Shown: positions 1-64,000, numbered from the stretch's first letter. The stretch is DNA of 64,000 nt from Frischella perrara (GCF_000807275.1 NZ_CP009056.1:1365192-1429191); one strand, 5' to 3'. Notes: generated by a model from the sequence alone, not told the origin. Made by a program: numbers and translations.

Positions 1-2053
1 GGCAACCTATATTGGTGGTGGTAATCGACAAGGAGCATCGACTATCACTATGCAACTGGCACGTATGCATTGGAAAATCAATACTAAAACAATAGATGGT
101 AAATTACTGCAAATATTTAGAGCTATTGAATTAGAGTTAAAATACTCTAAACATGACATTTTAGAAGCCTATCTTAATTATGCTCCTTTCGGTCGTAATA
201 TTGAAAGTATTGGTGCTGCATCGTTAATTTATTTTGATAAAACGCCTGATAGAGTTAACTTACCCGAAGCGTTAACGTTGACAGTTCTTCCTCAATCGCC
301 TACTTATCGTATAGACAAGGAAAAAGGCATTGCAGGAAAAGCATTAGTTAATGCTAGGCAACGATTATTTGAACGTTGGCAAGAACATTATGAAACCGAA
401 GAAAATATAGCGGTGCTATTTGATTTACCACTAATAATGCGTCAACCAGAACAATTACCGTTCATCGCCCCCCATTTCACCAACCAAATACTTCAACAAC
501 AAATTCAAAAACCAAATACTGAACAAAACGTCATTAAAACTACATTAAAAATAGATCTACAAACAATTATTGAACAGCAAGTCAGGGCATTTATTGAACG
601 CAATAAAACAAAAGGGATTCATAACACATCTGTGTTATTAGTTGATAACAACACAATGGAGGTGAAAGCATTACTTGGATCTGCCGATTATTTTAATCGT
701 AGCATTCAAGGACAAGTTAACGGAACTGATGCTAAACGTTCACCCGGCTCAACATTAAAACCTTTTATCTATGCCTTAGGTATGGATCAAAGTATCATTC
801 ATCCTAAAACAGTATTAAAAGATGTCGCAACAGATTTTGGATTTTATACGCCAGAGAATTTTGATCACCATTTTAAAGGTCCTATCTCTGTTACCGATGC
901 ACTCATTCACAGTCGTAACATTCCTGCGGTATATGTTGCCGGTAAATTAAAAAAACCTTCATTTTATCAATTCTTAAAACAAGCTCATATTCGCGAGATG
1001 AACACAGAAGATCATTATGGTTTAGCTTTAGTTCTTGGCGGAGGTGAAGTGACAGCCCAAGAATTAGCAACACTATATGCAATGTTAGCGAATCAAGGTA
1101 TTTGGCAACCGTTAAGAATGACAAGAAATACCGATAGCCAACCACCTTTAAGTCAGCGTTTGTTGAGTCCTGAAGCGAGTTTCATGACATTAGATATGTT
1201 GTTAAAAAACACTCGCACTGAAGATATTTTAGCAAAAAAACAGCAATCTTTAACACCTATATATTGGAAAACAGGCACATCTTGGGGATTTCGAGATGCT
1301 TGGACAGCGGGTGGATTTAATAATTATACTCTTATTGTTTGGATGGGTAATTTTGACGGGCATAGCAATAATGCTTTTGTTGGTGCTAATGCCGCAGCTC
1401 CCCTATTTTTCAATATTATTGATTCAATAACTGCTTATTATCCTAATCAGAAAGGTTATCAAAACCCAATTCCACCTAACTTAACGCAAGTCGATATTTG
1501 TTTACCGAGTGGGAATTTAGTCACACAATGGTGTAAGATAAAGGGTAAAACGTGGTTTATACCAGGAGTATCACCGATTAATATCGATACAGTTTATCGT
1601 CCTGTTGTAATTGATAATAAAACGAATAAAGTTGCTTGTCCTCCTTTCAATCCGAAGGATACGCATGTAGAAGTTTATGAATATTGGTCTTCAGACTTAG
1701 TTAAAGTATTTGCTAAAGCGGGAATTCCCAAAAAAACACCACCTAATAGTGCACATTGTGAAACAACACAAAATTATATTGGTTCTCCTCCCCGAATTAC
1801 TTCACCATTAAAAAACGTTGTTTATAAATTAAGGTTAAGTAATAAAGAAAATGAGAAAATTGTGCTAAATGCCATTGCAGATGGTGAGGTTAAGAAATTA
1901 TATTGGTTTGTCGATAAAAATTTTCTTGGTAGTAGTTCAGTTGAAAATACACTGGATTGGGTTCCTAGTAAAAGTGGCATTTACAAAATATCTGTAATTG
2001 ATGATCTAGGGCGAAGCGACAGCAGAAAATTAAAAGTAGACTTAATTGATTAA
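1..2053 (+). CDS. pbpC: Penicillin-binding protein 1C, 5'-truncated by window edge
   Basis: Bifunctional class A-type PBP that polymerises and cross-links peptidoglycan in the periplasm. The reading frame is open from base 2, and the residues before the first ATG (position 50) read GASTITMQLAR, a core motif of the GT51 glycosyltransferase. The gene therefore starts before the window and lacks its membrane anchor and catalytic Glu region here. Counting from base 50, the transpeptidase motifs are STLK (Ser about 234), SRN and KTGTSWG. The C-terminal 90 or so residues match the BiPBP_C domain typical of PBP1C and absent from PBP1A/1B. The usual partner gene, an alpha-2-macroglobulin, would lie upstream and cannot be checked. 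A hairpin terminator follows the stop codon. Confidence 0.95.
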   Translation, partial: ATYIGGGNRQGASTITMQLARMHWKINTKTIDGKLLQIFRAIELELKYSKHDILEAYLNYAPFGRNIESIGAASLIYFDKTPDRVNLPEALTLTVLPQSPTYRIDKEKGIAGKALVNARQRLFERWQEHYETEENIAVLFDLPLIMRQPEQLPFIAPHFTNQILQQQIQKPNTEQNVIKTTLKIDLQTIIEQQVRAFIERNKTKGIHNTSVLLVDNNTMEVKALLGSADYFNRSIQGQVNGTDAKRSPGSTLKPFIYALGMDQSIIHPKTVLKDVATDFGFYTPENFDHHFKGPISVTDALIHSRNIPAVYVAGKLKKPSFYQFLKQAHIREMNTEDHYGLALVLGGGEVTAQELATLYAMLANQGIWQPLRMTRNTDSQPPLSQRLLSPEASFMTLDMLLKNTRTEDILAKKQQSLTPIYWKTGTSWGFRDAWTAGGFNNYTLIVWMGNFDGHSNNAFVGANAAAPLFFNIIDSITAYYPNQKGYQNPIPPNLTQVDICLPSGNLVTQWCKIKGKTWFIPGVSPINIDTVYRPVVIDNKTNKVACPPFNPKDTHVEVYEYWSSDLVKVFAKAGIPKKTPPNSAHCETTQNYIGSPPRITSPLKNVVYKLRLSNKENEKIVLNAIADGEVKKLYWFVDKNFLGSSSVENTLDWVPSKSGIYKISVIDDLGRSDSRKLKVDLID

Positions 2054-2172
2054 TTAAAACAAGACTAATACTCTTAGTAACGCTATAACAACATGATGTA
2101 TAACGTTGAAATATAATTTACCAACTTGAAATTAGTCAAGATCATTAAACACATTAAAATAAATTATCAATT

Positions 2173-2198
2173 AAAACGCCCACTTGGGCGTTTTGTTT
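2173..2198. terminator. Bidirectional terminator between pbpC and the DHOD-family gene
   Basis: A nine-base-pair stem (AAAACGCCC / GGGCGTTTT, 2173-2181 and 2186-2194) with loop ACTT is followed by T-rich sequence on the plus strand and preceded by A-rich sequence. It sits between two convergent genes and can serve both. Confidence 0.8.
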
Positions 2199-2213
2199 TA
2201 TTGATTTCGATAA

Positions 2214-3275
2214 TTAGCTTTTGAGAGCGCGTTTAATATCAAAAGCTAATTGTGGATTCCACATTGCACCTGTTGCACTCATTACTGCATCAGCTCCCGC
2301 TGCTAAAAATGCTTGATAATGCTCTACTGAACTCACACCGCCCACACCTATTATCGTAAAGTGATGATCTAAATGAGTTCTTAGGCGGGCAAGACGAGCT
2401 ACCATATCCAATCCAGCCCAACGTATAGCATCACCACAGACACCACCTATTGGTCTATCTACTCCTAATGCTGGTTGACCATTAGCCGTAACAGGACGTG
2501 CAGATAACGTATTTATCGTACTATACCCATCAACAACTCCCGCTAATTTTTTTAATAACGGCAATACCGCATCATCTTGCGCAAAATAAGCCAATTTTAA
2601 GAACAACGGTCTATCAGGAACGGCATTTTTTATCTCTTTAGCTACACGTTCAACTTTATCAAAGTCAAAGCATAATAACTTATTAACCCCTTCATTAGGG
2701 CAACTTAAATTCGCTTCTAAAATAGGTGCTCCTGTTTCGGCTACTAGCCGAGCTGCTCGGGCATAATCTAATTCTATAGTGTTTTCATTACCCGGTGTAC
2801 CTTGAAAACTCCCTATCATATATTGCCCTTCCCCTGAAGCATTTACTGCTTCAGCCATATCCGACTGCCAAACATCGGGATCAAATGAGGGTACTCCAAA
2901 GGAATTAGTAATTGAAATCGGCATATCAAACTGCTGATCAGCTAAGACTGTATCAACATTTGCCGATAATTTTTCATGTGGATGAACCGATAAAATATTA
3001 GGTAACTTATGACTTTTATGCGCTCGAGTACGGACTGTTTTATATACACATAAGTCAAATCCATAACTAAATGCAGCCTTAATATATTTAGCATTAAGCA
3101 ATGGACCAGCAGGTATACCAAAGGGTAAATTAACCGCTAAATCTACAAAATGAGTATTTCTCGGCATTGAAATTGGTGATTGAGGAGGAGCAGAAAAATC
3201 ACCAAATGGACCTTGTATATAATTGTCCTCATAACTTAGAAAAGGATCATAAAATGGGAGTATGCTGTTTTTCAT
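2214..3275 (-). CDS. Dihydroorotate dehydrogenase-family flavoprotein (class 1-like)
   Basis: An FMN-binding TIM-barrel oxidoreductase of the dihydroorotate dehydrogenase/dihydropyrimidine dehydrogenase family. The signature NLSCPN (EANLSCPNEG) and the C-terminal phosphate-binding GVGGVSS segment are visible. At 353 residues it lacks the N-terminal membrane helix of the class 2 quinone-linked enterobacterial PyrD, so it resembles cytosolic class 1 enzymes or PreA-like proteins. Start at 3275 is supported by a GAAGG about nine bases upstream. It lies 105 bases downstream of an amidohydrolase on the same strand, suggesting a joint role in pyrimidine metabolism. Whether its substrate is dihydroorotate, or another dihydropyrimidine in a catabolic route, cannot be told from the sequence. 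Confidence 0.75.
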   Translation of the reverse strand: MKNSILPFYDPFLSYEDNYIQGPFGDFSAPPQSPISMPRNTHFVDLAVNLPFGIPAGPLLNAKYIKAAFSYGFDLCVYKTVRTRAHKSHKLPNILSVHPHEKLSANVDTVLADQQFDMPISITNSFGVPSFDPDVWQSDMAEAVNASGEGQYMIGSFQGTPGNENTIELDYARAARLVAETGAPILEANLSCPNEGVNKLLCFDFDKVERVAKEIKNAVPDRPLFLKLAYFAQDDAVLPLLKKLAGVVDGYSTINTLSARPVTANGQPALGVDRPIGGVCGDAIRWAGLDMVARLARLRTHLDHHFTIIGVGGVSSVEHYQAFLAAGADAVMSATGAMWNPQLAFDIKRALKS

Positions 3276-3380
3276 TTAATAACCTTCATAGAATAATCTA
3301 TATTTGTAATTTACTTATTTAGAAGTGTCGAAACTTGAATCAAATACGTACTTTTATTCCAACATTCTCTTTAATAATGC

Positions 3381-4391
3381 TTATAATCCAAGTACTAAAC
3401 GACCATTCTGGCTAGCAACTTTAATTACATTTTCCAAATCGGTATAACGACAACCTGTTACTAATAATTTTAGTTCTTCCCACATATTCCCTGTTGAGAA
3501 AGGTAACATATAATCACTGATGTTATCGGTACCAATTGCCACAGGAATTCCTGCTGCAGATAGTTCATCTACTGGTGTTAGAGAGTTGCGAGTCGGGCCA
3601 TGATCTTCACGTCTTGGACTATCAATCCAAGCAAATGGGCAAGCAATAACCATCATTTCTGCTTCTTTCATTTTTTTATACAATTTTTGGCGATACGCTA
3701 AATCGTGAGCGGTTATAGAAATACTATGAATTGCAACAACTTTACCATGCATGCCATGTTCAAGTGTCTTATCAGCCAATTGTTCTGTTTCAATTTCTTC
3801 ACTTGAATTAAACTGATCAACATGCACATGCACCATTTTCCCCAGTTTCTTTCCTGTTTGCATTAAGACATCTAAATGGACTAATCCCATACCCGGACCA
3901 TGATCTCGTTCATCTCGGCGTGGTAATCCACCGATAATATCAACTAAATCAGCACCTTTATCAAACCAATAACGTGCCTCTTTATCAATTACCCCTTTTA
4001 GTGTTTGATTGACTAATTTGATAACAATATCATTTTTATATGTTTCTCTGGCTCGTAAGGCACCCTTAATTGCGCGTTCTTGCGCAATAGGATCAATGTC
4101 AACAAAAGAACCCATAGCGCTTACACCTTGCTCAATCATGCGTTCTACCGCCATGCTAAAATGGCGATAATAATCATCTTCGGTCATGGCCGCTTTTATT
4201 CGATCCAGTGTGTCCCATTTTTCAATTAATGTTTGTTTTTGATAAACATCAAAACTATCTCGAGTTATTGTAAAAGCACGATCAGCATGCATATGTGCAT
4301 TAACCCACCCTCCGTTTTCTTTAATACTTTTTAGCAAAAATGCTTTTAAGCTTTGGTCTCGAGTAGCTAAAAGGATCTCTTTATTAATCAT
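3381..4391 (-). CDS. Metal-dependent amidohydrolase, cytosine-deaminase-like
   Basis: A 336-residue amidohydrolase-superfamily protein. Metal ligand motifs in order are HMHAD near residue 33, HVHVDQ in the middle, AIHSIS, and GTDN (catalytic Asp) near residue 288, followed by a FSTGNMWEE segment recalling the GTANM region of CodA-type deaminases. The family hydrolyses amide or amine bonds in pyrimidines, triazines and related rings. It is about 70 residues shorter than typical CodA, and the exact substrate is unknown. The neighbouring dihydroorotate dehydrogenase-family gene on the same strand supports a pyrimidine or nucleobase substrate. A strong intrinsic terminator lies in its 5' leader about 46 bases before the start codon, hinting at attenuation. 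Start 4391 has only a weak ribosome site. Confidence 0.7.
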   Translation of the reverse strand: MINKEILLATRDQSLKAFLLKSIKENGGWVNAHMHADRAFTITRDSFDVYQKQTLIEKWDTLDRIKAAMTEDDYYRHFSMAVERMIEQGVSAMGSFVDIDPIAQERAIKGALRARETYKNDIVIKLVNQTLKGVIDKEARYWFDKGADLVDIIGGLPRRDERDHGPGMGLVHLDVLMQTGKKLGKMVHVHVDQFNSSEEIETEQLADKTLEHGMHGKVVAIHSISITAHDLAYRQKLYKKMKEAEMMVIACPFAWIDSPRREDHGPTRNSLTPVDELSAAGIPVAIGTDNISDYMLPFSTGNMWEELKLLVTGCRYTDLENVIKVASQNGRLVLGL

Positions 4392-4708
4392 AATTTGTTC
4401 TCGCTGTTGCCCTAATGTAATCTCTGAATTTTAGTCAAAAAAAATCCTCCAAAAAGGAGGATAAAATGAGAAATAATACGCTTGCAATTTAAAACCGCTG
4501 ATGAAAAAAATAAGTAAATAAGCATTGTTTGTTATTATTCCAACTGCTAAATATTAATAATATTCTAAATGAGAATACGAGAATAGCAACTGTTTTATCT
4601 TGAAAAAATATAAATAAATGAAAAAGTTACAGTATCAAAATTGAGACAGCCAATTAACTACATTGTTCTGATAACATAAATAAAGTAATCATTGACCTAT
4701 ATACTTTT
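4392..4708 (-). promoter_or_regulatory. Leader region of the amidohydrolase gene, candidate attenuator or riboswitch
   Basis: About 315 bases separate the yjgR terminator from this gene. Reading the minus strand, a possible promoter (TTGATA about 17 bases before TTTATA) lies around 4607-4642, then roughly 150 bases of untranslated leader, then an intrinsic terminator just before the coding start. An ORF of 37 codons, starting at an ATG near 4524, runs through the terminator. I do not recognise a known riboswitch aptamer. The arrangement (promoter, long leader, terminator, gene) suggests conditional read-through. Confidence 0.35.
4437..4462 (-). terminator. Intrinsic terminator inside the amidohydrolase leader
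   Basis: On the minus strand ATCCTCC-TTTTT-GGAGGAT (4444-4462) is followed directly by a run of eight T (complement of 4437-4444). It is located only about 46 bases upstream of the amidohydrolase start and about 300 bases after yjgR, which has its own terminator, so it probably acts on the leader transcript. The GGAGG arm could also act as a ribosome-site mimic. Confidence 0.7.
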
Positions 4709-4730
4709 AAAAAAATCTTTTAGAAAAGAT
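4709..4730 (-). terminator. Terminator of yjgR
   Basis: On the minus strand the stem ATCTTT/AAAGAT (within 4715-4730) is followed by a T run (complement of 4709-4715), 37 bases after the yjgR stop codon. Confidence 0.65.
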
Positions 4731-4766
4731 CAGAAAATTTTTTCAAGTCAATTAATTAACCGAAGC

Positions 4767-6266
4767 TTATTTCTTCTTTAGACTACCTAAAATACCTCGT
4801 GTAATTTCACGACCTATATTATTGGCTATTTGCCGAGAAGTACTTTTAACAACTTTTTGGGCTAAGCCATCTTTATTACCGCCTCGCGATCCTTTTGTGC
4901 CAAATAAAAAACCTTTTAACATGTCCCAAAAGCCACCTGATTGTTCGGAGGAACTCTCAGTTTGAGCTGTATTATCTGAATGATGAAAACCTGCTTTTAA
5001 CATTTCATAGGCTGAATTACGATCTATTGTTTGTGTGTATTTTTGATTCAGATTAGATTGGTTAATAATTGATTGTTGCTGATCAATTGGCATCGCTCCC
5101 ATTAATGATTGTGGTGCGATAATCGCGCCGGTTTCTACTTGATTAGGGCGCCCATGTTCATCAAGAAAAGAGATAAGTGCTTCACCAACGCCCAGTGTCG
5201 TAATGACTTTCTCGGTATCAATTTTCGGATTTTGATTCATTGTTTTAGCTGCTGCTCGCACCGCTTTTTGATCATTCACAGAAAAAGATCGTAATGCATG
5301 TTGGACACGGTTACCAAGTTGCCCCAAGATAGAGTCTGGTATATCCGTTGGGTTTTGGGTAACAAAATAAATCCCTACTCCTTTTGAACGGATTAAACGC
5401 ACGACTTGCTCTATCTTATCCAATAGTACTTTAGGAATTCCATTGAATAATAAATGAGCTTCATCAAAAAAGAATATCAATTTAGGTTTATCTATATCCC
5501 CTACTTCGGGTAATTGTTCAAACAATTCGGATAACAACCAGAGTAAGAAAATGGAATATAATTTTGGAGCATTAAACAATTTTTCACATTCAAGAATGTT
5601 AATTTTACCTTGACCTTTGGCATTTTGTTGTATCAGATCATTAATATTCAACATTGGTTCACCAAAGAATTTTTCCGCTCCTTGCTGATCTAACGCTAAT
5701 AAATTACGCTGTATGGCACCTATCGATGCGGACGAAATATTACCATAATCAGTAGTGAATGATTTCGCATTATCACCCACATATTTAATTAGTTCACGTA
5801 AGTCTTTAAAATCTAGCAAAAGCAATTGATTATCATCAGCAATTTTAAAAGCTAATTGTAAAATACCTGATTGTACTTCGTTTAAATTCAATATACGGCT
5901 TAATAATAATGGACCTAAATTTGAAACAGTCGCCCTAACCGGAATACCTTTTTCACCATAAACATCCCATAATTCTATAGGATATGACTGAGGATGCCAG
6001 TCATTAGCACCAATAGCTTTTAAACGCTTACTCAATTTATCTGATACGCTGGCTGCAACACCAAGACCCGTTAAATCGCCTTTGATATCGGCTAAAAAAA
6101 CTGGCACCCCAATTTGCGAAAAACCTTCGGCCATTTTTTGTAAAGTTACTGTTTTACCTGTACCGGTGGCTCCCGTTATCAAACCATGCCTATTTGCTAG
6201 GGCTGGTAAAAGAATCAAATCCTGATGATCAGTGATAGATTTTGCAATCACAAGAGGACTTACCAT
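4767..6266 (-). CDS. yjgR: HerA-like ATPase of the YjgR/DUF853 family
   Basis: A 499-residue cytoplasmic P-loop ATPase, the same length as E. coli YjgR (about 500). The Walker A GATGTGKT is at residues 32-39, the Walker B is LIFFFDEAH, and an arginine-rich segment with sensor-like FVTQNP follows. The C-terminus carries the family's [13 protein letters not shown] motif and a basic tail. The family is related to HerA/FtsK translocases, but its cellular role is not established. A good ribosome site (AAGGA) precedes the ATG at 6266. It stands as a single gene with its own terminator; neighbours are unrelated. Confidence 0.9.
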
Positions 6267-6380
6267 ATTTATTCCTTATCAATTTTTTAAACATCATAGT
6301 CTTTTTTAGGGTAAATACTCAAGATTATTTTAATGAAATATTTAAATTATTCATATATTTATGATGATTAATAATGAAAT

Positions 6381-6400
6381 AAGCAGTAGTTGTACTGCTT
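6381..6400 (-). terminator. Hairpin after ulaE, probable end of the ula operon
   Basis: An eight-base-pair stem AAGCAGTA / TACTGCTT with loop of four lies 22 bases beyond the ulaE stop. On the minus strand it is followed by TTATTTCATT, a weak T-rich tail, so it is a moderate terminator or mRNA 3' stabiliser. Confidence 0.5.
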
Positions 6401-6422
6401 ATCTATTAGATTTGCTAAAGAC

Positions 6423-7307
6423 TTAGCTATGAGAAGACATAAATTGAAAATCAGCCGATTGCGCTGCAGTTTGTAACCTGTTAATAGCTGTTATAATATT
6501 TTGTTGCCAATTATCATCATTTGCCCACATTTCAATCACAAAAGGGGCTTGATAATCTATCTGTTTTAACGTCTTAAATATATTGACAAAATTAACCTCT
6601 CCTTCACCTATAACTAAATCACGGAATTGACCTTTAAAATTATCTTTAACTTTTAAAGTATCTTTTAAATGAATTTGTACGATGTGCTCTTTAGCCAATT
6701 GTAGTTCGGTACACGTATCATAATTCCAACCATTAATATTGCCAACATCTGGATAAGCCATAAAATAAGGCGATGGTATATGTTTTTTCAAAATCTCGAA
6801 TTTACTTAAACTATTGAGATAATTGGTGTCCATAATTTCTACAGCTAACATGACTCCAGCTTGTTCAGCTAATTTCGCACTAAATTGCATACCTTCAATA
6901 AATCTTTGATGGGTTGCAGTATTAGCTGGTTCATAATAGACATCATAACCTGCTAATTGGATAACACGAATTCCCAATTGATGTGCTAACTTGATAGCCT
7001 TAATCATAATTGTTTTAGCTTGCGCAACAATATTTGGATCAGCGGAACCAAATGGAAATTTACGATGAGCACTTAAACACATTGATTGAAGGGGTATGGC
7101 ATAATCGTCACATAATAGTTTCATATCACGAATTTGCTGTTTTGACCAATCCAATCTTGCTCGCCTGTTTTCCGTTTCGTCAATCGAAATTTCCAGAAAA
7201 TCAAAGCCTAACTCCTTAGCAGCTTGAATTCGTTGTTGCCAAGACATTTCAACAGGAAGCGCCTTTTCATATATACCAACAAGGTTTCGACTATTTATTA
7301 TTGTCAT
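6423..7307 (-). CDS. ulaE: L-xylulose/L-ribulose-5-phosphate 3-epimerase UlaE
   Basis: Converts L-xylulose 5-phosphate to L-ribulose 5-phosphate in anaerobic ascorbate catabolism, in the cytoplasm. The protein (294 residues, E. coli UlaE about 284) opens with VGIYEKALP, contains SMCLSAHRKFPFGS and the IQLAGYDVYY segment, and ends with an IEMWAND strand, all characteristic of the UlaE/SgaU TIM barrel. Metal-binding Glu and His residues occur in AVEIMDT, YPDVGN and QIHLKDT. Start 7307 has a GAGGAG ribosome site. It is the last gene of the minus-strand ula operon, 124 bases after ulaD, with a hairpin in between. In E. coli ulaE precedes ulaF; here it is last. Confidence 0.95.
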   Translation of the reverse strand: MTIINSRNLVGIYEKALPVEMSWQQRIQAAKELGFDFLEISIDETENRRARLDWSKQQIRDMKLLCDDYAIPLQSMCLSAHRKFPFGSADPNIVAQAKTIMIKAIKLAHQLGIRVIQLAGYDVYYEPANTATHQRFIEGMQFSAKLAEQAGVMLAVEIMDTNYLNSLSKFEILKKHIPSPYFMAYPDVGNINGWNYDTCTELQLAKEHIVQIHLKDTLKVKDNFKGQFRDLVIGEGEVNFVNIFKTLKQIDYQAPFVIEMWANDDNWQQNIITAINRLQTAAQSADFQFMSSHS

Positions 7308-7387
7308 AAAACTCCTCTTTTATCATTTGATTCTATTAATTTTGTTTAACCATTTTCAAAATTAATAGCTCATTCTTGTTTGAGAAG

Positions 7388-7407
7388 AAGCAGTCATTAA
7401 ACTGCTT
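7388..7407 (-). repeat. Hairpin in the ulaD-ulaE intergenic gap
   Basis: Seven-base-pair stem AAGCAGT / ACTGCTT with a six-base loop, in the only long gap inside the ula operon. There is no T run after it on the minus strand, so it is more likely an mRNA processing or stability element than a terminator. Its stem is nearly identical to that of the hairpin after ulaE. Confidence 0.5.
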
Positions 7408-7431
7408 TCCTATCACAATACTGAAATCGAC

Positions 7432-8076
7432 CTACCAATATTTAGCAATTTGTTCACGAATTGCTGCTGCAACTTCTTGCCCACTTTCACTTGCTAATGC
7501 CCGCCCAGCAATAAATGTTTTCGTTGAAATCCCAGCAAATAAATGAATATCTTCTGGAACTATTCCCCCTGTAATAGAAAGTTCTAGACCAAGTTCGGAC
7601 AATTTGCGCATTTTATTTAGATCTTCATCTGTCCAACCTACTCCTGCTAATTCAGCATCGCGCGAGCGATGATAAATAGCCTGCTTTATACCTAATGCCC
7701 GCCATGCTTTAGCATCTTCATATGTCCAATGTCCATAGAGTTCTATTTGGATTTCACGTTGAAACTCATCGGCAATTTTCTTACATGCTGCCACTGTCGC
7801 AATATGTGCAGCAGCCGATACGGTCAGCCAATCAGCCCCCGCTTCAAATGCCATTTTAGCTAAAATAGCCCCACCATCGGTGGTTTTTAAGTCACAGACT
7901 AAGATATGATTAGGATGAGCTTTACGCAACTGACGGACAGCGTCAATACCGGCACCAAAAGCTAGGATTGTACCAACTTCAATAACATCAACATAATTTG
8001 CAACATTTTCAGCTACTTTCAAAGCTGGTTCTAATTGTGTTTGATCAAGAGCGATTTGAATCATAGGTTTACTCAT
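7432..8076 (-). CDS. ulaD: 3-keto-L-gulonate-6-phosphate decarboxylase UlaD
   Basis: Decarboxylates 3-keto-L-gulonate 6-phosphate to L-xylulose 5-phosphate. It is a member of the orotidine-phosphate decarboxylase suprafamily. At 214 residues it matches the family size (E. coli 216), with the substrate/metal signature CDLKTTD (DxKxxD), the IEVGTIL N-terminal strand, YHRSRDAE, and the phosphate-binding SITGG and FIAGRA loops. Start 8076 has an AGGAAGA ribosome site. It lies 38 bases downstream of ulaF in the same operon. Confidence 0.95.
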   Translation of the reverse strand: MSKPMIQIALDQTQLEPALKVAENVANYVDVIEVGTILAFGAGIDAVRQLRKAHPNHILVCDLKTTDGGAILAKMAFEAGADWLTVSAAAHIATVAACKKIADEFQREIQIELYGHWTYEDAKAWRALGIKQAIYHRSRDAELAGVGWTDEDLNKMRKLSELGLELSITGGIVPEDIHLFAGISTKTFIAGRALASESGQEVAAAIREQIAKYW

Positions 8077-8114
8077 TGCATTCTTCCTTATTCTCTTATT
8101 TATAAATTGAAAAG

Positions 8115-8810
8115 TTATTTACGTTGACCATAATATGCATTTGCACCATGTTTACGAAAATAGTGTTTATCTGACAAGTTTTGGTCAATATGAGCTAACG
8201 GATTAAGAAAACATGTAGATATTGCCATTTTCGCGACTTCTTCCATTACTACCGCATTATGTACAGCATCAAAACTATCTTTACCCCAACAAAATGGTGC
8301 GTGACCCGAAACTAGCACACCAGGCATTGCGACAGGATCAAGTTTCCGATTTGAAAACTCTTCTACAATGACCATACCCGTATTTTTCTCATAATCGTGT
8401 TGTATTTCTTGAGCAGACAAAGATCTAGCACAAGGAATATCGCCATAGAAATAGTCAGCGTGGGTTGTACCAAGTGCCGGAATATCTTTGCCAGCTTGTG
8501 CCCATACTGTAGCGTGGGTTGAATGCGTGTGCACAATACCACCTATATTGGGATACGCTTTGTATAACTCTAAATGTGTTGGCGTATCACTGGATGGATT
8601 TAGCGTACCTTCAATAATATTACCTGCTAAATCAACAATGACGATATCATCAATTTGCATATGATCGTACTCAACGCCAGAAGGTTTAATTGCTATAACC
8701 TGTTTTTCTCGATCAATTTCAGATACATTACCCCATGTAAACGTAACTAAATGATACTTAGGTAATAATAGATTTGCCTTAAGAACTTTTTCTTTTAATG
8801 TTCTAAACAT
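8115..8810 (-). CDS. ulaF: L-ribulose-5-phosphate 4-epimerase UlaF
   Basis: Zinc-dependent class II aldolase-family epimerase giving D-xylulose 5-phosphate, the last step feeding ascorbate carbon into the pentose-phosphate pathway. It has 231 residues (E. coli UlaF 228). Visible motifs are [26 protein letters not shown], the zinc ligands [12 protein letters not shown] (His 94 and 96), GHAPFCWG (third His) and the C-terminal [10 protein letters not shown]. AraD is a close paralogue, but the operon context decides for UlaF. A good AAGGAG precedes the start; ulaC ends ten bases upstream, so the two are translated as a unit. Confidence 0.94.
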
Positions 8811-8820
8811 GTTAAACTCC

Positions 8821-9288
8821 TTAGGCTAAGGCTTGATCAATAACATTGTAAATTTCATCTTTAGAGCGACATTGGATAAATTTATCAAGATTTATACCGG
8901 TATCACTATTTTCATCTTCTAAGACTTGCGTTACTTCCATCAATCCTGCCATATGTTTGTCCGAATCACTGCCGGCTAGTGTAATTAATACCCTTACTGG
9001 TTCATCTTCACCGTCAAAATAGACAGGTTTATCTAACGTTACCAATGCAAAAGCCGTACGGATAACGCCATCTTCAGGTCGAGCATGGGGCATGGCAAAT
9101 CCGGGGGCAATAATAATATAAGGCCCCATATTTTCGACACAATTGATGATCGCATCATAATAACCTGGGGTTATAGCCCCAGACTTTACAAGCATATCCG
9201 TACCTAATTTCACTGCTGCTTTCCAATCATTGGCAGAAGCATTGAGTAAAACAGAATTATTTTCAATTAAAGATTGTTTTAATGCCAT
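8821..9288 (-). CDS. ulaC: Ascorbate PTS enzyme IIA (UlaC)
   Basis: Cytoplasmic phosphocarrier that takes phosphate from HPr and passes it to the IIB domain of the ascorbate PTS. It has 155 residues and the PTS EIIA type-2 (fructose/mannitol-like) fold. The phosphorylated His 68 is in [11 protein letters not shown], and a conserved [14 protein letters not shown] segment follows. A strong GGGAGGA ribosome site precedes the ATG. It lies 27 bases after the fused ulaAB gene and ten before ulaF. Confidence 0.95.
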
Positions 9289-9315
9289 TGTTCCGTTCCT
9301 CCCAAAAATCGATCA

Positions 9316-11100
9316 TTATATATTTTGTTGTTTTTGATTAACTTGATGAATCAGTTCAATTAACTCATCACCGAATGTATTTGGATTTAGCATATTTTGT
9401 ACCCCTAAAGCATATTGGTTTTCACCAACTTGTATTTCATGTAATAAGTGCTTAGATGAGACAATAATATCAACATTATTTAGACGTGATTTATAATCAG
9501 TTACCGCACAAGAATCCATGATGTTGGCAATACCTTTTTTATCCAAATAGTTAGCAATCTTCATTTTCATCATCATTGAAGAGCCTTGACCACTACCACA
9601 GACGGCAAGGATTCTTATTGGACGAGATTCAGCATTAGCAACGTCATTTAATTTTGCGACAACTGATGGATTTTGATCTTCCTCAGCAATCATTTCATCT
9701 GCTGTTGGTTCATGTTTCTGTTGGGCTTCTTCAGCACGAAGTGTTTTTGCTGCGAAATACATATAAATTAAGGCGAGACCAATAAGAACATAGATAAACA
9801 AGTGAGAAATAGATAAACCTTGTAAGATTGGTGGGAATAATATTGCCCAATCAGCCATACCCATCCAAGCAGGAATTGGCGTATTATTTTGTAAGAAAAT
9901 GTTTAAAGCCCAAGCTGAACCAAGTACTTCAACGATTCCCATTACAAAACAGATTTTCATTACGGCCTTCCAACCCCCAAAGTGGTTAGCAAATACGCCG
10001 ATGGTTGCATTCGAGAAAAACATCGGAATAAAACCCGGAATAATCATAATTGGAGAATGGAATCCTAATAAAATTGCAATAGCAGTAAATTGCCCTAAAG
10101 CCCCCCAAATGAAACCAAATACCATTGCATTAGGAGAGAAAGCATAAATAGCTGCACAATCAATGGCTAGAACAGCATTTGGAATCAGTTTTTCAGAAAT
10201 ACCTTTAAAGGCTTCAGATAATTCGGCAACGAACATACGTACACCGCCAACAATAATTTGAATCGCTACAGCAAATTTCAAACCGGTCTCAAAAATATAA
10301 ATACTCCAATGAGTCTTATCAGCCATAGCTTGTAAATTATCTAAACCAAATGACAATAAAATAATACCAAAGAAAAAAGTCATGACTATTGTAGTTGCGG
10401 CGATGCTGTCATGAAAAATATGTAACCATTTTGGTAGTTTCAAATTATCAACGGTATCATTTTTATTACCTAATTTGGGCGCTAATTTTACTGCGATCCA
10501 AGAACCGAGTTGTTGTTGGTGACCAATAGAAAAACCTGCACCACCCGTAACCGCTTCCGTCGGTTTAAACATCATATTGGAGAAAATACCCCAATATAAA
10601 GCAATAATAATGGCGCTATAAATTATGGTTTCCCACATTCCGAAACCAAATAAATAATAGAAAAGAACAATCAGTCCTACTTGTTGGAACATGATATGCC
10701 CAGTTAGCATTATGGTTCGAATACCCGTGATTCGTCGGAATAACACTAATACAATATTAATGGCTAATGCTAATAGTACCGCATAACCGACCCAAGAATA
10801 ATTTTCCCCCATACCCTGCTCAACGGCGACCATGGATGCATAAGTATCAATGATAGAACCATCAATGTTATGATATTTGGACAAGTTAGCAATTACAGGT
10901 TTAAAGGTTGACACGAGTACATTGGATCCAACTTGTAATAACATAAATCCAACAATCGTTTTAATTGTTCCTTTAATGATAGTTGTGATATCTTTTTTTA
11001 ATAGACTATATCCTAAACAGGTTACTAGCCCTAATAACAGTGGTGCTTTAGTCATCACCTGACTATAAAATATATAAAACACTTCATAGATTGTTTCCAT
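9316..11100 (-). CDS. ulaA: Ascorbate PTS permease IIC fused to IIB (UlaA-UlaB)
   Basis: Imports and phosphorylates L-ascorbate at the inner membrane. Residues 1 to about 455 are a multi-spanning UlaA-type IIC domain ([11 protein letters not shown] start, FNAMVFGF-like hydrophobic helices, [11 protein letters not shown]). Next comes a polar, acidic linker of about 35 residues (about 455-490). Residues about 493-594 are a complete UlaB-type IIB domain, with phosphorylated Cys about 501 in [11 protein letters not shown] and the C-terminal [16 protein letters not shown]. In E. coli IIC (465 residues) and IIB (101) are separate genes; here they are one 594-residue polypeptide. A good ribosome site (AGGTGAGG) precedes the ATG. 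It is the first gene of the operon, downstream of a CRP-type box. Confidence 0.95.
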
Positions 11101-11472
11101 ATTGCCTCACCTTGTTTCTTTATTTTTGTACAATCAGATAGCTATCTGAGCTTCCACATAAAAACTAATTAACCATTATTTCTTTATGTAACTTTCACCT
11201 CGTCTCATTATCCATAATCCTTAAAAACAACTTAATAATAACAATCAAATTAAATCACTCAATGATTATTTATGAGTATTGTGATAATTATCACGATTGT
11301 TAAATTTTCTTCACAAATAGATGATTCAACAATAGACATACTGAAAAATGTAGAGTTTAATGTATTTAAAGGAATTTGTTGACAATGAGAATCACTACTA
11401 ATAAAATCAAAAGTAATCATAATAAATTATCAAATTACTGTTTCAGTGATTTACTAAAAGGTATTAATAGAA
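11101..11472. promoter_or_regulatory. Divergent ulaA / ulaR control region
   Basis: This 372-base AT-rich spacer holds the promoters of both ula transcripts. For the minus-strand operon I see TTGAGT (complement of 11257-11262), a 16-base spacer and TATTAT (complement of 11235-11240), giving a start near 11228. Short AT-rich direct and inverted repeats could hold UlaR operators, but I could not define them. Confidence 0.5.
11280..11295. promoter_or_regulatory. CRP (cAMP receptor protein) binding site
   Basis: TGTGATAATTATCACG matches the consensus TGTGA-N6-TCACA at nine of ten key positions. Its centre (about 11287.5) lies about 60 bases upstream of the inferred ulaA transcription start, the position of a class I CRP site. 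This fits the known catabolite control of ula genes in E. coli. Confidence 0.75.
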
Positions 11473-12240
11473 ATGGTTATGAATGAAGCAAAACGACATG
11501 AGGATATCGTTAAACTCATTGATTCAAAGGAGAGCTTATCAGTCGTTGAATTGACTGAAATGTTTAATATCTCACCTGCTACAGCTCGTCGGGATATCAT
11601 CAAACTTGCCGAAGCAAATAAGGTAAAAAAAGTCCGTAATGGTATTGTTCGTATTGAAGATAAAAAACCGATTTGGACACCGTTGGATATTAACAATACT
11701 GATAATTATCATGAAAAAGCGCGAATAGCCATTAAGGCAGCAACTTTGATAAAAGATGGTGAGAGTATCATTTTGAATTGTGGTTCCACAGCATTTTTAT
11801 TAGGTCGAGAGCTTTGTGGTAAAAATGTCAACATAATTACAAATTACTTTCCTCTAGCTAGTTATTTAATTGAACACGATCATGAGAATGTCACTATTAT
11901 CGGTGGGCAATATAATAAAACTCAGAATATTATTCTAAATCCAACAAGTGAATTATCAGCGATTTATAGCGGTAATATTATGTTTACTAGTGGAAAACAG
12001 TTAACCCCTGCTGGGTTATATAAAAGTGAAATTTTAACGGCAGTATCTGAGCAACAAATACTTAATAATGCACAAAAATTAGTCGTTGTCGTTGATAGTA
12101 CCAAAGTGACCAATCGAATTGGTTCTGGCATGCTATTTTGCCCAACCTCTAAAATAAATGTAGTTATTACTGGCAAATCTGCTGATAAAACTGTTGTTGA
12201 AAGTCTAAAAAAACAAGGTGTTGAAGTGATATTAGTATAA
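11473..12240 (+). CDS. ulaR: DeoR-family repressor of the ascorbate regulon, UlaR
   Basis: Transcriptional repressor that in E. coli responds to L-ascorbate 6-phosphate. The N-terminal DeoR helix-turn-helix (residues about 8-60, with FNISPATARRDI as recognition segment) is followed by a sugar-phosphate sensor domain with NCGSTAFLLGREL, IITNYFPLASYLI and GGQYNKTQ, all UlaR hallmarks. It has 255 residues (E. coli 251). The ATG at 11473 is favoured by an AAAGG about eleven bases upstream, although the E. coli protein would align from the ATG at 11479. It is followed 32 bases later by ulaG, forming a two-gene unit divergent from the transport operon. Confidence 0.95.
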   Translation: MVMNEAKRHEDIVKLIDSKESLSVVELTEMFNISPATARRDIIKLAEANKVKKVRNGIVRIEDKKPIWTPLDINNTDNYHEKARIAIKAATLIKDGESIILNCGSTAFLLGRELCGKNVNIITNYFPLASYLIEHDHENVTIIGGQYNKTQNIILNPTSELSAIYSGNIMFTSGKQLTPAGLYKSEILTAVSEQQILNNAQKLVVVVDSTKVTNRIGSGMLFCPTSKINVVITGKSADKTVVESLKKQGVEVILV

Positions 12241-12272
12241 TTTTAATAATTGATAACGATAAGGATTGAAAT

Positions 12273-13340
12273 ATGAGTAAAGTTAATGAAATCACACGTG
12301 AATCATGGATTTTAAGTACTTTTCCTGAATGGGGAACTTGGTTAAATGAAGAAATTGAAGCCACTAAAGTTGCCCCTAATACGTTTTCCATGTGGTGGTT
12401 AGGTTGTACCGGCATCTGGCTTAAAACAGCCGGTAATACCAATATTTCAGTAGATTTTTGGTGTGGTACAGGTAAACGTACCCATGGTAATCCTTGGATG
12501 AAAAAACAACATCAAATGATGCGAATGGGGGGAGTACGAGAACTACAACCGAATTTACGTACGACACCTTTTGTATTAGATCCTTTCGCTATTAAAGAAG
12601 TCGACGCTATAATGGCCACTCATGATCATGCTGATCATATTGATATTAATGTTGCCGCTGCCGTTCTACAAAATTGCAGTGAAAAAGTTAAATTTATTGG
12701 ACCTAAAGCTTGTGTTGAATTATGGCAAAAATGGGGCGTACCTGCTGATCGCTGCATTACGGCACGTGTTGGTGATATCATTGAAATTGGTGATGTCACA
12801 ATTAAAGTGCTCGATTCCTTCGATCGTACTTCATTGGTGACATTACCTGAAGGCGTTTCTTCAACTGATAAGTCCATATTAGATGGTATGAATGATCGAG
12901 CGGTAAATTATCTTTTTGAAACCACGGGTGGTAATCTTTACCATTCAGGCGATTCTCATTATTCAAATTATTATGCTAAACACGGTAATGACCATAAAAT
13001 TGATGTTGCCTTGTTATCTTATGGTGAAAATCCTCGAGGGGTTACCGATAAAATGACTTCTTCAGATATTATTCGTGCTGCTGAATCACTTAATACAGAA
13101 GTCGTCATTCCTTTCCATCATGATATTTGGTCTAACTTCCAAAGTGATACCCGTGAAATTGAAGTCCTTTGGAAAATGAAACGGGATAGATTGCAATATA
13201 AATTTGCGCCATTCTTCTGGCAAGTAGGTGGAAAATATACCTATCCGACCGATAAAGGGCGTATGTATTATCAACATTTCCGTGGATTTAAAGATATCTT
13301 TACCGATGAACCTGAATTGCCTTATCGTTCATTCCTATAA
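12273..13340 (+). CDS. ulaG: L-ascorbate-6-phosphate lactonase UlaG
   Basis: Metallo-beta-lactamase-fold lactonase that opens L-ascorbate 6-phosphate to 3-keto-L-gulonate 6-phosphate, the first cytoplasmic step after the PTS. It has 355 residues against 354 in E. coli. The metal motif THDHADHID is at residues 116-124, with later ligands in [12 protein letters not shown] and PFHHDIW. The N-terminal [20 protein letters not shown] is nearly invariant in the family. It shares a transcript with ulaR and ends before a strong terminator. Confidence 0.97.
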
Positions 13341-13356
13341 GCAACGTAAGTTTAAT

Positions 13357-13383
13357 AGCCATCCAATACTGGATGGCTTTTGT
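13357..13383 (+). terminator. Terminator after ulaR-ulaG
   Basis: Stem AGCCATCCA / TGGATGGCT (13357-13365, 13370-13378) with loop ATAC, followed by TTTTGTATTTT, 16 bases after the ulaG stop. Confidence 0.9.
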
Positions 13384-13574
13384 ATTTTAATAAAAAAATG
13401 AATAATAAATTCAATCATAAATTCTACGTTAATAATATCTTAAAATTTTAAAATCCTCTTATCAAACTCTCGTCATTTATCGTAACTCATTGTAAAATAA
13501 AGATTTTTTAATTGCTATTCTGATTAAAACCATGTAACATCAAATTACGGTAACCTTTTGATATATTTGATGTT

Positions 13575-13850
13575 ATGAAAAAATTCATTAAAGTTCTATC
13601 TATCATTTCTGCTATTCTAGGCTGTTTGGCTGTCATAAATGGCATTATCTGTTTAATCATTGTGATGTTAAATATGTTCAGTGAAAGCAATCCTTCCTTG
13701 TATATCATTGATCAATTATTTTTTATCCTTGAAATTTATCTCATTTTTGCTGCTGCGAGCGTCATTGTGTTTTTACAAAGTATTTGGATTTATTATCAAA
13801 TCACTCGAAAAAAACCAGTGGGAAGAACCCCTAGAGTTCATCAAAAATAG
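13575..13850 (+). CDS. Small two-helix membrane protein of unknown function
   Basis: A 91-residue protein with two strongly hydrophobic segments (about residues 5-34 and 46-72), separated by a short polar stretch (SESNPSLYIIDQ), and a basic C-terminal tail (RKKPVGRTPRVHQK), predicted to be in the inner membrane with its tail in the cytoplasm. I recognise no family. The ribosome site is poor (no purine-rich stretch before the ATG), which lowers confidence, but a good terminator directly follows the stop and the hydrophobic pattern is not random. It stands alone between ulaG and aspT. Confidence 0.5.
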   Translation: MKKFIKVLSIISAILGCLAVINGIICLIIVMLNMFSESNPSLYIIDQLFFILEIYLIFAAASVIVFLQSIWIYYQITRKKPVGRTPRVHQK

Positions 13851-13857
13851 TTTTATT

Positions 13858-13891
13858 AAGTGCCAAATCTGAATTGTTTTGGCACTTGTTT
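13858..13891 (+). terminator. Terminator after the small membrane-protein gene
   Basis: Ten-base-pair stem AAGTGCCAAA / TTTGGCACTT (13858-13867, 13878-13887) followed by GTTTTC, starting eight bases after the stop codon at 13850. Confidence 0.75.
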
Positions 13892-14256
13892 TCATTTGAC
13901 GTCCAAGGTAAACAATTGGTAATTGCAGTAGTTACTTGATCATAACTTCATTAATTATTTTTAATATTTAATAGTAATTAATACCATCACAATATGTGAC
14001 AACGTCACTTTAAAACCACATTAAAAACCACATTCAACATTTAAATTCTTTCTTGTTTCGAAATAAAAACGTCTAAATTGTCATCAATAATCCTAATTTT
14101 TGTTCAAAAATTAATTGTTATTCATAATTAAAGCAATTATTTAATTTTACTTTATATTTTATTTACATAAGGTTAATATACTATAAATATAATAAAATCA
14201 GGAATATAGCAAAATCACTTCAACACCTTTTTATTTTGACTTTAAGGAGATTTGGT
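13888..14256 (+). promoter_or_regulatory. Upstream region of aspT with overlapping palindromes
   Basis: About 370 bases without a gene, very AT-rich. It contains two overlapping perfect palindromes: TCACA-ATA-TGTGA (13987-13999) and GTGAC-AAC-GTCAC (13996-14008), a likely regulator-binding site about 250 bases upstream of aspT. Closer to the gene, TTTACA (14162-14167) and AT-rich hexamers such as TATAAT (14188-14193) could form a promoter, with imperfect spacing. Confidence 0.35.
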
Positions 14257-17584
<3,328 letters not shown>

Positions 17585-17594
17585 TCACTTAAAT

Positions 17595-17621
17595 AATAAG
17601 CAACGGATTGCTTATTAATTT
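17595..17621 (+). terminator. Terminator of the aspT-asdA operon
   Basis: Nine-base-pair stem AATAAGCAA / TTGCTTATT (17595-17603, 17608-17616) with loop CGGA, followed by AATTTT, eleven bases after the asdA stop. Confidence 0.75.
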
Positions 17622-17887
17622 TAGAGTCGAATTATTGATGAGCTTTTTCTTGCTATCTTTTAGTACTTTCTTATCTCGTCTCTATATTGATAATTTTATT
17701 TATTATGTTTAATTCATGTTAAAATCTGACATGTTATACGGAATCAAATAAAATATTCTTAATATATGCAATAATTTAGTAATACTTGCAAAATCCACAA
17801 TAAATCATTAGATTATGATCAAAATAATGAATACTCCTAATTATTTGATAATCACATAAGTCATTTTAAGCAATAAGTAATTTCATT
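17617..17887. other. AT-rich spacer upstream of the first secreted paralogue
   Basis: About 270 bases without a reading frame worth calling. The promoter of the gene at 17888 is presumably here, but many TATAAT-like hexamers prevent a definite choice. Confidence 0.3.
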
Positions 17888-19285
17888 ATGTTTTCAAATC
17901 TGTTATTACCATCAAAAGCAATATGCCACAATAATTTTATTTATTTCAAGCTACTGTTTATTTGGTTGAATTCGATCGTTTTTTGCCCCTATTCTTATGC
18001 TGAAGTTATCTCAACAATGACGAATATAATTCAAGGTACTGCCCCTTACTTAACTTTTGATGGCGATCTAACACCGGCAAGTAATACTGATGAATTACTT
18101 ACTATTCAATTACCTGACGGAACAATTTACTCAAAAACCAACAATCAGTCTTCACTATCCAATCCCATTATTCTTCCTGCAAATGGAATCAAACTAGGCG
18201 ATATAATCACGTTTATTCCAGCAGGACAAATTTCCATATCGATGACTGATTTATTAAATAATAACGCTTTTTGGCATGATTTAGACGGTGATGACGAAAT
18301 GATTGCAACTGGAAATTTAAGGCTTGTGGCTCATGATATTAAAGGAAATGAGATAAGTTTAAATGATCCATTTGTCGACTGTTATGCCCCTTATAGTATA
18401 ATGCTACAAAACGACGCAACTATCTTATCAACAACTTATGGTTTCCCTAATTCAACATTAATCAATGCAAATAACGTTATTTACTATATTACACCGCCGA
18501 AAGGAGCGTGTAGTTACGCTGCGCAACCTAATTTAACATTAAGTAATAGCCACAATAATGGCTCGCTGGGTTCGAATTATTCAGGACCTACTGCTGAATG
18601 GGACGATGTAAAAGGCTTCAAACTTCAAGATATTAATAATCACAAGCTAAACTTCCCAACAACAGGTGCAAATAACTTCTTTTTTTTGATGGATCTCATG
18701 AATACTGTAGCCAACGAGGTAAACTATGTTAAAACCCCCTCCAATTCGGGTATAAATCTAAGCATTACTTCTGAAGGTGGAAGTAAAATTAAAGTTCGTT
18801 TAATGGGTCCCAAAGCTGGGGCAAGTTTAAACGAAGCTATAACCGCCGTACCAACGTCATTCATTCTATATTCAGATAAAGAAAAACAGAATAAAATCTA
18901 CAGTTTTACCATAAAAAAATGGTTTATCGCCCAAACCGGTGATGGCATTAGTTATCATGATGCTACACAATATTGTAATAATTTGGGATATCAGCTACCT
19001 AAAATTGAACAACTAACTAATGCGTCTTTGGACGATATAAATGGTAATATAGCCGGTCAACCGAACCATTATCAGCGAAGGATTGGAGGAGGATTATTTT
19101 CAGAATGGGGTGAAGCAAATGATGAATATTATCGTGGCAGCAACTTTAAAAACAATACTAATTATTGGACACTAGCTTCCTCGCAAGAGGATCTATTTGA
19201 GGATAAAGATCTAAATACCAATGAACCTATTAATTTAGATACAATGGAGCTTAACAACCAAACTGTTTGTATCAGTCCTGATTAA
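17888..19285 (+). CDS. Secreted adhesin-like protein, paralogue 1
   Basis: A 465-residue exported protein of unknown function. A long N-terminus with a hydrophobic stretch (about 18-37) ends in YSYA|EV, a credible signal peptidase site near residue 39. The body begins with NIIQGTAPYLTFDG, contains DLDGDDEMIATGNLRL and two conserved cysteines (VDCYAPYS, GACSYA). The last 110 residues (about 350-465) carry a Y-x-D-A-x-x-Y-C-x-x-x-G-Y-x-L-P pattern, GGGLFSEWG, NYWT and a final Cys, like the lectin-like domain that ends several enterobacterial invasin/intimin-type adhesins. It is a clear paralogue of the convergent gene at 19474-21033. No beta-barrel or anchor is visible, so how it attaches is unknown. 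Confidence 0.65.
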   Translation: MFSNLLLPSKAICHNNFIYFKLLFIWLNSIVFCPYSYAEVISTMTNIIQGTAPYLTFDGDLTPASNTDELLTIQLPDGTIYSKTNNQSSLSNPIILPANGIKLGDIITFIPAGQISISMTDLLNNNAFWHDLDGDDEMIATGNLRLVAHDIKGNEISLNDPFVDCYAPYSIMLQNDATILSTTYGFPNSTLINANNVIYYITPPKGACSYAAQPNLTLSNSHNNGSLGSNYSGPTAEWDDVKGFKLQDINNHKLNFPTTGANNFFFLMDLMNTVANEVNYVKTPSNSGINLSITSEGGSKIKVRLMGPKAGASLNEAITAVPTSFILYSDKEKQNKIYSFTIKKWFIAQTGDGISYHDATQYCNNLGYQLPKIEQLTNASLDDINGNIAGQPNHYQRRIGGGLFSEWGEANDEYYRGSNFKNNTNYWTLASSQEDLFEDKDLNTNEPINLDTMELNNQTVCISPD

Positions 19286-19473
19286 CTTATAAAAATATGC
19301 GCACAGAAATCAACCAGTTTTAGAGATTATTTTTGATAGTATTAAGTCTGAAAAGAATTAGAGCCTACAATTTTTGCAAGCTCGTGATTACTTATCGTTA
19401 TTTCACTAAGTTAATAGACTTCATTTACAATTATTATCGTCGTTAAATAAGATGAAACATAGCACTTATTATC

Positions 19474-21033
19474 CTATGGTGTAACACACCCAATATTTTG
19501 TTGGTAATAAAGGTAACTATCAAGTACCGTTCCTGTCCAATTTATTATTATTGGTCTTCCGTTTACTGTACTATTAACAGCATTATTAATAATAAATGAT
19601 GTCCAATAGCCAAATGGTTGAGCTACTGCCGAAGGTCTCTTATCCTGATTCCCCCATTCATTATATAACCCACCAACCCAACGATCTCCTGATCGGTAAC
19701 TCAATTGTCTATGAAACCAATTAATATCTTCTGGAAGCCCTCCTTCCCATCCGAGACGTTTATTAGTTCCATTTGAGTAATCGTATGGTGCAGGGAGTCT
19801 ATATCCACTAATACTATTACAATATTGTACAGCCTCACTATAGTTCATAGTTTCAGTCTGGGGCTTTTGAATATACCAACGTTCAATTTTGAAACTATAT
19901 AATAATTGGTTATGGCTCTTATCAGCATAAATTTTAAATAAAGAAGGTGAAAAATGTTTATTCGCCGAATTAACATTAGGTCCATTAAACAAAATTTTTA
20001 ACACTGTCAATTTACGTTTACTTGGAGAATCATAAGAACCAGGAATTTCTTTTTCAGACGATAATGATAAACTCACCCCTCTACCACTTTCCGCCATTAC
20101 AGTTGTACCATTAGCGGCAACAACTTGTTCGGGAGTAATACCGGCTAATACTAAATAGAAAAAATAACCGTCTACAGCCACGGTAGGAAAATTAGAACTT
20201 GGATTATTAATATCCCCTACTTCAAAGCCAACCTCATCTATAAATCCTTTTCCTGCATACATACTGCTTCGACTTTTATAGTCTATTAATGTCGCATAAC
20301 ATACGTATGGCTTAATTATTTGAGGAGAAACATAGTAGGTGTGACTTACACTAGAAAGATTAGTTACCTTTGGGAAACCATACTGAGATTGCAGACTAAT
20401 ATCTTCCCCTGTTGTCATAATTAAAGAATAAGGGGCTTGACAAGGATCTAATTCTTGAATTGAATTTTCACCAATTTTTTTAGTAATATCATTATCATTT
20501 CTATCTAACCATTGTAAACGTATTTTACCAGTAGCATGTAAATTTCTATCACCATCTTCATCTACTATGGTAGTAGATGAGGATCTAATGATGTCATTTA
20601 ATAAAACTCTTGGATAAATTCCATTACCTGCTGATGAAGGTGGGACAATAGTTTGAAAATGATTAAATTTTACTGATTGAGGGACTATTATTGGCTGTGT
20701 TAGCGTTGAATGATCTTCTTTAGCATTAATCACTCTATCATCAGCTATTTTCAACCACAATAACCCTTCCATTGTTAGTTCTTTCGTTACACCACCGTCT
20801 AGTGATAAATAAGGCTCTGTTCCTTGAATTACGTTTGCAGTTCTGACGCTTAAAGCATTGGCATGATTAATAGCTAAACAAAAGCTTAAGCATAAAATCA
20901 TGATTTTAATTATTAATGAATAAGCAACTAAAGATTTTAAAACTACGTCTATATTATTTGGAAATTTAAAGTAATTTACTTTCTTAATAGATGAAAAAAA
21001 ACGGTACTTTAATACATTAGTTTCCATATGCAA
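19474..21033 (-). CDS. Secreted adhesin-like protein, paralogue 2
   Basis: A 519-residue protein aligned along its whole length with its neighbour: NVIQGTEPYLSLDGG, DEDGDRNLHATGKIRL, DPCQAPYSLIMTT, YGFPKVTN, and a C-terminal lectin-like block with YSEAVQYCNSISGYRLP, GGLYNEWG, FGYWTS and IGCVTP. The N-terminus is unusually long: about 37 polar residues precede a hydrophobic helix (about 38-58) ending in NHANA|LS, so either the signal peptide is extended or translation starts further in. The pair points at each other (3' ends 188 bases apart). It looks like an inverted duplication followed by divergence. Function is unknown; adhesion or glycan binding is an inference. Confidence 0.65.
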   Translation of the reverse strand: MHMETNVLKYRFFSSIKKVNYFKFPNNIDVVLKSLVAYSLIIKIMILCLSFCLAINHANALSVRTANVIQGTEPYLSLDGGVTKELTMEGLLWLKIADDRVINAKEDHSTLTQPIIVPQSVKFNHFQTIVPPSSAGNGIYPRVLLNDIIRSSSTTIVDEDGDRNLHATGKIRLQWLDRNDNDITKKIGENSIQELDPCQAPYSLIMTTGEDISLQSQYGFPKVTNLSSVSHTYYVSPQIIKPYVCYATLIDYKSRSSMYAGKGFIDEVGFEVGDINNPSSNFPTVAVDGYFFYLVLAGITPEQVVAANGTTVMAESGRGVSLSLSSEKEIPGSYDSPSKRKLTVLKILFNGPNVNSANKHFSPSLFKIYADKSHNQLLYSFKIERWYIQKPQTETMNYSEAVQYCNSISGYRLPAPYDYSNGTNKRLGWEGGLPEDINWFHRQLSYRSGDRWVGGLYNEWGNQDKRPSAVAQPFGYWTSFIINNAVNSTVNGRPIIINWTGTVLDSYLYYQQNIGCVTP

Positions 21034-22006
21034 TCGTATCCTACTTTTATAATTTTATTTTTGAGATCAAAAAAAATATAAATTTCTATCTATATTTAAG
21101 CAAATTTAATATGGTAAAAATTTGTTTAGTTTTTTAATATTAGTTTATAAATTAAAAAAATTATCAAAAAACTAAAAATTATTTTTATTAGAAATAAACA
21201 TTTTTTTCATCTTGAAATTTCAAAAATAAATGTATTTATGATGTATTTAATTGTCGAAGGTAAACTAATTATTTTGAAAATCTGACTATATAATGACTTA
21301 ATTTTATTTAGTAAAATATTTTTAATTGTTCAATCGCTAGCTTTTTTATTATTTGAAATATTCCTTTTTATATATGTATTGTTTAGATAATCGATTATTT
21401 TATAGTTTTCTTAATTATCTTGACGCTTGTGGTTAATGTTAACTCTTTATTTGCAAATTTAGTAATAAAAATAGAATTATTTTTTGGAATAATTATTTTA
21501 TTATAAACAATTTCTGTAATTTTTCTTATTTTTTTAGATGTTTTTAAAAAGTAATGGAAGAATAAGCGTTAAAGATAAGGTTAAATACATATCTAATTTT
21601 TCAAAAAAATTAAATGTACTTTGAATTTTTTAAACAAAAATAAACAGATTTTATTTTTAACAATCCTTTATCTGGCACTTTAAAATAGTCAAAGCTGAAG
21701 GTGAAAAATTGAAGATAATTACACTAATGCACTCAATTCACAAAAACTTTAAATTACATCAAAGGGTGATTAAGTGCATATTTTATTTCCATTGAAATTA
21801 ACTGGATTAAAAAATGTCTTTTATCATTAATAGTTTATAGTAGTCTAATTAAACTGATTATATGATACATACTTATCCTACATGAACGCTTATTAAGGTG
21901 TGATAAAAATTCATAACTATTCTATGTTTACTACTCCTTTTCAACGATTAATTAAACATAACTTAAGTTGTCATTTTTGACTTAATCTCAGAGATAGTAT
22001 CGATTT
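21034..22006. other. Long AT-rich gene-free region
   Basis: Nearly 1 kb between the second secreted paralogue and the Mu-like regulators. I find no ORF with coding character, no RNA gene and no insertion sequence. One short inverted repeat (ATGCACT 21727-21733 / AGTGCAT 21773-21779) is present. Composition is even more AT-rich than the surroundings, as in promoter-rich silenced accessory DNA. Confidence 0.5.
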
Positions 22007-22594
22007 TCATAAATGCGTCACAATGGCGCCCAAAATAAATCCCGTCAATAATATCGCTAGAGTCGGTCTAGTATTAGTTTTGAATAAGCTTTTAGTTTGT
22101 TTAAAGAGACTTTGGTTGTTTAAGTTTTGAAGGTTTGACAACTCTTCAATATAATTTAGGATATTTTGTAATTGAATTTTATTAAGTTGTTTAAGATTAG
22201 ACGTTCCAAATTGCCTTGTTCCATAATAATTCATCTTTTCTTTTATATCAATCCGGTTATCTATTTCGATCAAAATTAAATGAATTAGCATGTTGCAAGT
22301 AGCTTTTTCAGCTGCTACTTCAATTTCATTTATCAAAAATTTTTCGGCAGTAGAATATTGAGATACTGTTATCTCATTGATACTACAAACGCCTAATAGA
22401 GCATGCAATTTAAGCCAAATCTCTCTTGCACTAAATTCACCATATCCTTCAATATCTGAAATTAAGCTATGTAAAGTTCTTCTTTGAGCGGGAACTAATG
22501 GGCGACAATCATTTTCAACACCATTAGTAGTTATATTATAAATATTTCTGCCAGCTATTTGCTCGGCTACATTATCCTCAACTTTTATTATCAT
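22007..22594 (-). CDS. Prophage regulator partner with membrane-anchored C-terminus
   Basis: A 195-residue protein. It starts with EQIAGRNIYNI, a motif that also ends the preceding repressor. Residues about 32-90 (LVPAQRRTLHSLISDIE ... EIWLKLHALLGVCSINEIT) resemble the C-terminal module attached to many phage repressors and antirepressors of Pasteurellaceae and enterics. It ends with a single hydrophobic helix (PTLAILLTGFILGAIVTHL), suggesting membrane attachment. The start overlaps the upstream repressor gene by 17 bases, with GAAGG as ribosome site, so the two are translationally coupled. The function is unknown; it may modulate repressor activity. Confidence 0.6.
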   Translation of the reverse strand: MIIKVEDNVAEQIAGRNIYNITTNGVENDCRPLVPAQRRTLHSLISDIEGYGEFSAREIWLKLHALLGVCSINEITVSQYSTAEKFLINEIEVAAEKATCNMLIHLILIEIDNRIDIKEKMNYYGTRQFGTSNLKQLNKIQLQNILNYIEELSNLQNLNNQSLFKQTKSLFKTNTRPTLAILLTGFILGAIVTHL

Positions 22595-23012
22595 TTTTTA
22601 TTTGCCTTCTTAATGTATAAATATTACCGCCAGCTATTTGTCCATTATGGATACTATTATTAGATATATTAACACCTGTTTTTTGTTGTGCTGTTCCTGC
22701 TGTTAGTGCGCCCAAAGCTGCAGCCTTAACGGCTAAAGGGGAAGAACGAAATAAAAGCAATAGCTCTTGCTCATCGTTTGTTAAATCTAACGTATTTCCC
22801 TCACCAGTAAGTAACCAAGTTGGATCGATATTAAATTTAACCATTAAGATAAAGATGACATTTGCATCAATAACCCTATTCCCTGATTCATATCGAGCAA
22901 TACTCTGTCTATCTAAACCTAATTCTTTCGCAAAAGCTGTTTGTGAAAGGTTACCTCTGACTTTTTTTAACCTTTCACCGACTTGTAATTTATCTAATTC
23001 GATTAAATGCAT
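22578..23012 (-). CDS. XRE-family phage-type repressor
   Basis: About 144 residues. The N-terminal helix-turn-helix (residues about 8-65) reads GERLKKVRGNLSQTAFAKELGLDRQSIARYESG, and is followed by PTWLLTGEG, a typical junction in lambda/Mu-like repressors. There is no S24 peptidase domain; the C-terminus is short and ends with GQIAGGNIY. The frame is open to an ATG at 23039, but that lies inside the operator. The ATG at 23012 has an AGG about nine bases upstream and starts MHLIELDKL, so I choose it. It is divergent from the Ner-like gene across an operator with palindromic ATCCATTTGGAT. Confidence 0.7.
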   Translation of the reverse strand: MHLIELDKLQVGERLKKVRGNLSQTAFAKELGLDRQSIARYESGNRVIDANVIFILMVKFNIDPTWLLTGEGNTLDLTNDEQELLLLFRSSPLAVKAAALGALTAGTAQQKTGVNISNNSIHNGQIAGGNIYTLRRQIKNDNKS

Positions 23013-23052
23013 CCAAAAACACCTTGACATAGCATCCATTTGGATACAATAT
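23011..23052 (+). promoter_or_regulatory. Early rightward promoter and repressor operator of the Mu-like island
   Basis: TTGACA (23024-23029) with a CAATAT or TACAAT -10 around 23045-23052 points towards the plus-strand early genes. A perfect palindrome ATCCA-TT-TGGAT (23034-23045) occupies the spacer, and a further half-site ATCCA lies at 23011-23015. This is the arrangement expected for repressor control of an early phage promoter. Confidence 0.6.
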
Positions 23053-23105
23053 GCCTATATAAATTATAAATTACTTATTAATAACTAATATTAACGGAGA
23101 ATAAA

Positions 23106-23306
23106 ATGCCAAAAATACTCACTCCAGAACAAGTTAAACAGAAATTCCAACAAAACGGAAAGACCATTAAATCATGGGCAATTGAAAATGGTTACCATCC
23201 TGTCGTTGTTTACAATGTGCTTAACGGCTTGAGCAAAGCTCATCGTGGAAAAACACATGATATTGCAGTTAAACTTGGTCTTAAGCAAACACATAAGTAC
23301 AAGTAA
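23106..23306 (+). CDS. Ner/Cro-like phage DNA-binding protein
   Basis: A 66-residue basic protein with a single helix-turn-helix: GKTIKSWAIENGYHPVVVYNVLNG, followed by a basic segment ending in AVKLGLK. Proteins of this kind sit as the first rightward gene next to the repressor of Mu-like prophages and fill the Ner/Cro role of turning down early transcription. A ribosome site (GGAGAATAAA) precedes the ATG. It is the first gene transcribed from the operator-controlled promoter. Confidence 0.7.
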   Translation: MPKILTPEQVKQKFQQNGKTIKSWAIENGYHPVVVYNVLNGLSKAHRGKTHDIAVKLGLKQTHKYK

Positions 23307-23345
23307 TTGTAACAGTTTTTCGTATACAGCAAAAGGTAGAAAAAT

Positions 23346-23651
23346 ATGAGTGGATCACAAATTTCAACTTCCGGAACAAGAATATTAAAAGTTTTAAAGG
23401 CTTTGAAAGGACATACCTTAACTGGATTATCTAATGGTGAAATTGCCAAAATACTAAACGAATCACCTGTAAATATAACAAGATCGCTTCAAACATTAAT
23501 TGAAGAGGGACTAGTTATTAAACTTGAGAATGGATCATTTGCACATAGTATTCAAATGTTACAAATTGCTCAAGCACATGCGATGCATTTAAATCAAATC
23601 CATAAAAAAATAATTGATATAAATCAAGAAATTATGAATGACGCAAGTTAG
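23346..23651 (+). CDS. IclR-like winged-helix phage regulator
   Basis: A 101-residue protein. Residues about 10-65 form a winged helix of the IclR/MarR type (LSNGEIAKILNESPVNITRSLQTLIEEGLVIKLENGSF). The rest is a short helical tail (AQAHAMHLNQIHKKIIDINQEI) that could mediate dimerisation. Proteins of this type accompany transposition genes in BcepMu-like phages. It overlaps the following ORF by 14 bases if that ORF uses the ATG at 23638. Confidence 0.65.
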   Translation: MSGSQISTSGTRILKVLKALKGHTLTGLSNGEIAKILNESPVNITRSLQTLIEEGLVIKLENGSFAHSIQMLQIAQAHAMHLNQIHKKIIDINQEIMNDAS

Positions 23652-24342
23652 GATCAAGGAAATGTTTATAGCAAGAAATTCATATTCTAAAGCGATCAAA
23701 TCTACAATATTTTATCAGCAAGGAATTAACAAGGTAATGAACACTCTAACCACTTTGGTACCGGCTGCTTATGTTTTTAAGAAAGAATATGTTTATATAA
23801 ATCAATTGGATAAAAATAAAAAGTCGAAAAAAAACATTAACATTTTACTTATTTCTGTAACGAGTTCTATATCTTGGCAATACTTTAGTTTAACGATTAC
23901 TAGACTTAAATTTTCAATTAAAAAGGTATTAGAGGTAATATCTCAAATGGATATTAATCATCGCCAAATAAGTCAAAATGATGGACATTTAAAATTCAAA
24001 AATCCATCATTTTTTAATGTTACTCAATCAAATAGTAATGCATTATTAATTAAATCAGCCTTAGCATTAATCACTAAAAATAATCATGAAAAAGCACTGT
24101 TAATCAAAAAAAAGTACTCTCGCAGATTACAAAAAGAGAAATTAAAACAGAATTGTAGCCTTTTTCAAATTTATATCTTATTAAAATCATTACTTAGAAA
24201 ATTAACAATGCTACAGCAAATTATAAATGTGAGCGCTATGAATATGAGAAAAATTTATCGTTTATTTTGGATAGTTTTCACAATCAATATAGAAACTAAT
24301 GCCGTCATCAATAGTAATGTTATGACCACTAATACTAAATAG
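23638..24342 (+). CDS. Unknown protein in the transposase position of the Mu-like island (ORF 1)
   Basis: A 234-residue product (226 if it begins at the ATG at 23662). I recognise no family. It is rich in Lys, Asn, Ile and Ser, with an amphipathic helical segment (about 145-195, LALITKNNHEKALLIKKKYSRRLQKEK) and a hydrophobic stretch near 205-220 (IYRLFWIVFTINI). No DDE or DNA-binding motif is evident. In Mu-like phages the large transposase gene A normally occupies this slot between regulators and the MuB-like ATPase. Its AT content is higher than that of the flanking genes, so it may be an insertion, or an extremely diverged or decayed remnant. Confidence 0.45.
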   Translation: MTQVRIKEMFIARNSYSKAIKSTIFYQQGINKVMNTLTTLVPAAYVFKKEYVYINQLDKNKKSKKNINILLISVTSSISWQYFSLTITRLKFSIKKVLEVISQMDINHRQISQNDGHLKFKNPSFFNVTQSNSNALLIKSALALITKNNHEKALLIKKKYSRRLQKEKLKQNCSLFQIYILLKSLLRKLTMLQQIINVSAMNMRKIYRLFWIVFTINIETNAVINSNVMTTNTK

Positions 24343-24360
24343 TAAGAATCGGTGATTAAA

Positions 24361-25071
24361 ATGATTATGTTTACTATTAATAAATTTTTAATGACATTTA
24401 CAGCTTTATTTAATCAAATTATTGATAGTCAATTTGGTTTCATTTTTGCATTAACACGAACACAAAAAACAAAGTATTTATATTATTTAAATCATGTAAT
24501 TAGCAAATTAATTATTGACGATTATCTTATCTCAACAAACATTTTTACCTTTAATAACAATTGTTTACCTTCTGTTATCAACAAGGCTGATCATTTTGAC
24601 CACATTAATTTGCAAGCAGATTTATATATTATTGATAAAAAAAATGAATCTAAAAAGAAGAAAAAATCCAAAACGCTAACGCTGTTTACGATCATGGATC
24701 AAATAATTTTTAGGCAAGCCAATAAACCATTTTTATTAATCTATAATTTATATAACCACCTAATATATAATTTTTCTGTTATTTATCATCTTGATAATTT
24801 AGAAAATCATTATAAATGTAATGATTTTCATTCATTAAAGTCTTTCAAATCTATTTTTACAATTTTTTCTATCCATAGCGACACACTAAAAATAATTAAT
24901 ACACAAAAAAAGAATTTAGCCATTGAAAAAAATCATTGGTTAAACAATCGTTGGTTAAACAATCGTTATAAAAATGATATCCAAGGATTAGAAGATAATA
25001 GCTTGAATAAATTAAATAAAAAAACTATTACAATCGAAAACGGAACAACCAGATTAAGGAGCGTCAAATAA
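24361..25071 (+). CDS. Unknown protein in the transposase position of the Mu-like island (ORF 2)
   Basis: About 236 residues, starting from the ATG at 24361 (a GTG nine bases earlier is also in frame). It is dominated by Phe, Ile, Leu, Asn and Lys, with a lysine cluster KKNESKKKKKSK near residue 100 and a repeated WLNNR encoded by an exact 15-base tandem duplication. No family, signal peptide or catalytic motif is recognised. Its stop overlaps the start of the ATPase gene by one base (TAATG), and an AAGGAG for that gene lies inside it, so it is in the same early operon and is probably translated. Confidence 0.45.
   Translation: MIMFTINKFLMTFTALFNQIIDSQFGFIFALTRTQKTKYLYYLNHVISKLIIDDYLISTNIFTFNNNCLPSVINKADHFDHINLQADLYIIDKKNESKKKKKSKTLTLFTIMDQIIFRQANKPFLLIYNLYNHLIYNFSVIYHLDNLENHYKCNDFHSLKSFKSIFTIFSIHSDTLKIINTQKKNLAIEKNHWLNNRWLNNRYKNDIQGLEDNSLNKLNKKTITIENGTTRLRSVK
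24936..24965 (+). repeat. 15-base perfect tandem duplication inside ORF 2
   Basis: TTGGTTAAACAATCG occurs twice in direct succession (24936-24950 and 24951-24965). It adds five codons in frame (WLNNR twice), which implies the frame was kept after the duplication. Confidence 0.85.
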
Positions 25072-26309
25072 TGCTAAAATTAAAAAGAGTTATGAAGCAA
25101 TTCAATATTACCCAAGCGCAATTAGCAAAGCACATTGAATACAAAGGCAATAGCATTAGCCAAGCCGTGATTAATTTGATTGTTAATCGTGATATATGGC
25201 CACGTTCAATTTCTCGTAATCAACTTGAACAACAGATTAAGAAAGCACTAATTAAGTTAGATGTCGAAAATCACTATTTAACTGATATTTTCGAACCAGA
25301 TTCGGGGGTTGAAAACGATTTAGTCAATACACCTCCACCTTTGAGTTTAACGAGATCATTAAATCAGGAATCGATTTATAGGTTATTAAGAAAACAGAAA
25401 ATTAGTCAAGAAACGCAAACATATTTTAATATACCGCGCGATCCATTCACCAACGAAATAACGCAAAATATTGATGTCTATTTGTCAGATGATATTCGTA
25501 ACGTGCGGGATTCAATGCGTCTAACGGCAAAAAATGGTGGAATGCTAGCTGTAATCGGTGAGTCAGGTAGCGGTAAATCGGTTTTATATCAAGATTTAAT
25601 TAATTGGATTAACGTAAAAAATGAGCCGATTACTGTCATTGCTCCTTATATTTTGGGATTAACGGATAATGAACTCAAAGAAAACACTCTCAATAGTACA
25701 GATATGAGTGTTGCTATTATCCGTGCCATTAATCCACATATAAAACCGAGTCTTAATCCTGAGGAATGTGCTAGACAAATGTATGAACTACTTAAGAATA
25801 GTGCACTTACCGGTCGTAAACATTTATTGATTATCGAAGAAGCTCATCAATTATCAATTTCTATGCTTAGGCAGTTAAAACATTTCTATGAGTTGCAGGA
25901 AGGATTCAAAAAATTATTATCGATTATTTTAATTGGTCAATTAGAATTACAAGCCAAACTTTCAGAAAGTAATCCTATTTTACGAGAATTAATACAACGC
26001 TGTGAAATCGCCAAATTAAAACCACTTGATTTAAAAATTGAAGACTATATTAAACACAAATTCGCGCGAATAGATATGGATTATATAACATTATTTGATT
26101 CCTCAGCATTTGATGAAATTATGAATCGTTTTCGTATTGTTTCTAATAATGGTGATATCAAATATGTTCATTCTTTATGTTATCCCTTAGCTGTAAATAA
26201 TCTGATATCCAATGCCTTGAATACCGCCACACGTCTAGGAGCTCAGAAAATAACCAGAGAAATCATTATTGAGTGTATTAAGGAATATGGAGGAGTGAAT
26301 GAATATTAA
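25071..26309 (+). CDS. MuB-like transposition ATPase (AAA+ with N-terminal HTH)
   Basis: A 412-residue AAA+ ATPase of the kind encoded beside the transposase in BcepMu-like phages and related to MuB/TnsC/ExeA. A small N-terminal helix-turn-helix (about 10-60, NITQAQLAKHI) is followed by an FNIPRDPFTNE linker, Walker A GESGSGKS (163-170), Walker B LLIIEEAH (252-259) and an arginine-bearing RELIQRCE sensor region. In Mu, MuB selects target DNA and delivers it to the transposase. AAGGAG lies eleven bases upstream of the start. No transposase gene accompanies it here, so it may be an orphan or serve another purpose. Confidence 0.8.
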   Translation: MLKLKRVMKQFNITQAQLAKHIEYKGNSISQAVINLIVNRDIWPRSISRNQLEQQIKKALIKLDVENHYLTDIFEPDSGVENDLVNTPPPLSLTRSLNQESIYRLLRKQKISQETQTYFNIPRDPFTNEITQNIDVYLSDDIRNVRDSMRLTAKNGGMLAVIGESGSGKSVLYQDLINWINVKNEPITVIAPYILGLTDNELKENTLNSTDMSVAIIRAINPHIKPSLNPEECARQMYELLKNSALTGRKHLLIIEEAHQLSISMLRQLKHFYELQEGFKKLLSIILIGQLELQAKLSESNPILRELIQRCEIAKLKPLDLKIEDYIKHKFARIDMDYITLFDSSAFDEIMNRFRIVSNNGDIKYVHSLCYPLAVNNLISNALNTATRLGAQKITREIIIECIKEYGGVNEY

Positions 26310-26568
26310 CCACCGCGTCCATAATAGTATTAATGCCATCAATCAGGCTGTTAAGTTATTATCACGTGAAGGTTTTATCATCATTGGTTTTTACCATGAT
26401 TCACAATCTAAACCAACAGTTGAGATTGATTATGCTCCAAAATGTAATACTTATATTACTATTGGACAAGCCATTTATTATCGCCATGAAGGTTATTATC
26501 GATTTGGACAATTTGAATTAGAAGGTTGCCGAATAATTTGGAAAGAACGTAATATTCGTCGTTCATAA
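26299..26568 (+). CDS. Small phage-island protein of unknown function
   Basis: An 89-residue protein that starts inside the last codons of the ATPase gene (11-base overlap, GGAGGAGTG as ribosome site), so expression is coupled. It has an early helix (INAINQAVKLLSREGF) and a beta-rich remainder with many aromatic residues (IYYRHEGYYRFGQFELEGCRIIW). Similar short genes follow the MuB gene in Mu-like prophages. I cannot assign a function. Confidence 0.6.
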   Translation: MNINHRVHNSINAINQAVKLLSREGFIIIGFYHDSQSKPTVEIDYAPKCNTYITIGQAIYYRHEGYYRFGQFELEGCRIIWKERNIRRS

Positions 26569-26580
26569 TAAAAATAACAA

Positions 26581-26634
26581 GGCGATTTAGTAACATTGAT
26601 TATAAATATAAAATAAATTTTACTGTAAATCGCC
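26581..26634 (+). repeat. Long hairpin between the small gene and mor
   Basis: GGCGATTTA (26581-26589) pairs with TAAATCGCC (26626-26634), with a 36-base AT-rich loop. It lies 12 bases after a stop codon and is followed by ATTAAATTTTC. It may be a terminator dividing early genes from the Mor-like gene, or an operator. Confidence 0.4.
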
Positions 26635-26716
26635 ATTAAATTTTCAGCTACAACACTTAAGTACTACAAAAACATATCAAACTTAGTAACCTAATATATT
26701 TTAAAAGGAGAATTTT

Positions 26717-27049
26717 ATGGCTAAATCTGCAATGTCAATTAAACGTCACCATTTATTAACTCATATTGCCTTATCTGTTACTAATCAAGCCCTTGACTTT
26801 GGTCTAAGTCAAGAAGTTGCTTCGCAATTAGGTGATAACGTGGCAAATACTATTTCAGAACTATTCGGTGGTCAAAATTTTACTTTTCCACGTGATCATA
26901 TTTTTAAATTAAATCAACGAGATCTCGAAATATATGCTGAATTTAGAGGAAATAACTACAATGAACTGAGTAATAAATATAACATGACTGAAAGGGGAAT
27001 AAGAAAAGTTATCGATCGTATTCACAAACGTCAATTAAATGAAAAATAA
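26717..27049 (+). CDS. Mor/C-family phage transcription activator
   Basis: A 110-residue member of the Mor transcription activator family, which turns on middle and late genes in Mu. The family pattern is clear: ELFGGQNFTFPRDHI, then DLEIYAEFRGNNYNELSNKYNMTERGIRKVIDRI as the C-terminal helix-turn-helix. A strong AAAGGAG precedes the ATG. It is the last gene of the Mu-like block; no head, tail or lysis gene follows, so the middle/late operon it would activate is absent from this locus. Confidence 0.82.
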   Translation: MAKSAMSIKRHHLLTHIALSVTNQALDFGLSQEVASQLGDNVANTISELFGGQNFTFPRDHIFKLNQRDLEIYAEFRGNNYNELSNKYNMTERGIRKVIDRIHKRQLNEK

Positions 27050-27126
27050 TTATGATTCTAAATTGCAATCTATGTGGTTAATACTTGATTAAATATCGCA
27101 ATTTAATAATTTTTGTTAATTAGACT

Positions 27127-27309
27127 ATGATTGGTCATTCACTTCTTGGGTTATTGATTCCTCCCAATAATAAAGGTAAAACCCATTATCTGTTACATTT
27201 TTAGAAATACATTACAAATAATACCCGTTATGCTCTTGATCAATTCATTGATTTAATTGAACAAGAGCTTAAGCCAGTGAAACTATTTTTCTCCCGAGAG
27301 CTGTTTTGA
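27127..27309 (+). pseudogene. Decayed gene fragment, possibly a LysR-type regulator C-terminus
   Basis: An open frame from the ATG at 27127 to TGA at 27307, broken by one TAG at 27202. Its second half reads RYALDQFIDLIEQELKP, resembling the last helix of LysR-type effector domains, and the first half reads LLIPPNNKGKTHYLL, close to the IPP...YP region before it. It overlaps the 3' end of proC on the opposite strand. The family call is tentative. Confidence 0.35.
27232..27268 (-). terminator. Hairpin downstream of proC
   Basis: GCTCTTG-A-TCAATT pairs with AATTGA-A-CAAGAGC (27232-27245 and 27255-27268), a 13-pair stem with one mismatch, 15 bases after the proC stop on the minus strand. There is no long T run. 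It coincides with the coding debris on the other strand. Confidence 0.45.
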
Positions 27310-28095
27310 GCGATTTACACATGCTTCAACCGCATTCATTATCGCTGCTCTGAAGTTATTTTGTTCAAGTGTTTGAACGCCTTCAATAGTAATACCGCCT
27401 GGTGAACATACCATATCTTTTAGTTCACCTGGGTGTTTATTTGTTTCTAACATCAGTTTAGCTGATCCCATAACTGTCTGAGCTGCAAATTTATAGGCTT
27501 GTTTACGTGTCATCCCCCCTTTTACTGCACCATCCGCTAGAGCTTCAATAAACATAAAGACAAAAGCAGGACCACTTCCACCAACGCCTGTTGCTGAATG
27601 GACTAACGATTCTGGTATAACTTCGGTTAATCCAATACAATTTAATAAACCTCTAACCGTAAGAAGCTCTTCGGGACTAACTTCCGTATTAGGTGTAAGC
27701 GAACAGATAGCTGAATTAACTAAAGCCGGTGTATTAGGCATAACTCTCACAATCTTTTGTTCATAACCAATGATAGCTTCGATCATTTTTATAGTCACAC
27801 CTGCGACAACAGACACAACAACAGTAGATTTTTTAAGTTCTTTTTGAATTTCAGCTAAAACTTCATTAATATTCTGTGGTTTAACAGCAATAAAAACGAT
27901 ATCAGACTCTTTTGCTACTTCTTTTGCTGATGCTAAAACATTTAAATCATAACTCTCTTTTAATTTTTCACCATTCTCAGGATGAATATCATAAACATTG
28001 ATTTGAGAAGCCGGAATAAATTGGCTGGCAATAATTCCATGTAAAATCGCACACCCCATATTTCCTAGCCCAATAAATCCAATACGTTGTTCCAT
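27283..28095 (-). CDS. proC: Pyrroline-5-carboxylate reductase
   Basis: Last step of proline synthesis, an NAD(P)H-dependent cytoplasmic reductase. It has 270 residues (E. coli 269). The N-terminal Rossmann motif GFIGLGNMGCAIL, AVKPQN, MPNTPALVN, the GSGPAFVFMFIEA dimerisation helix and DMVCSPGGITIEGVQ near the C-terminus are all present. GAGGA lies seven bases before the ATG. In E. coli proC is close to yggS/yggT; here it is separate. Confidence 0.97.
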   Translation of the reverse strand: MEQRIGFIGLGNMGCAILHGIIASQFIPASQINVYDIHPENGEKLKESYDLNVLASAKEVAKESDIVFIAVKPQNINEVLAEIQKELKKSTVVVSVVAGVTIKMIEAIIGYEQKIVRVMPNTPALVNSAICSLTPNTEVSPEELLTVRGLLNCIGLTEVIPESLVHSATGVGGSGPAFVFMFIEALADGAVKGGMTRKQAYKFAAQTVMGSAKLMLETNKHPGELKDMVCSPGGITIEGVQTLEQNNFRAAIMNAVEACVNRSKQLSGEK

Positions 28096-28305
28096 GAGGT
28101 TCCTCTTTGATTATTAAATAGATTTGTGTAAAAGTTATATAACGATTCAGGATAAATAGCAAAAGATATTTTAAACAATATATTTTGCATTTTGATATCA
28201 ACGAAATATCAAGCTTAATAAATTATCTTTAATATTGATTATAAATATCCTTCAAACTTTGCCATTAATGACTTCAAAATACAACTTTATGTTATTCGTT
28301 TTGGA

Positions 28306-29001
28306 TTAGGATTCTATTCCCAAATATTTTGCAATTTCTTGTTGTTGTTTAAGACCTGAGTATGTTCCATCATAGACTATTTGACCATCAAATATAACCA
28401 AACAACGGTTTTGATAACTATTTATATCGTCCAACTGATGAGTTACCATAAGTGTAGTCAACTGGTATTCATGTTGAATTTCATTAAGTAAAATATGCAT
28501 TTCCTTTTTCAATTTTGGATCGAGTGAAGAAAACGGTTCATCTAATAATAGAATTGGTCGTTGCATAAGTAGGCAGCGCCCTATTGCAACGCGTTGGCGT
28601 TGCCCACCCGATAATTGTTGCGGATATTTTGATAAATGATTGGTTAATCCAATTCGTTCTGCAATGGCATCAAGTTTTAAGCGCTGAGTAATATTTAGCT
28701 TCATCGTTGGTGTTAACCCTAGAGCAAGATTTTGTTCAACGGTTAAATGAGTAAACAGATTATTTTCTTGAAACAATATTGCTACGGGTCTTTTAGCTGG
28801 CGATATTTCTGTGTTATTTTTGTTATTTAAGATAATTTGACCATTATCAGGCATGATAAAACCGGCAATGATATTTAATAATGTACTTTTACCTGCTCCA
28901 CTAGGACCTAAAATTGTTACAGTTTCTCCTTTTTTAACCGTAAAATTAAATCTCATTATTTGTTCTTGATAAGCGTAGTTCACATTTTGTAATTCAATCA
29001 T
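28306..29001 (-). CDS. thiQ: Thiamine ABC transporter ATPase ThiQ
   Basis: ATPase that powers thiamine and thiamine-pyrophosphate import through ThiP. It has 231 residues, Walker A GPSGAGKST (32-40), a Q-loop in LFQENNLF, the signature LSGGQRQRVAIGR, Walker B LLLDEP and a switch His in MVTHQ. The short length and FQENNLFTHLTV segment match ThiQ specifically. Its ATG overlaps the thiP stop by four bases (28998-29001). It is the last gene of the riboswitch-controlled thiBPQ operon. Confidence 0.93.
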   Translation of the reverse strand: MIELQNVNYAYQEQIMRFNFTVKKGETVTILGPSGAGKSTLLNIIAGFIMPDNGQIILNNKNNTEISPAKRPVAILFQENNLFTHLTVEQNLALGLTPTMKLNITQRLKLDAIAERIGLTNHLSKYPQQLSGGQRQRVAIGRCLLMQRPILLLDEPFSSLDPKLKKEMHILLNEIQHEYQLTTLMVTHQLDDINSYQNRCLVIFDGQIVYDGTYSGLKQQQEIAKYLGIES

Positions 29002-30575
29002 GGGGTTCTCTCAAACGAGTTAATTAATAAATAGCTAGTAATTAATAAAATTAACGCAGAAAATGAAGCTTCTTGATAACGATAATGTGAAACTAATTCA
29101 AAAAGATAATAAGGTAAAGTCATAAAGTCTTGACTACCGAAAAGCGCAATAATACCAAAATCCCCCAATGAAATAACACAAGCAAAGGCGAAACTATAGG
29201 TAAATAATTGTCTTAATGCCCTAAATTCAACAATATATAAATAGTTTAATCCCGTGATATTTAAGGATAATGCTAAATATTGATAACGTTTAGTTAAATC
29301 TACTAAGGGAGTAGCTAAATTCCTAAGAATGAACGGCAATGCTAATAAAGCGTTACTTACAACAACCAATACAAAAATAAAACCTGGTACATCAGTCATA
29401 CTGATGAATAATAAAAAACAACCCACTGATAAAACCATATTAGGTATAGCTAAAATCAATGATCCTAGAAATAGCAGATAATCACTAACTAATGTATGTC
29501 CAACAAGCCTTAAACGACTATTAGTCCAAAGAATCGACAGCGCTAATATCATCGCTAATATGGCTGAACATAATGCCACAATAAATGATGTTAATAATGA
29601 TTGGATTAATGAAAATGAGATAAATTCAGTAGAAAAATAACAAATGGTATCAAGAATGATCGCCAATAAAGGACTGAGTATATAGACCGCACTCATTAAG
29701 ATCACAATAACAGCAATACCTTTTTTTACTAAAGATGTTCTCGCAATATAATACTCTTTATTAGCGATTAACTGCGGGGAATGTTTTGGAGTAAGTAACC
29801 TTAGCAATAACATAAATCCGATACAAAATAATAGCTGCACAAAAGACAATATTACGGCTTGGGATAATTCAAAGTCTCGTATTGCCTGATAAATTGCGAC
29901 CTCAATCGTAGTGTATTTAGGACTCCCGCCCAATGTTAAAACAGTTGCAAAACTTGAAAAGCAAAACATGAATATTAACCCGCCCATTGGTAATAATTGT
30001 TTGGCAACTATAGGCCATTCAAGATATTTAAAAGATTGCCATAAATTAAAATTGAGTTGTTGGGCAAGTTTCTTTTGCTCATTAGGTATTAGTAACAAAG
30101 ACTGATAATAAATTTTGGTTGCTAAAGGAAAGTTAAAAAAAACATGTGCCATCAAAATACCCTTAATACCATATAGTGACAATGAATAATTAAGTTCAAA
30201 ATAATGGCAAATATTAGCAATAATGCCCTGTGTCCCATAAACTGATAGTAAACCTGTAATAACCACTAACGAAGGCAGTGCAAAAGTCAATGAATAGCAA
30301 TTTAATAAAAATGATTTACCTTTAAAATTAATTGAAAGCAGTGATTTTGCCACGATTACCGCTAAAGCAAGCGATAGCAATGTTGAAATAATTGCTTGAT
30401 AAAAAGTAAAAAACAAAACATGTTGTAGATATGGATCTAGACTAACCTCACTTTCTCCTTGTTGATAAGCAAATAACCATAAAGTAAATAAGGCACAAAT
30501 TATTACTACAGTAACAAAAATAACGGCCAAGGATCCAGGTAAATAATCACTTATTGACTGACGGAATTTTGCCAT
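28998..30575 (-). CDS. thiP: Thiamine ABC transporter permease ThiP
   Basis: Inner-membrane permease with two fused halves (about twelve helices, about 525 residues), each carrying the BPD-type cytoplasmic loop: AQQLNFNLWQSFKYLEWP in the first and ALSLNITGLNYLYIVEFRAL in the second. LTFALPSLVVITGLLSVYGTQG matches ThiP. The frame is open to an ATG at 30587, but the ATG at 30575 (MAKFRQS) has GGA eight bases upstream, so I chose it. Either way the gene starts within the end of thiB, implying coupled translation. Confidence 0.92.
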   Translation of the reverse strand: MAKFRQSISDYLPGSLAVIFVTVVIICALFTLWLFAYQQGESEVSLDPYLQHVLFFTFYQAIISTLLSLALAVIVAKSLLSINFKGKSFLLNCYSLTFALPSLVVITGLLSVYGTQGIIANICHYFELNYSLSLYGIKGILMAHVFFNFPLATKIYYQSLLLIPNEQKKLAQQLNFNLWQSFKYLEWPIVAKQLLPMGGLIFMFCFSSFATVLTLGGSPKYTTIEVAIYQAIRDFELSQAVILSFVQLLFCIGFMLLLRLLTPKHSPQLIANKEYYIARTSLVKKGIAVIVILMSAVYILSPLLAIILDTICYFSTEFISFSLIQSLLTSFIVALCSAILAMILALSILWTNSRLRLVGHTLVSDYLLFLGSLILAIPNMVLSVGCFLLFISMTDVPGFIFVLVVVSNALLALPFILRNLATPLVDLTKRYQYLALSLNITGLNYLYIVEFRALRQLFTYSFAFACVISLGDFGIIALFGSQDFMTLPYYLFELVSHYRYQEASFSALILLITSYLLINSFERTP

Positions 30576-31549
30576 TGTGTAATCCATGCTTTTTGGTTGT
30601 TACTCACTTCATCCTCAGTAAAAGAAAGCGATTTTTTCACTGTTTCTATTTCATTGTAAGCATTGGGTAATTCGATCTTAATTGATGGATACATATAGTT
30701 CTTTTCAACAAATTGATTTTGCACCTCTGGCGTTAATAAAAAAGCCAAAAATTTTCTCGCTAAGGTTGTTTGTTTTGTGTAACGACTTAAAGCTGCGACT
30801 TCAATTTGTCGATAATGGCCTTCATCAAAGATAGCGGCTTTATATTGATAATCGTGATCATTAATAATGTGAACAGTGGGTGATGTGCTATAACTTAAGA
30901 CGAAATCAGCTTCCCCCTTTAAAAATAATCCGTAAGCTTCACTCCAACCTTTGGTTACCGTTAAAGTATGTTTGCTTAAATCTCGCCATGCTTGATTGAC
31001 TTTATCGCCATAAACATTATTCATCCATAACAAAAAACCTAGACCCGGCGTACTCGTTCTTGGATCTTGATAAACTATTTTCCAATTATGTTGATTATGA
31101 ATCAGTTGATCTAAACTTGTTGGAGGATTCTTGATTTTATTTTGATTATAAATGAAAGCAAAATAACCATAATCATATACTATAAAATCATTATCCCACC
31201 AATCAATTGTTAGGTTAGCGGGTTTAGCGATTTGATGTGGTTGCACTAACTGTGCTTTTTTAGCTGTGCTGATTAAATTAGTATCAAGACCCAGTATCAC
31301 ATCCGCTTTTGTCTTTGCTCCTTCTAAACGCAGTCGATTAACTAGGGTGACGGCATCACCGACACCAACAATGTTTACAATACAGTCACATTGTTGTTCA
31401 AAATCATGTTTGATTTTATCACCAGGTCCCCATTTTGATTGGAAGGAACTATAACTATAAACCGTCAGAATCGGTTTCTTTTCTTCCGTTGCCATAACTA
31501 AAGGGATAAATAATAAAGAAATAAATAAGATCGTAAGATTACGAAACAT
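30551..31549 (-). CDS. thiB: Periplasmic thiamine-binding protein ThiB
   Basis: Solute-binding protein for thiamine, thiamine monophosphate and pyrophosphate. The ATG at 31549 (MFRNLTILFISLLFIPLVMA) gives a clean signal peptide cleaved after VMA and has GGAGG about five bases upstream; an in-frame ATG at 31585 would only add 12 polar residues before the signal. The mature part has LTVYSYSSF at its start, VGDAVTLVNRL, ADVILGLD and YQDPRTSTPGLGFLLWM, standard for ThiB. It is the first gene downstream of the TPP riboswitch. Confidence 0.94.
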   Translation of the reverse strand: MFRNLTILFISLLFIPLVMATEEKKPILTVYSYSSFQSKWGPGDKIKHDFEQQCDCIVNIVGVGDAVTLVNRLRLEGAKTKADVILGLDTNLISTAKKAQLVQPHQIAKPANLTIDWWDNDFIVYDYGYFAFIYNQNKIKNPPTSLDQLIHNQHNWKIVYQDPRTSTPGLGFLLWMNNVYGDKVNQAWRDLSKHTLTVTKGWSEAYGLFLKGEADFVLSYSTSPTVHIINDHDYQYKAAIFDEGHYRQIEVAALSRYTKQTTLARKFLAFLLTPEVQNQFVEKNYMYPSIKIELPNAYNEIETVKKSLSFTEDEVSNNQKAWITQWQNSVSQ

Positions 31550-31635
31550 TTTGCCTCCAATGGTAGCCATTTCAGTAAAAGACAAAAGGTTTGAGTTGAA
31601 TAAAGATGGTGCATAATTACATCTTTGATAAGCTC

Positions 31636-31740
31636 AATCCCTCCGCCGGTATTAGCCGGTTCAGGTTCGACGGGTCATGTTTTCCATTTCTAATGAATTA
31701 CAACTCTCAGCTGACTTTCGTTATTAGCTCCCCGTTGAGA
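31636..31740 (-). ncRNA. TPP riboswitch (THI element) controlling thiBPQ
   Basis: On the minus strand, in order: GGGGAGCTAATA, GCTGAGA, then ATGACCC...GAACCTGA, a short stem GCCGG-like region, and GCGGAGGGA near 31640. These are the invariant parts of the thiamine pyrophosphate aptamer. The P3 arm (about 31680-31705) is extended. It lies about 85 bases upstream of thiB. No strong terminator stem follows it, so control is probably by blocking the GGAGG of thiB. Confidence 0.97.
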
Positions 31741-31862
31741 ACAATTTTATTTTAGCTGATTTATTAATAAAGTAAACGCTTAACACATTGTTAGCATGAC
31801 AATTCCATCCTTTACAGGTATTATATTGCCCAATTTACTTTGCAATAATTAGGTAACTTTCT

Positions 31863-33599
31863 GTGAATATTCAAAATTTATTATCTGACAAAATTAAACA
31901 TGCCATGATTGCTGCCGGTGCGCCACCTGAATGTGATGCTTTAATCAAGCAATCGGCCAAAGCGCAATTCGGTGACTATCAAGCTAATGGTATTATGGCT
32001 GTCGCCAAGAAAATGGGCATCAACCCGCGTCAATTAGCGGAAAAAGTCGTAGCTCAATTAGCTATTGAGGATATTGCAGATAAAATAGAAATTGCAGGAC
32101 CGGGCTTTATCAATATATTTCTAAAGTCAGACTTTATTGCTAACTTGAATGAATTAGCACTTAAAGACAGTAAATTAAATTTAACAATAGCAAATAAAGG
32201 GCAAACTGTCGTTGTCGATTATTCAGCACCAAATGTTGCTAAAGAAATGCATGTTGGTCATTTACGTTCAACAATTATTGGCGATGCAACTGTCCGAGTA
32301 TTAGCATTTTTAGGTCATCATGTTATTCGAGCTAATCATGTTGGGGATTGGGGTACGCAATTTGGTATGCTCATCGCCTATTTAGAAAAAATGCAAAACG
32401 AAAACGCTAATGATATGGCATTGGCTGATCTTGAATCATTCTATCGTGCTGCTAAAAAACACTATGATGAGGATGAACAGTTTGCTGAAAAAGCCCGTAA
32501 TTATGTTGTAAAACTTCAAGGTGGTGACGAATATTGTCTTGCTATGTGGCGAAAATTAGTCGATATAACTATGACACAAAATATCGCAACTTATAAACGT
32601 TTAAATGTGACTTTATCGCTTGAAGATACAATGGGTGAAAGTATCTATAATGAATTACTGCCTAAAGTGGTAAGTGATCTTAAAAATCAAGGATTGGCGG
32701 TAGAAAGTGATGGCGCGTTAGTTGTATTTTTAGACGAATTTAAAAACAAAGAAGGCGAGCCAATGGGAGTAATCATTCAAAAACGTGATGGTGGTTATCT
32801 CTATGCTACGACTGATATTGCAGCCATTAAATACCGTTATGAACAACTTCATGCTGAACGAATTCTCTATTATACCGATTCACGTCAACATCAACATTTA
32901 GAACAAGTATGGATGATCGCACATAAGGCACATTACATACCAGAATCTTTAAAATTAGAGCATCATATGTTTGGAATGATGTTAGGTAAAGATGGCAAAC
33001 CATTTAAAACACGTTCAGGCGATACTGTCAAATTAAATGATTTATTAGATGAAGCGGTTGAACGAGCCCAAAATCTAATTAAAAATAAAAATACGGAATT
33101 AACCGATGAAGAATTGGCTGAAGTAGTGGATGCGGTAGCAATTGGCGCTGTGAAATATGCTGATCTCTCTAAAAACCGCACGACGGATTATGTCTTTGAT
33201 TGGGATAATATGCTCTCATTTGATGGAAACACTGCACCTTATTTACAATATGCATACACCCGCGTGCTATCTGTATTTAGAAAAGCAGAACTTGCAATTG
33301 ATAGTGATTTAAACGGTAACATTGAACTCGTTCATGATAAAGAACGTTCTTTAGCGATTCGTTTAGCACAATTTGATGAAACTATTGTTACAGTAGCGAA
33401 TGATGGTTTACCCCATATTTTGTGTAATTATTTGTATGACATTGCCACATTATTTTCAAGTTTTTATGAAAACTGTCCGATCTTAGCAGCGGAAAGTAGT
33501 AATGAAAAACAAAGCCGTTTAAAATTAGCTGCACTTACAGCTAAGACCCTAAAAACAGGCTTGGATATGTTAGGCATTAAAACTGTAGAAAAGATGTAA
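31863..33599 (+). CDS. argS: Arginyl-tRNA synthetase
   Basis: Class I aminoacyl-tRNA synthetase charging tRNA-Arg. It has 578 residues (E. coli 577), starting at GTG with AGGTAA upstream. Visible are the N-terminal additional domain, the HIGH variant [12 protein letters not shown], the QHLEQVW helix, a degenerate KMSK region ([17 protein letters not shown], as usual for ArgRS), and the C-terminal DALR domain ending GIKTVEKM. It is monocistronic and divergent from thiBPQ. Confidence 0.98.
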
Positions 33600-33944
33600 A
33601 AGTCTTTTGATATAATCATTGCTCGGTAAAGACTAATGTCGAGCAATGATCATATTAGGCTTAAATTTATTGACTCATTCTTGCCGTTCACTTCATTAAG
33701 TATCAGTAATTCAATATCTATTAAATAATTAACATTCATTAGTAACAAATCATAACCTATTGAAATATTTAATTAAATATTTGGGTATGGATAAAAAAGT
33801 ATGTGATACTAATTTATAAATGGTTATTTTCACTGTGTTTTATATCAAAGAGAAGGCTTTAACACTTGGGGAATTTTGCAATTATTGCCTCATCAAGTAT
33901 ATAATAGCCGGTTTTTGATAAACAATTAAATTTAAAGGAATGAT
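33600..33944. other. Spacer between argS and brnQ with hairpin and promoter
   Basis: An 11-base-pair inverted repeat ATCATTGCTCG / CGAGCAATGAT (33615-33625, 33640-33650) follows argS and may act as its terminator despite a poor T tail. Near the end, TTGCAA (33876-33881) and TATAAT (33900-33905), 18 bases apart, form a likely brnQ promoter. Nothing else is evident. Confidence 0.5.
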
Positions 33945-35303
33945 ATGCGGATTTTTGTTATAGGAATAGCCTTATTTGCACTCTATTTTGGTGCTGGAAA
34001 TTTGATTTTTCCTGTCATGCTTGGGCAATTGTCGGGGGATCATTTTACCCTTGCCTCTTGGGGATTTGTTATTACAGGGGTAATACTCCCATTATTAGGT
34101 GTCATTGCCGTCGGTTTTTCTGGTGAAAAAGACTGCCTTAAAATTACGCAACGAGCAGGAACTATATTTGGCCTAATTTTTGCTACAACACTTTACTTAA
34201 CAATTGGTCCATTATTCGCAATGCCAAGAACAGGTAGTGTGTCTTTTGAGATTGGTATTAAACCTTTCGTTAATGAAGAATACTACACACTGGCCTTAGC
34301 AATTTTTTCAGTTCTATTTTATGGCATCTGTTGCTTACTAGCACTTAAACCGCATAATTTCATTGATATTGTCGGTAAATTTCTAACACCTATTAAGATT
34401 AGTTTTATTCTTATTCTTATTTTAGCTGCATTATTTTTCCCAATGGGAGAAACATTACCACCTGTCACAAAAAATTACCAAGATTTTCCTTTTTTCACTG
34501 GCTTTTCTGAAGGATATCTCACAATGGATACCTTAGCATCACTAGTATTTGGTATTATTGTTGTACAAGGTATTATTCAATCAGGTGTCGAAGATAAACG
34601 CAAAATTATGTTGGGTTGTTTGAAAGCAACATTAATTGCAGGTTCAATTCTTGCGTTTTTCTATATTTCATTGGCATATATGGGAGCAACCAGTGTCTCT
34701 CAATTAGGTGTACTAGAAAATGGTGGGCAAGTTTTAGCTCATACTTCAACTTACTATTTTAGTAGTTGGGGTAATTTGGTTTTAGGTTTAATGGTAACCG
34801 TGGCATGTATGACAACTAATATTGGACTAACCCATGCCTGTGCTAACTATTTAGTATCAATCTATCCAAAATTATCCTATCAAAAATATGCCATCTTATT
34901 TACTATCATCAGCGCCCTCTTTGCTAATATTGGTCTTAATGCCCTTATTTCATTTTCTATACCCGTATTGTCGATTATTTATCCGGTGACAATTGTATTT
35001 ATTATTTTAACCTTTGCTCATAATTTGTTTAAAGGGTATAAAGCGGTATATGTTGGTGCAATATACTTTACTCTTTTCACTAGTATTTTATCTGTAATTA
35101 ATACTACCCTATTACCAGGTACGGCATTACATGAAGAAATGCCCACTATTGCCTATATTGTTAATCTAATTAATGCTATGTTTAGCAAATATATACCTTT
35201 ATATGTACAAGGTATAGGGTGGTTAATACCTGCTATTATTGGCGGTATATTGGGTTATATCGTCGCTAAGTGTTTTGCCAAACAAAACACGGTTTGCAAT
35301 TAA
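33945..35303 (+). CDS. brnQ: Branched-chain amino acid:cation symporter BrnQ
   Basis: Inner-membrane LIV-II-type carrier for leucine, isoleucine and valine, coupled to Na+ or H+. It has 452 residues, about 12 hydrophobic helices and the family motifs ALYFGAGNLIFPVMLG near the start and GPLFAMPRTGSVSFEIG. AAAGGA precedes the ATG at 33945. It begins slightly later than E. coli BrnQ (no DIIALGF-like segment), as in many other bacteria. apt follows after only 12 bases. Confidence 0.93.
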   Translation: MRIFVIGIALFALYFGAGNLIFPVMLGQLSGDHFTLASWGFVITGVILPLLGVIAVGFSGEKDCLKITQRAGTIFGLIFATTLYLTIGPLFAMPRTGSVSFEIGIKPFVNEEYYTLALAIFSVLFYGICCLLALKPHNFIDIVGKFLTPIKISFILILILAALFFPMGETLPPVTKNYQDFPFFTGFSEGYLTMDTLASLVFGIIVVQGIIQSGVEDKRKIMLGCLKATLIAGSILAFFYISLAYMGATSVSQLGVLENGGQVLAHTSTYYFSSWGNLVLGLMVTVACMTTNIGLTHACANYLVSIYPKLSYQKYAILFTIISALFANIGLNALISFSIPVLSIIYPVTIVFIILTFAHNLFKGYKAVYVGAIYFTLFTSILSVINTTLLPGTALHEEMPTIAYIVNLINAMFSKYIPLYVQGIGWLIPAIIGGILGYIVAKCFAKQNTVCN

Positions 35304-35315
35304 GGAACATCAGCT

Positions 35316-35867
35316 ATGCAAAATAAACAAGCTCAACTAGACTTAATCAAAAATAGTATCATTACTATACCTAATTACCCTAAGGAAGGTGTTTTATTTA
35401 GAGATATTACAAGTCTATTAGAAGACCCTATCGCTTTTAAAACAACAATTGAACTATTTGTTGAACATTATCGTGATAAGAAAATTGATAAAGTAGTCGG
35501 AACAGAAGCAAGAGGATTTATCTTTGCAGCACCCGTTGCATTAGCCCTCAATGCGGGATTTATTCCAGTTCGTAAACCACATAAATTACCGCGTCATGTA
35601 TTTAAAGAAGAATATCAACTTGAATATGGTAAAGATGCTTTAGAAATTCACACTGATGCGATTAAACCTGGTGAAAGAGTGTTAATGATCGATGACCTAC
35701 TTGCTACTGGTGGCACTATTGCCGCAACAACCAAACTGATCCGTAAAGCAGGTGGCATTGTTGAAGATGCGGCATTTGTTATTGATCTACCTGATTTAGG
35801 GGGTAGAAATAAACTTACCGAGTTAGGTGTTAACTGTTTTACTCTTGTTGAGTTCTCTGGCGAATAA
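35316..35867 (+). CDS. apt: Adenine phosphoribosyltransferase
   Basis: Salvages adenine to AMP with PRPP. It has 183 residues (E. coli 183). The motifs are [24 protein letters not shown], the [20 protein letters not shown] flexible loop, and the PRPP-binding [18 protein letters not shown] precedes the ATG. It is co-transcribed with brnQ, an unusual partner, and ends in a clear terminator. Confidence 0.98.
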
Positions 35868-35877
35868 AGTCTATTAT

Positions 35878-35906
35878 AAAGAGCAATCCCTATTGCTCTT
35901 TATTCT
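35878..35906 (+). terminator. Terminator of brnQ-apt
   Basis: Ten-base-pair stem AAAGAGCAAT / ATTGCTCTTT (35878-35887, 35892-35901) with loop CCCT, then ATTCT, eleven bases after the apt stop. Confidence 0.85.
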
Positions 35907-36092
35907 CCACTTGATTTTTCTTTCTTCTTATCATTGAGTCGTAATGACCTCATTATTATTTTTTTAATATTATATTTCTTACATTTTTAATGATTTATAT
36001 ATTTTCATGCATAATAAATCAATTTATTACTTGATTAAGCCTGAAATGTGAATTATTATTCAAAAATAAAGCATAATTATTAAGGAATAAAA

Positions 36093-36863
36093 ATGACAAG
36101 ATTTAATCATATTATCGTTAGAACACCTGCTAAATCTCTCGTCGATGGTTTAACTTCGGCTAATTTAGGCAAACCAGATTATAAAAAAGCGCTTGAACAA
36201 CATAATGAATATATTCGCGCTTTACAACAATGTGATGTTGATATCACTATTTTATCTCCTGATGAGCATTTCCCTGATTCTGTTTTTGTTGAAGATACCG
36301 TCCTTTGTACACCACATTGTGCCATTATCACACGCCCGGGTGCAAAAAGCCGACGTGATGAAACACTAATTATTGAAGATACTATTAAACGTTTCTATCC
36401 TAACAAAGTCGAAAAGATAATGGACCCAGGCACGGTTGAAGCTGGTGATATTATGATGGTAAATGATCATTATTTTATTGGCTTATCGGCAAGAACTAAT
36501 CAACAAGGTGCCGAACAAATGATCGCACTTTTAAATAAATATGGTTTGACAGGTTCAATAGTCACGCTAGAAAAGGTACTACATCTTAAAACTGGCTTAG
36601 CCTATTTGGAAAATAATAACTTGCTAGCCGCTGGGGAATTTATTACCAAACCAGAATTCCAACATCTAAATATTATTGAGATTCCTGAACAAGAAAGTTA
36701 TGCAGCAAATTGTATTTGGGTTAATGATCGTATCATTATGCCAGCCGGTTACCCAATCACAAAAGCTAAAATTGCTGCATTAGGATATCAAGTTATCGAG
36801 GTTGACACTTCCGAATACCGCAAAATTGATGGTGGTGTAAGCTGTATGTCATTACGATTCTAA
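36093..36863 (+). CDS. ddaH: N(G),N(G)-dimethylarginine dimethylaminohydrolase (DDAH)
   Basis: Hydrolyses mono- and dimethyl-L-arginine to citrulline plus methylamines. It has 256 residues and is extremely similar in sequence to the Pseudomonas enzyme as I recall it: IVRTPAKSLVDGLTS, FPDSVFVED (Asp 68), VLHLKTGLAYLE (catalytic His 164), and the C-terminal DGGVSCMSLRF with nucleophile Cys 251. All catalytic residues are intact. An AAGGAA ribosome site precedes the ATG. An amino-acid antiporter gene follows after 58 bases on the same strand. Confidence 0.95.
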   Translation: MTRFNHIIVRTPAKSLVDGLTSANLGKPDYKKALEQHNEYIRALQQCDVDITILSPDEHFPDSVFVEDTVLCTPHCAIITRPGAKSRRDETLIIEDTIKRFYPNKVEKIMDPGTVEAGDIMMVNDHYFIGLSARTNQQGAEQMIALLNKYGLTGSIVTLEKVLHLKTGLAYLENNNLLAAGEFITKPEFQHLNIIEIPEQESYAANCIWVNDRIIMPAGYPITKAKIAALGYQVIEVDTSEYRKIDGGVSCMSLRF

Positions 36864-36921
36864 TGGAACGACGCATATAACACCTAAACACAATATATAA
36901 ATCAACATTAAGTAAGAATTG

Positions 36922-38346
36922 ATGATGAATAGAATAGTACGCAATAAACTTGGCATACTTCCCTTAACTCTTCTTGTAGTTGGGAGTATCGTGGGGAGTG
37001 GTATCTTTAGTCTACCGCAAAACATGGCTGAAGGTGCTGGAGCCGGTTCAATATTAATTGCATGGAGTATTACGCTTTTCGGCATGTTAATGTTGACACG
37101 TATTTTTCAATATTTATCTATTCGATTTTATAAAATAAATGATGGTCTATATGGCTATGTTCGAGAAGGTTTCGGTGATTATATTGGTTTTAATGCTGCA
37201 TGGGGTTATTGGATTTCAGCATGGATGTCTTGCGCAAGTTATCTCGTAATTTTATGCAGCGCATTAGGTTCTTTTGACTGTTTGAGTTATTTTGGTGATG
37301 GTACGACTTTGCCGGCTGTGATATTTGGTCTGTTTTTTTTATGGTTAGTACATTTTTTTGTTTTAAAAGGTATTTATCAAGCTTTTTTGCTAAATTGTTT
37401 GGTAACTTTAGCTAAAATTGTTCCAATTGGTCTATTTATTATTTGCATTATTCTGGCATTCAAAGTTTCAACTTTTAATACTGATTTTTGGGGATCACCA
37501 CAATTAGGTTCTGTCATAGACCAAGTCAAACATACCATGCTCTATACGGTTTGGGTATACTTAGGGATTGAAAGTGCAACTGTTTATGCGGCTAGAGCTA
37601 AGACAATTTTAACAATCAGCCGTGCTACATTTTTTGGTTTTGCTATCACGAGCTTATTATTAGTCTGTGTTTCCGTATTGTCTTTAGGTGTGGTACCTCA
37701 AGAAGAACTCGCCATGATGAAAAACCCATCTATGGCATTGGTGATTGAACGTGTAGTTGGTAGTTGGGGCGCAACATTTATTAATATTGGTCTTATCGTT
37801 TCAGTTAGTGGCGGTTTATTATCTTGGATTATGCTAGCTGCCGAAATGTTATATTTAAGTGGACAAGGTGCACAGCATACGGTACCTAGCCGATTTGGTA
37901 AACTAAATAAAGTGGGTACTCCAGTCAATGCTTTGTGGTTAACCAGTTCATTAATTACTCTCTTAATAATTTTAGCCCATTTTTATCAATCCGGTTATAA
38001 CACCTTAATTCAGTTATCAACATCAATGGTGTTAATTCCATATCTCCTTGCTGCTGCATTTGTACTTAAAATAGCGTTACTTAATCGGAAACCTTATTTA
38101 GTTATGATAGGAATAAGTGGCACTATTTATGGAATATGGCTCATTTACGCCGGCGGTATCGATTACCTGTTATTGTCAATGATTTTGTATAGTTTAGGAT
38201 TGTGTTTCTATCTGTATGCTCGCAAACAACGAAAATTACCAGCTTTTAGCTATTTTCACGACAAAATTTATGCCATTTTCATTGTGTTATTAGCTGTTTA
38301 TGCATTAATCTATTTTTTTATCATACCGTATTTTTCTAATTGTTAA
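36922..38346 (+). CDS. Basic amino acid antiporter, APC superfamily (ArcD-like)
   Basis: A 474-residue, 12- to 13-helix inner-membrane transporter. The N-terminal VVGSIVGSGIFSLPQNMAEGAG is the substrate-binding motif of the basic amino acid/polyamine antiporter family (ArcD, CadB, LysP relatives). YTVWVYLGIESATVYAARAK in helix 6 is typical for arginine/ornithine or lysine exchangers. I choose the ATG at 36922 over a TTG three bases earlier. Its position after ddaH suggests it exchanges methylarginine or arginine for citrulline or ornithine, an inference from context only. Confidence 0.75.
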   Translation: MMNRIVRNKLGILPLTLLVVGSIVGSGIFSLPQNMAEGAGAGSILIAWSITLFGMLMLTRIFQYLSIRFYKINDGLYGYVREGFGDYIGFNAAWGYWISAWMSCASYLVILCSALGSFDCLSYFGDGTTLPAVIFGLFFLWLVHFFVLKGIYQAFLLNCLVTLAKIVPIGLFIICIILAFKVSTFNTDFWGSPQLGSVIDQVKHTMLYTVWVYLGIESATVYAARAKTILTISRATFFGFAITSLLLVCVSVLSLGVVPQEELAMMKNPSMALVIERVVGSWGATFINIGLIVSVSGGLLSWIMLAAEMLYLSGQGAQHTVPSRFGKLNKVGTPVNALWLTSSLITLLIILAHFYQSGYNTLIQLSTSMVLIPYLLAAAFVLKIALLNRKPYLVMIGISGTIYGIWLIYAGGIDYLLLSMILYSLGLCFYLYARKQRKLPAFSYFHDKIYAIFIVLLAVYALIYFFIIPYFSNC

Positions 38347-38365
38347 TAATGAAACAGGTATTTGA

Positions 38366-39112
38366 TTAATCGATCTTATTCTTTGATCTAAATAAATAAA
38401 AATCTGTTAATAATTTTCTAAAATCATTAGTATAACTGCCATCATTATTTCGCATACATAGTTCGGAATAAACACTGGGTTCATACTGTTTAGTAAAACA
38501 CATTAAACTTAATGAAATTGGTCTTGTCATCATATAACGTACATTTAAACGCTGTGCCATAAGCAATTGATTGGCTTCACACATATATTTAAAAGTATCA
38601 GCTATGTGATACGGTAAAACTAAACAGAATTTACCCTCTGACTTAAGCAAACGTTTTACAGTAAAAATCAGTTGTTCAAAATTCAGACTTTCTGTATAGC
38701 GTGCTAATTGCCGTGGCTGATCACGACAATTAACTGCCGGTTGAAAATAAGGTGGATTTGTAATAATCAGGTCATAGTAATCCGTTACGTCTTGTTTAAA
38801 TTGGTTAATATCACTTAAATAAGACCTAACTTGCTTAAAGGGTGATTGTTGAATATTTTCTTGGCATTGTTTTGTCGCATTGTTATCAATATCCACGGCG
38901 TCAATCTGACAACATTGATGCTCTAGACGTTGTGCTAACATTAAAGCAATGATGCCGCATCCTGTACCAATATCCAAAACGCTTTCAATTTTAGGATTGA
39001 TTGGAACCCATGCACCTAATAAACAACTATCAGTCGTCACTTTCATTGGACTTTTATCATGTCCTACAAAAAAGCGTTTAAATGTAAACCCTCCCTTTTT
39101 CAATGACGACAC
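38366..39112 (-). CDS. trmN6: tRNA1(Val) A37 N6-methyltransferase TrmN6 (YfiC)
   Basis: SAM-dependent methyltransferase modifying A37 of tRNA-Val(1). The start of choice is GTG at 39112 (SSLKKGGFTFKRFFVGHD), with GAGG eight bases upstream and one base after the nfi stop. An upstream in-frame ATG at 39172 would overlap nfi by 59 bases and adds residues absent in the family. It has about 248 residues. The motifs are KVTTDSCLLGAW, DIGTGCGIIALMLAQR for SAM, and the catalytic NPPYF. It is co-transcribed with nfi. Confidence 0.92.
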   Translation of the reverse strand: MSSLKKGGFTFKRFFVGHDKSPMKVTTDSCLLGAWVPINPKIESVLDIGTGCGIIALMLAQRLEHQCCQIDAVDIDNNATKQCQENIQQSPFKQVRSYLSDINQFKQDVTDYYDLIITNPPYFQPAVNCRDQPRQLARYTESLNFEQLIFTVKRLLKSEGKFCLVLPYHIADTFKYMCEANQLLMAQRLNVRYMMTRPISLSLMCFTKQYEPSVYSELCMRNNDGSYTNDFRKLLTDFYLFRSKNKID

Positions 39113-39113
39113 G

Positions 39114-39794
39114 TTACATTCCTCGCAATACTTGACTAAAGAAAGGTTTATTTGATGCGACAGCATCGGCAAAGCGTGTCGGTTCGGGCAATCGATATCC
39201 CTTCAAACATTTAATGACCCAATCTAATGCTGTTTGATAACTGACACGATGACCCGGCGAAATGAACAAAGGATTACAACGTAATTTACTGCGTAAGACC
39301 CAGCCTATTTGTTGTTCCCCATGTTTATCCCACAGTTTTTCATATGACAAAGGTTTACTATCAGGATCGGTATATTGCCCATAAAGGCGTTTTTTGGCGA
39401 CACCAATAGTTGGTATATTTAATAATAGGCCAAGATGACTGGCTATACCAACGCCTCTAGGATGTGCGATTCCTTGTCCATCTACCAGTAACAAATCCGG
39501 TTTTTGTGATATTTGCTGCCACGCTTCTTCTAACGCTGGATATTCACGAAAAGATAAATAACCTGGAATATAAGGAAATTCTGTTTTAACTTTCGCTACT
39601 TTATACTCAACTAATCTAAGATCTGGATAAGATAAAACAACGATAGCCGCTCGGGTTATCTCTCCTCCATTTTCAAACCCAACATCTGTGCCACCAATGA
39701 ATTTTGGTATTGTGAAATCAAGCTTATCTTGAATGATGATTGATTCAGCATATTCAAGCTGTTGTTGTTTTAATTGTGCCAAATTGATAGACAT
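39114..39794 (-). CDS. nfi: Endonuclease V (deoxyinosine repair)
   Basis: Cleaves DNA one nucleotide 3' of deoxyinosine. It has 226 residues (E. coli 223). Catalytic Asp 37 is in [12 protein letters not shown], followed by [14 protein letters not shown] with Glu, [13 protein letters not shown] with Asp, TIGVAKKRL, and a C-terminal [14 protein letters not shown]. It begins opposite yigZ and ends one base before trmN6. Confidence 0.97.
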
Positions 39795-39847
39795 TTTTCA
39801 TAGGTATCGTATTATTGAAGCGTTTTACTATTTTAGCAGATTATTCA

Positions 39848-40444
39848 ATGGCATTTACATTAATTACACCCTATTGCATCACTGAAGAAATAAAAAAGAG
39901 TCGCTTTGTTGTTAATGCTTCTCCTATAAAATCGATTCACGAAGCGAATGAGTTTATTGAATTGGTCAGCGATCAAGCTGCAACACATAATTGCTGGGCA
40001 TGGAAACTGGGGCATCAATATCGATTTAATGATGATGGTGAACCCTCTAGTACTGCCGGACGCCCTATTCTGGCAGCAATTGAAGGGCAAAATTGTGATC
40101 AGGTTATTATTGTTGTTACCCGTTATTTTGGTGGGATAAAATTGGGCACCGGTGGACTAATAAGAGCTTACGGTGGTAGTGCAAGCCATTGTTTGCAGCA
40201 GGCTGAATTACAGCCGATTATTGAACGTATAAAGTGTCATTTTTCTTGTTTATATGCACAATGGCCAATTCTGGAGAGCAAACTTAGAGAAATAAACGCA
40301 ATTATTGAAACACAAGATTTTGATGCCAATGGTCCCAAACTGATGATTGCCATAACTGAAGATAAGTTTGAATATTTCAATCAATTATTAATAAATCTAA
40401 CTCGAGGAAAAGAGCAATTAAATATCATAAATACAAATAATTAA
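39848..40444 (+). CDS. yigZ: IMPACT-family protein YigZ
   Basis: About 198 residues from the ATG at 39848. The frame is open back to a TTG at 39815, but MAFTLITPYCITEEIKKSRF is where family members begin; the ribosome site is weak. The N-terminal UPF0029/IMPACT domain shows KSRFVVNASPI, HNCWAWKLG, DDGEPSSTAGRPIL and VVTRYFGGIKLGTGGLIRAY, all diagnostic. A DUF1949 domain follows. The molecular function is not settled; eukaryotic IMPACT acts on translation control. It is divergent from nfi. Confidence 0.92.
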   Translation: MAFTLITPYCITEEIKKSRFVVNASPIKSIHEANEFIELVSDQAATHNCWAWKLGHQYRFNDDGEPSSTAGRPILAAIEGQNCDQVIIVVTRYFGGIKLGTGGLIRAYGGSASHCLQQAELQPIIERIKCHFSCLYAQWPILESKLREINAIIETQDFDANGPKLMIAITEDKFEYFNQLLINLTRGKEQLNIINTNN

Positions 40445-40517
40445 TTATTGTAATTTAAGGTTTTCTTAATTTTCGATTGATAGACTCCATTAAACTTTTA
40501 TTAATGGAATATCAAAT

Positions 40518-42218
40518 ATGAAAAATACGAAAATAACTAATTGTATAGCCATACTCTGGCAATTTCTATTTTTTGCTTACTTTTCGTGTGGTTTACAATT
40601 GGTTTTAGTACTCACAAGACATAGTATGATTGGAGGATTACGTGATTCTCTCATTTATTCACTACTTTATTTAATTCCAGGAATATTATTTCCCAAATAT
40701 ACCAAAAAAATAGCTGCCATGGTAGGTTGTATATTATGGATAGCCTCCTTAATTCCAATTGGATATTTCTACATTTACAGACAAGAATTTTCTCAAAGCG
40801 TATTTTTTGTTATGTCGGAATCAAATTGGCGTGAATCCTCTGAATATTTACAACAATATTTCAGCATCAGCTGTTTAATTGTATTGATCATATACAGTAT
40901 CATTGCCTATTTGCTATGGAAATGTATTCGTCCTATTAAGTTCAAACTGACTAACAAATTAATCGCTTGTTTTTTGATTATTTGTCTAGCATTTATATGG
41001 CCTTTTGTTAATTGTTTAATTTTAAAACAAAAAAACCTTGCCGGTAGTACCAAATATATTATGTCAAAAATGGAAACTACAGTACCTTGGCAATTGTTAA
41101 TCAGCTTTAATAAATACCATCAGCAATTATCAAATATGCAAACACTGTTAAAACAATATGAATTAGTGCCACCCATTCTGAATTTAAAAGATAAAAATGG
41201 TGACCAACCAAGAACGTTAGTATTGGTAATAGGTGAGTCGACCACTAAAACACGTATGAGCTTATATGGTTATGAACGAAATACTACACCTTTACTCGAT
41301 AAACGTTTTAAAGAGGATCCTAACTTTATCAGATTCAATGATGTCATTACTCCCAGACCTTATACTATTGAAGTATTAGAACAAGTTTTAACATTTGCTG
41401 ATCAACATCATCCCGATCTTTATTCACAATCACCTTCAATCATCCAGATTATGAAACAAGCTGGTTATAAAACCTATTGGATTACAAATCAGCAAACGAT
41501 GACAAGACGAAATACCATGCTGACTATGTTTTCCCAACAAGCAGATGAACAGTTCTATCTTAATAACGATCGTAATCAAAATTCTAGCCAATATGATGAA
41601 GTTGTATTTACGCCATTTCAACAAGTACTACAAGAACCAAACGATAAGAAGTTTATTATTATCCATCTTTTAGGTACTCACATGAATTATCGTTATCGTT
41701 TTCCAAAACAATATGATCTCTTTAAAACAATACCAACTAATTCTGACTTTAAATTAGATGATCGAGAATTGGAGCTTTACAATAATTATGATAATGCAGA
41801 ACGATATAACGATTTTGTTGTTAATCAACTGATTGATATCTTTTCAAAAAATAACTCAAATGGTTTTTTACTTTATTTTTCTGATCACGGAGAAGATGTA
41901 TTCGAAAGTCCTTCACATAAAATTTTAGGACGAAATGAAAAAGCACCGACTAAACCAATGTATACCATACCATTTTTACTTTGGTTATCACCTCAATGGC
42001 AGGAACAACACAACATAAATTATAAACAATACGTTGATCGAAAATATAGTACTGCTGATTTTATTCATACTTGGTCAGATCTCGCAGGATTAGAATATGA
42101 TCTTTACGATGCAAGTAAAAGTCTTGTCAATCCTTCATTTATTAAAACACCACGTTGGATAGGTGACCCTTATATCAAAAATGGGTTAAGTGATTTTGAT
42201 AAACGATTTGCTAAATAG
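40518..42218 (+). CDS. cptA: Phosphoethanolamine transferase CptA
   Basis: Inner-membrane enzyme that transfers phosphoethanolamine to the lipopolysaccharide core heptose. It has 566 residues: about five N-terminal helices (to about 180), then a periplasmic sulfatase-fold domain with the nucleophile Thr in VIGESTTKTRMSLYGY, EVLEQVLTFA, WITNQQTMTRRNTMLT, LGTHMNYRYRFP and the metal site FSDHGEDV. The block WSDLAGLEYDLYDASKSLVNP and RWIGDPY near the end point to CptA rather than EptA/EptB. Such modification can alter sensitivity to cationic peptides. Confidence 0.9.
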   Translation: MKNTKITNCIAILWQFLFFAYFSCGLQLVLVLTRHSMIGGLRDSLIYSLLYLIPGILFPKYTKKIAAMVGCILWIASLIPIGYFYIYRQEFSQSVFFVMSESNWRESSEYLQQYFSISCLIVLIIYSIIAYLLWKCIRPIKFKLTNKLIACFLIICLAFIWPFVNCLILKQKNLAGSTKYIMSKMETTVPWQLLISFNKYHQQLSNMQTLLKQYELVPPILNLKDKNGDQPRTLVLVIGESTTKTRMSLYGYERNTTPLLDKRFKEDPNFIRFNDVITPRPYTIEVLEQVLTFADQHHPDLYSQSPSIIQIMKQAGYKTYWITNQQTMTRRNTMLTMFSQQADEQFYLNNDRNQNSSQYDEVVFTPFQQVLQEPNDKKFIIIHLLGTHMNYRYRFPKQYDLFKTIPTNSDFKLDDRELELYNNYDNAERYNDFVVNQLIDIFSKNNSNGFLLYFSDHGEDVFESPSHKILGRNEKAPTKPMYTIPFLLWLSPQWQEQHNINYKQYVDRKYSTADFIHTWSDLAGLEYDLYDASKSLVNPSFIKTPRWIGDPYIKNGLSDFDKRFAK

Positions 42219-42290
42219 ATATTTTAGAAATACCATTTTTATAATGATTCTCAATCAATATATATCAAAATACATTTAGATATATATTGA

Positions 42291-43130
42291 TTATTTTTTA
42301 ATAAACCAGATGTCTTTAGCGGCCAACAATAGACCTATTATTAAACCCATCAAATGCGCTGTATTTGCAATTGATCCTAACCAACCAAGATAACCTGCAA
42401 CTAACCAGATTAAGGCAAAAAACATCATTGTTCTATCAAAGCGTATTGGTGAGGATTTTACTTTTTCACCATATAACCAAACATAACCCATTAATGCATA
42501 TACGACCCCAGACAATCCACCAAAACTTGGTCCCGATATAATACCTGTTGCATAATTAGATAATATTCCCGCAAATAACAACAATTCAAGTAGCTTAAAA
42601 GTTCCTCGATTTTTTTCAATCATGCCACCTAAATACCACCACCACATAAGATTTGAAACAATATGAATTAGAGAGAAATGAATCAATGCTGGGGTAAAGT
42701 AGCGCCAAATTTCATAAAAATGCCCTACTGTCGGATAGCCAATATAATCCAATATTTGATAAGGACCCATAATAGTATATAAAACAAATACTAAGACACA
42801 AATCAACGTGATTGAAGTGGTTAGCTTCCCGGCTGAAATAATTTTAGGTAAACCTAAATTCAATCTTATGCTTTGTTTTTCTTTAAAATGTGATCCTATC
42901 TGCCAACTAGCATTACTATATTGTGGATCAAAAGGATTTTTAAGATATGAAATAAGTTCTGATTTAACTAACGCAATAGTTTGTTCATCTTCACTATCTA
43001 TGAATAATTGACTATTTCCTTCTATATCTAATTCAATATGCATTGCAATACCTTTTGTTTTCATATAATCAACAAAAGTTTGCGCATATTGTGCTTGTTT
43101 AAATGACATTAAATACATATTCATTACCAT
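42291..43130 (-). CDS. glpG: Rhomboid intramembrane serine protease GlpG
   Basis: Cleaves membrane proteins within their transmembrane helices. It has 279 residues: an N-terminal cytoplasmic domain (about 1-90), then six helices. Catalytic Ser 207 lies in FGGLSGVVYALMGYVW and His 259 in NTAHLMGLIIG; oxyanion residues are in HFSLIHIVSNLMWWWYLGG. Several ATG codons (43130, 43124, 43118, 43109) compete and none has a clear ribosome site. E. coli glpG sits with glpE and glpR; here it stands alone. Confidence 0.93.
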   Translation of the reverse strand: MVMNMYLMSFKQAQYAQTFVDYMKTKGIAMHIELDIEGNSQLFIDSEDEQTIALVKSELISYLKNPFDPQYSNASWQIGSHFKEKQSIRLNLGLPKIISAGKLTTSITLICVLVFVLYTIMGPYQILDYIGYPTVGHFYEIWRYFTPALIHFSLIHIVSNLMWWWYLGGMIEKNRGTFKLLELLLFAGILSNYATGIISGPSFGGLSGVVYALMGYVWLYGEKVKSSPIRFDRTMMFFALIWLVAGYLGWLGSIANTAHLMGLIIGLLLAAKDIWFIKK

Positions 43131-43284
43131 ATTTTATTGAAAACAATAATTCAGCCTAATACTAAAGTATAACAAATCGAATAAATATAAAATTAAACTA
43201 ACCTTTCGATTCCAATAATTTTAAAAAACATAACAAAACAACGTATAATTTATTAGAAACTGGCTTATTACGGTTACTAGTTAA

Positions 43285-43785
43285 ATGAGAAAATATAATA
43301 CACGATTTTGGATAGTAGCTCTTCTTTTTGTATCCTTTAATTTATTTGCTGAATATCCGGCAACCGTTATTCGAGTCATTGATGGTGACACGGTTGTAGT
43401 AATAACCGAACAAAAAAAGAAAACTCGTATCCGTTTAATTGATATTGATGCACCAGAATTAGGTCAACCTTTTGCAAAGAAATCTAGACAACATCTTTCA
43501 TCACTTATTGCAAATAAAAAAGTAATAATACAAGAAAGCGGTAAAGACACTTACAATCGGAAATTAGCAACAATATTTTATTGTGAAGATAATATCAATG
43601 AATTAATGGTTAAAGAGGGCTATGCGTGGGCTTATCGTTACAATAACATAGCTTCTAATCCTAAAATGGTAAAATTTGAAAGGCAAGCAAAGCAAAAGAA
43701 GTTGGGTCTTTGGCAAGATAAAAAACCGATAGAACCCTGGAAATATCGACAAATTCAAAAAAACTTACATAATTTTATTAAATAA
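43285..43785 (+). CDS. Secreted staphylococcal-nuclease-like (SNase) endonuclease
   Basis: A 166-residue thermonuclease-family protein, exported by a signal peptide (about 1-22, cut after NLFA). The catalytic set is intact: IRVIDGDTVVV (Asp), TRIRLIDIDAPEL (Arg, Asp), an Arg in NRKLATIF, and the C-terminal GLWQDKKPIEPWKYR. The family degrades DNA and RNA with calcium; a periplasmic or extracellular nutritional or defensive role is likely. It is a single gene divergent from glpG. Confidence 0.88.
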   Translation: MRKYNTRFWIVALLFVSFNLFAEYPATVIRVIDGDTVVVITEQKKKTRIRLIDIDAPELGQPFAKKSRQHLSSLIANKKVIIQESGKDTYNRKLATIFYCEDNINELMVKEGYAWAYRYNNIASNPKMVKFERQAKQKKLGLWQDKKPIEPWKYRQIQKNLHNFIK

Positions 43786-43915
43786 AATGTTTACCTAATA
43801 ACATTCATTGAACAAATTAAATTGAATAACAATGATAAGTAAAAACAAGAGTTAAAAACTTAAATTAAAATGGAATAATGTGATAAGAAAGGATTAATAT
43901 CAGTCTTTACATTAT

Positions 43916-43937
43916 GCAATACCCAAAGGGGTATTGC
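43916..43937. repeat. Hairpin between the nuclease and cold-shock genes
   Basis: GCAATACCC / GGGTATTGC (nine base pairs, loop AAAG), 130 bases after the nuclease stop. There is no T run on either strand, so the terminator role is doubtful. Confidence 0.5.
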
Positions 43938-43969
43938 AAATAACAGAAGATTCACTGGAATCAAAGTTT

Positions 43970-44009
43970 TAAAATCTAAAAAAACATCATTAATTTTTTG
44001 TAGATTTTA
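43970..44009 (-). terminator. Terminator-like hairpin after the cold-shock gene
   Basis: TAAAATCTA (43970-43978) pairs with TAGATTTTA (44001-44009), and the inner A and T runs extend the stem. It begins 13 bases beyond the cold-shock stop codon on the minus strand. Confidence 0.5.
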
Positions 44010-44021
44010 AGACTATTATGC

Positions 44022-44231
44022 TTAGATTACTCTAACATCTGCAGCAGCTGGACCACGAGCACTGTCTTGAATTGAAAACTCAACGTTTTGACCTTCCGCT
44101 AAGGTTTTAAAACCATCATTTACGATTGCAGAAAAGTGAACAAAAACATCTTTGCTACCATCAACAGGAGTAATAAATCCAAAACCTTTACTTTCGTTAA
44201 ACCATTTTACTTGGCCAGTTTTTTTAGTCAT
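44022..44231 (-). CDS. Cold-shock protein, CspA/CspE type
   Basis: A 69-residue OB-fold RNA chaperone. RNP1 KGFGFI and RNP2 VFVHF are both intact, with [14 protein letters not shown] at the N-terminus and GPAAADVRV at the end. It melts secondary structure in mRNA and can act as an antiterminator. It is closest in form to CspE/CspC, but paralogues cannot be told apart by eye. An AGGA ribosome site precedes the ATG, and a long leader lies upstream. Confidence 0.93.
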
Positions 44232-45024
44232 CTAAAAATATCCTAAATATATAAACAAAATAAAACACATAGTTAATCTATGTGGATCAACATATAACTT
44301 ACAAATCTTATTTATAACGCTAGAAAGAAGCTAAAGCTGAAGAAAACTAACACGGTTTGGCAAGTAAACTATTAACGACTTATATTCAAATTCTAATGCT
44401 TTAATAGAGCTGCATGTTGTATGCATGCCCATATTAACGCATATTACCTTACATATAGCAAGCTTATTTTGAATTTTTTTCTTAATGATAATTTTACAAA
44501 AACTAGATAAAAAAATATTATAATTAAGATTGAAGCTCTCTCTTTTTAGAATAAGACTCTATTACTTTCATAAAATCAAACTGTTGAATAATTTTCCCTA
44601 TTTGTAATTTGTTTTATTCATGAGTAAATTCAATATAATCGTCACACCTTCAACCATTTATAATATTGTTGTTATTGCTGGCACAGTTTCACTTAGATGA
44701 CACTAGAGAAACAACGATAGGATTTTTGGCAAATTATGTGAACTTATATACTTTTACTGGATAATGTATACTATTCAAGTTATTGAAGACAGAATCAGTG
44801 TTTAAGTAACGCAATAAAAGTGTATTTTTTATCAAATTCATAGAACTGTAATTTGATTAAGAACCAAAATATGTTTCTACTTAAATTGCGTTACATTACT
44901 TAATTTTTAAAACGAAGAAATTAAACTTAAAACTAGCTGAAGAGAAAATGCATTACAATGCGATAATACCAAAATTCAAATTCAGCGTTCTTTAGCTAAT
45001 AATTTTTTGTTTAATTGCTGTAAT
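44232..45024. other. Gene-free region upstream of the cold-shock gene
   Basis: About 790 bases. The part next to the gene may be a long 5' leader as in other csp genes: a TTGCTA/TAATAT pair (around 44435-44460 on the minus strand, spacing slightly long) would give a leader of about 190 bases that starts with a GCATG/CATGC hairpin. The rest holds no convincing ORF; a 26-codon fragment (44620-44700, plus) is too short to call. Confidence 0.4.
44806..44894. repeat. Ten-base inverted repeat pair with 69-base spacer
   Basis: GTAACGCAAT (44806-44815) and its exact complement ATTGCGTTAC (44885-44894) frame an AT-rich 69-base segment. It could be the ends of a miniature element or a structured RNA. 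No target duplication could be recognised. Confidence 0.4.
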
Positions 45025-46158
45025 TCAAATTTCCTTAGGCCAATGCCCGGTTGTTTCACATAGCCACTTTAAGACTCGTTTGCTATAGGAACGATCATTA
45101 AAATATGCAATTAGCGAATAAATTAATAACGTCAATGGAGGATAAATAATCTTTAATCCTATTAACCCTAATAGCATAATACCATTAGTTGGAGACCAAC
45201 CATCAAAAATTCCATATGCTATTGCTAGTAAAAACAATACGTTATAGGAAGGATCGAGATACCAATGACGTAGTAAAATTTTTGCTTTTCTTCTACTTAT
45301 CCAAATACAGTGACTAATTAGGTAACTTGAACCATCGCTATGATTAACAATACCTCGGATTTTATTTTTTTCCAATACTAAGCTGAGTCTATCTTTAGAG
45401 GCAATAAAGGTCGGGTGGTTAATGTTATAAATAACAGGTACAAGAAAGTTAGATAAAACGAGGCTAGACTCTTTTATTGTAAAAGAACTGGCATTGAAAT
45501 TAAATGATATTTCCTGCCAAACATTTACTTTTATAGATGATGATGATGATGTTGATGATTTTTTCATTTTGCTAGTAACATTAGTAGCAATTCCTTCATA
45601 AATAGGTAAGTCTGTTACTGCACAACATAAGGGTTGGCGTTCTTCTAAAAGCGAATTCTTCATAAACCCAAAATCACCGCCTTTTAATCTAAAATATTGC
45701 TTACGTAAAAAAATTTGTTTAGGTAAAAATAAATTTATTAAATTAAATAAATTTAGACAAATGTACCCTGCTATCATTAAAAACAGAAAACCATTCAATA
45801 TTAGTGATATGATATCTATATTTAGCCAAACAAATAACAGCCCTAAAAATGCTAAAACTAGCATAATTAACATAAGACGATATGGCATATCATAATTAAA
45901 TTTATCCTTAATTGCCAAATCACCTTTAGATGAAACTAGCCAATGAAGCCAATAAGTACCATCATCAAGCTCATGAGAACCGACATGGATAACATCATCT
46001 TTTTTTAATTCATCTAAAACCTTTACATCAATAAATTGATTTCGATAAAAAAAATAGACCTCTTTATTGGTAATAATACGACAACAAATCTTACCTGAAT
46101 CTAAAAACCGGTCATATCGATTAAATTTTGCAGTAATAAATTGACAATTATTTTTCAT
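45025..46158 (-). CDS. Unknown integral membrane protein with four predicted helices
   Basis: A 377-residue protein I cannot place in a family. The first 90 residues are soluble and beta-rich (ICCRIITNKEVYFFYRNQ, IDVKVLDELKKDDVIHVGSHELDDGTYWLHWL), then come two adjacent helices (about 93-145), a soluble domain (about 150-300) with a serine run SSTSSSSS and many strands, and two more helices (about 305-360). The shape recalls small OB- or GIDE-like membrane proteins but no catalytic motif is visible. It is alone on the minus strand in an accessory zone, 870 bases from its next neighbour. A toxin-immunity or envelope role is possible but unsupported. Confidence 0.6.
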   Translation of the reverse strand: MKNNCQFITAKFNRYDRFLDSGKICCRIITNKEVYFFYRNQFIDVKVLDELKKDDVIHVGSHELDDGTYWLHWLVSSKGDLAIKDKFNYDMPYRLMLIMLVLAFLGLLFVWLNIDIISLILNGFLFLMIAGYICLNLFNLINLFLPKQIFLRKQYFRLKGGDFGFMKNSLLEERQPLCCAVTDLPIYEGIATNVTSKMKKSSTSSSSSIKVNVWQEISFNFNASSFTIKESSLVLSNFLVPVIYNINHPTFIASKDRLSLVLEKNKIRGIVNHSDGSSYLISHCIWISRRKAKILLRHWYLDPSYNVLFLLAIAYGIFDGWSPTNGIMLLGLIGLKIIYPPLTLLIYSLIAYFNDRSYSKRVLKWLCETTGHWPKEI

Positions 46159-46577
46159 ATTTCTCTTTTTTAAATTTTATTATTTTATTTTGTAATCTAA
46201 TTATTTATTTAGTTAATTATTAATAACCGTGACATTATTTCATTTTACAATGAAAATATTTCAAATATTTTACTATTTTAACAGATTAACAATCATGTAA
46301 ATGTAAATAATATTACTACACAACTTAAAAGAGGGGAAATGAAAAAATAGACAAGAAAATCTGGTTACGATATTTTAAAGAAAAATAACAATTAATATCA
46401 AGTTTGATAAGTGAACAGTATTTTCTACAAGACATCTATCATCATTTACAGCGTAATGAAAAGCTGAAAACATGATTATTTAATTTTTATAAAATAATTT
46501 GAAGCAGGCATTATGAATTAATCAATAGTGCATTAAAATCAGAAAAGAAGATATAAAAAAATAAATAGTTATTTTAT

Positions 46578-46790
46578 TTACTCAATACCATGATTCAATT
46601 TATTAGCAATCCACACTCTTAGTTTTTTATTCAACGTTCTTGATGATAAAACCCAAATCCCTTTAGTTTCACACGGAACTGTTACAGATATAAAATAGCG
46701 TTGATTGGGGGAAATGTCGTTATGTAAATCTACATGCTGATTATAATCAAATTCGAAAAGAATTGTTAAACTATTATTGGATGATAAAAA
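46578..46790 (-). pseudogene. C-terminal fragment of an unknown gene
   Basis: A stop-to-stop frame of 70 residues on the minus strand with no start codon. It reads FEFDYNQHVDLHNDISPNQ, then RYFISVTVPCETKGIWVLSS and LRVWIANKLNH before TAA. The balanced composition and alternating strand pattern look like real protein, unlike the AT-rich surroundings. The family is unknown; the upstream part is lost or frameshifted. Confidence 0.4.
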
Positions 46791-46922
46791 TCAGTTTATC
46801 GATCATTCGCAATGTTTAATCTGGTATGTAACGGCACAAGCGATTATTTAAATGCATATGCATTATTATAATTAGTTGTTATAACTTTTAGTTTTAATAA
46901 TGTTTAGAATCTGATACTAAAT

Positions 46923-46952
46923 AAAAAGCCATTCTTGTGGAATGGCTTTTTT
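46923..46952 (-). terminator. Terminator of the nuclease-ATPase two-gene unit
   Basis: A 12-base-pair stem AAAAAGCCATTC / GAATGGCTTTTT (46923-46934, 46940-46951), T-rich on both strands, about 100 bases after the stop at 47055. It can also stop plus-strand transcripts. Confidence 0.8.
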
Positions 46953-47054
46953 ATATTGATGAAAGTTAACAATTGAGAAAGATATACACCTACTCAAGAG
47001 TCATATGATATATAACATTTTTAAAAGTAAATAAATTATATTTTATTTAAAAAT

Positions 47055-48095
47055 TTATACCTCTATTTTTCTTGAACGGATCAAATGTTCTCTAAGATAG
47101 TAGGCTCTAGCGGACCCCGTTTCAATCACTCCATTTAGTAATATCATACATGAATTAAACATTTCTTTAGGTAATGAACCAAGATTTTCAACTTGTAAAT
47201 AATGCTGGATAGACATTTCAAGGTAATAAGCTGTATTCAGCCGTTTTGAAATTATTGATGAATTCTTATCAAAATAATTAGCAAGAATAGAAATACCTTT
47301 ATTGAAAAATAATGTTGGGAAATAATGAATCAATGAAGCTAAGCCTTCAAAAACATAGCTATTACTCGCCGTCTCTTCTGCAAATTGCAGTATTGCGTTA
47401 GCTCCCCCAGAAATATAGCGGGATTCATCAATATGCCCTTGCCATTTTCTTCCTGAATAAAGCATATCTTTTAATAGGAGAACACTGTCCGTTTCAATCC
47501 CAGAATAACGCACATTCATTTCGGTTTGAGCTAGTTTTTTAACATCAGGAGCTAACATATTCCAAAGCAACCATATAGACTGAGGTTCGTTTTTTCGTTC
47601 CATTTCCGCTTCAAAACTAACTTTTACTGAATACATAAAAGCAGGGGCTTTCTGGCAAGCTTCAATTAATAAACTCTTATAAGGGTGAAAATTCTTATTT
47701 CTTAAAAAAACAATATGTTCAATAAAACACTCTTCTATTTCTCGTTTTATTTCATGATGTAATTCTTTATCTGAATCCTGATCTGAGAAGTGACTTTTAT
47801 ATTTATATTCATTTTCAAATAAAATATTTATTAGTTTCTCTATCAAAAGAATATGATTTTGTTCCTCTGAGCCTAAAGGAACGATAAACATTGCAACAGA
47901 AATAAACCATGGTAGATGACTTGAAAGTTCAACATCATCAAGGATTGGCTGATATTTTCCTTGAATTAAATTCTGTCGAAAAGTTCGAATTAAATTCTCC
48001 CAATTTTTTATGGCTTCATCCAATTCATGTTTTTTTATATAATAAAATCTCCAAGCTTTACAATTTTCCTTCATAAATTTAGGAAACTCTATCAT
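47055..48095 (-). CDS. Helical partner protein of the STAND-nuclease gene, unknown function
   Basis: A 346-residue protein I do not recognise. It is predicted to be almost entirely alpha-helical, with many aromatic and charged residues (CKAWRFYYIKKHELDEAIKNW, LASLIHYFPTLFFNKG, LREHLIRSRKIEV), no signal peptide, no membrane segment and no catalytic motif. It starts within the stop codon of the 1359-residue ATPase gene (ATGA overlap, 48092-48095), so the two are translated together and probably work together, for instance as regulator, inhibitor or sensor adaptor. A strong terminator follows. Confidence 0.7.
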   Translation of the reverse strand: MIEFPKFMKENCKAWRFYYIKKHELDEAIKNWENLIRTFRQNLIQGKYQPILDDVELSSHLPWFISVAMFIVPLGSEEQNHILLIEKLINILFENEYKYKSHFSDQDSDKELHHEIKREIEECFIEHIVFLRNKNFHPYKSLLIEACQKAPAFMYSVKVSFEAEMERKNEPQSIWLLWNMLAPDVKKLAQTEMNVRYSGIETDSVLLLKDMLYSGRKWQGHIDESRYISGGANAILQFAEETASNSYVFEGLASLIHYFPTLFFNKGISILANYFDKNSSIISKRLNTAYYLEMSIQHYLQVENLGSLPKEMFNSCMILLNGVIETGSARAYYLREHLIRSRKIEV

Positions 48096-51000
48096 TCCGT
48101 ATAAGCAGTTTGTGGCAAACTCAGCATCCCTTTGCCAAAGGAAATCTCTAATACCTTTGGCTGTTTTTTTCTTACAGTTGCATTTGGGTGAGTTAAAGCT
48201 ATAACTATTAATTCTTTTAATTGCTCTTTTTCATCTTCTTCGGTGTAGTCAAATAATATAGGTAGAACATAAGCACAAGCCGCAGAACCAAATGAATCGC
48301 TAATATCGTCTGATAATTCTGAATAGTCATTGTTTGCATCTTTAATGGCAGCCTCACAAATAAGTAAACTACACCATTCTAAATCTTCATCAGTCAAGTT
48401 CTTTGCGTGATCGCGCATACAAATCGCGGCTGTTTTAATAATAGCTCCTAGAGCCATCATAGAATATGATTCCTGAATTTCATTTTCTTGCCAAGCTGTA
48501 AATAATGTTTTTGCCAATAACAGGGCTTTATCAATATTTATTGATTTTTTGTCACTTACTTTCTTTAGATCTAACATATCATGAGTCCATACATAAAGTG
48601 TATGGATTGAGGTATCGTGTTGGTGCTTTTTTTGATAAACTTGCTGGGAATATTGCAACTCATTAGGTAAATTTGAACTGTTTTGTAATAGTAATCTATT
48701 ATTTTCTTGATCTACAATAACTTCCCACTGGCGACTATCTGAACGATAAATTAGAAACTTTAAGTTCTCATTGTTAGTTTGTTTTGCAATATTAGATAAT
48801 TCATCAAGTATTTCTAATACATCTTCTCTATATAATTCATTAAGTTGCAACTCACACAATAATGTTTCTAATGTGTTTTTTCGCCATGATTTTTGATTAG
48901 AGTCGATACGTTCCCGACGATAGTATGGAGTCATAATATCATTATCGATACCAAACCAGTGTGGATGATTTTCTCCCATCTCATTCGCAAATCTTTTTAT
49001 ATCTAAAAAATATAGGTCATAGTTTCTTAATAAGGGATAAGCCGCTTTTCCTACCTTTCTAGGAAAACCTACTGCAATCGATGCCAGTACGGATGTTGGC
49101 ATAACTGAATTGCTGGCACGTAATGTATAATCAAATATCCATTCAATAAGGTTAATTTCAGCATTAGGTATTATTTCTATCAACCAGTTTTCCAGAGCCA
49201 TCAGTGCACACTGTAAAATATAAGGTAATGTTGATGAACCTCGATAACCTTTCCATAAATATGGGGAAGCATATTGTTTAATAACGGTTCCATCATTAAG
49301 GGTTAATTCAATTTGTTTTGCAACAGTTTCAAAAGCCATTATAGAATGCTCTTCATCTTCTTTGGCTTTCGAAAAATCAGAATTAGCGTATGATTGAGCT
49401 GTAGTGTTAAATAATTGAATAATAAAATCTAACCCCAATCTTGTATGGAAGTTTAGAAGTGGCTTAAATGGTCCCTTCATACCACTTGCTGGAAAGAATC
49501 CTTTTTCATACTCAAGTCCAAAGTATTCATTAAAACCCATACGTGCATACCTTCCAAAAATATCTTCATTTTCTTCTATCGGTAGAGATAAACATTCATG
49601 CCACACTAATTTAATAATTAATTTAGGTGAATATTTACAAATAAATGGTACATATGGGCTAACAAACAGCAAATTAATCAATGTATCAACATAAGCAAGT
49701 CTTTCGCTAGGTTTTTGAGAAATAAATACATCCTTCTCCATTAACTCATTAAATTCACCGTCTATTGCTAAGCTTACTCTAATTAAAATACTTAGTATAA
49801 TTTCTCGGTGTTTTTTATCATTATCTTGATATGAGTCTTTAATTGGTTCCAAAAGCCATAATGCAATCAGACCAACTGTTCGTGCAAATTCCGGCAGATT
49901 ATTTTGAATGTTAATGATCTTACACCACTCATCCATTAATTGTATTAATTGAGGTTTGGCATTGTCTGTTATTTTTTCAAGATTTTCATAGATGAAATCA
50001 AATATACTTTGCCATCCCTTACCATTAGGTTTTAAAAATAATGTGTTAGTTTGATGACTATCATGCGCCTTGTTATTTAACTGTAATGAGACTGGTTTTT
50101 GGCAGGTAAGTCGAAGGATAAAACAAAACCTGATTAAAAAATAACACTCATTTTCTAATAAGATATTAGTCATGGTTTTAATAAATTCATCAGGACAATC
50201 ACTTTGTAAAAGTGCAGAAATAACTTCATCCTTCCAATGATTATCAATGTTATCTGTGAGTAGTAGTTTATAAATAAAGTCAATATTAATTTCTTTATAT
50301 TTTATTTGTTGGAAAAACCATAAACGAAAAGCACGATTTATTGCGGGCTCATTACCAATAGAACGCAAAAATAGTTTAATATCATGGCGGTTTTTTGCAT
50401 ATTCTTTTGATATAAACTCTTCTAAAGCCCAATCTTCGAGTACATCATGCTTTGGGCTAATAACATATTTTTTTGAATCCCTATGAATTAAATTATCAGC
50501 TTCGAGTTTTGCAATTACCTCAGAATCATAGTCGTCTTCGTCAACACCAAATGTCATTTCTTTAGCACGTTTTTTTGCAATTTCAATAAATGTCATTTTT
50601 CTTTTTATGTGCATACCTAATTTTCTATCTGAATCACGCGATATCACACTTTGCCAAATAATTTCTTTAAATTCTTTTTCGGTGTTATTGGCATTAAATT
50701 TTGCGCCATTGTTTATTGCTCGCATAGCTAGTTCAATATAAAACGGAATGTGTAGTAACTTATTTAATGATTGATTTTCTAAAAGTGTTTTTAATGCAGG
50801 TATCTTACTACCCAATTCTTCAATTTGATCGTCAGAAAATGGACCAACATTGATACTTTCATAAAGTATTCCTCTTGGCTGAACATAATTAAACATAATC
50901 TGTTGATAAGCATAGTCTCGCCCAGTTGCAATAATTTTCCAGCCAGTCTGTTTTTTTAAGAATTGTAATAGATCAATAAAAGCATTATTTAAATTTAGCT

Positions 51001-52171
51001 CTAATATCTTTTCTAATGATTCAATAACTAAAATTTTTTCAGGTAGAAGAGAAAAATAACCTTCTAGTTGAGAAAGCGAAGATGCTAATCCAAAAGAAGC
51101 AAAAACATCGTTAATATGACCTTTATCCAGATCCTCTGTTCGTAAATAAAAAGTAGAGACTTCAAGATTTCTATCTAATATAAAATCACGAATGATGGCT
51201 GATTTTCCTGTCCCTCTTGCTCCAGTAACAAACAAAAAATCATGGTTACTTAGTTTTTCATATATATCAGTTAAATAATCGGCACGTATAACATGCATAT
51301 CAATGATGCAACTATTAATACCATTAAAAACGTAATCACTGCGCTCTTTCAATAAACGAATATCTTGATAAACAGAATTAATAATTTTTTTATCAAAAAG
51401 GTTACGAATTTCTTGTGAAACATTATCTAATTCTAATGTACCTGCATTTTGATTAAACTCCTGTGTATACGTTATAACTTTTGACAGGACTAATGATGGA
51501 GTTTGAGATGAGCAGGTTTCAATAAGTGAGCATAACAAGTTTGCGACAATAGAAGATTTAGAATCTAGATCATAAGAAATTACTTGAAATGTTTTTAAAA
51601 ATAACCAAAATTCCTCATCTGTTATAGCAGCCTGATTGGCCATATTAAGCTGGTGACGAAAAACCTCTAATTTATTAATTTTATCTTTACTTGTGAAGCC
51701 TTTAGTATTTACTTTTTTAATAAACTCAGAAGAACTAGATGCATATTTTGCCCAATCAAGAATTGGTAGTATATTATTTATGTCATTTTTTGATAATGTT
51801 CCTGTAATTAGCACAATTAAATCAGCATTAAGATTGAAATGGTCGCTTTTAAAATCATGCCATGCATTATTAATAACCTCTTTAAATATACTATCTCTTT
51901 CAGTCATTGATATTTCATGTTTTATTTGAGCAAACAGCTTATTTTCAGATCCTTTACTATCTACTGCATAAAGTAAGAAGTCATCAGTGTTAATTCCTTC
52001 ATATTTACTTTGAAATTTAATTTTTTTTGCTTTCATCGTAGAAGAAAGGCATGGAACATATAAACCTGCTAATAATGCGATAACAAAAGTTGCTTGTACC
52101 CGTGTCTCAAAATTAACTCCACCCCCACCAGTTGAAAAAGGATTACTTTGTTGTTTTAGATTATTAGCCAT
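48092..52171 (-). CDS. STAND/NLR-like P-loop ATPase with N-terminal PD-(D/E)xK nuclease motif, candidate anti-phage effector
   Basis: A 1359-residue cytoplasmic protein. Residues about 10-130 look like a Cap4/Mrr-type restriction-like nuclease: GGGGVNFETRVQ (Glu 22), TDDFLLY (Asp 64) and LFAQIKH (Gln-x-Lys 82-84). Residues about 300-560 are a P-loop NTPase with Walker A GARGTGKS (317-324), a Walker B-like ILVIES (380-385), an IIATGRD strand (413-419) and a winged-helix-like region. The remaining 750 residues are helical, repeat-like and probably the sensor. Nuclease-ATPase-sensor order is that of Avs/STAND immune proteins, which detect phage proteins and cleave DNA. The exact family was not identified. 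No mobile genes lie beside it, but debris on both sides marks an accessory site. Confidence 0.75.
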   Translation of the reverse strand: MANNLKQQSNPFSTGGGGVNFETRVQATFVIALLAGLYVPCLSSTMKAKKIKFQSKYEGINTDDFLLYAVDSKGSENKLFAQIKHEISMTERDSIFKEVINNAWHDFKSDHFNLNADLIVLITGTLSKNDINNILPILDWAKYASSSSEFIKKVNTKGFTSKDKINKLEVFRHQLNMANQAAITDEEFWLFLKTFQVISYDLDSKSSIVANLLCSLIETCSSQTPSLVLSKVITYTQEFNQNAGTLELDNVSQEIRNLFDKKIINSVYQDIRLLKERSDYVFNGINSCIIDMHVIRADYLTDIYEKLSNHDFLFVTGARGTGKSAIIRDFILDRNLEVSTFYLRTEDLDKGHINDVFASFGLASSLSQLEGYFSLLPEKILVIESLEKILELNLNNAFIDLLQFLKKQTGWKIIATGRDYAYQQIMFNYVQPRGILYESINVGPFSDDQIEELGSKIPALKTLLENQSLNKLLHIPFYIELAMRAINNGAKFNANNTEKEFKEIIWQSVISRDSDRKLGMHIKRKMTFIEIAKKRAKEMTFGVDEDDYDSEVIAKLEADNLIHRDSKKYVISPKHDVLEDWALEEFISKEYAKNRHDIKLFLRSIGNEPAINRAFRLWFFQQIKYKEINIDFIYKLLLTDNIDNHWKDEVISALLQSDCPDEFIKTMTNILLENECYFLIRFCFILRLTCQKPVSLQLNNKAHDSHQTNTLFLKPNGKGWQSIFDFIYENLEKITDNAKPQLIQLMDEWCKIINIQNNLPEFARTVGLIALWLLEPIKDSYQDNDKKHREIILSILIRVSLAIDGEFNELMEKDVFISQKPSERLAYVDTLINLLFVSPYVPFICKYSPKLIIKLVWHECLSLPIEENEDIFGRYARMGFNEYFGLEYEKGFFPASGMKGPFKPLLNFHTRLGLDFIIQLFNTTAQSYANSDFSKAKEDEEHSIMAFETVAKQIELTLNDGTVIKQYASPYLWKGYRGSSTLPYILQCALMALENWLIEIIPNAEINLIEWIFDYTLRASNSVMPTSVLASIAVGFPRKVGKAAYPLLRNYDLYFLDIKRFANEMGENHPHWFGIDNDIMTPYYRRERIDSNQKSWRKNTLETLLCELQLNELYREDVLEILDELSNIAKQTNNENLKFLIYRSDSRQWEVIVDQENNRLLLQNSSNLPNELQYSQQVYQKKHQHDTSIHTLYVWTHDMLDLKKVSDKKSINIDKALLLAKTLFTAWQENEIQESYSMMALGAIIKTAAICMRDHAKNLTDEDLEWCSLLICEAAIKDANNDYSELSDDISDSFGSAACAYVLPILFDYTEEDEKEQLKELIVIALTHPNATVRKKQPKVLEISFGKGMLSLPQTAYTE

Positions 52172-52486
52172 AATGATCCCTTATACTTTAAAAGAAATGT
52201 TATTTTGATTTAGATACTTTTATTAATGTATATTATCTCATTTAAATAAGATATGAACATATGCTGTACTAACTGTTGATTTTAATTATATGATCTCGAT
52301 AAACAATACAAATAAAATAAACATTTAAAAAGCAAAATATTAAATTATTTTAATTAAAAAATTTTAATGAGAATATTAAGATGTTTTATGTCATAATATT
52401 TTTATTTTTAAATAGTCATTAATAATAGTAATATCTCATTTTTACATTTCTTATTATAATGAAATATTTGATTTCTTAAATTTTAA

Positions 52487-52663
52487 CTACTCAATATCAA
52501 CCTTAATAACATTCCCTTCAATAAAAACAAGCTTTGCATCCACTAATTTGCTTAGCCACTGAGCAGACTTCTTACCTACATCATTCCTCATTGAACATAA
52601 ATCGTTGTGAATGATCGTTTTTGAGTAAGAGTCATTATCTTGTATGTGATTAAGTATATACTC
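52487..52663 (-). pseudogene. C-terminal fragment of an unknown gene
   Basis: A 58-residue stop-to-stop frame on the minus strand, ending MRNDVGKKSAQWLSKLVDAK and LVFIEGNVIKVDIE before TAG. It looks like a small winged or basic DNA-associated domain. Upstream sequence has stops in this frame, so it is a remnant. A start at the internal ATG near 52588 would leave about 34 residues. Confidence 0.35.
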
Positions 52664-52908
52664 TCACAAAGCAATATAATTTTTTGTCAGATTAGGAATA
52701 TTTTTTAAGTTCTGGATATATACTATCACCTTATTCTAGGGCTGTTCTTGATATCTCACTGATAAAATTAGCTACTGAACATCATAACCCTTTGCTTTTA
52801 ATGGTTTCAATTAACATATAGATTTCCTAATAAAAGCTAATTAATTTTCCGATTATATTTTACGTGAAAATTTAAAGATATACTGGATGATAGTTCTTTT
52901 AAAGGCAC

Positions 52909-52940
52909 AAAAAAACCAGTGATATAACTAATATCACTGG
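52909..52940 (-). terminator. Terminator of guaA
   Basis: On the minus strand CCAGTGATAT / ATATCACTGG (52916-52925, 52931-52940) is followed by seven T (complement of 52909-52915), 40 bases after the guaA stop. Confidence 0.9.
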
Positions 52941-52980
52941 CTTTTATATATACTCATTAAAATTTACAACTAAAAAATCT

Positions 52981-54564
52981 TTACTCCCATTCAATAGTCG
53001 CTGGGGGTTTACCACTTATATCATAGACAACACGTGATATGCCATTGACTTCATTGATAATGCGGTTCGATACTCTTCCTAAGAAGTCGTAAGGAAGATG
53101 AGCCCAATGGGCGGTCATAAAGTCGATAGTTTCTACAGCACGCAATGACACTACCCAGTCATATCGGCGTCCATCCCCCATAACTCCAACCGAGCGTACC
53201 GGTAAAAATACGGTAAATGCTTGGCTGACTTTGTGGTATAGGTCAGCTTTGTAGAGTTCTTCAATAAAAATAGCATCAGCTTGCCTTAATAAGTCACAAT
53301 ACTCTTTTTTCACTTCACCTAATACACGTACGCCTAAACCAGGTCCAGGGAATGGATGACGATAAAGCATATCGTATGGTAAACCAAGCTCCAGACCGAC
53401 TTTTCGTACTTCGTCTTTGAATAACTCTCGTAATGGTTCAACTAAGCCCATTTTCATATCTTCGGGTAAACCACCGACATTATGGTGAGATTTGATGACA
53501 TGAGCTTTACCGGTGTCAGCAGCAGCAGATTCAATAACATCTGGATAGATAGTTCCTTGGGCAAGCCATTTGACATCTTTTAATTTTGCTGCTTCTTCAT
53601 CAAAAACGGCAATAAATTCACGACCAATGATTTTACGTTTAGCTTCTGGATCGGTTTCGCCTTTTAATGCAGCCATAAAACGGTCCTCAGCATTAACGGC
53701 AATAATATTTAATCCAAATTTATCACCAAACATCTCCATTACTTGCTTTGCTTCATTTAAACGCAGTAAACCATGATCAACAAAGACACATGTTAACTGA
53801 TCGCCGATTGCTTGATGTAATAATAGTGCCGTAACGGATGAGTCAACACCACCAGAAAGACCTAATAACACTTTATCGTTGCCAACTTTCTCTTTAATAC
53901 GGGCAACGGCATCGGTAATGATAGAAGACGGTGTCCATAATTTTTCACACTGGCAAATATCAATAACAAAACGTTGTAGTAACTCTAATCCCTTAACAGT
54001 ATGTGTTACCTCAGGATGAAACTGCACACCATAAAACTGTTTTTCATCGTTGGCCATAATGGCAAATGGACATGTCTCGGTTTGGCCGATTAGAGTAAAC
54101 TCATTGGGCAATGAAGTAACTTTATCTCCATGACTCATCCATACATCAAGTTGATCAATACCCAAATCATTAGTGCTATCTAAAATACCCTCAGTTAATT
54201 TTGATTTTGCAACAATATCTACTTTAGCATAACCAAATTCGCGTTGATTAGATGCCGTAACTTGTCCGCCCTGACCTACTTGGATTGCCATAGTTTGCAT
54301 ACCATAGCAGATACCTAATACAGGTACACCAGCATTAAAGACATATTCAGGTGCTCTCGGGCTATTTTCTTCCGTAGTACTTTCAGGACCACCAGATAAA
54401 ATAATACCTTTAGGATTAAATTGTTTAATTTTTTCTTCCGAAACATCCCACGGCCAAAGTTCACAATACACGCCAATTTCCCGAACTCTTCGAGCAATTA
54501 ATTGCGTTACTTGTGAACCAAAATCCAAAATTAAAATACGCTGCTGGTGGATGTCTTTTTTCAT
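52981..54564 (-). CDS. guaA: GMP synthase (glutamine-hydrolysing)
   Basis: Converts XMP to GMP using glutamine and ATP. I place the start at the ATG at 54564 ([18 protein letters not shown]), which has AGGA upstream and matches the E. coli N-terminus; an in-frame codon at 54585 would add seven residues. It has 527 residues (E. coli 525). The class I glutamine amidotransferase domain has LGICYGMQ (nucleophile Cys) and [11 protein letters not shown]; the ATP pyrophosphatase domain has [12 protein letters not shown]; the C-terminal dimerisation domain ends KPPATIEWE. guaB, usually directly upstream, is not here. Confidence 0.97.
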
Positions 54565-54763
54565 GAAGTTTTTCCTAATTAGCAATTGAATATTATGAAC
54601 TGAAAATAAACATCAAAACATAAGTTATTGATTTTATTGTTAAATATAGCTTTTAATAATAATCTTAATAAATATACGATAATAAGATTATTATTAAATA
54701 CTCTAAAACAATATGAGGCGATATATTATCACCTCATATGTATTATTCTACTTGAAAAAATGA

Positions 54764-56902
54764 TTATTGTTGAGTCGCTTGAATCGCAGTTAAAGCAATT
54801 GTATAAACAATATCATCTACCAATGCGCCTCGGGATAAATCATTCACTGGTTTACGCATACCTTGTAACATTGGACCAATTGAAACCAGATCAGCAGAAC
54901 GTTGTACCGCTTTGTAGGTAGTATTACCTGTATTTAAGTCAGGGAAAATAAATACAGTTGCTTGACCCGCTACTTGTGAATTTGGCGCTTTAGATTTAGC
55001 AACATCAGGCATTACCGCTGCATCATATTGTAAAGGTCCATCAATTAATAAATCAGGACGTTTTTCTTTTGCAATACGCGTTGCTTCTTTTACTTTCTCA
55101 ACATCGGCACCTTGTCCAGAGTTACCTGTTGAGTAAGAAATCATAGCAACTTTTGGCTCTATACCAAAGGCAATCGCAGTATCCGCTGATTGAATTGCAA
55201 TTTCAGCTAATTCTTGTGCATTAGGATCTGGATTAATAGCGCAGTCACCATAGATATAAACTTGCTCAGGCATTAACATAAAGAACACTGATGAAACAAG
55301 TGAACTACCTGGGGCAGTTTTGATTAATTGTAATGGTGGGCGAATAGTATTAGCTGTAGTATGAACAGCACCGGATACTAAGCCATCTACTTCATCACGT
55401 TCCAACATCATAGTTCCTAAAACAACATTATCGGCAAGTTGTTCTCGAGCTAAAATTTCGGTCATACCCTTATTTTTACGTAATTCAACTAAACGAGGTA
55501 CATAATTTTCACGAATCGCCTCTGGATCCATGATCTCAATGCCTGCACCTAAAGTTACCCCTTGGGTAGCTGCAACACGTTTAATTTCATCAGGATTTCC
55601 AAGTAATACACATTTAGCAATACCACGTTCAGCACAGATTACAGCGGCTTTAATAGTACGTGGTTCATCACCTTCAGGTAAAACAATCGTTTTGCCTGCC
55701 TTACGTGCAAATTCAGTTAATTGATAACGGAAAGCCGGTGGTGACATACGAGCGATTCCTGAAGTAGATTCATTTTTCAGTGCTTTAATCCATTCAGAAT
55801 CAATATGATCTGCCACAAAATTTTGTGTATTATCTAAACGTTCTTTATCATCGACAGGAATTTCAAGATTAAAACGTTGCAAGTTGATCGAAGTTTGGAA
55901 AGTATTAGTATCAACACTAAAAACAGGTAAACCTGTCTCAAATGCTGGTTTACAAAGTTTTGCAACATTTGCATCAAGTTCATATCCACCGGTTAAAAGT
56001 ACGCCACCGATCTCAGTACCATTCATAACTGCTAAAGAAATAGTTGTAATAATATCAGCGCGATCAGCAGAAGTTACTAATAATGCATTAGGTCGTAAAT
56101 GAGAAATGATATTAGGAACGCTACGAGAACAGAAGGAAACATGTTTGATACGACGTTGTTTAATACCACCTTCATTAATAATTTTAGCTGATAAGTGATT
56201 TGCCATATCAATAGCACGGCATGCTGTTAAATCAATATTCCATGGAATACATCCTAATACAGGCAATGGACTATGTTGTCTTAAATCTTCAATAGTAATT
56301 GTTTTACCATCAAATTTTGGTGTATGGTAAATATCTGAAACATCAGGTCGAGCTAGTGTTTGCGCATCAATTGGTGCATTCACTTTATTAATAATAACGC
56401 CTGTAATTTTCTCGTTTTTAACACCACCAAAGTTAGATCGCGCAATCTCAACGCGTTCTTTTAATTGTTCTGGGGTATCACTTCCCATAGACATGACGAA
56501 AATAATTTCAGCACCTAAGGTTTTAGCAATATTATAATTCAGTTCACTTGCAAACGGATAATTATTGGTTGGTACGATACCTTCAACAAGCACAACTTCT
56601 GATTGCTTATTATTTTCAGCAAACAAAGCTATAATCTCTTCCATTAATACATCTTGCTGATTTAGACCTATTAACTTTTCCACATGACTCATTTTCAGAG
56701 GTTTATTTGACGGAATTGATGTATTGCTTTGAATTAAGGTAGTAGTTTGATCAGGACGATCACCACCTAGAGCAGGTTGCGCAACAGGTTTAAATAAACT
56801 GATTTTTACCCCTTGACGTTCCATTGAACGAATAACGCCTAAGCTCACGCCTGTTAAACCGACATTTGAAGACGTAGGGATTAACATAATTGTACGAGCC
56901 AC
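54764..56902 (-). CDS. pta: Phosphate acetyltransferase
   Basis: Interconverts acetyl-CoA and acetyl phosphate, the first step of acetate formation. It has 712 residues (E. coli 714). The start is GTG at 56902 with AGGAG eight bases upstream. The N-terminal domain resembles dethiobiotin synthetase ([17 protein letters not shown]), a DRTGG domain occupies the middle, and the C-terminal PTA_PTB catalytic domain carries [13 protein letters not shown] and [16 protein letters not shown]. It follows ackA, separated by a terminator, and is normally cotranscribed with it. Confidence 0.97.
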
Positions 56903-56928
56903 TTTTGTACTCCTTTTTCTTTTAACCT

Positions 56929-56952
56929 AAAAAAACCGCCAGATTTGGCGGT
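56929..56952 (-). terminator. Terminator between ackA and pta
   Basis: On the minus strand ACCGCCA-AATC-TGGCGGT (56935-56952) is followed by seven T (complement of 56929-56935). Lying inside the ackA-pta pair, nine bases after the ackA stop, it should lower pta expression relative to ackA. Confidence 0.85.
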
Positions 56953-56960
56953 CAATTATT

Positions 56961-58163
56961 TTATGCTGTCAAACGTGCAGCATCTTGCGCAATAACCAAT
57001 TCTTCATTGGTCGGAATTACCATCGCAATCGCCGAACCATCTTTAGTAATCGTTCCGCCTTTACCAAAACGAGCTGCTAAATTACGTTCTTGATCGAGTT
57101 CAAATCCTAGTAAACCTAATTTTTGTAAAGCCATACGACGAACTTCTTCAGAGTTTTCACCAATACCACCTGTGAAAACAATTGCATCCAAACGACCATC
57201 TAATAACATTGCATAACCACCAATATATTTTACTAAACGGTGCACAAATACATCTAGAGCATTTTTAGCATTTTCATCCGTTTCATAATGGTCAGTTACA
57301 TAACGGCAGTCACTACTAACACCGGTTAGACCTAATAAACCAGATTTTTTGTTTAATAGGTTATTAATATCAGCTACTGACATTTTCAAATTATCATGTA
57401 AGAAGAACATAATAGCTGGATCAATATCACCACTACGTGTACCCATGACTAAACCTTCAAGAGGAGTTAAGCCCATTGAAGTTTCAACACATTTACCATT
57501 CTTAACTGCAGAAATTGAAGCACCGTTACCTAAATGACAAGTAATTACGTTAGTTTCTTCTACTGGTTTATTCAATAATTTAGCAGCTTGTTGGCTAACA
57601 TAATAATGACTAGTCCCATGAGCACCATATCGACGAATACCATATTTTGTATATAATTCATTTGGAAGCGCATATAAATAAGCTTCTTTTGGCATGGTTG
57701 TATGGAAAGCGGTATCAAATACTGCTACGTTCTTATCTTTCAAATGTGGGAAAGCTTTAAATGCTTCTTCGATACCGATAAGATGAGCTGGGTTATGTAA
57801 AGGAGCAAATGCTGATGCGTCTTTAATACCTTGTAATACACTATCATCAATAACAACAGATTGTGTATATTTTTCTCCACCATGAACAATACGATGTCCA
57901 ATGGCTTTAATGTTAGCTAATAACTCTGGCTTTTTAGAAAAGATTTCTTTAACTAGATAGTTAATCGCTTGACTATGCGCGGCGCCTGCACCTAAAGATG
58001 CTTCACCTTTTTCACCGTCTAATTTCCATTTAATACGCGCATCAGGAAGATTAAAACATTCAGCCAAACCAGAAATATATTCATCACCATTTTGTGGATC
58101 GATAATGGCAAATTTTAATGATGAACTGCCACAGTTCAAAACGAGAACAAGATTACTCGACAT
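56961..58163 (-). CDS. ackA: Acetate kinase
   Basis: Transfers phosphate from acetyl phosphate to ADP, giving ATP and acetate. The ATG at 58163 gives 400 residues, exactly as in E. coli, and has AAAGGA upstream; the upstream in-frame ATG at 58199 adds a non-family extension. Signatures are [51 protein letters not shown], and [14 protein letters not shown] near the C-terminus. It is divergent from yfbV, the same arrangement as in enterobacteria. Confidence 0.98.
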
Positions 58164-58385
58164 AATAAATCCTTTTTTAAAATAAAACAAAACCACCAAC
58201 CAAAATGGGGATGGTTAAACTTATTTAAATTAAAAACATATAAATTAATCATGATGATTAATATGACTTAGAAACTCTATATAAGACGCTTTTTTTATAA
58301 TAAAATAAAGGTTAGATAAAATTCCCAATGCTAATGAGCAATATTTTATGCCATTAAATAACTAATGTCGAGGAATCCTCTTGTA

Positions 58386-58835
58386 ATGAATTTATTAAAA
58401 CTGTTTAAGTTTGGTCAAAAATATATGTCTGTTTGTCCAATTGAAAAGTCTTTGGTTCACTCTTTTCCAGAAATCACGATTATTAAGTATATTAAGTATG
58501 GCATGAAATATTTACCACCACTTATTGTGCTGCTATTTGTGTGGCAATACTATATGAACATTGAGATTGCGATTACCCTAGTTACAATAATCTTTGCTTT
58601 AAGTTTACCCATTCAAGGTATAATTTGGTTAGGTAAACGCGCCCTATCCCCATTACCATTAAACCTATTAGAATACTATAATACCATTCAGGAACGGTTA
58701 ATTAATAAGCAAATTATCGGGGCGAAATCTATTAAAACGACAACCATAAATTTTATGGATTTTATGCAATTAATGAATCTGGCTAAAAGTCATTTAGATG
58801 ATGATACAGATTCCAATCAATTTCTAGACAACTGA
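58386..58835 (+). CDS. yfbV: UPF0208 membrane protein YfbV
   Basis: An inner-membrane protein of about 149 residues with two helices (about 42-60 and 65-85). FALSLPIQGIIWLGKRALSPLP is the conserved core of the family, which in E. coli helps limit Ter-macrodomain influence on chromosome organisation. I choose the ATG at 58386 because GAGGA lies eleven bases upstream; an in-frame ATG at 58365 has none. The divergent ackA neighbour is conserved in enteric bacteria. Confidence 0.88.
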   Translation: MNLLKLFKFGQKYMSVCPIEKSLVHSFPEITIIKYIKYGMKYLPPLIVLLFVWQYYMNIEIAITLVTIIFALSLPIQGIIWLGKRALSPLPLNLLEYYNTIQERLINKQIIGAKSIKTTTINFMDFMQLMNLAKSHLDDDTDSNQFLDN

Positions 58836-58845
58836 TCAAAATATT

Positions 58846-59379
58846 ATGCCAAATAGTACAACTGATTTACTGGATAAATTTAATAGAATTATCCAACAAT
58901 TAACGCAGAATGTAGAAAAGTACCAACATATCACCCTATACAGCCCATGTTTTGATATGTCACTTTTTGGGAATGTCCCGCCAAAGGCGAATTATCAGTT
59001 CTATTTAAAGGAAATTAATCAAAACTATCAAAAATTATGTAAATTAATTGAGAAAAATAATATTCTACCTTGTTTAGAAACAATTGAATATTTAACACAA
59101 CGATTAATAAATCAGATTGAAGCACTTAATCGACAACTAGCCAATATTCAAACTAATGATGAACCAGCGAAAACAAATCAATCTCCTCAATCTTTATATG
59201 AAAGGTATAACACTAATTTGGATTATCTAAGAAGATTGCAAGCAAGCAAATATGAATTAGAACTATCATCAAACATTGCCGATAAATCAAAAATAGCTCT
59301 GCTTAATCAACGCATTTATCATTGTCAACAAGCAATAAAACAAATTGAATTAGAGATCGAGCAAGATATCAATAATTAA
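58846..59379 (+). CDS. priC: Primosomal replication protein PriC
   Basis: A 177-residue helical protein that helps reload DnaB at stalled replication forks. Similarity is weak but spread along the protein: an N-terminal helical domain with a SPCFDMSLFG segment (RFDxxLF in E. coli), a basic middle (YERYNTNLDYLRRLQASKYELE) and the C-terminal QRIYHCQQAIKQIELEIE, which corresponds to the YEARLARC...IE end of E. coli PriC. Its length matches (175). It lies ten bases after yfbV, so it is probably in one operon with it. Confidence 0.75.
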   Translation: MPNSTTDLLDKFNRIIQQLTQNVEKYQHITLYSPCFDMSLFGNVPPKANYQFYLKEINQNYQKLCKLIEKNNILPCLETIEYLTQRLINQIEALNRQLANIQTNDEPAKTNQSPQSLYERYNTNLDYLRRLQASKYELELSSNIADKSKIALLNQRIYHCQQAIKQIELEIEQDINN

Positions 59380-59714
59380 TTTAAATAATAAATACAAGCA
59401 GTTAGTTAAATTGTGAGATTTATTTTCCTATAGAAGCAATTAATCTTGGTTTATGACATAAACTAAATGTTATAAATACCAATGCCATTCGAGTATTTGA
59501 GTAAATAATAATAAAAAATCGTAACTTTGAAATAATAACGCTAGGGCTTAAAAAACAAATAACTAAGATAAAAATGTTGTTGCTTATATTTAAAATGCAT
59601 CTAGATATAATTATTAATTAGTATCATCTTTTCGAGTTAGTTTTATAATATCGAACATTGTTAAATAACGTTGTTAATAGTTAACTTTTATAAATTATTT
59701 ATAAGGATTTTATT
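59380..59714. other. Spacer upstream of cysK
   Basis: 335 AT-rich bases with no ORF. The cysK promoter and possibly a CysB site must lie here, but I could not point to defined motifs. Confidence 0.35.
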
Positions 59715-60680
59715 ATGAGTAAGATATTTGATGATAATTCACAAACTATAGGCCATACTCCCCTTGTCCGTTTAAAACACTTTGGTAATGGAAATATTTT
59801 AGCGAAAATTGAATCGCGTAATCCAAGTTTCAGCATTAAATGTCGTATTGCCTCTAATATGATTTGGGATGCTGAAAAACGTGGTTTACTAACAACTGAC
59901 GTTGAGTTGGTTGAACCAACGAGTGGTAATACAGGTATTGCTTTAGCAGCTGTTGCTGCAGCTAGAGGTTATAAATTGACGTTAACTATGCCAGAAAGTA
60001 TGAGTATTGAACGTCGTAAATTACTTAAAGGGCTTGGCGCAAATCTAATCCTGACGGAAGCATCCAAAGGGATGAAAGGCGCGATTGAAAAAGCAGAACA
60101 AATTGTTGCATGTGATCCTAAACATCATTTAATGTTACAACAGTTTAGTAACCCATCTAATCCAGAAATCCACGAAAAAACTACCGGTCCTGAAATTTGG
60201 CAAGATACGGATGGTAAAATCGATATTTTTGTTGCTGGTATAGGTACAGGAGGGACTTTTACTGGAATCACCCGTTATATTAAGAAAACACATGGTAAAG
60301 ATATTACTGCTGTAGCTGTTGAACCATTAAGCTCCCCAGTTATTTCACAAGCATTAGCAGGACAACCTTTGCAACCTGGACCTCATAAAATTCAAGGTAT
60401 TGGTGCTGGATTTATTCCTGATAATCTTGATTTATCACTTATTGATTTAGTTGAAAAAGTATCAAATGAAGAAGCTATAGAAACCGCTCGCAAAATTATG
60501 GATAAAGAAGGCATTTTAGCGGGAATTTCCTCTGGTGCAGCTGTTTTTGTCGCAGATAAATTAGCCAAATTACCTGAAAATAGAGATAAAACGATCGTTG
60601 TTATCTTACCATCATCAGGTGAACGTTATTTAAGTACTGATTTATTTAGTGGGCTATTTACTGAGAAAGAATTATTATAA
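59715..60680 (+). CDS. cysK: Cysteine synthase A (O-acetylserine sulfhydrylase)
   Basis: PLP enzyme that makes cysteine from O-acetylserine and sulfide. It has 321 residues (E. coli 323). The PLP lysine is Lys 42 in [19 protein letters not shown], followed by [19 protein letters not shown], the substrate loop [27 protein letters not shown] for phosphate binding, and [26 protein letters not shown] identifies CysK rather than CysM. AAGGA precedes the ATG. The next gene is an unrelated membrane protein. Confidence 0.97.
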
Positions 60681-60734
60681 AAAATACACATCTCATTGAA
60701 TTTTAAAGATATTTATAAATAAATTTCTTGATTA

Positions 60735-60773
60735 ATGCTAAAAAAACAGCATAATTTATATGCTATTTAGCAT
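60735..60773 (+). repeat. Nested double hairpin after cysK
   Basis: Outer stem ATGCTAAA / TTTAGCAT (60735-60742, 60766-60773) encloses an inner stem AGCATA / TATGCT (60748-60753, 60759-60764). The sequence lies between cysK and the next gene and may slow or end transcription; a T run exists only inside it, on the minus strand. Confidence 0.5.
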
Positions 60774-60793
60774 CAATCAGAGGAAATTTATAA

Positions 60794-61210
60794 ATGATTA
60801 TCACTTGTATTATTTTAATTGTTTTAGGTATTGCAGCGGCACCATCAATTATTTTGTCTAAAAAACCTAATGCAAAAGATATACTCGATAAATTGGTTCC
60901 ATTTCAAGGTTGGCTCGGTGTAATAATTTGTATTATAGGTATTTGGAGTTTAATTGGCAGCATAATGGGTATTAAAGTGGTAGGTCAAGCACCTTTTTAC
61001 TGGTTAGCCGGTTTAATTGTATCCCTCGTGGAGGCTGTCTTAGGTTTCATAATGGGCTTCAATTTAATTAACAAATATCTATTGTCACATAGCCCTGCTA
61101 CCGAAGAGAAAGGTCTAAAGTTGATGGCTAAGTTACAACCTATGCAAGAAAAATTAGGTATAGCAGCTATCATCATTGGCGTTATCGCACTGATCATCAT
61201 TTTTATTTAA
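60794..61210 (+). CDS. Small membrane protein with an internal duplication
   Basis: A 138-residue, highly hydrophobic protein with about four helices. Two segments resemble each other: LVPFQGWLGVIICIIGIWSL (about 33-52) and LQPMQEKLGIAAIIIGVIAL (about 113-132), each a short L-x-P-x-Q helix start followed by a membrane helix. This suggests an ancient duplication around a central hairpin. I recognise no family. GAGGA precedes the ATG and the start is secure. It probably has its own promoter after the cysK hairpin. Confidence 0.65.
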   Translation: MIITCIILIVLGIAAAPSIILSKKPNAKDILDKLVPFQGWLGVIICIIGIWSLIGSIMGIKVVGQAPFYWLAGLIVSLVEAVLGFIMGFNLINKYLLSHSPATEEKGLKLMAKLQPMQEKLGIAAIIIGVIALIIIFI

Positions 61211-61251
61211 GTAAGATAAAAGAATTTATTTTGATTAACTGTTTAAAACAG

Positions 61252-62199
61252 TTAATCAAAATTCTGCATACCGTAGTTCCTTCCTGTTTGCATAATTGAA
61301 ATAATCTGCTTGATTTTCCCTTCCTGTATCAGATTGCTGATAGCAGGAAGGTTTAATAGAATTTCATATTGTGCTTTACGACCAAGCTGAGCATCAGGAA
61401 TTAATCGTTGTGAAATAACTGCCTGTAAAGTGTGAGCTAATTGAGATCTAATAAATGGTTTTGCTTCATCAGGAAATGTATCGATAATACGACTCACTGT
61501 TGCAATAGCACAGTGTGTATGTAAAGTAGCAAAAACAATATGCCCTGTTTCGGCTGCCTGTAAAGCTGCACTAATAGTTTGCTGATCACGTAATTCACCA
61601 ATAACAATCACATCGGGATCTTCTCTTAAAACAGCAACAAGCCCTTCATTATAACTATGGCAATGTATGCCTATTTGACGCTGTTGTATCAGAGATAAAT
61701 CACTTTCATATAAAAATTCTATTGGATCCTCTAACGTAATAATATGTTTCTTTTGATTTAGATTAATATAGTTGATCATTGACGCTAAAGTAGTAGATTT
61801 ACCACTTCCTGTAGCACCACTAATCAATATTAGACCTTGAGATTTTGAGACTAGATGCTTAAAAACATCTGGCGCCTGAATTTCATTAAATGAAGGTATA
61901 TGATAATTAATCAGTCTAAAAGAGACCGAAATACCACGATTTTGATAAAAAATATGTCCACGAAAACGTGCTAATCCATTTATCTCATATGCAAAATCAA
62001 GTTGTTTATCCTGTTTGAGTATTTGCCTTTGTTGAGAATTTAATATTGCTAATAATTTTTGTTCAAGTTGTTGGTTGGTTATCCTATCATGATCTAATTT
62101 TAATAATTCACCATAACGACGAATAATTATGTTTTCCCCACTGGAAAGATGCACATCGGAGGCATTTTGAGTTAAACTTAACGCTAATATTGATTCCAT
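61252..62199 (-). CDS. yggR: PilT/YggR-family ATPase
   Basis: Secretion-type ATPase of the type IV pilus retraction (PilT) family, 315 residues, close to E. coli YggR (326). The N-terminal PAS-like domain starts SDVHLSSGENIIIRRYGEL; Walker A GATGSGKST is at 128-136, the Asp box at HIITLEDPIE, Walker B DPDVIVIGELRD and the His box GHIVFATLHTH. In pilus systems it powers retraction; no pilus gene lies in this window. The genomic neighbourhood (yggS, yggT) matches E. coli yggR. Confidence 0.88.
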   Translation of the reverse strand: MESILALSLTQNASDVHLSSGENIIIRRYGELLKLDHDRITNQQLEQKLLAILNSQQRQILKQDKQLDFAYEINGLARFRGHIFYQNRGISVSFRLINYHIPSFNEIQAPDVFKHLVSKSQGLILISGATGSGKSTTLASMINYINLNQKKHIITLEDPIEFLYESDLSLIQQRQIGIHCHSYNEGLVAVLREDPDVIVIGELRDQQTISAALQAAETGHIVFATLHTHCAIATVSRIIDTFPDEAKPFIRSQLAHTLQAVISQRLIPDAQLGRKAQYEILLNLPAISNLIQEGKIKQIISIMQTGRNYGMQNFD

Positions 62200-62219
62200 A
62201 TTTGAATTTATTAATGCTT

Positions 62220-62927
62220 ATGACAATTAAAGATAATTTACATGAAATACGCCAACAAATTACAACAATAGCGAAACAATGCGATCGTGATCCCAATCAA
62301 ATTCAGTTAATTGCTGTAAGTAAAACTAAACCTGTTACAGCAATTGAACAAGCTATTGAATGCGGACAATATCAATTTGGTGAAAATTATGTTCAAGAAG
62401 GTGTAGATAAAATACATTATTTTCAAGAGCAACAAAAAACTGATTTGGAATGGCATTTTATTGGTCCTTTACAATCAAATAAAACTAAACTTGTTGCAGA
62501 GAATTTCGCATGGGTGCATACAATTGATCGAATTAAAATAGCCAAACGTTTAAACGATCAACGCCCTTCTAATCTGCCATTACTCAATGTTCTTATTCAA
62601 GTCAATATAAGTAATGAAGCAAGCAAATCAGGTGTTATTGTTGAAGAAATTAATGATTTAGCTCAAGAGATAGCCAAATTACCAAATCTAAAACTGCGAG
62701 GATTAATGGCAATACCCGCTGTAACAGATAATTATGAACAACAACTTGCCACGTTCAAAAAAATGCAATGCTTATTTCAAGAGCTTCAACAGCAATTTAA
62801 TAATATTGATACACTATCAATGGGAATGACAGATGATATGCAAGCCGCTATAGTTGCCGGTAGTACAATGGTCAGAATCGGTACAGCGATCTTTGGCGCC
62901 AGAGCATACAATTCAACAAAATTATGA
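62220..62927 (+). CDS. yggS: PLP homeostasis protein YggS (PLPBP family)
   Basis: A single-domain, alanine-racemase-like TIM barrel that binds pyridoxal phosphate and keeps vitamin B6 and amino-acid pools balanced, without known catalysis. From the ATG at 62220 it has 235 residues (E. coli 234). The PLP lysine is in AVSKTKPV; QFGENYVQEGVDK, WHFIGPLQSNKTKL and SMGMTDDMQAAI ... GSTMVRIGTAIFG are all typical. An ATG at 62214 and a TTG at 62190 are also in frame. The start lies only 20 bases from that of the divergent yggR. Confidence 0.95.
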   Translation: MTIKDNLHEIRQQITTIAKQCDRDPNQIQLIAVSKTKPVTAIEQAIECGQYQFGENYVQEGVDKIHYFQEQQKTDLEWHFIGPLQSNKTKLVAENFAWVHTIDRIKIAKRLNDQRPSNLPLLNVLIQVNISNEASKSGVIVEEINDLAQEIAKLPNLKLRGLMAIPAVTDNYEQQLATFKKMQCLFQELQQQFNNIDTLSMGMTDDMQAAIVAGSTMVRIGTAIFGARAYNSTKL

Positions 62928-62960
62928 TATATTACAACGATCAATTTAAAGGAGTTTTTA

Positions 62961-63530
62961 ATGTCACCTTTGTTTTTTGTTGTTAATACTGTATTAGGGC
63001 TAAGTGTTTATTTGTTTATTCTACGTCTATGGATGCAATATGCAGGCGTCAATTTTTACAACCCTTTAGCGCAATTTGTAGTAAAAATTTCTCAACCTAT
63101 AATTGGTCCATTGCGTAAATTTATACCATCTTTAGGTCGATTTGATACAGCAACATTCATTGTGTTATTTTGTGTTGCTGCGCTTAAATTATGTGCAACA
63201 TTATATTTCACTAAATTTAATATCTATTTAGGATATAAGTATTGGCAGTGTTTTATATATGCCCCTCTCGTCATTATTCATAGTTTTGGTTATTTGATAT
63301 TTTGGTTATTATTTATACGTGCTATTTTAAGCTGGGTTAGTCATGGTCAATCACAGCTTGAAGTCGTACTTTATCAACTTACAGAACCGCTTATTACACC
63401 TATCCGTCGTGTTATTCCACCGATTGGCAATATTGATATTTCATTTATGATCTTTTTGTTTGGACTGACATTTTTAAATATTGTTTTTAGTAATCTATTT
63501 GGTTTTTGGTGGGAAATTCTATCTATTTAA
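62961..63530 (+). CDS. yggT: YGGT-family membrane protein YggT
   Basis: An inner-membrane protein of 189 residues built from two YGGT repeats, each with a conserved turn: QFVVKISQPIIGPLRKFIPSLGRFDTAT and YQLTEPLITPIRRVIPPIGNIDISF. It has about four helices. The family has been linked to osmotic tolerance and cell division, but the role is unsettled. AAAGGAG lies eight bases before the ATG. It is cotranscribed with yggS, 33 bases apart. Confidence 0.94.
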   Translation: MSPLFFVVNTVLGLSVYLFILRLWMQYAGVNFYNPLAQFVVKISQPIIGPLRKFIPSLGRFDTATFIVLFCVAALKLCATLYFTKFNIYLGYKYWQCFIYAPLVIIHSFGYLIFWLLFIRAILSWVSHGQSQLEVVLYQLTEPLITPIRRVIPPIGNIDISFMIFLFGLTFLNIVFSNLFGFWWEILSI

Positions 63531-63571
63531 ATAACCTTTATTATTATTAATATTGTTTTCAAAACACATAA

Positions 63572-63601
63572 AAAAGCCCTTATATAAAGGGCTTTTATTT
63601 T
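63572..63601. terminator. Bidirectional terminator between yggT and yicC
   Basis: Stem AAAAGCCCTT / AAGGGCTTTT (63572-63581, 63587-63596) with a five-base loop, flanked by A runs on one side and ATTTTATTT on the other. It serves both convergent genes. Confidence 0.9.
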
Positions 63602-63631
63602 ATTTAGAGAAAATTAAATTTAAAACAATGA

Positions 63632-64000
63632 TTACTCAATGTTTTGGATCTGTTCTCGCATTTGTTCAATTAATACCTTTAATTCAATGGCTGAAGCGGT
63701 AATATTTGCATTAATAGACTTTGAGGCAATAGTATTTGATTCTCGGTTAAATTCTTGCATCATAAAATCTAGACGCCGTCCGACAGCTTCATTTTTTTTC
63801 AAAATAGCATAGGTTTCTTTAACATGAGTCGATAGACGATCTAATTCTTCTGCAATATCGATTCGTTGTGCCGTTAAGATCAGTTCTTGCTCCAATCGAT
63901 TGGGTTCAAATTCGATATTAGCTTCTTCCATTTTTGTTTTTAGTTTATCTTTTTGCCATTGTAAAATTTCCGGCATCCAATTACGAATCTTAGTTACTTC
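63632..64000 (-). CDS. yicC: YicC-family endoribonuclease, 3' part only
   Basis: C-terminal 123 residues of a YicC/DUF1732 protein; the frame is open to the window end (EVTKIRNWMPEILQW), so the ATG at 63976 is internal. The block GRRLDFMMQEFNRESNTIAS and SINANITASAIELKVLIEQM is nearly invariant in the family, and the full E. coli protein has 287 residues. YicC has been reported to act in RNA decay. The N-terminal half lies beyond the window. Confidence 0.95.
   Translation of the reverse strand, partial: EVTKIRNWMPEILQWQKDKLKTKMEEANIEFEPNRLEQELILTAQRIDIAEELDRLSTHVKETYAILKKNEAVGRRLDFMMQEFNRESNTIASKSINANITASAIELKVLIEQMREQIQNIE

Follow-up and report, generated by a model that had tools for sequence, protein, structure and literature searches.

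A remnant of a B3-like transposable prophage beside proC in Frischella perrara, with two stop-free relic frames in its early operon

Gene content of the locus

The locus described here occupies positions 22007–27049 of the window, by which we mean the whole 64,000-nucleotide stretch of DNA that was analysed, and it is present as a single copy in the closed 2.69-Mb genome of Frischella perrara, a relative of bee-gut symbionts in the family Orbaceae. It forms a stub of 5 kb, in which R2 and a repressor are encoded on the minus strand and the genes from Ner to Mor on the plus strand. The initial annotation had recognized a divergent repressor/Ner switch, an IclR-type helix-turn-helix (HTH) gene, a MuB-type ATPase, a small coupled gene, and a Mor-type activator, and Pfam and PHROG profile matches confirm all of these at the coordinates it gave, as they do the absence of head and tail genes and the position of proC directly after the stub. 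It had also begun the repressor at 23039; a reading of the sequence makes 23009, a start with an AAGG site, more likely. The features are as follows.

22007..22594, minus strand: R2, 195 aa, the gene beside the repressor (phrog_5825, E 1.9e-39)
22578..23009, minus strand: repressor with HTH (HTH_19, E 1.7e-11), likely start 23009
23024..23052, plus strand: putative early promoter (TTGACA at 23024-23029, 17-nt spacer, weak -10 CAATAT)
23106..23306, plus strand: Ner-like DNA-binding protein (phrog_925, E 4.4e-27)
23346..23651, plus strand: IclR-type HTH protein (phrog_1368, E 1.3e-34)
23662..24342, plus strand: X1, stop-free relic of gene P (P profile match; open reading frame listed from 23638)
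24361..25071, plus strand: X2, stop-free relic of transposase gene A (A profile match; open reading frame listed from 24352)
25071..26309, plus strand: MuB-type AAA ATPase (phrog_296, E 8e-54)
26299..26568, plus strand: small coupled gene, overlapping the end of muB (phrog_2041, E 2.6e-15)
26569..26716, plus strand: 148-bp spacer, in place of ~2.5 kb (Gam and four further genes) in the gene maps of relatives
26717..27049, plus strand: Mor-type activator (PF08765, E 2.6e-28)
27283-28095: proC, adjoining the stub beyond Mor

Among the plus-strand genes, Ner is 67–89% identical to its relatives, and the IclR-type gene, a standard member of B3-like early operons, encodes a protein ~57% identical to its counterpart in phage B3. 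The MuB-type ATPase, which is 62–67% identical to the copies in Orbaceae prophages, keeps both its Walker A motif (GESGSGKS) and its Walker B motif (LLIIEE) intact, and Mor (73–81% identity) is 10 residues shorter at its C-terminus than in the phages. The 148-bp spacer contains a weak inverted repeat, a potential hairpin, before mor (z -1.6); an Rfam search returned no match.

On the minus strand, R2 is 65–67% identical to six phage homologues and combines an N-terminal QIAGRNIYN motif, which is matched by QIAGGNIY at the C-terminus of the repressor, with a Flk-like middle part (E 1.7e-13 against NCBIfam Flk, far under the cut-off) and a hydrophobic C-terminal tail; structure prediction gave no usable model (pLDDT 39). 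Because a consensus promoter scan of the stub scored no better than shuffled sequence, the putative early promoter is argued from comparison with the relatives, whose TTGACA, dyad, and CATAAT align with it. Each relative has its own dyad, and that of the stub, the operator-like GCATCCA-TT-TGGATAC at 23032-23047, lies inside the 17-nt promoter spacer. The same comparison shows the leader at 23065-23100, before ner, to be conserved.

Related prophages in the family and losses in the stub

Matches to the MuB protein number ten, spread over nine other genomes of the family (62–67% identity), and each is embedded in a B3-like prophage of the same gene order. Read from the left end, these relatives carry on the minus strand structural and lysis genes, accessory genes, R2 (in some), and the repressor, followed on the plus strand by ner, the IclR-type gene, P (~328 aa, phrog_4623), A (~593 aa, phrog_310), MuB, the small gene, Gam (phrog_491), four further genes, and Mor, with the right end ~150 bp past Mor. 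In three of them the full length is 34.4–35.7 kb and the ends, TGATG...TTTCA, are accompanied by 6-bp duplications (ataaag in G019, atatta in G016, aatagg in G025). The idea that the relatives might themselves be devoid of structural genes was rejected, as their left halves carry them. One genome, G011, holds two full-length copies on two contigs that are 99.9% alike, which suggests recent activity, and in another, G060, the transposase gene A is interrupted by three stops and runs over two frames, at 63–84% identity, which is the look of ordinary decay. An alignment query against viral contigs returned 43 loci, among which these same Gilliamella-type prophages came closest; the MuB or X2 protein of the window alone found no close relative among those contigs.

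The closest isolated phages are the Pseudomonas phages Komp_PAO1_1 (A 59%, MuB 47%) and B3 (A 33%, MuB 37%). The B3-like Pseudomonas phages, or beetreviruses (B3, Fc02, Ps59, and Komp_PAO1_1), share the order repressor / ner – IclR-type gene – P – A – MuB – ... – Mor, with Mor at the genome end, and the MuB of the stub is 36–47% identical to theirs. The early region of phage Mu (c, ner, A, B, ..., mor) likewise comprises a repressor/Ner switch, a transposase followed by an AAA ATPase, and the Mor activator, and the stub resembles it in its switch, in the order of transposase (here a relic) and ATPase, and in its activator. The architecture of the stub is nevertheless B3-type and the transposase of its relatives falls in phrog_310, so that the "Mu order" proposed earlier is better described as B3-like: in the relatives, the structural genes are on the far side of the repressor and no gene follows Mor before the end.

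By the homology and order of its early genes, the stub is a derivative of a B3-like prophage, but compared with the Pseudomonas phages and the Gilliamella-group relatives it has lost its ends, its structural and lysis genes, Gam, and the core of its transposase, while P and A persist as relics. Prophage-type ends (TG...CA), which the initial annotation had suggested looking for at the flanks, are lacking in 21034-22006 and 27050-27283, where alignments were no better than with shuffled sequence. Left of R2, no phage match to structural, packaging, or lysis genes was obtained, and the matches there are to host-type genes. The stub thus has neither the catalytic core, nor ends with a duplication, nor the structural, packaging, and lysis genes of a functional B3-like prophage. 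No B3-type transposase was found elsewhere in the genome, the stub itself has no intact DDE catalytic core, and no similar stub was found in the genomes of the family or in the viral contigs. In the one other genome of the genus, the element is absent and a different gene lies beside proC.

These losses bear on the possibility that the stub is a non-autonomous mobile satellite, moved in trans by the transposase of a helper phage while its own decayed. Such a history would explain why A and P drifted for long while the other genes were kept, and the near-identical copies in G011 indicate that the phage group is mobile. The stub is present only once, however, neither flank has a phage-type end, no helper transposase was found in the genome, and the family and the viral contigs yielded no sister stub, so that we regard this history as highly improbable.

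Two relic frames and the selection on their neighbours

The initial annotation had found no DDE transposase and had described the frames as intact throughout. There is indeed no functional transposase, but positions 23638-25071 hold what is left of gene P and of the C-terminal part of the transposase, so that a profile search of this interval does match transposase sequence, without the catalytic core; and all frames are indeed open, but in X1 and X2 it is only the frame, not the protein, that is intact. X1 scores 31–33 bits against the P profile, where the best of 500 shuffles reached 10, and X2 scores 20–23 bits against the A profile, where the best of 500 shuffles reached 4; Pfam and PHROG searches gave no match for either. 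The C-terminal 190 residues of X2 are in register with A but align only to its residues 406-592, the integrase-type core (about residues 33-319) being deleted, and the N-terminal 46 residues of X2 have no convincing match to the N-terminus of A. The signals around the relics are those of the phages. Started at the ATG at 23662, X1 stays in exact register with P, whose AGGAT ribosome site it shares; X2, when begun at the ATG at 24361, shows the start context GGTGATT that A has in G016, and its stop overlaps the start of muB in the TAATG junction seen in the phages. Between the stop of X1 and X2 there are 9 or 18 bases, depending on which of two possible X2 starts is taken.

The relics have diverged far, with an overall amino-acid identity of about 20–28% (~20% for X2 to A, 18–29% for X1 to P), against 77–99% for A and 56–97% for P among the functional Orbaceae phages themselves. 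The differences at codon positions 1/2/3 amount to.62/.49/.58 in X2 and.57/.41/.55 in X1, as compared with.25/.17/.52 in MuB,.22/.08/.48 in Mor, and.15/.06/.52 in Ner, so that positions 1 and 2 are barely protected in the relics. About 11–15 stops per relic would be expected under neutral drift and none is observed; in a neutral simulation of phage genes to comparable divergence no sequence remained stop-free, and the Poisson chance is ~1e-5 to 1e-7. When the simulation forbade stops and its products were realigned, X2 was indistinguishable from neutral and X1 was nearly neutral, its identity being slightly higher (z 3.2); this version was used in place of a simulation without realignment, which overstated the residual conservation in X2. 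First-position GC (GC1) is 0.27 in X1 and 0.25 in X2, below all 44 open reading frames of the window and all 220 of a 400-kb genome sample, with a mean of 0.46 for the other genes, and the GC1-GC3 difference of 0.03 also lies below all 220; amino-acid composition alone separates X1 and X2 poorly from short real genes, whereas first-position GC does separate them. Having no stops, near-neutral residues, and low GC1, X1 and X2 hence keep their frames open and their start signals conserved while the protein is constrained little or not at all.

In the neighbouring genes, which are 39–89% identical to their relatives, the ratio of nonsynonymous to synonymous change (omega) on the window branch is 0.008 for Ner, 0.024 for Mor, 0.029 for R2, 0.043 for the IclR-type gene, 0.049 for the small coupled gene, 0.067 for MuB (2dlnL 220), and 0.07 for the repressor (2dlnL 60), which evolves fast in all these phages; these values are rough, since silent sites are saturated and mobility was lost only some way along the window branch. 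An omega of 1 is rejected for all seven (2dlnL 17–220), and the substitution patterns thereby show these retained genes to be under purifying selection. As the stub is known from one genome only, we infer selection after the loss of mobility from the strong contrast between retained genes and relics rather than from strains. This contrast lends support, short of proof, to the earlier suggestion of a domesticated cassette. The alternative offered with it, a recent deletion remnant, is right as to the deletion of a B3-like prophage, but the relics of P and the transposase have drifted near saturation beside neighbours with omega of 0.008–0.07, and the remnant would seem to be old and apparently maintained, neither recent nor freely decaying.

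An ordinary cryptic prophage in mid-decay, in which nothing is selected and the intact genes have simply not been hit so far, is a reading with some appeal: cryptic prophages are common, most of this phage was removed by large deletions, and the damaged A of G060 shows decay to be ongoing in the group. Genes released from selection together should, however, require equal neutral branch lengths (omega fixed at 1), yet A needs 4.6 and P 2.5, as opposed to 0.18–1.3 for six of the seven retained genes (2.4 for the repressor), which contradicts a uniform release. Since, in addition, two long relic frames are open despite saturation, we consider this reading unlikely. We think it similarly unlikely that P and A have given rise, in X1 and X2, to novel functional proteins that evolve fast, such as basic DNA-binding proteins, and whose frames are open as the proteins are needed. 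The kept frames, starts, and ribosome sites and the slight excess of X1–P similarity over neutral simulation would fit such proteins, but the first-position composition of both frames falls outside that of all sampled genes, the residues of X2 are conserved only to the extent of neutral drift with stops forbidden, and neither frame has a library match. Scarcely probable, too, is a patchwork in which P and A decayed in an old remnant while the flanking genes were refreshed by recombination with infecting phages: the phages are mosaic, and the Ner of the window is nearest to the G016 group and its Mor to G011, but third-position divergence from all known relatives is 0.45–0.60 on both sides of X1/X2, which argues against recent import from a sampled phage, and the missing stops would be left unexplained.

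Proposed translated spacers and the possible benefit to the host

The reading that we favour, and hold to be probably correct, is that the stub is an immobile, long-maintained remnant of a B3-like transposable prophage in which the dead P and A persist as translated spacers for muB. Phage Fc02 transcribes its genes from ner to mor as a single unit under the control of the repressor, and in its lysogen the gene beside repc is transcribed (PMC9936078). By analogy with pE of Fc02, the early operon of the stub may still be transcribed from an operator-controlled promoter, the repressor–R2 arm presumably being expressed constantly and the Ner-to-Mor arm conditionally. The frames from X1 to the small gene follow one another almost without a gap, with overlaps at X2/muB and at muB/small gene, so that translation would be nearly continuous and a stop in X1 or X2 would be expected to uncouple muB and to expose untranslated RNA. 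Ribosomes would thus have to cross X1 and X2 if muB and the genes downstream are to escape polarity, and selection would purge stops and frameshifts from the two frames while ignoring their residues. Selection for translation alone is the simplest account of the relics. That X1 and X2 are in this sense "translation-only" genes, selected for uninterrupted translation and not for a protein, we put forward more tentatively, as a proposition that may well hold but on which we would not insist.

Cryptic or "domesticated" prophages that have lost lytic functions and retain a subset of genes have been described (PMC7744054, PMC6379469), and one model predicts that the shortest prophages retain only genes useful to the host (PMC7744054). 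The stub differs from these in its two stop-free frames with almost no protein constraint, for which the literature searched holds no precedent; these frames are the unusual element of the stub. Cryptic prophages are widespread, but whether one is selected or merely slow to decay can usually not be decided. Here, X1 and X2 serve as an internal clock in the same operon, having lost their protein constraint long ago while their neighbours kept theirs, and selection on a MuB/Mor/Ner cassette devoid of its transposase can therefore be read from one genome. The relic frames also raise the general question of whether selection against polarity keeps dead operon genes open. If it does, an open frame alone is weaker evidence of a functional protein than annotators assume, and X1 and X2 would be a natural example of frames kept only for carrying ribosomes through an operon.

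As to what the host might gain, the likeliest benefit, which is a guess, is superinfection immunity or exclusion. A search of the stub for defence families gave no convincing match. The cassette might guard the cell against related phages, with constantly made repressor and R2 conferring immunity and exclusion, and with Ner, the IclR-type protein, MuB, and Mor being made once the switch trips. Alternatively, Mor might by now act as an activator of host genes.

A motif shared by the repressor and R2

The stub carries two adjoining genes whose products hold a common short motif, located at the C-terminus of one protein and at the N-terminus of the other:

22578-23009, minus strand, repressor, C-terminal QIAGGNIY
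22007-22594, minus strand, R2 (195 aa), N-terminal QIAGRNIYN

The corresponding motifs in phage repressors and their neighbours vary jointly from pair to pair (phage loci L086, L088, L107 and L120), and at L091 and L105 the motif is absent from the repressor and also from its neighbour.

Paired motifs at four compared loci
L088: repressor QIAGGNIY; neighbour QIAGRDIYN
L107: repressor GQVSAENIYN; neighbour DQVAANNIYN
L086: repressor GQISAGNIYN; neighbour EQVAGENIIN
L120: repressor EFAARDI; neighbour NVAGRDI

Amyloid-signalling motifs occur paired in adjacent genes (PMC8086366), an arrangement of which the motif pair of repressor and R2 is reminiscent. R2 further has a hydrophobic C-terminal tail and resembles the flagellar regulator Flk (residues 17-146) with an E-value of 1.7e-13, a match that falls far short of the curated NCBIfam cut-off.

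Surroundings of the stub and related prophages

To the left of the stub lie two proteins of the same family, for neither of which was an NCBIfam match found:

17888-19285, 465 aa
19474-21033, 519 aa

A similar 532-aa protein adjoins the prophage at L041 (15434-17032). Elsewhere in the Orbaceae, decayed B3-like remnants include G060:C1:1795622-1797396, in which the transposase has three stops and a frame break, and G009:C15:14496-14825, which keeps Mor and has no transposase match. In G011, an Orbaceae genome, the B3-like prophages on contigs C1 and C2 (L040, L041, L151-L154) are nearly identical, and the left end of the prophage coincides exactly with the start or the end of each contig. This has the look of an assembly broken at a repeated prophage.
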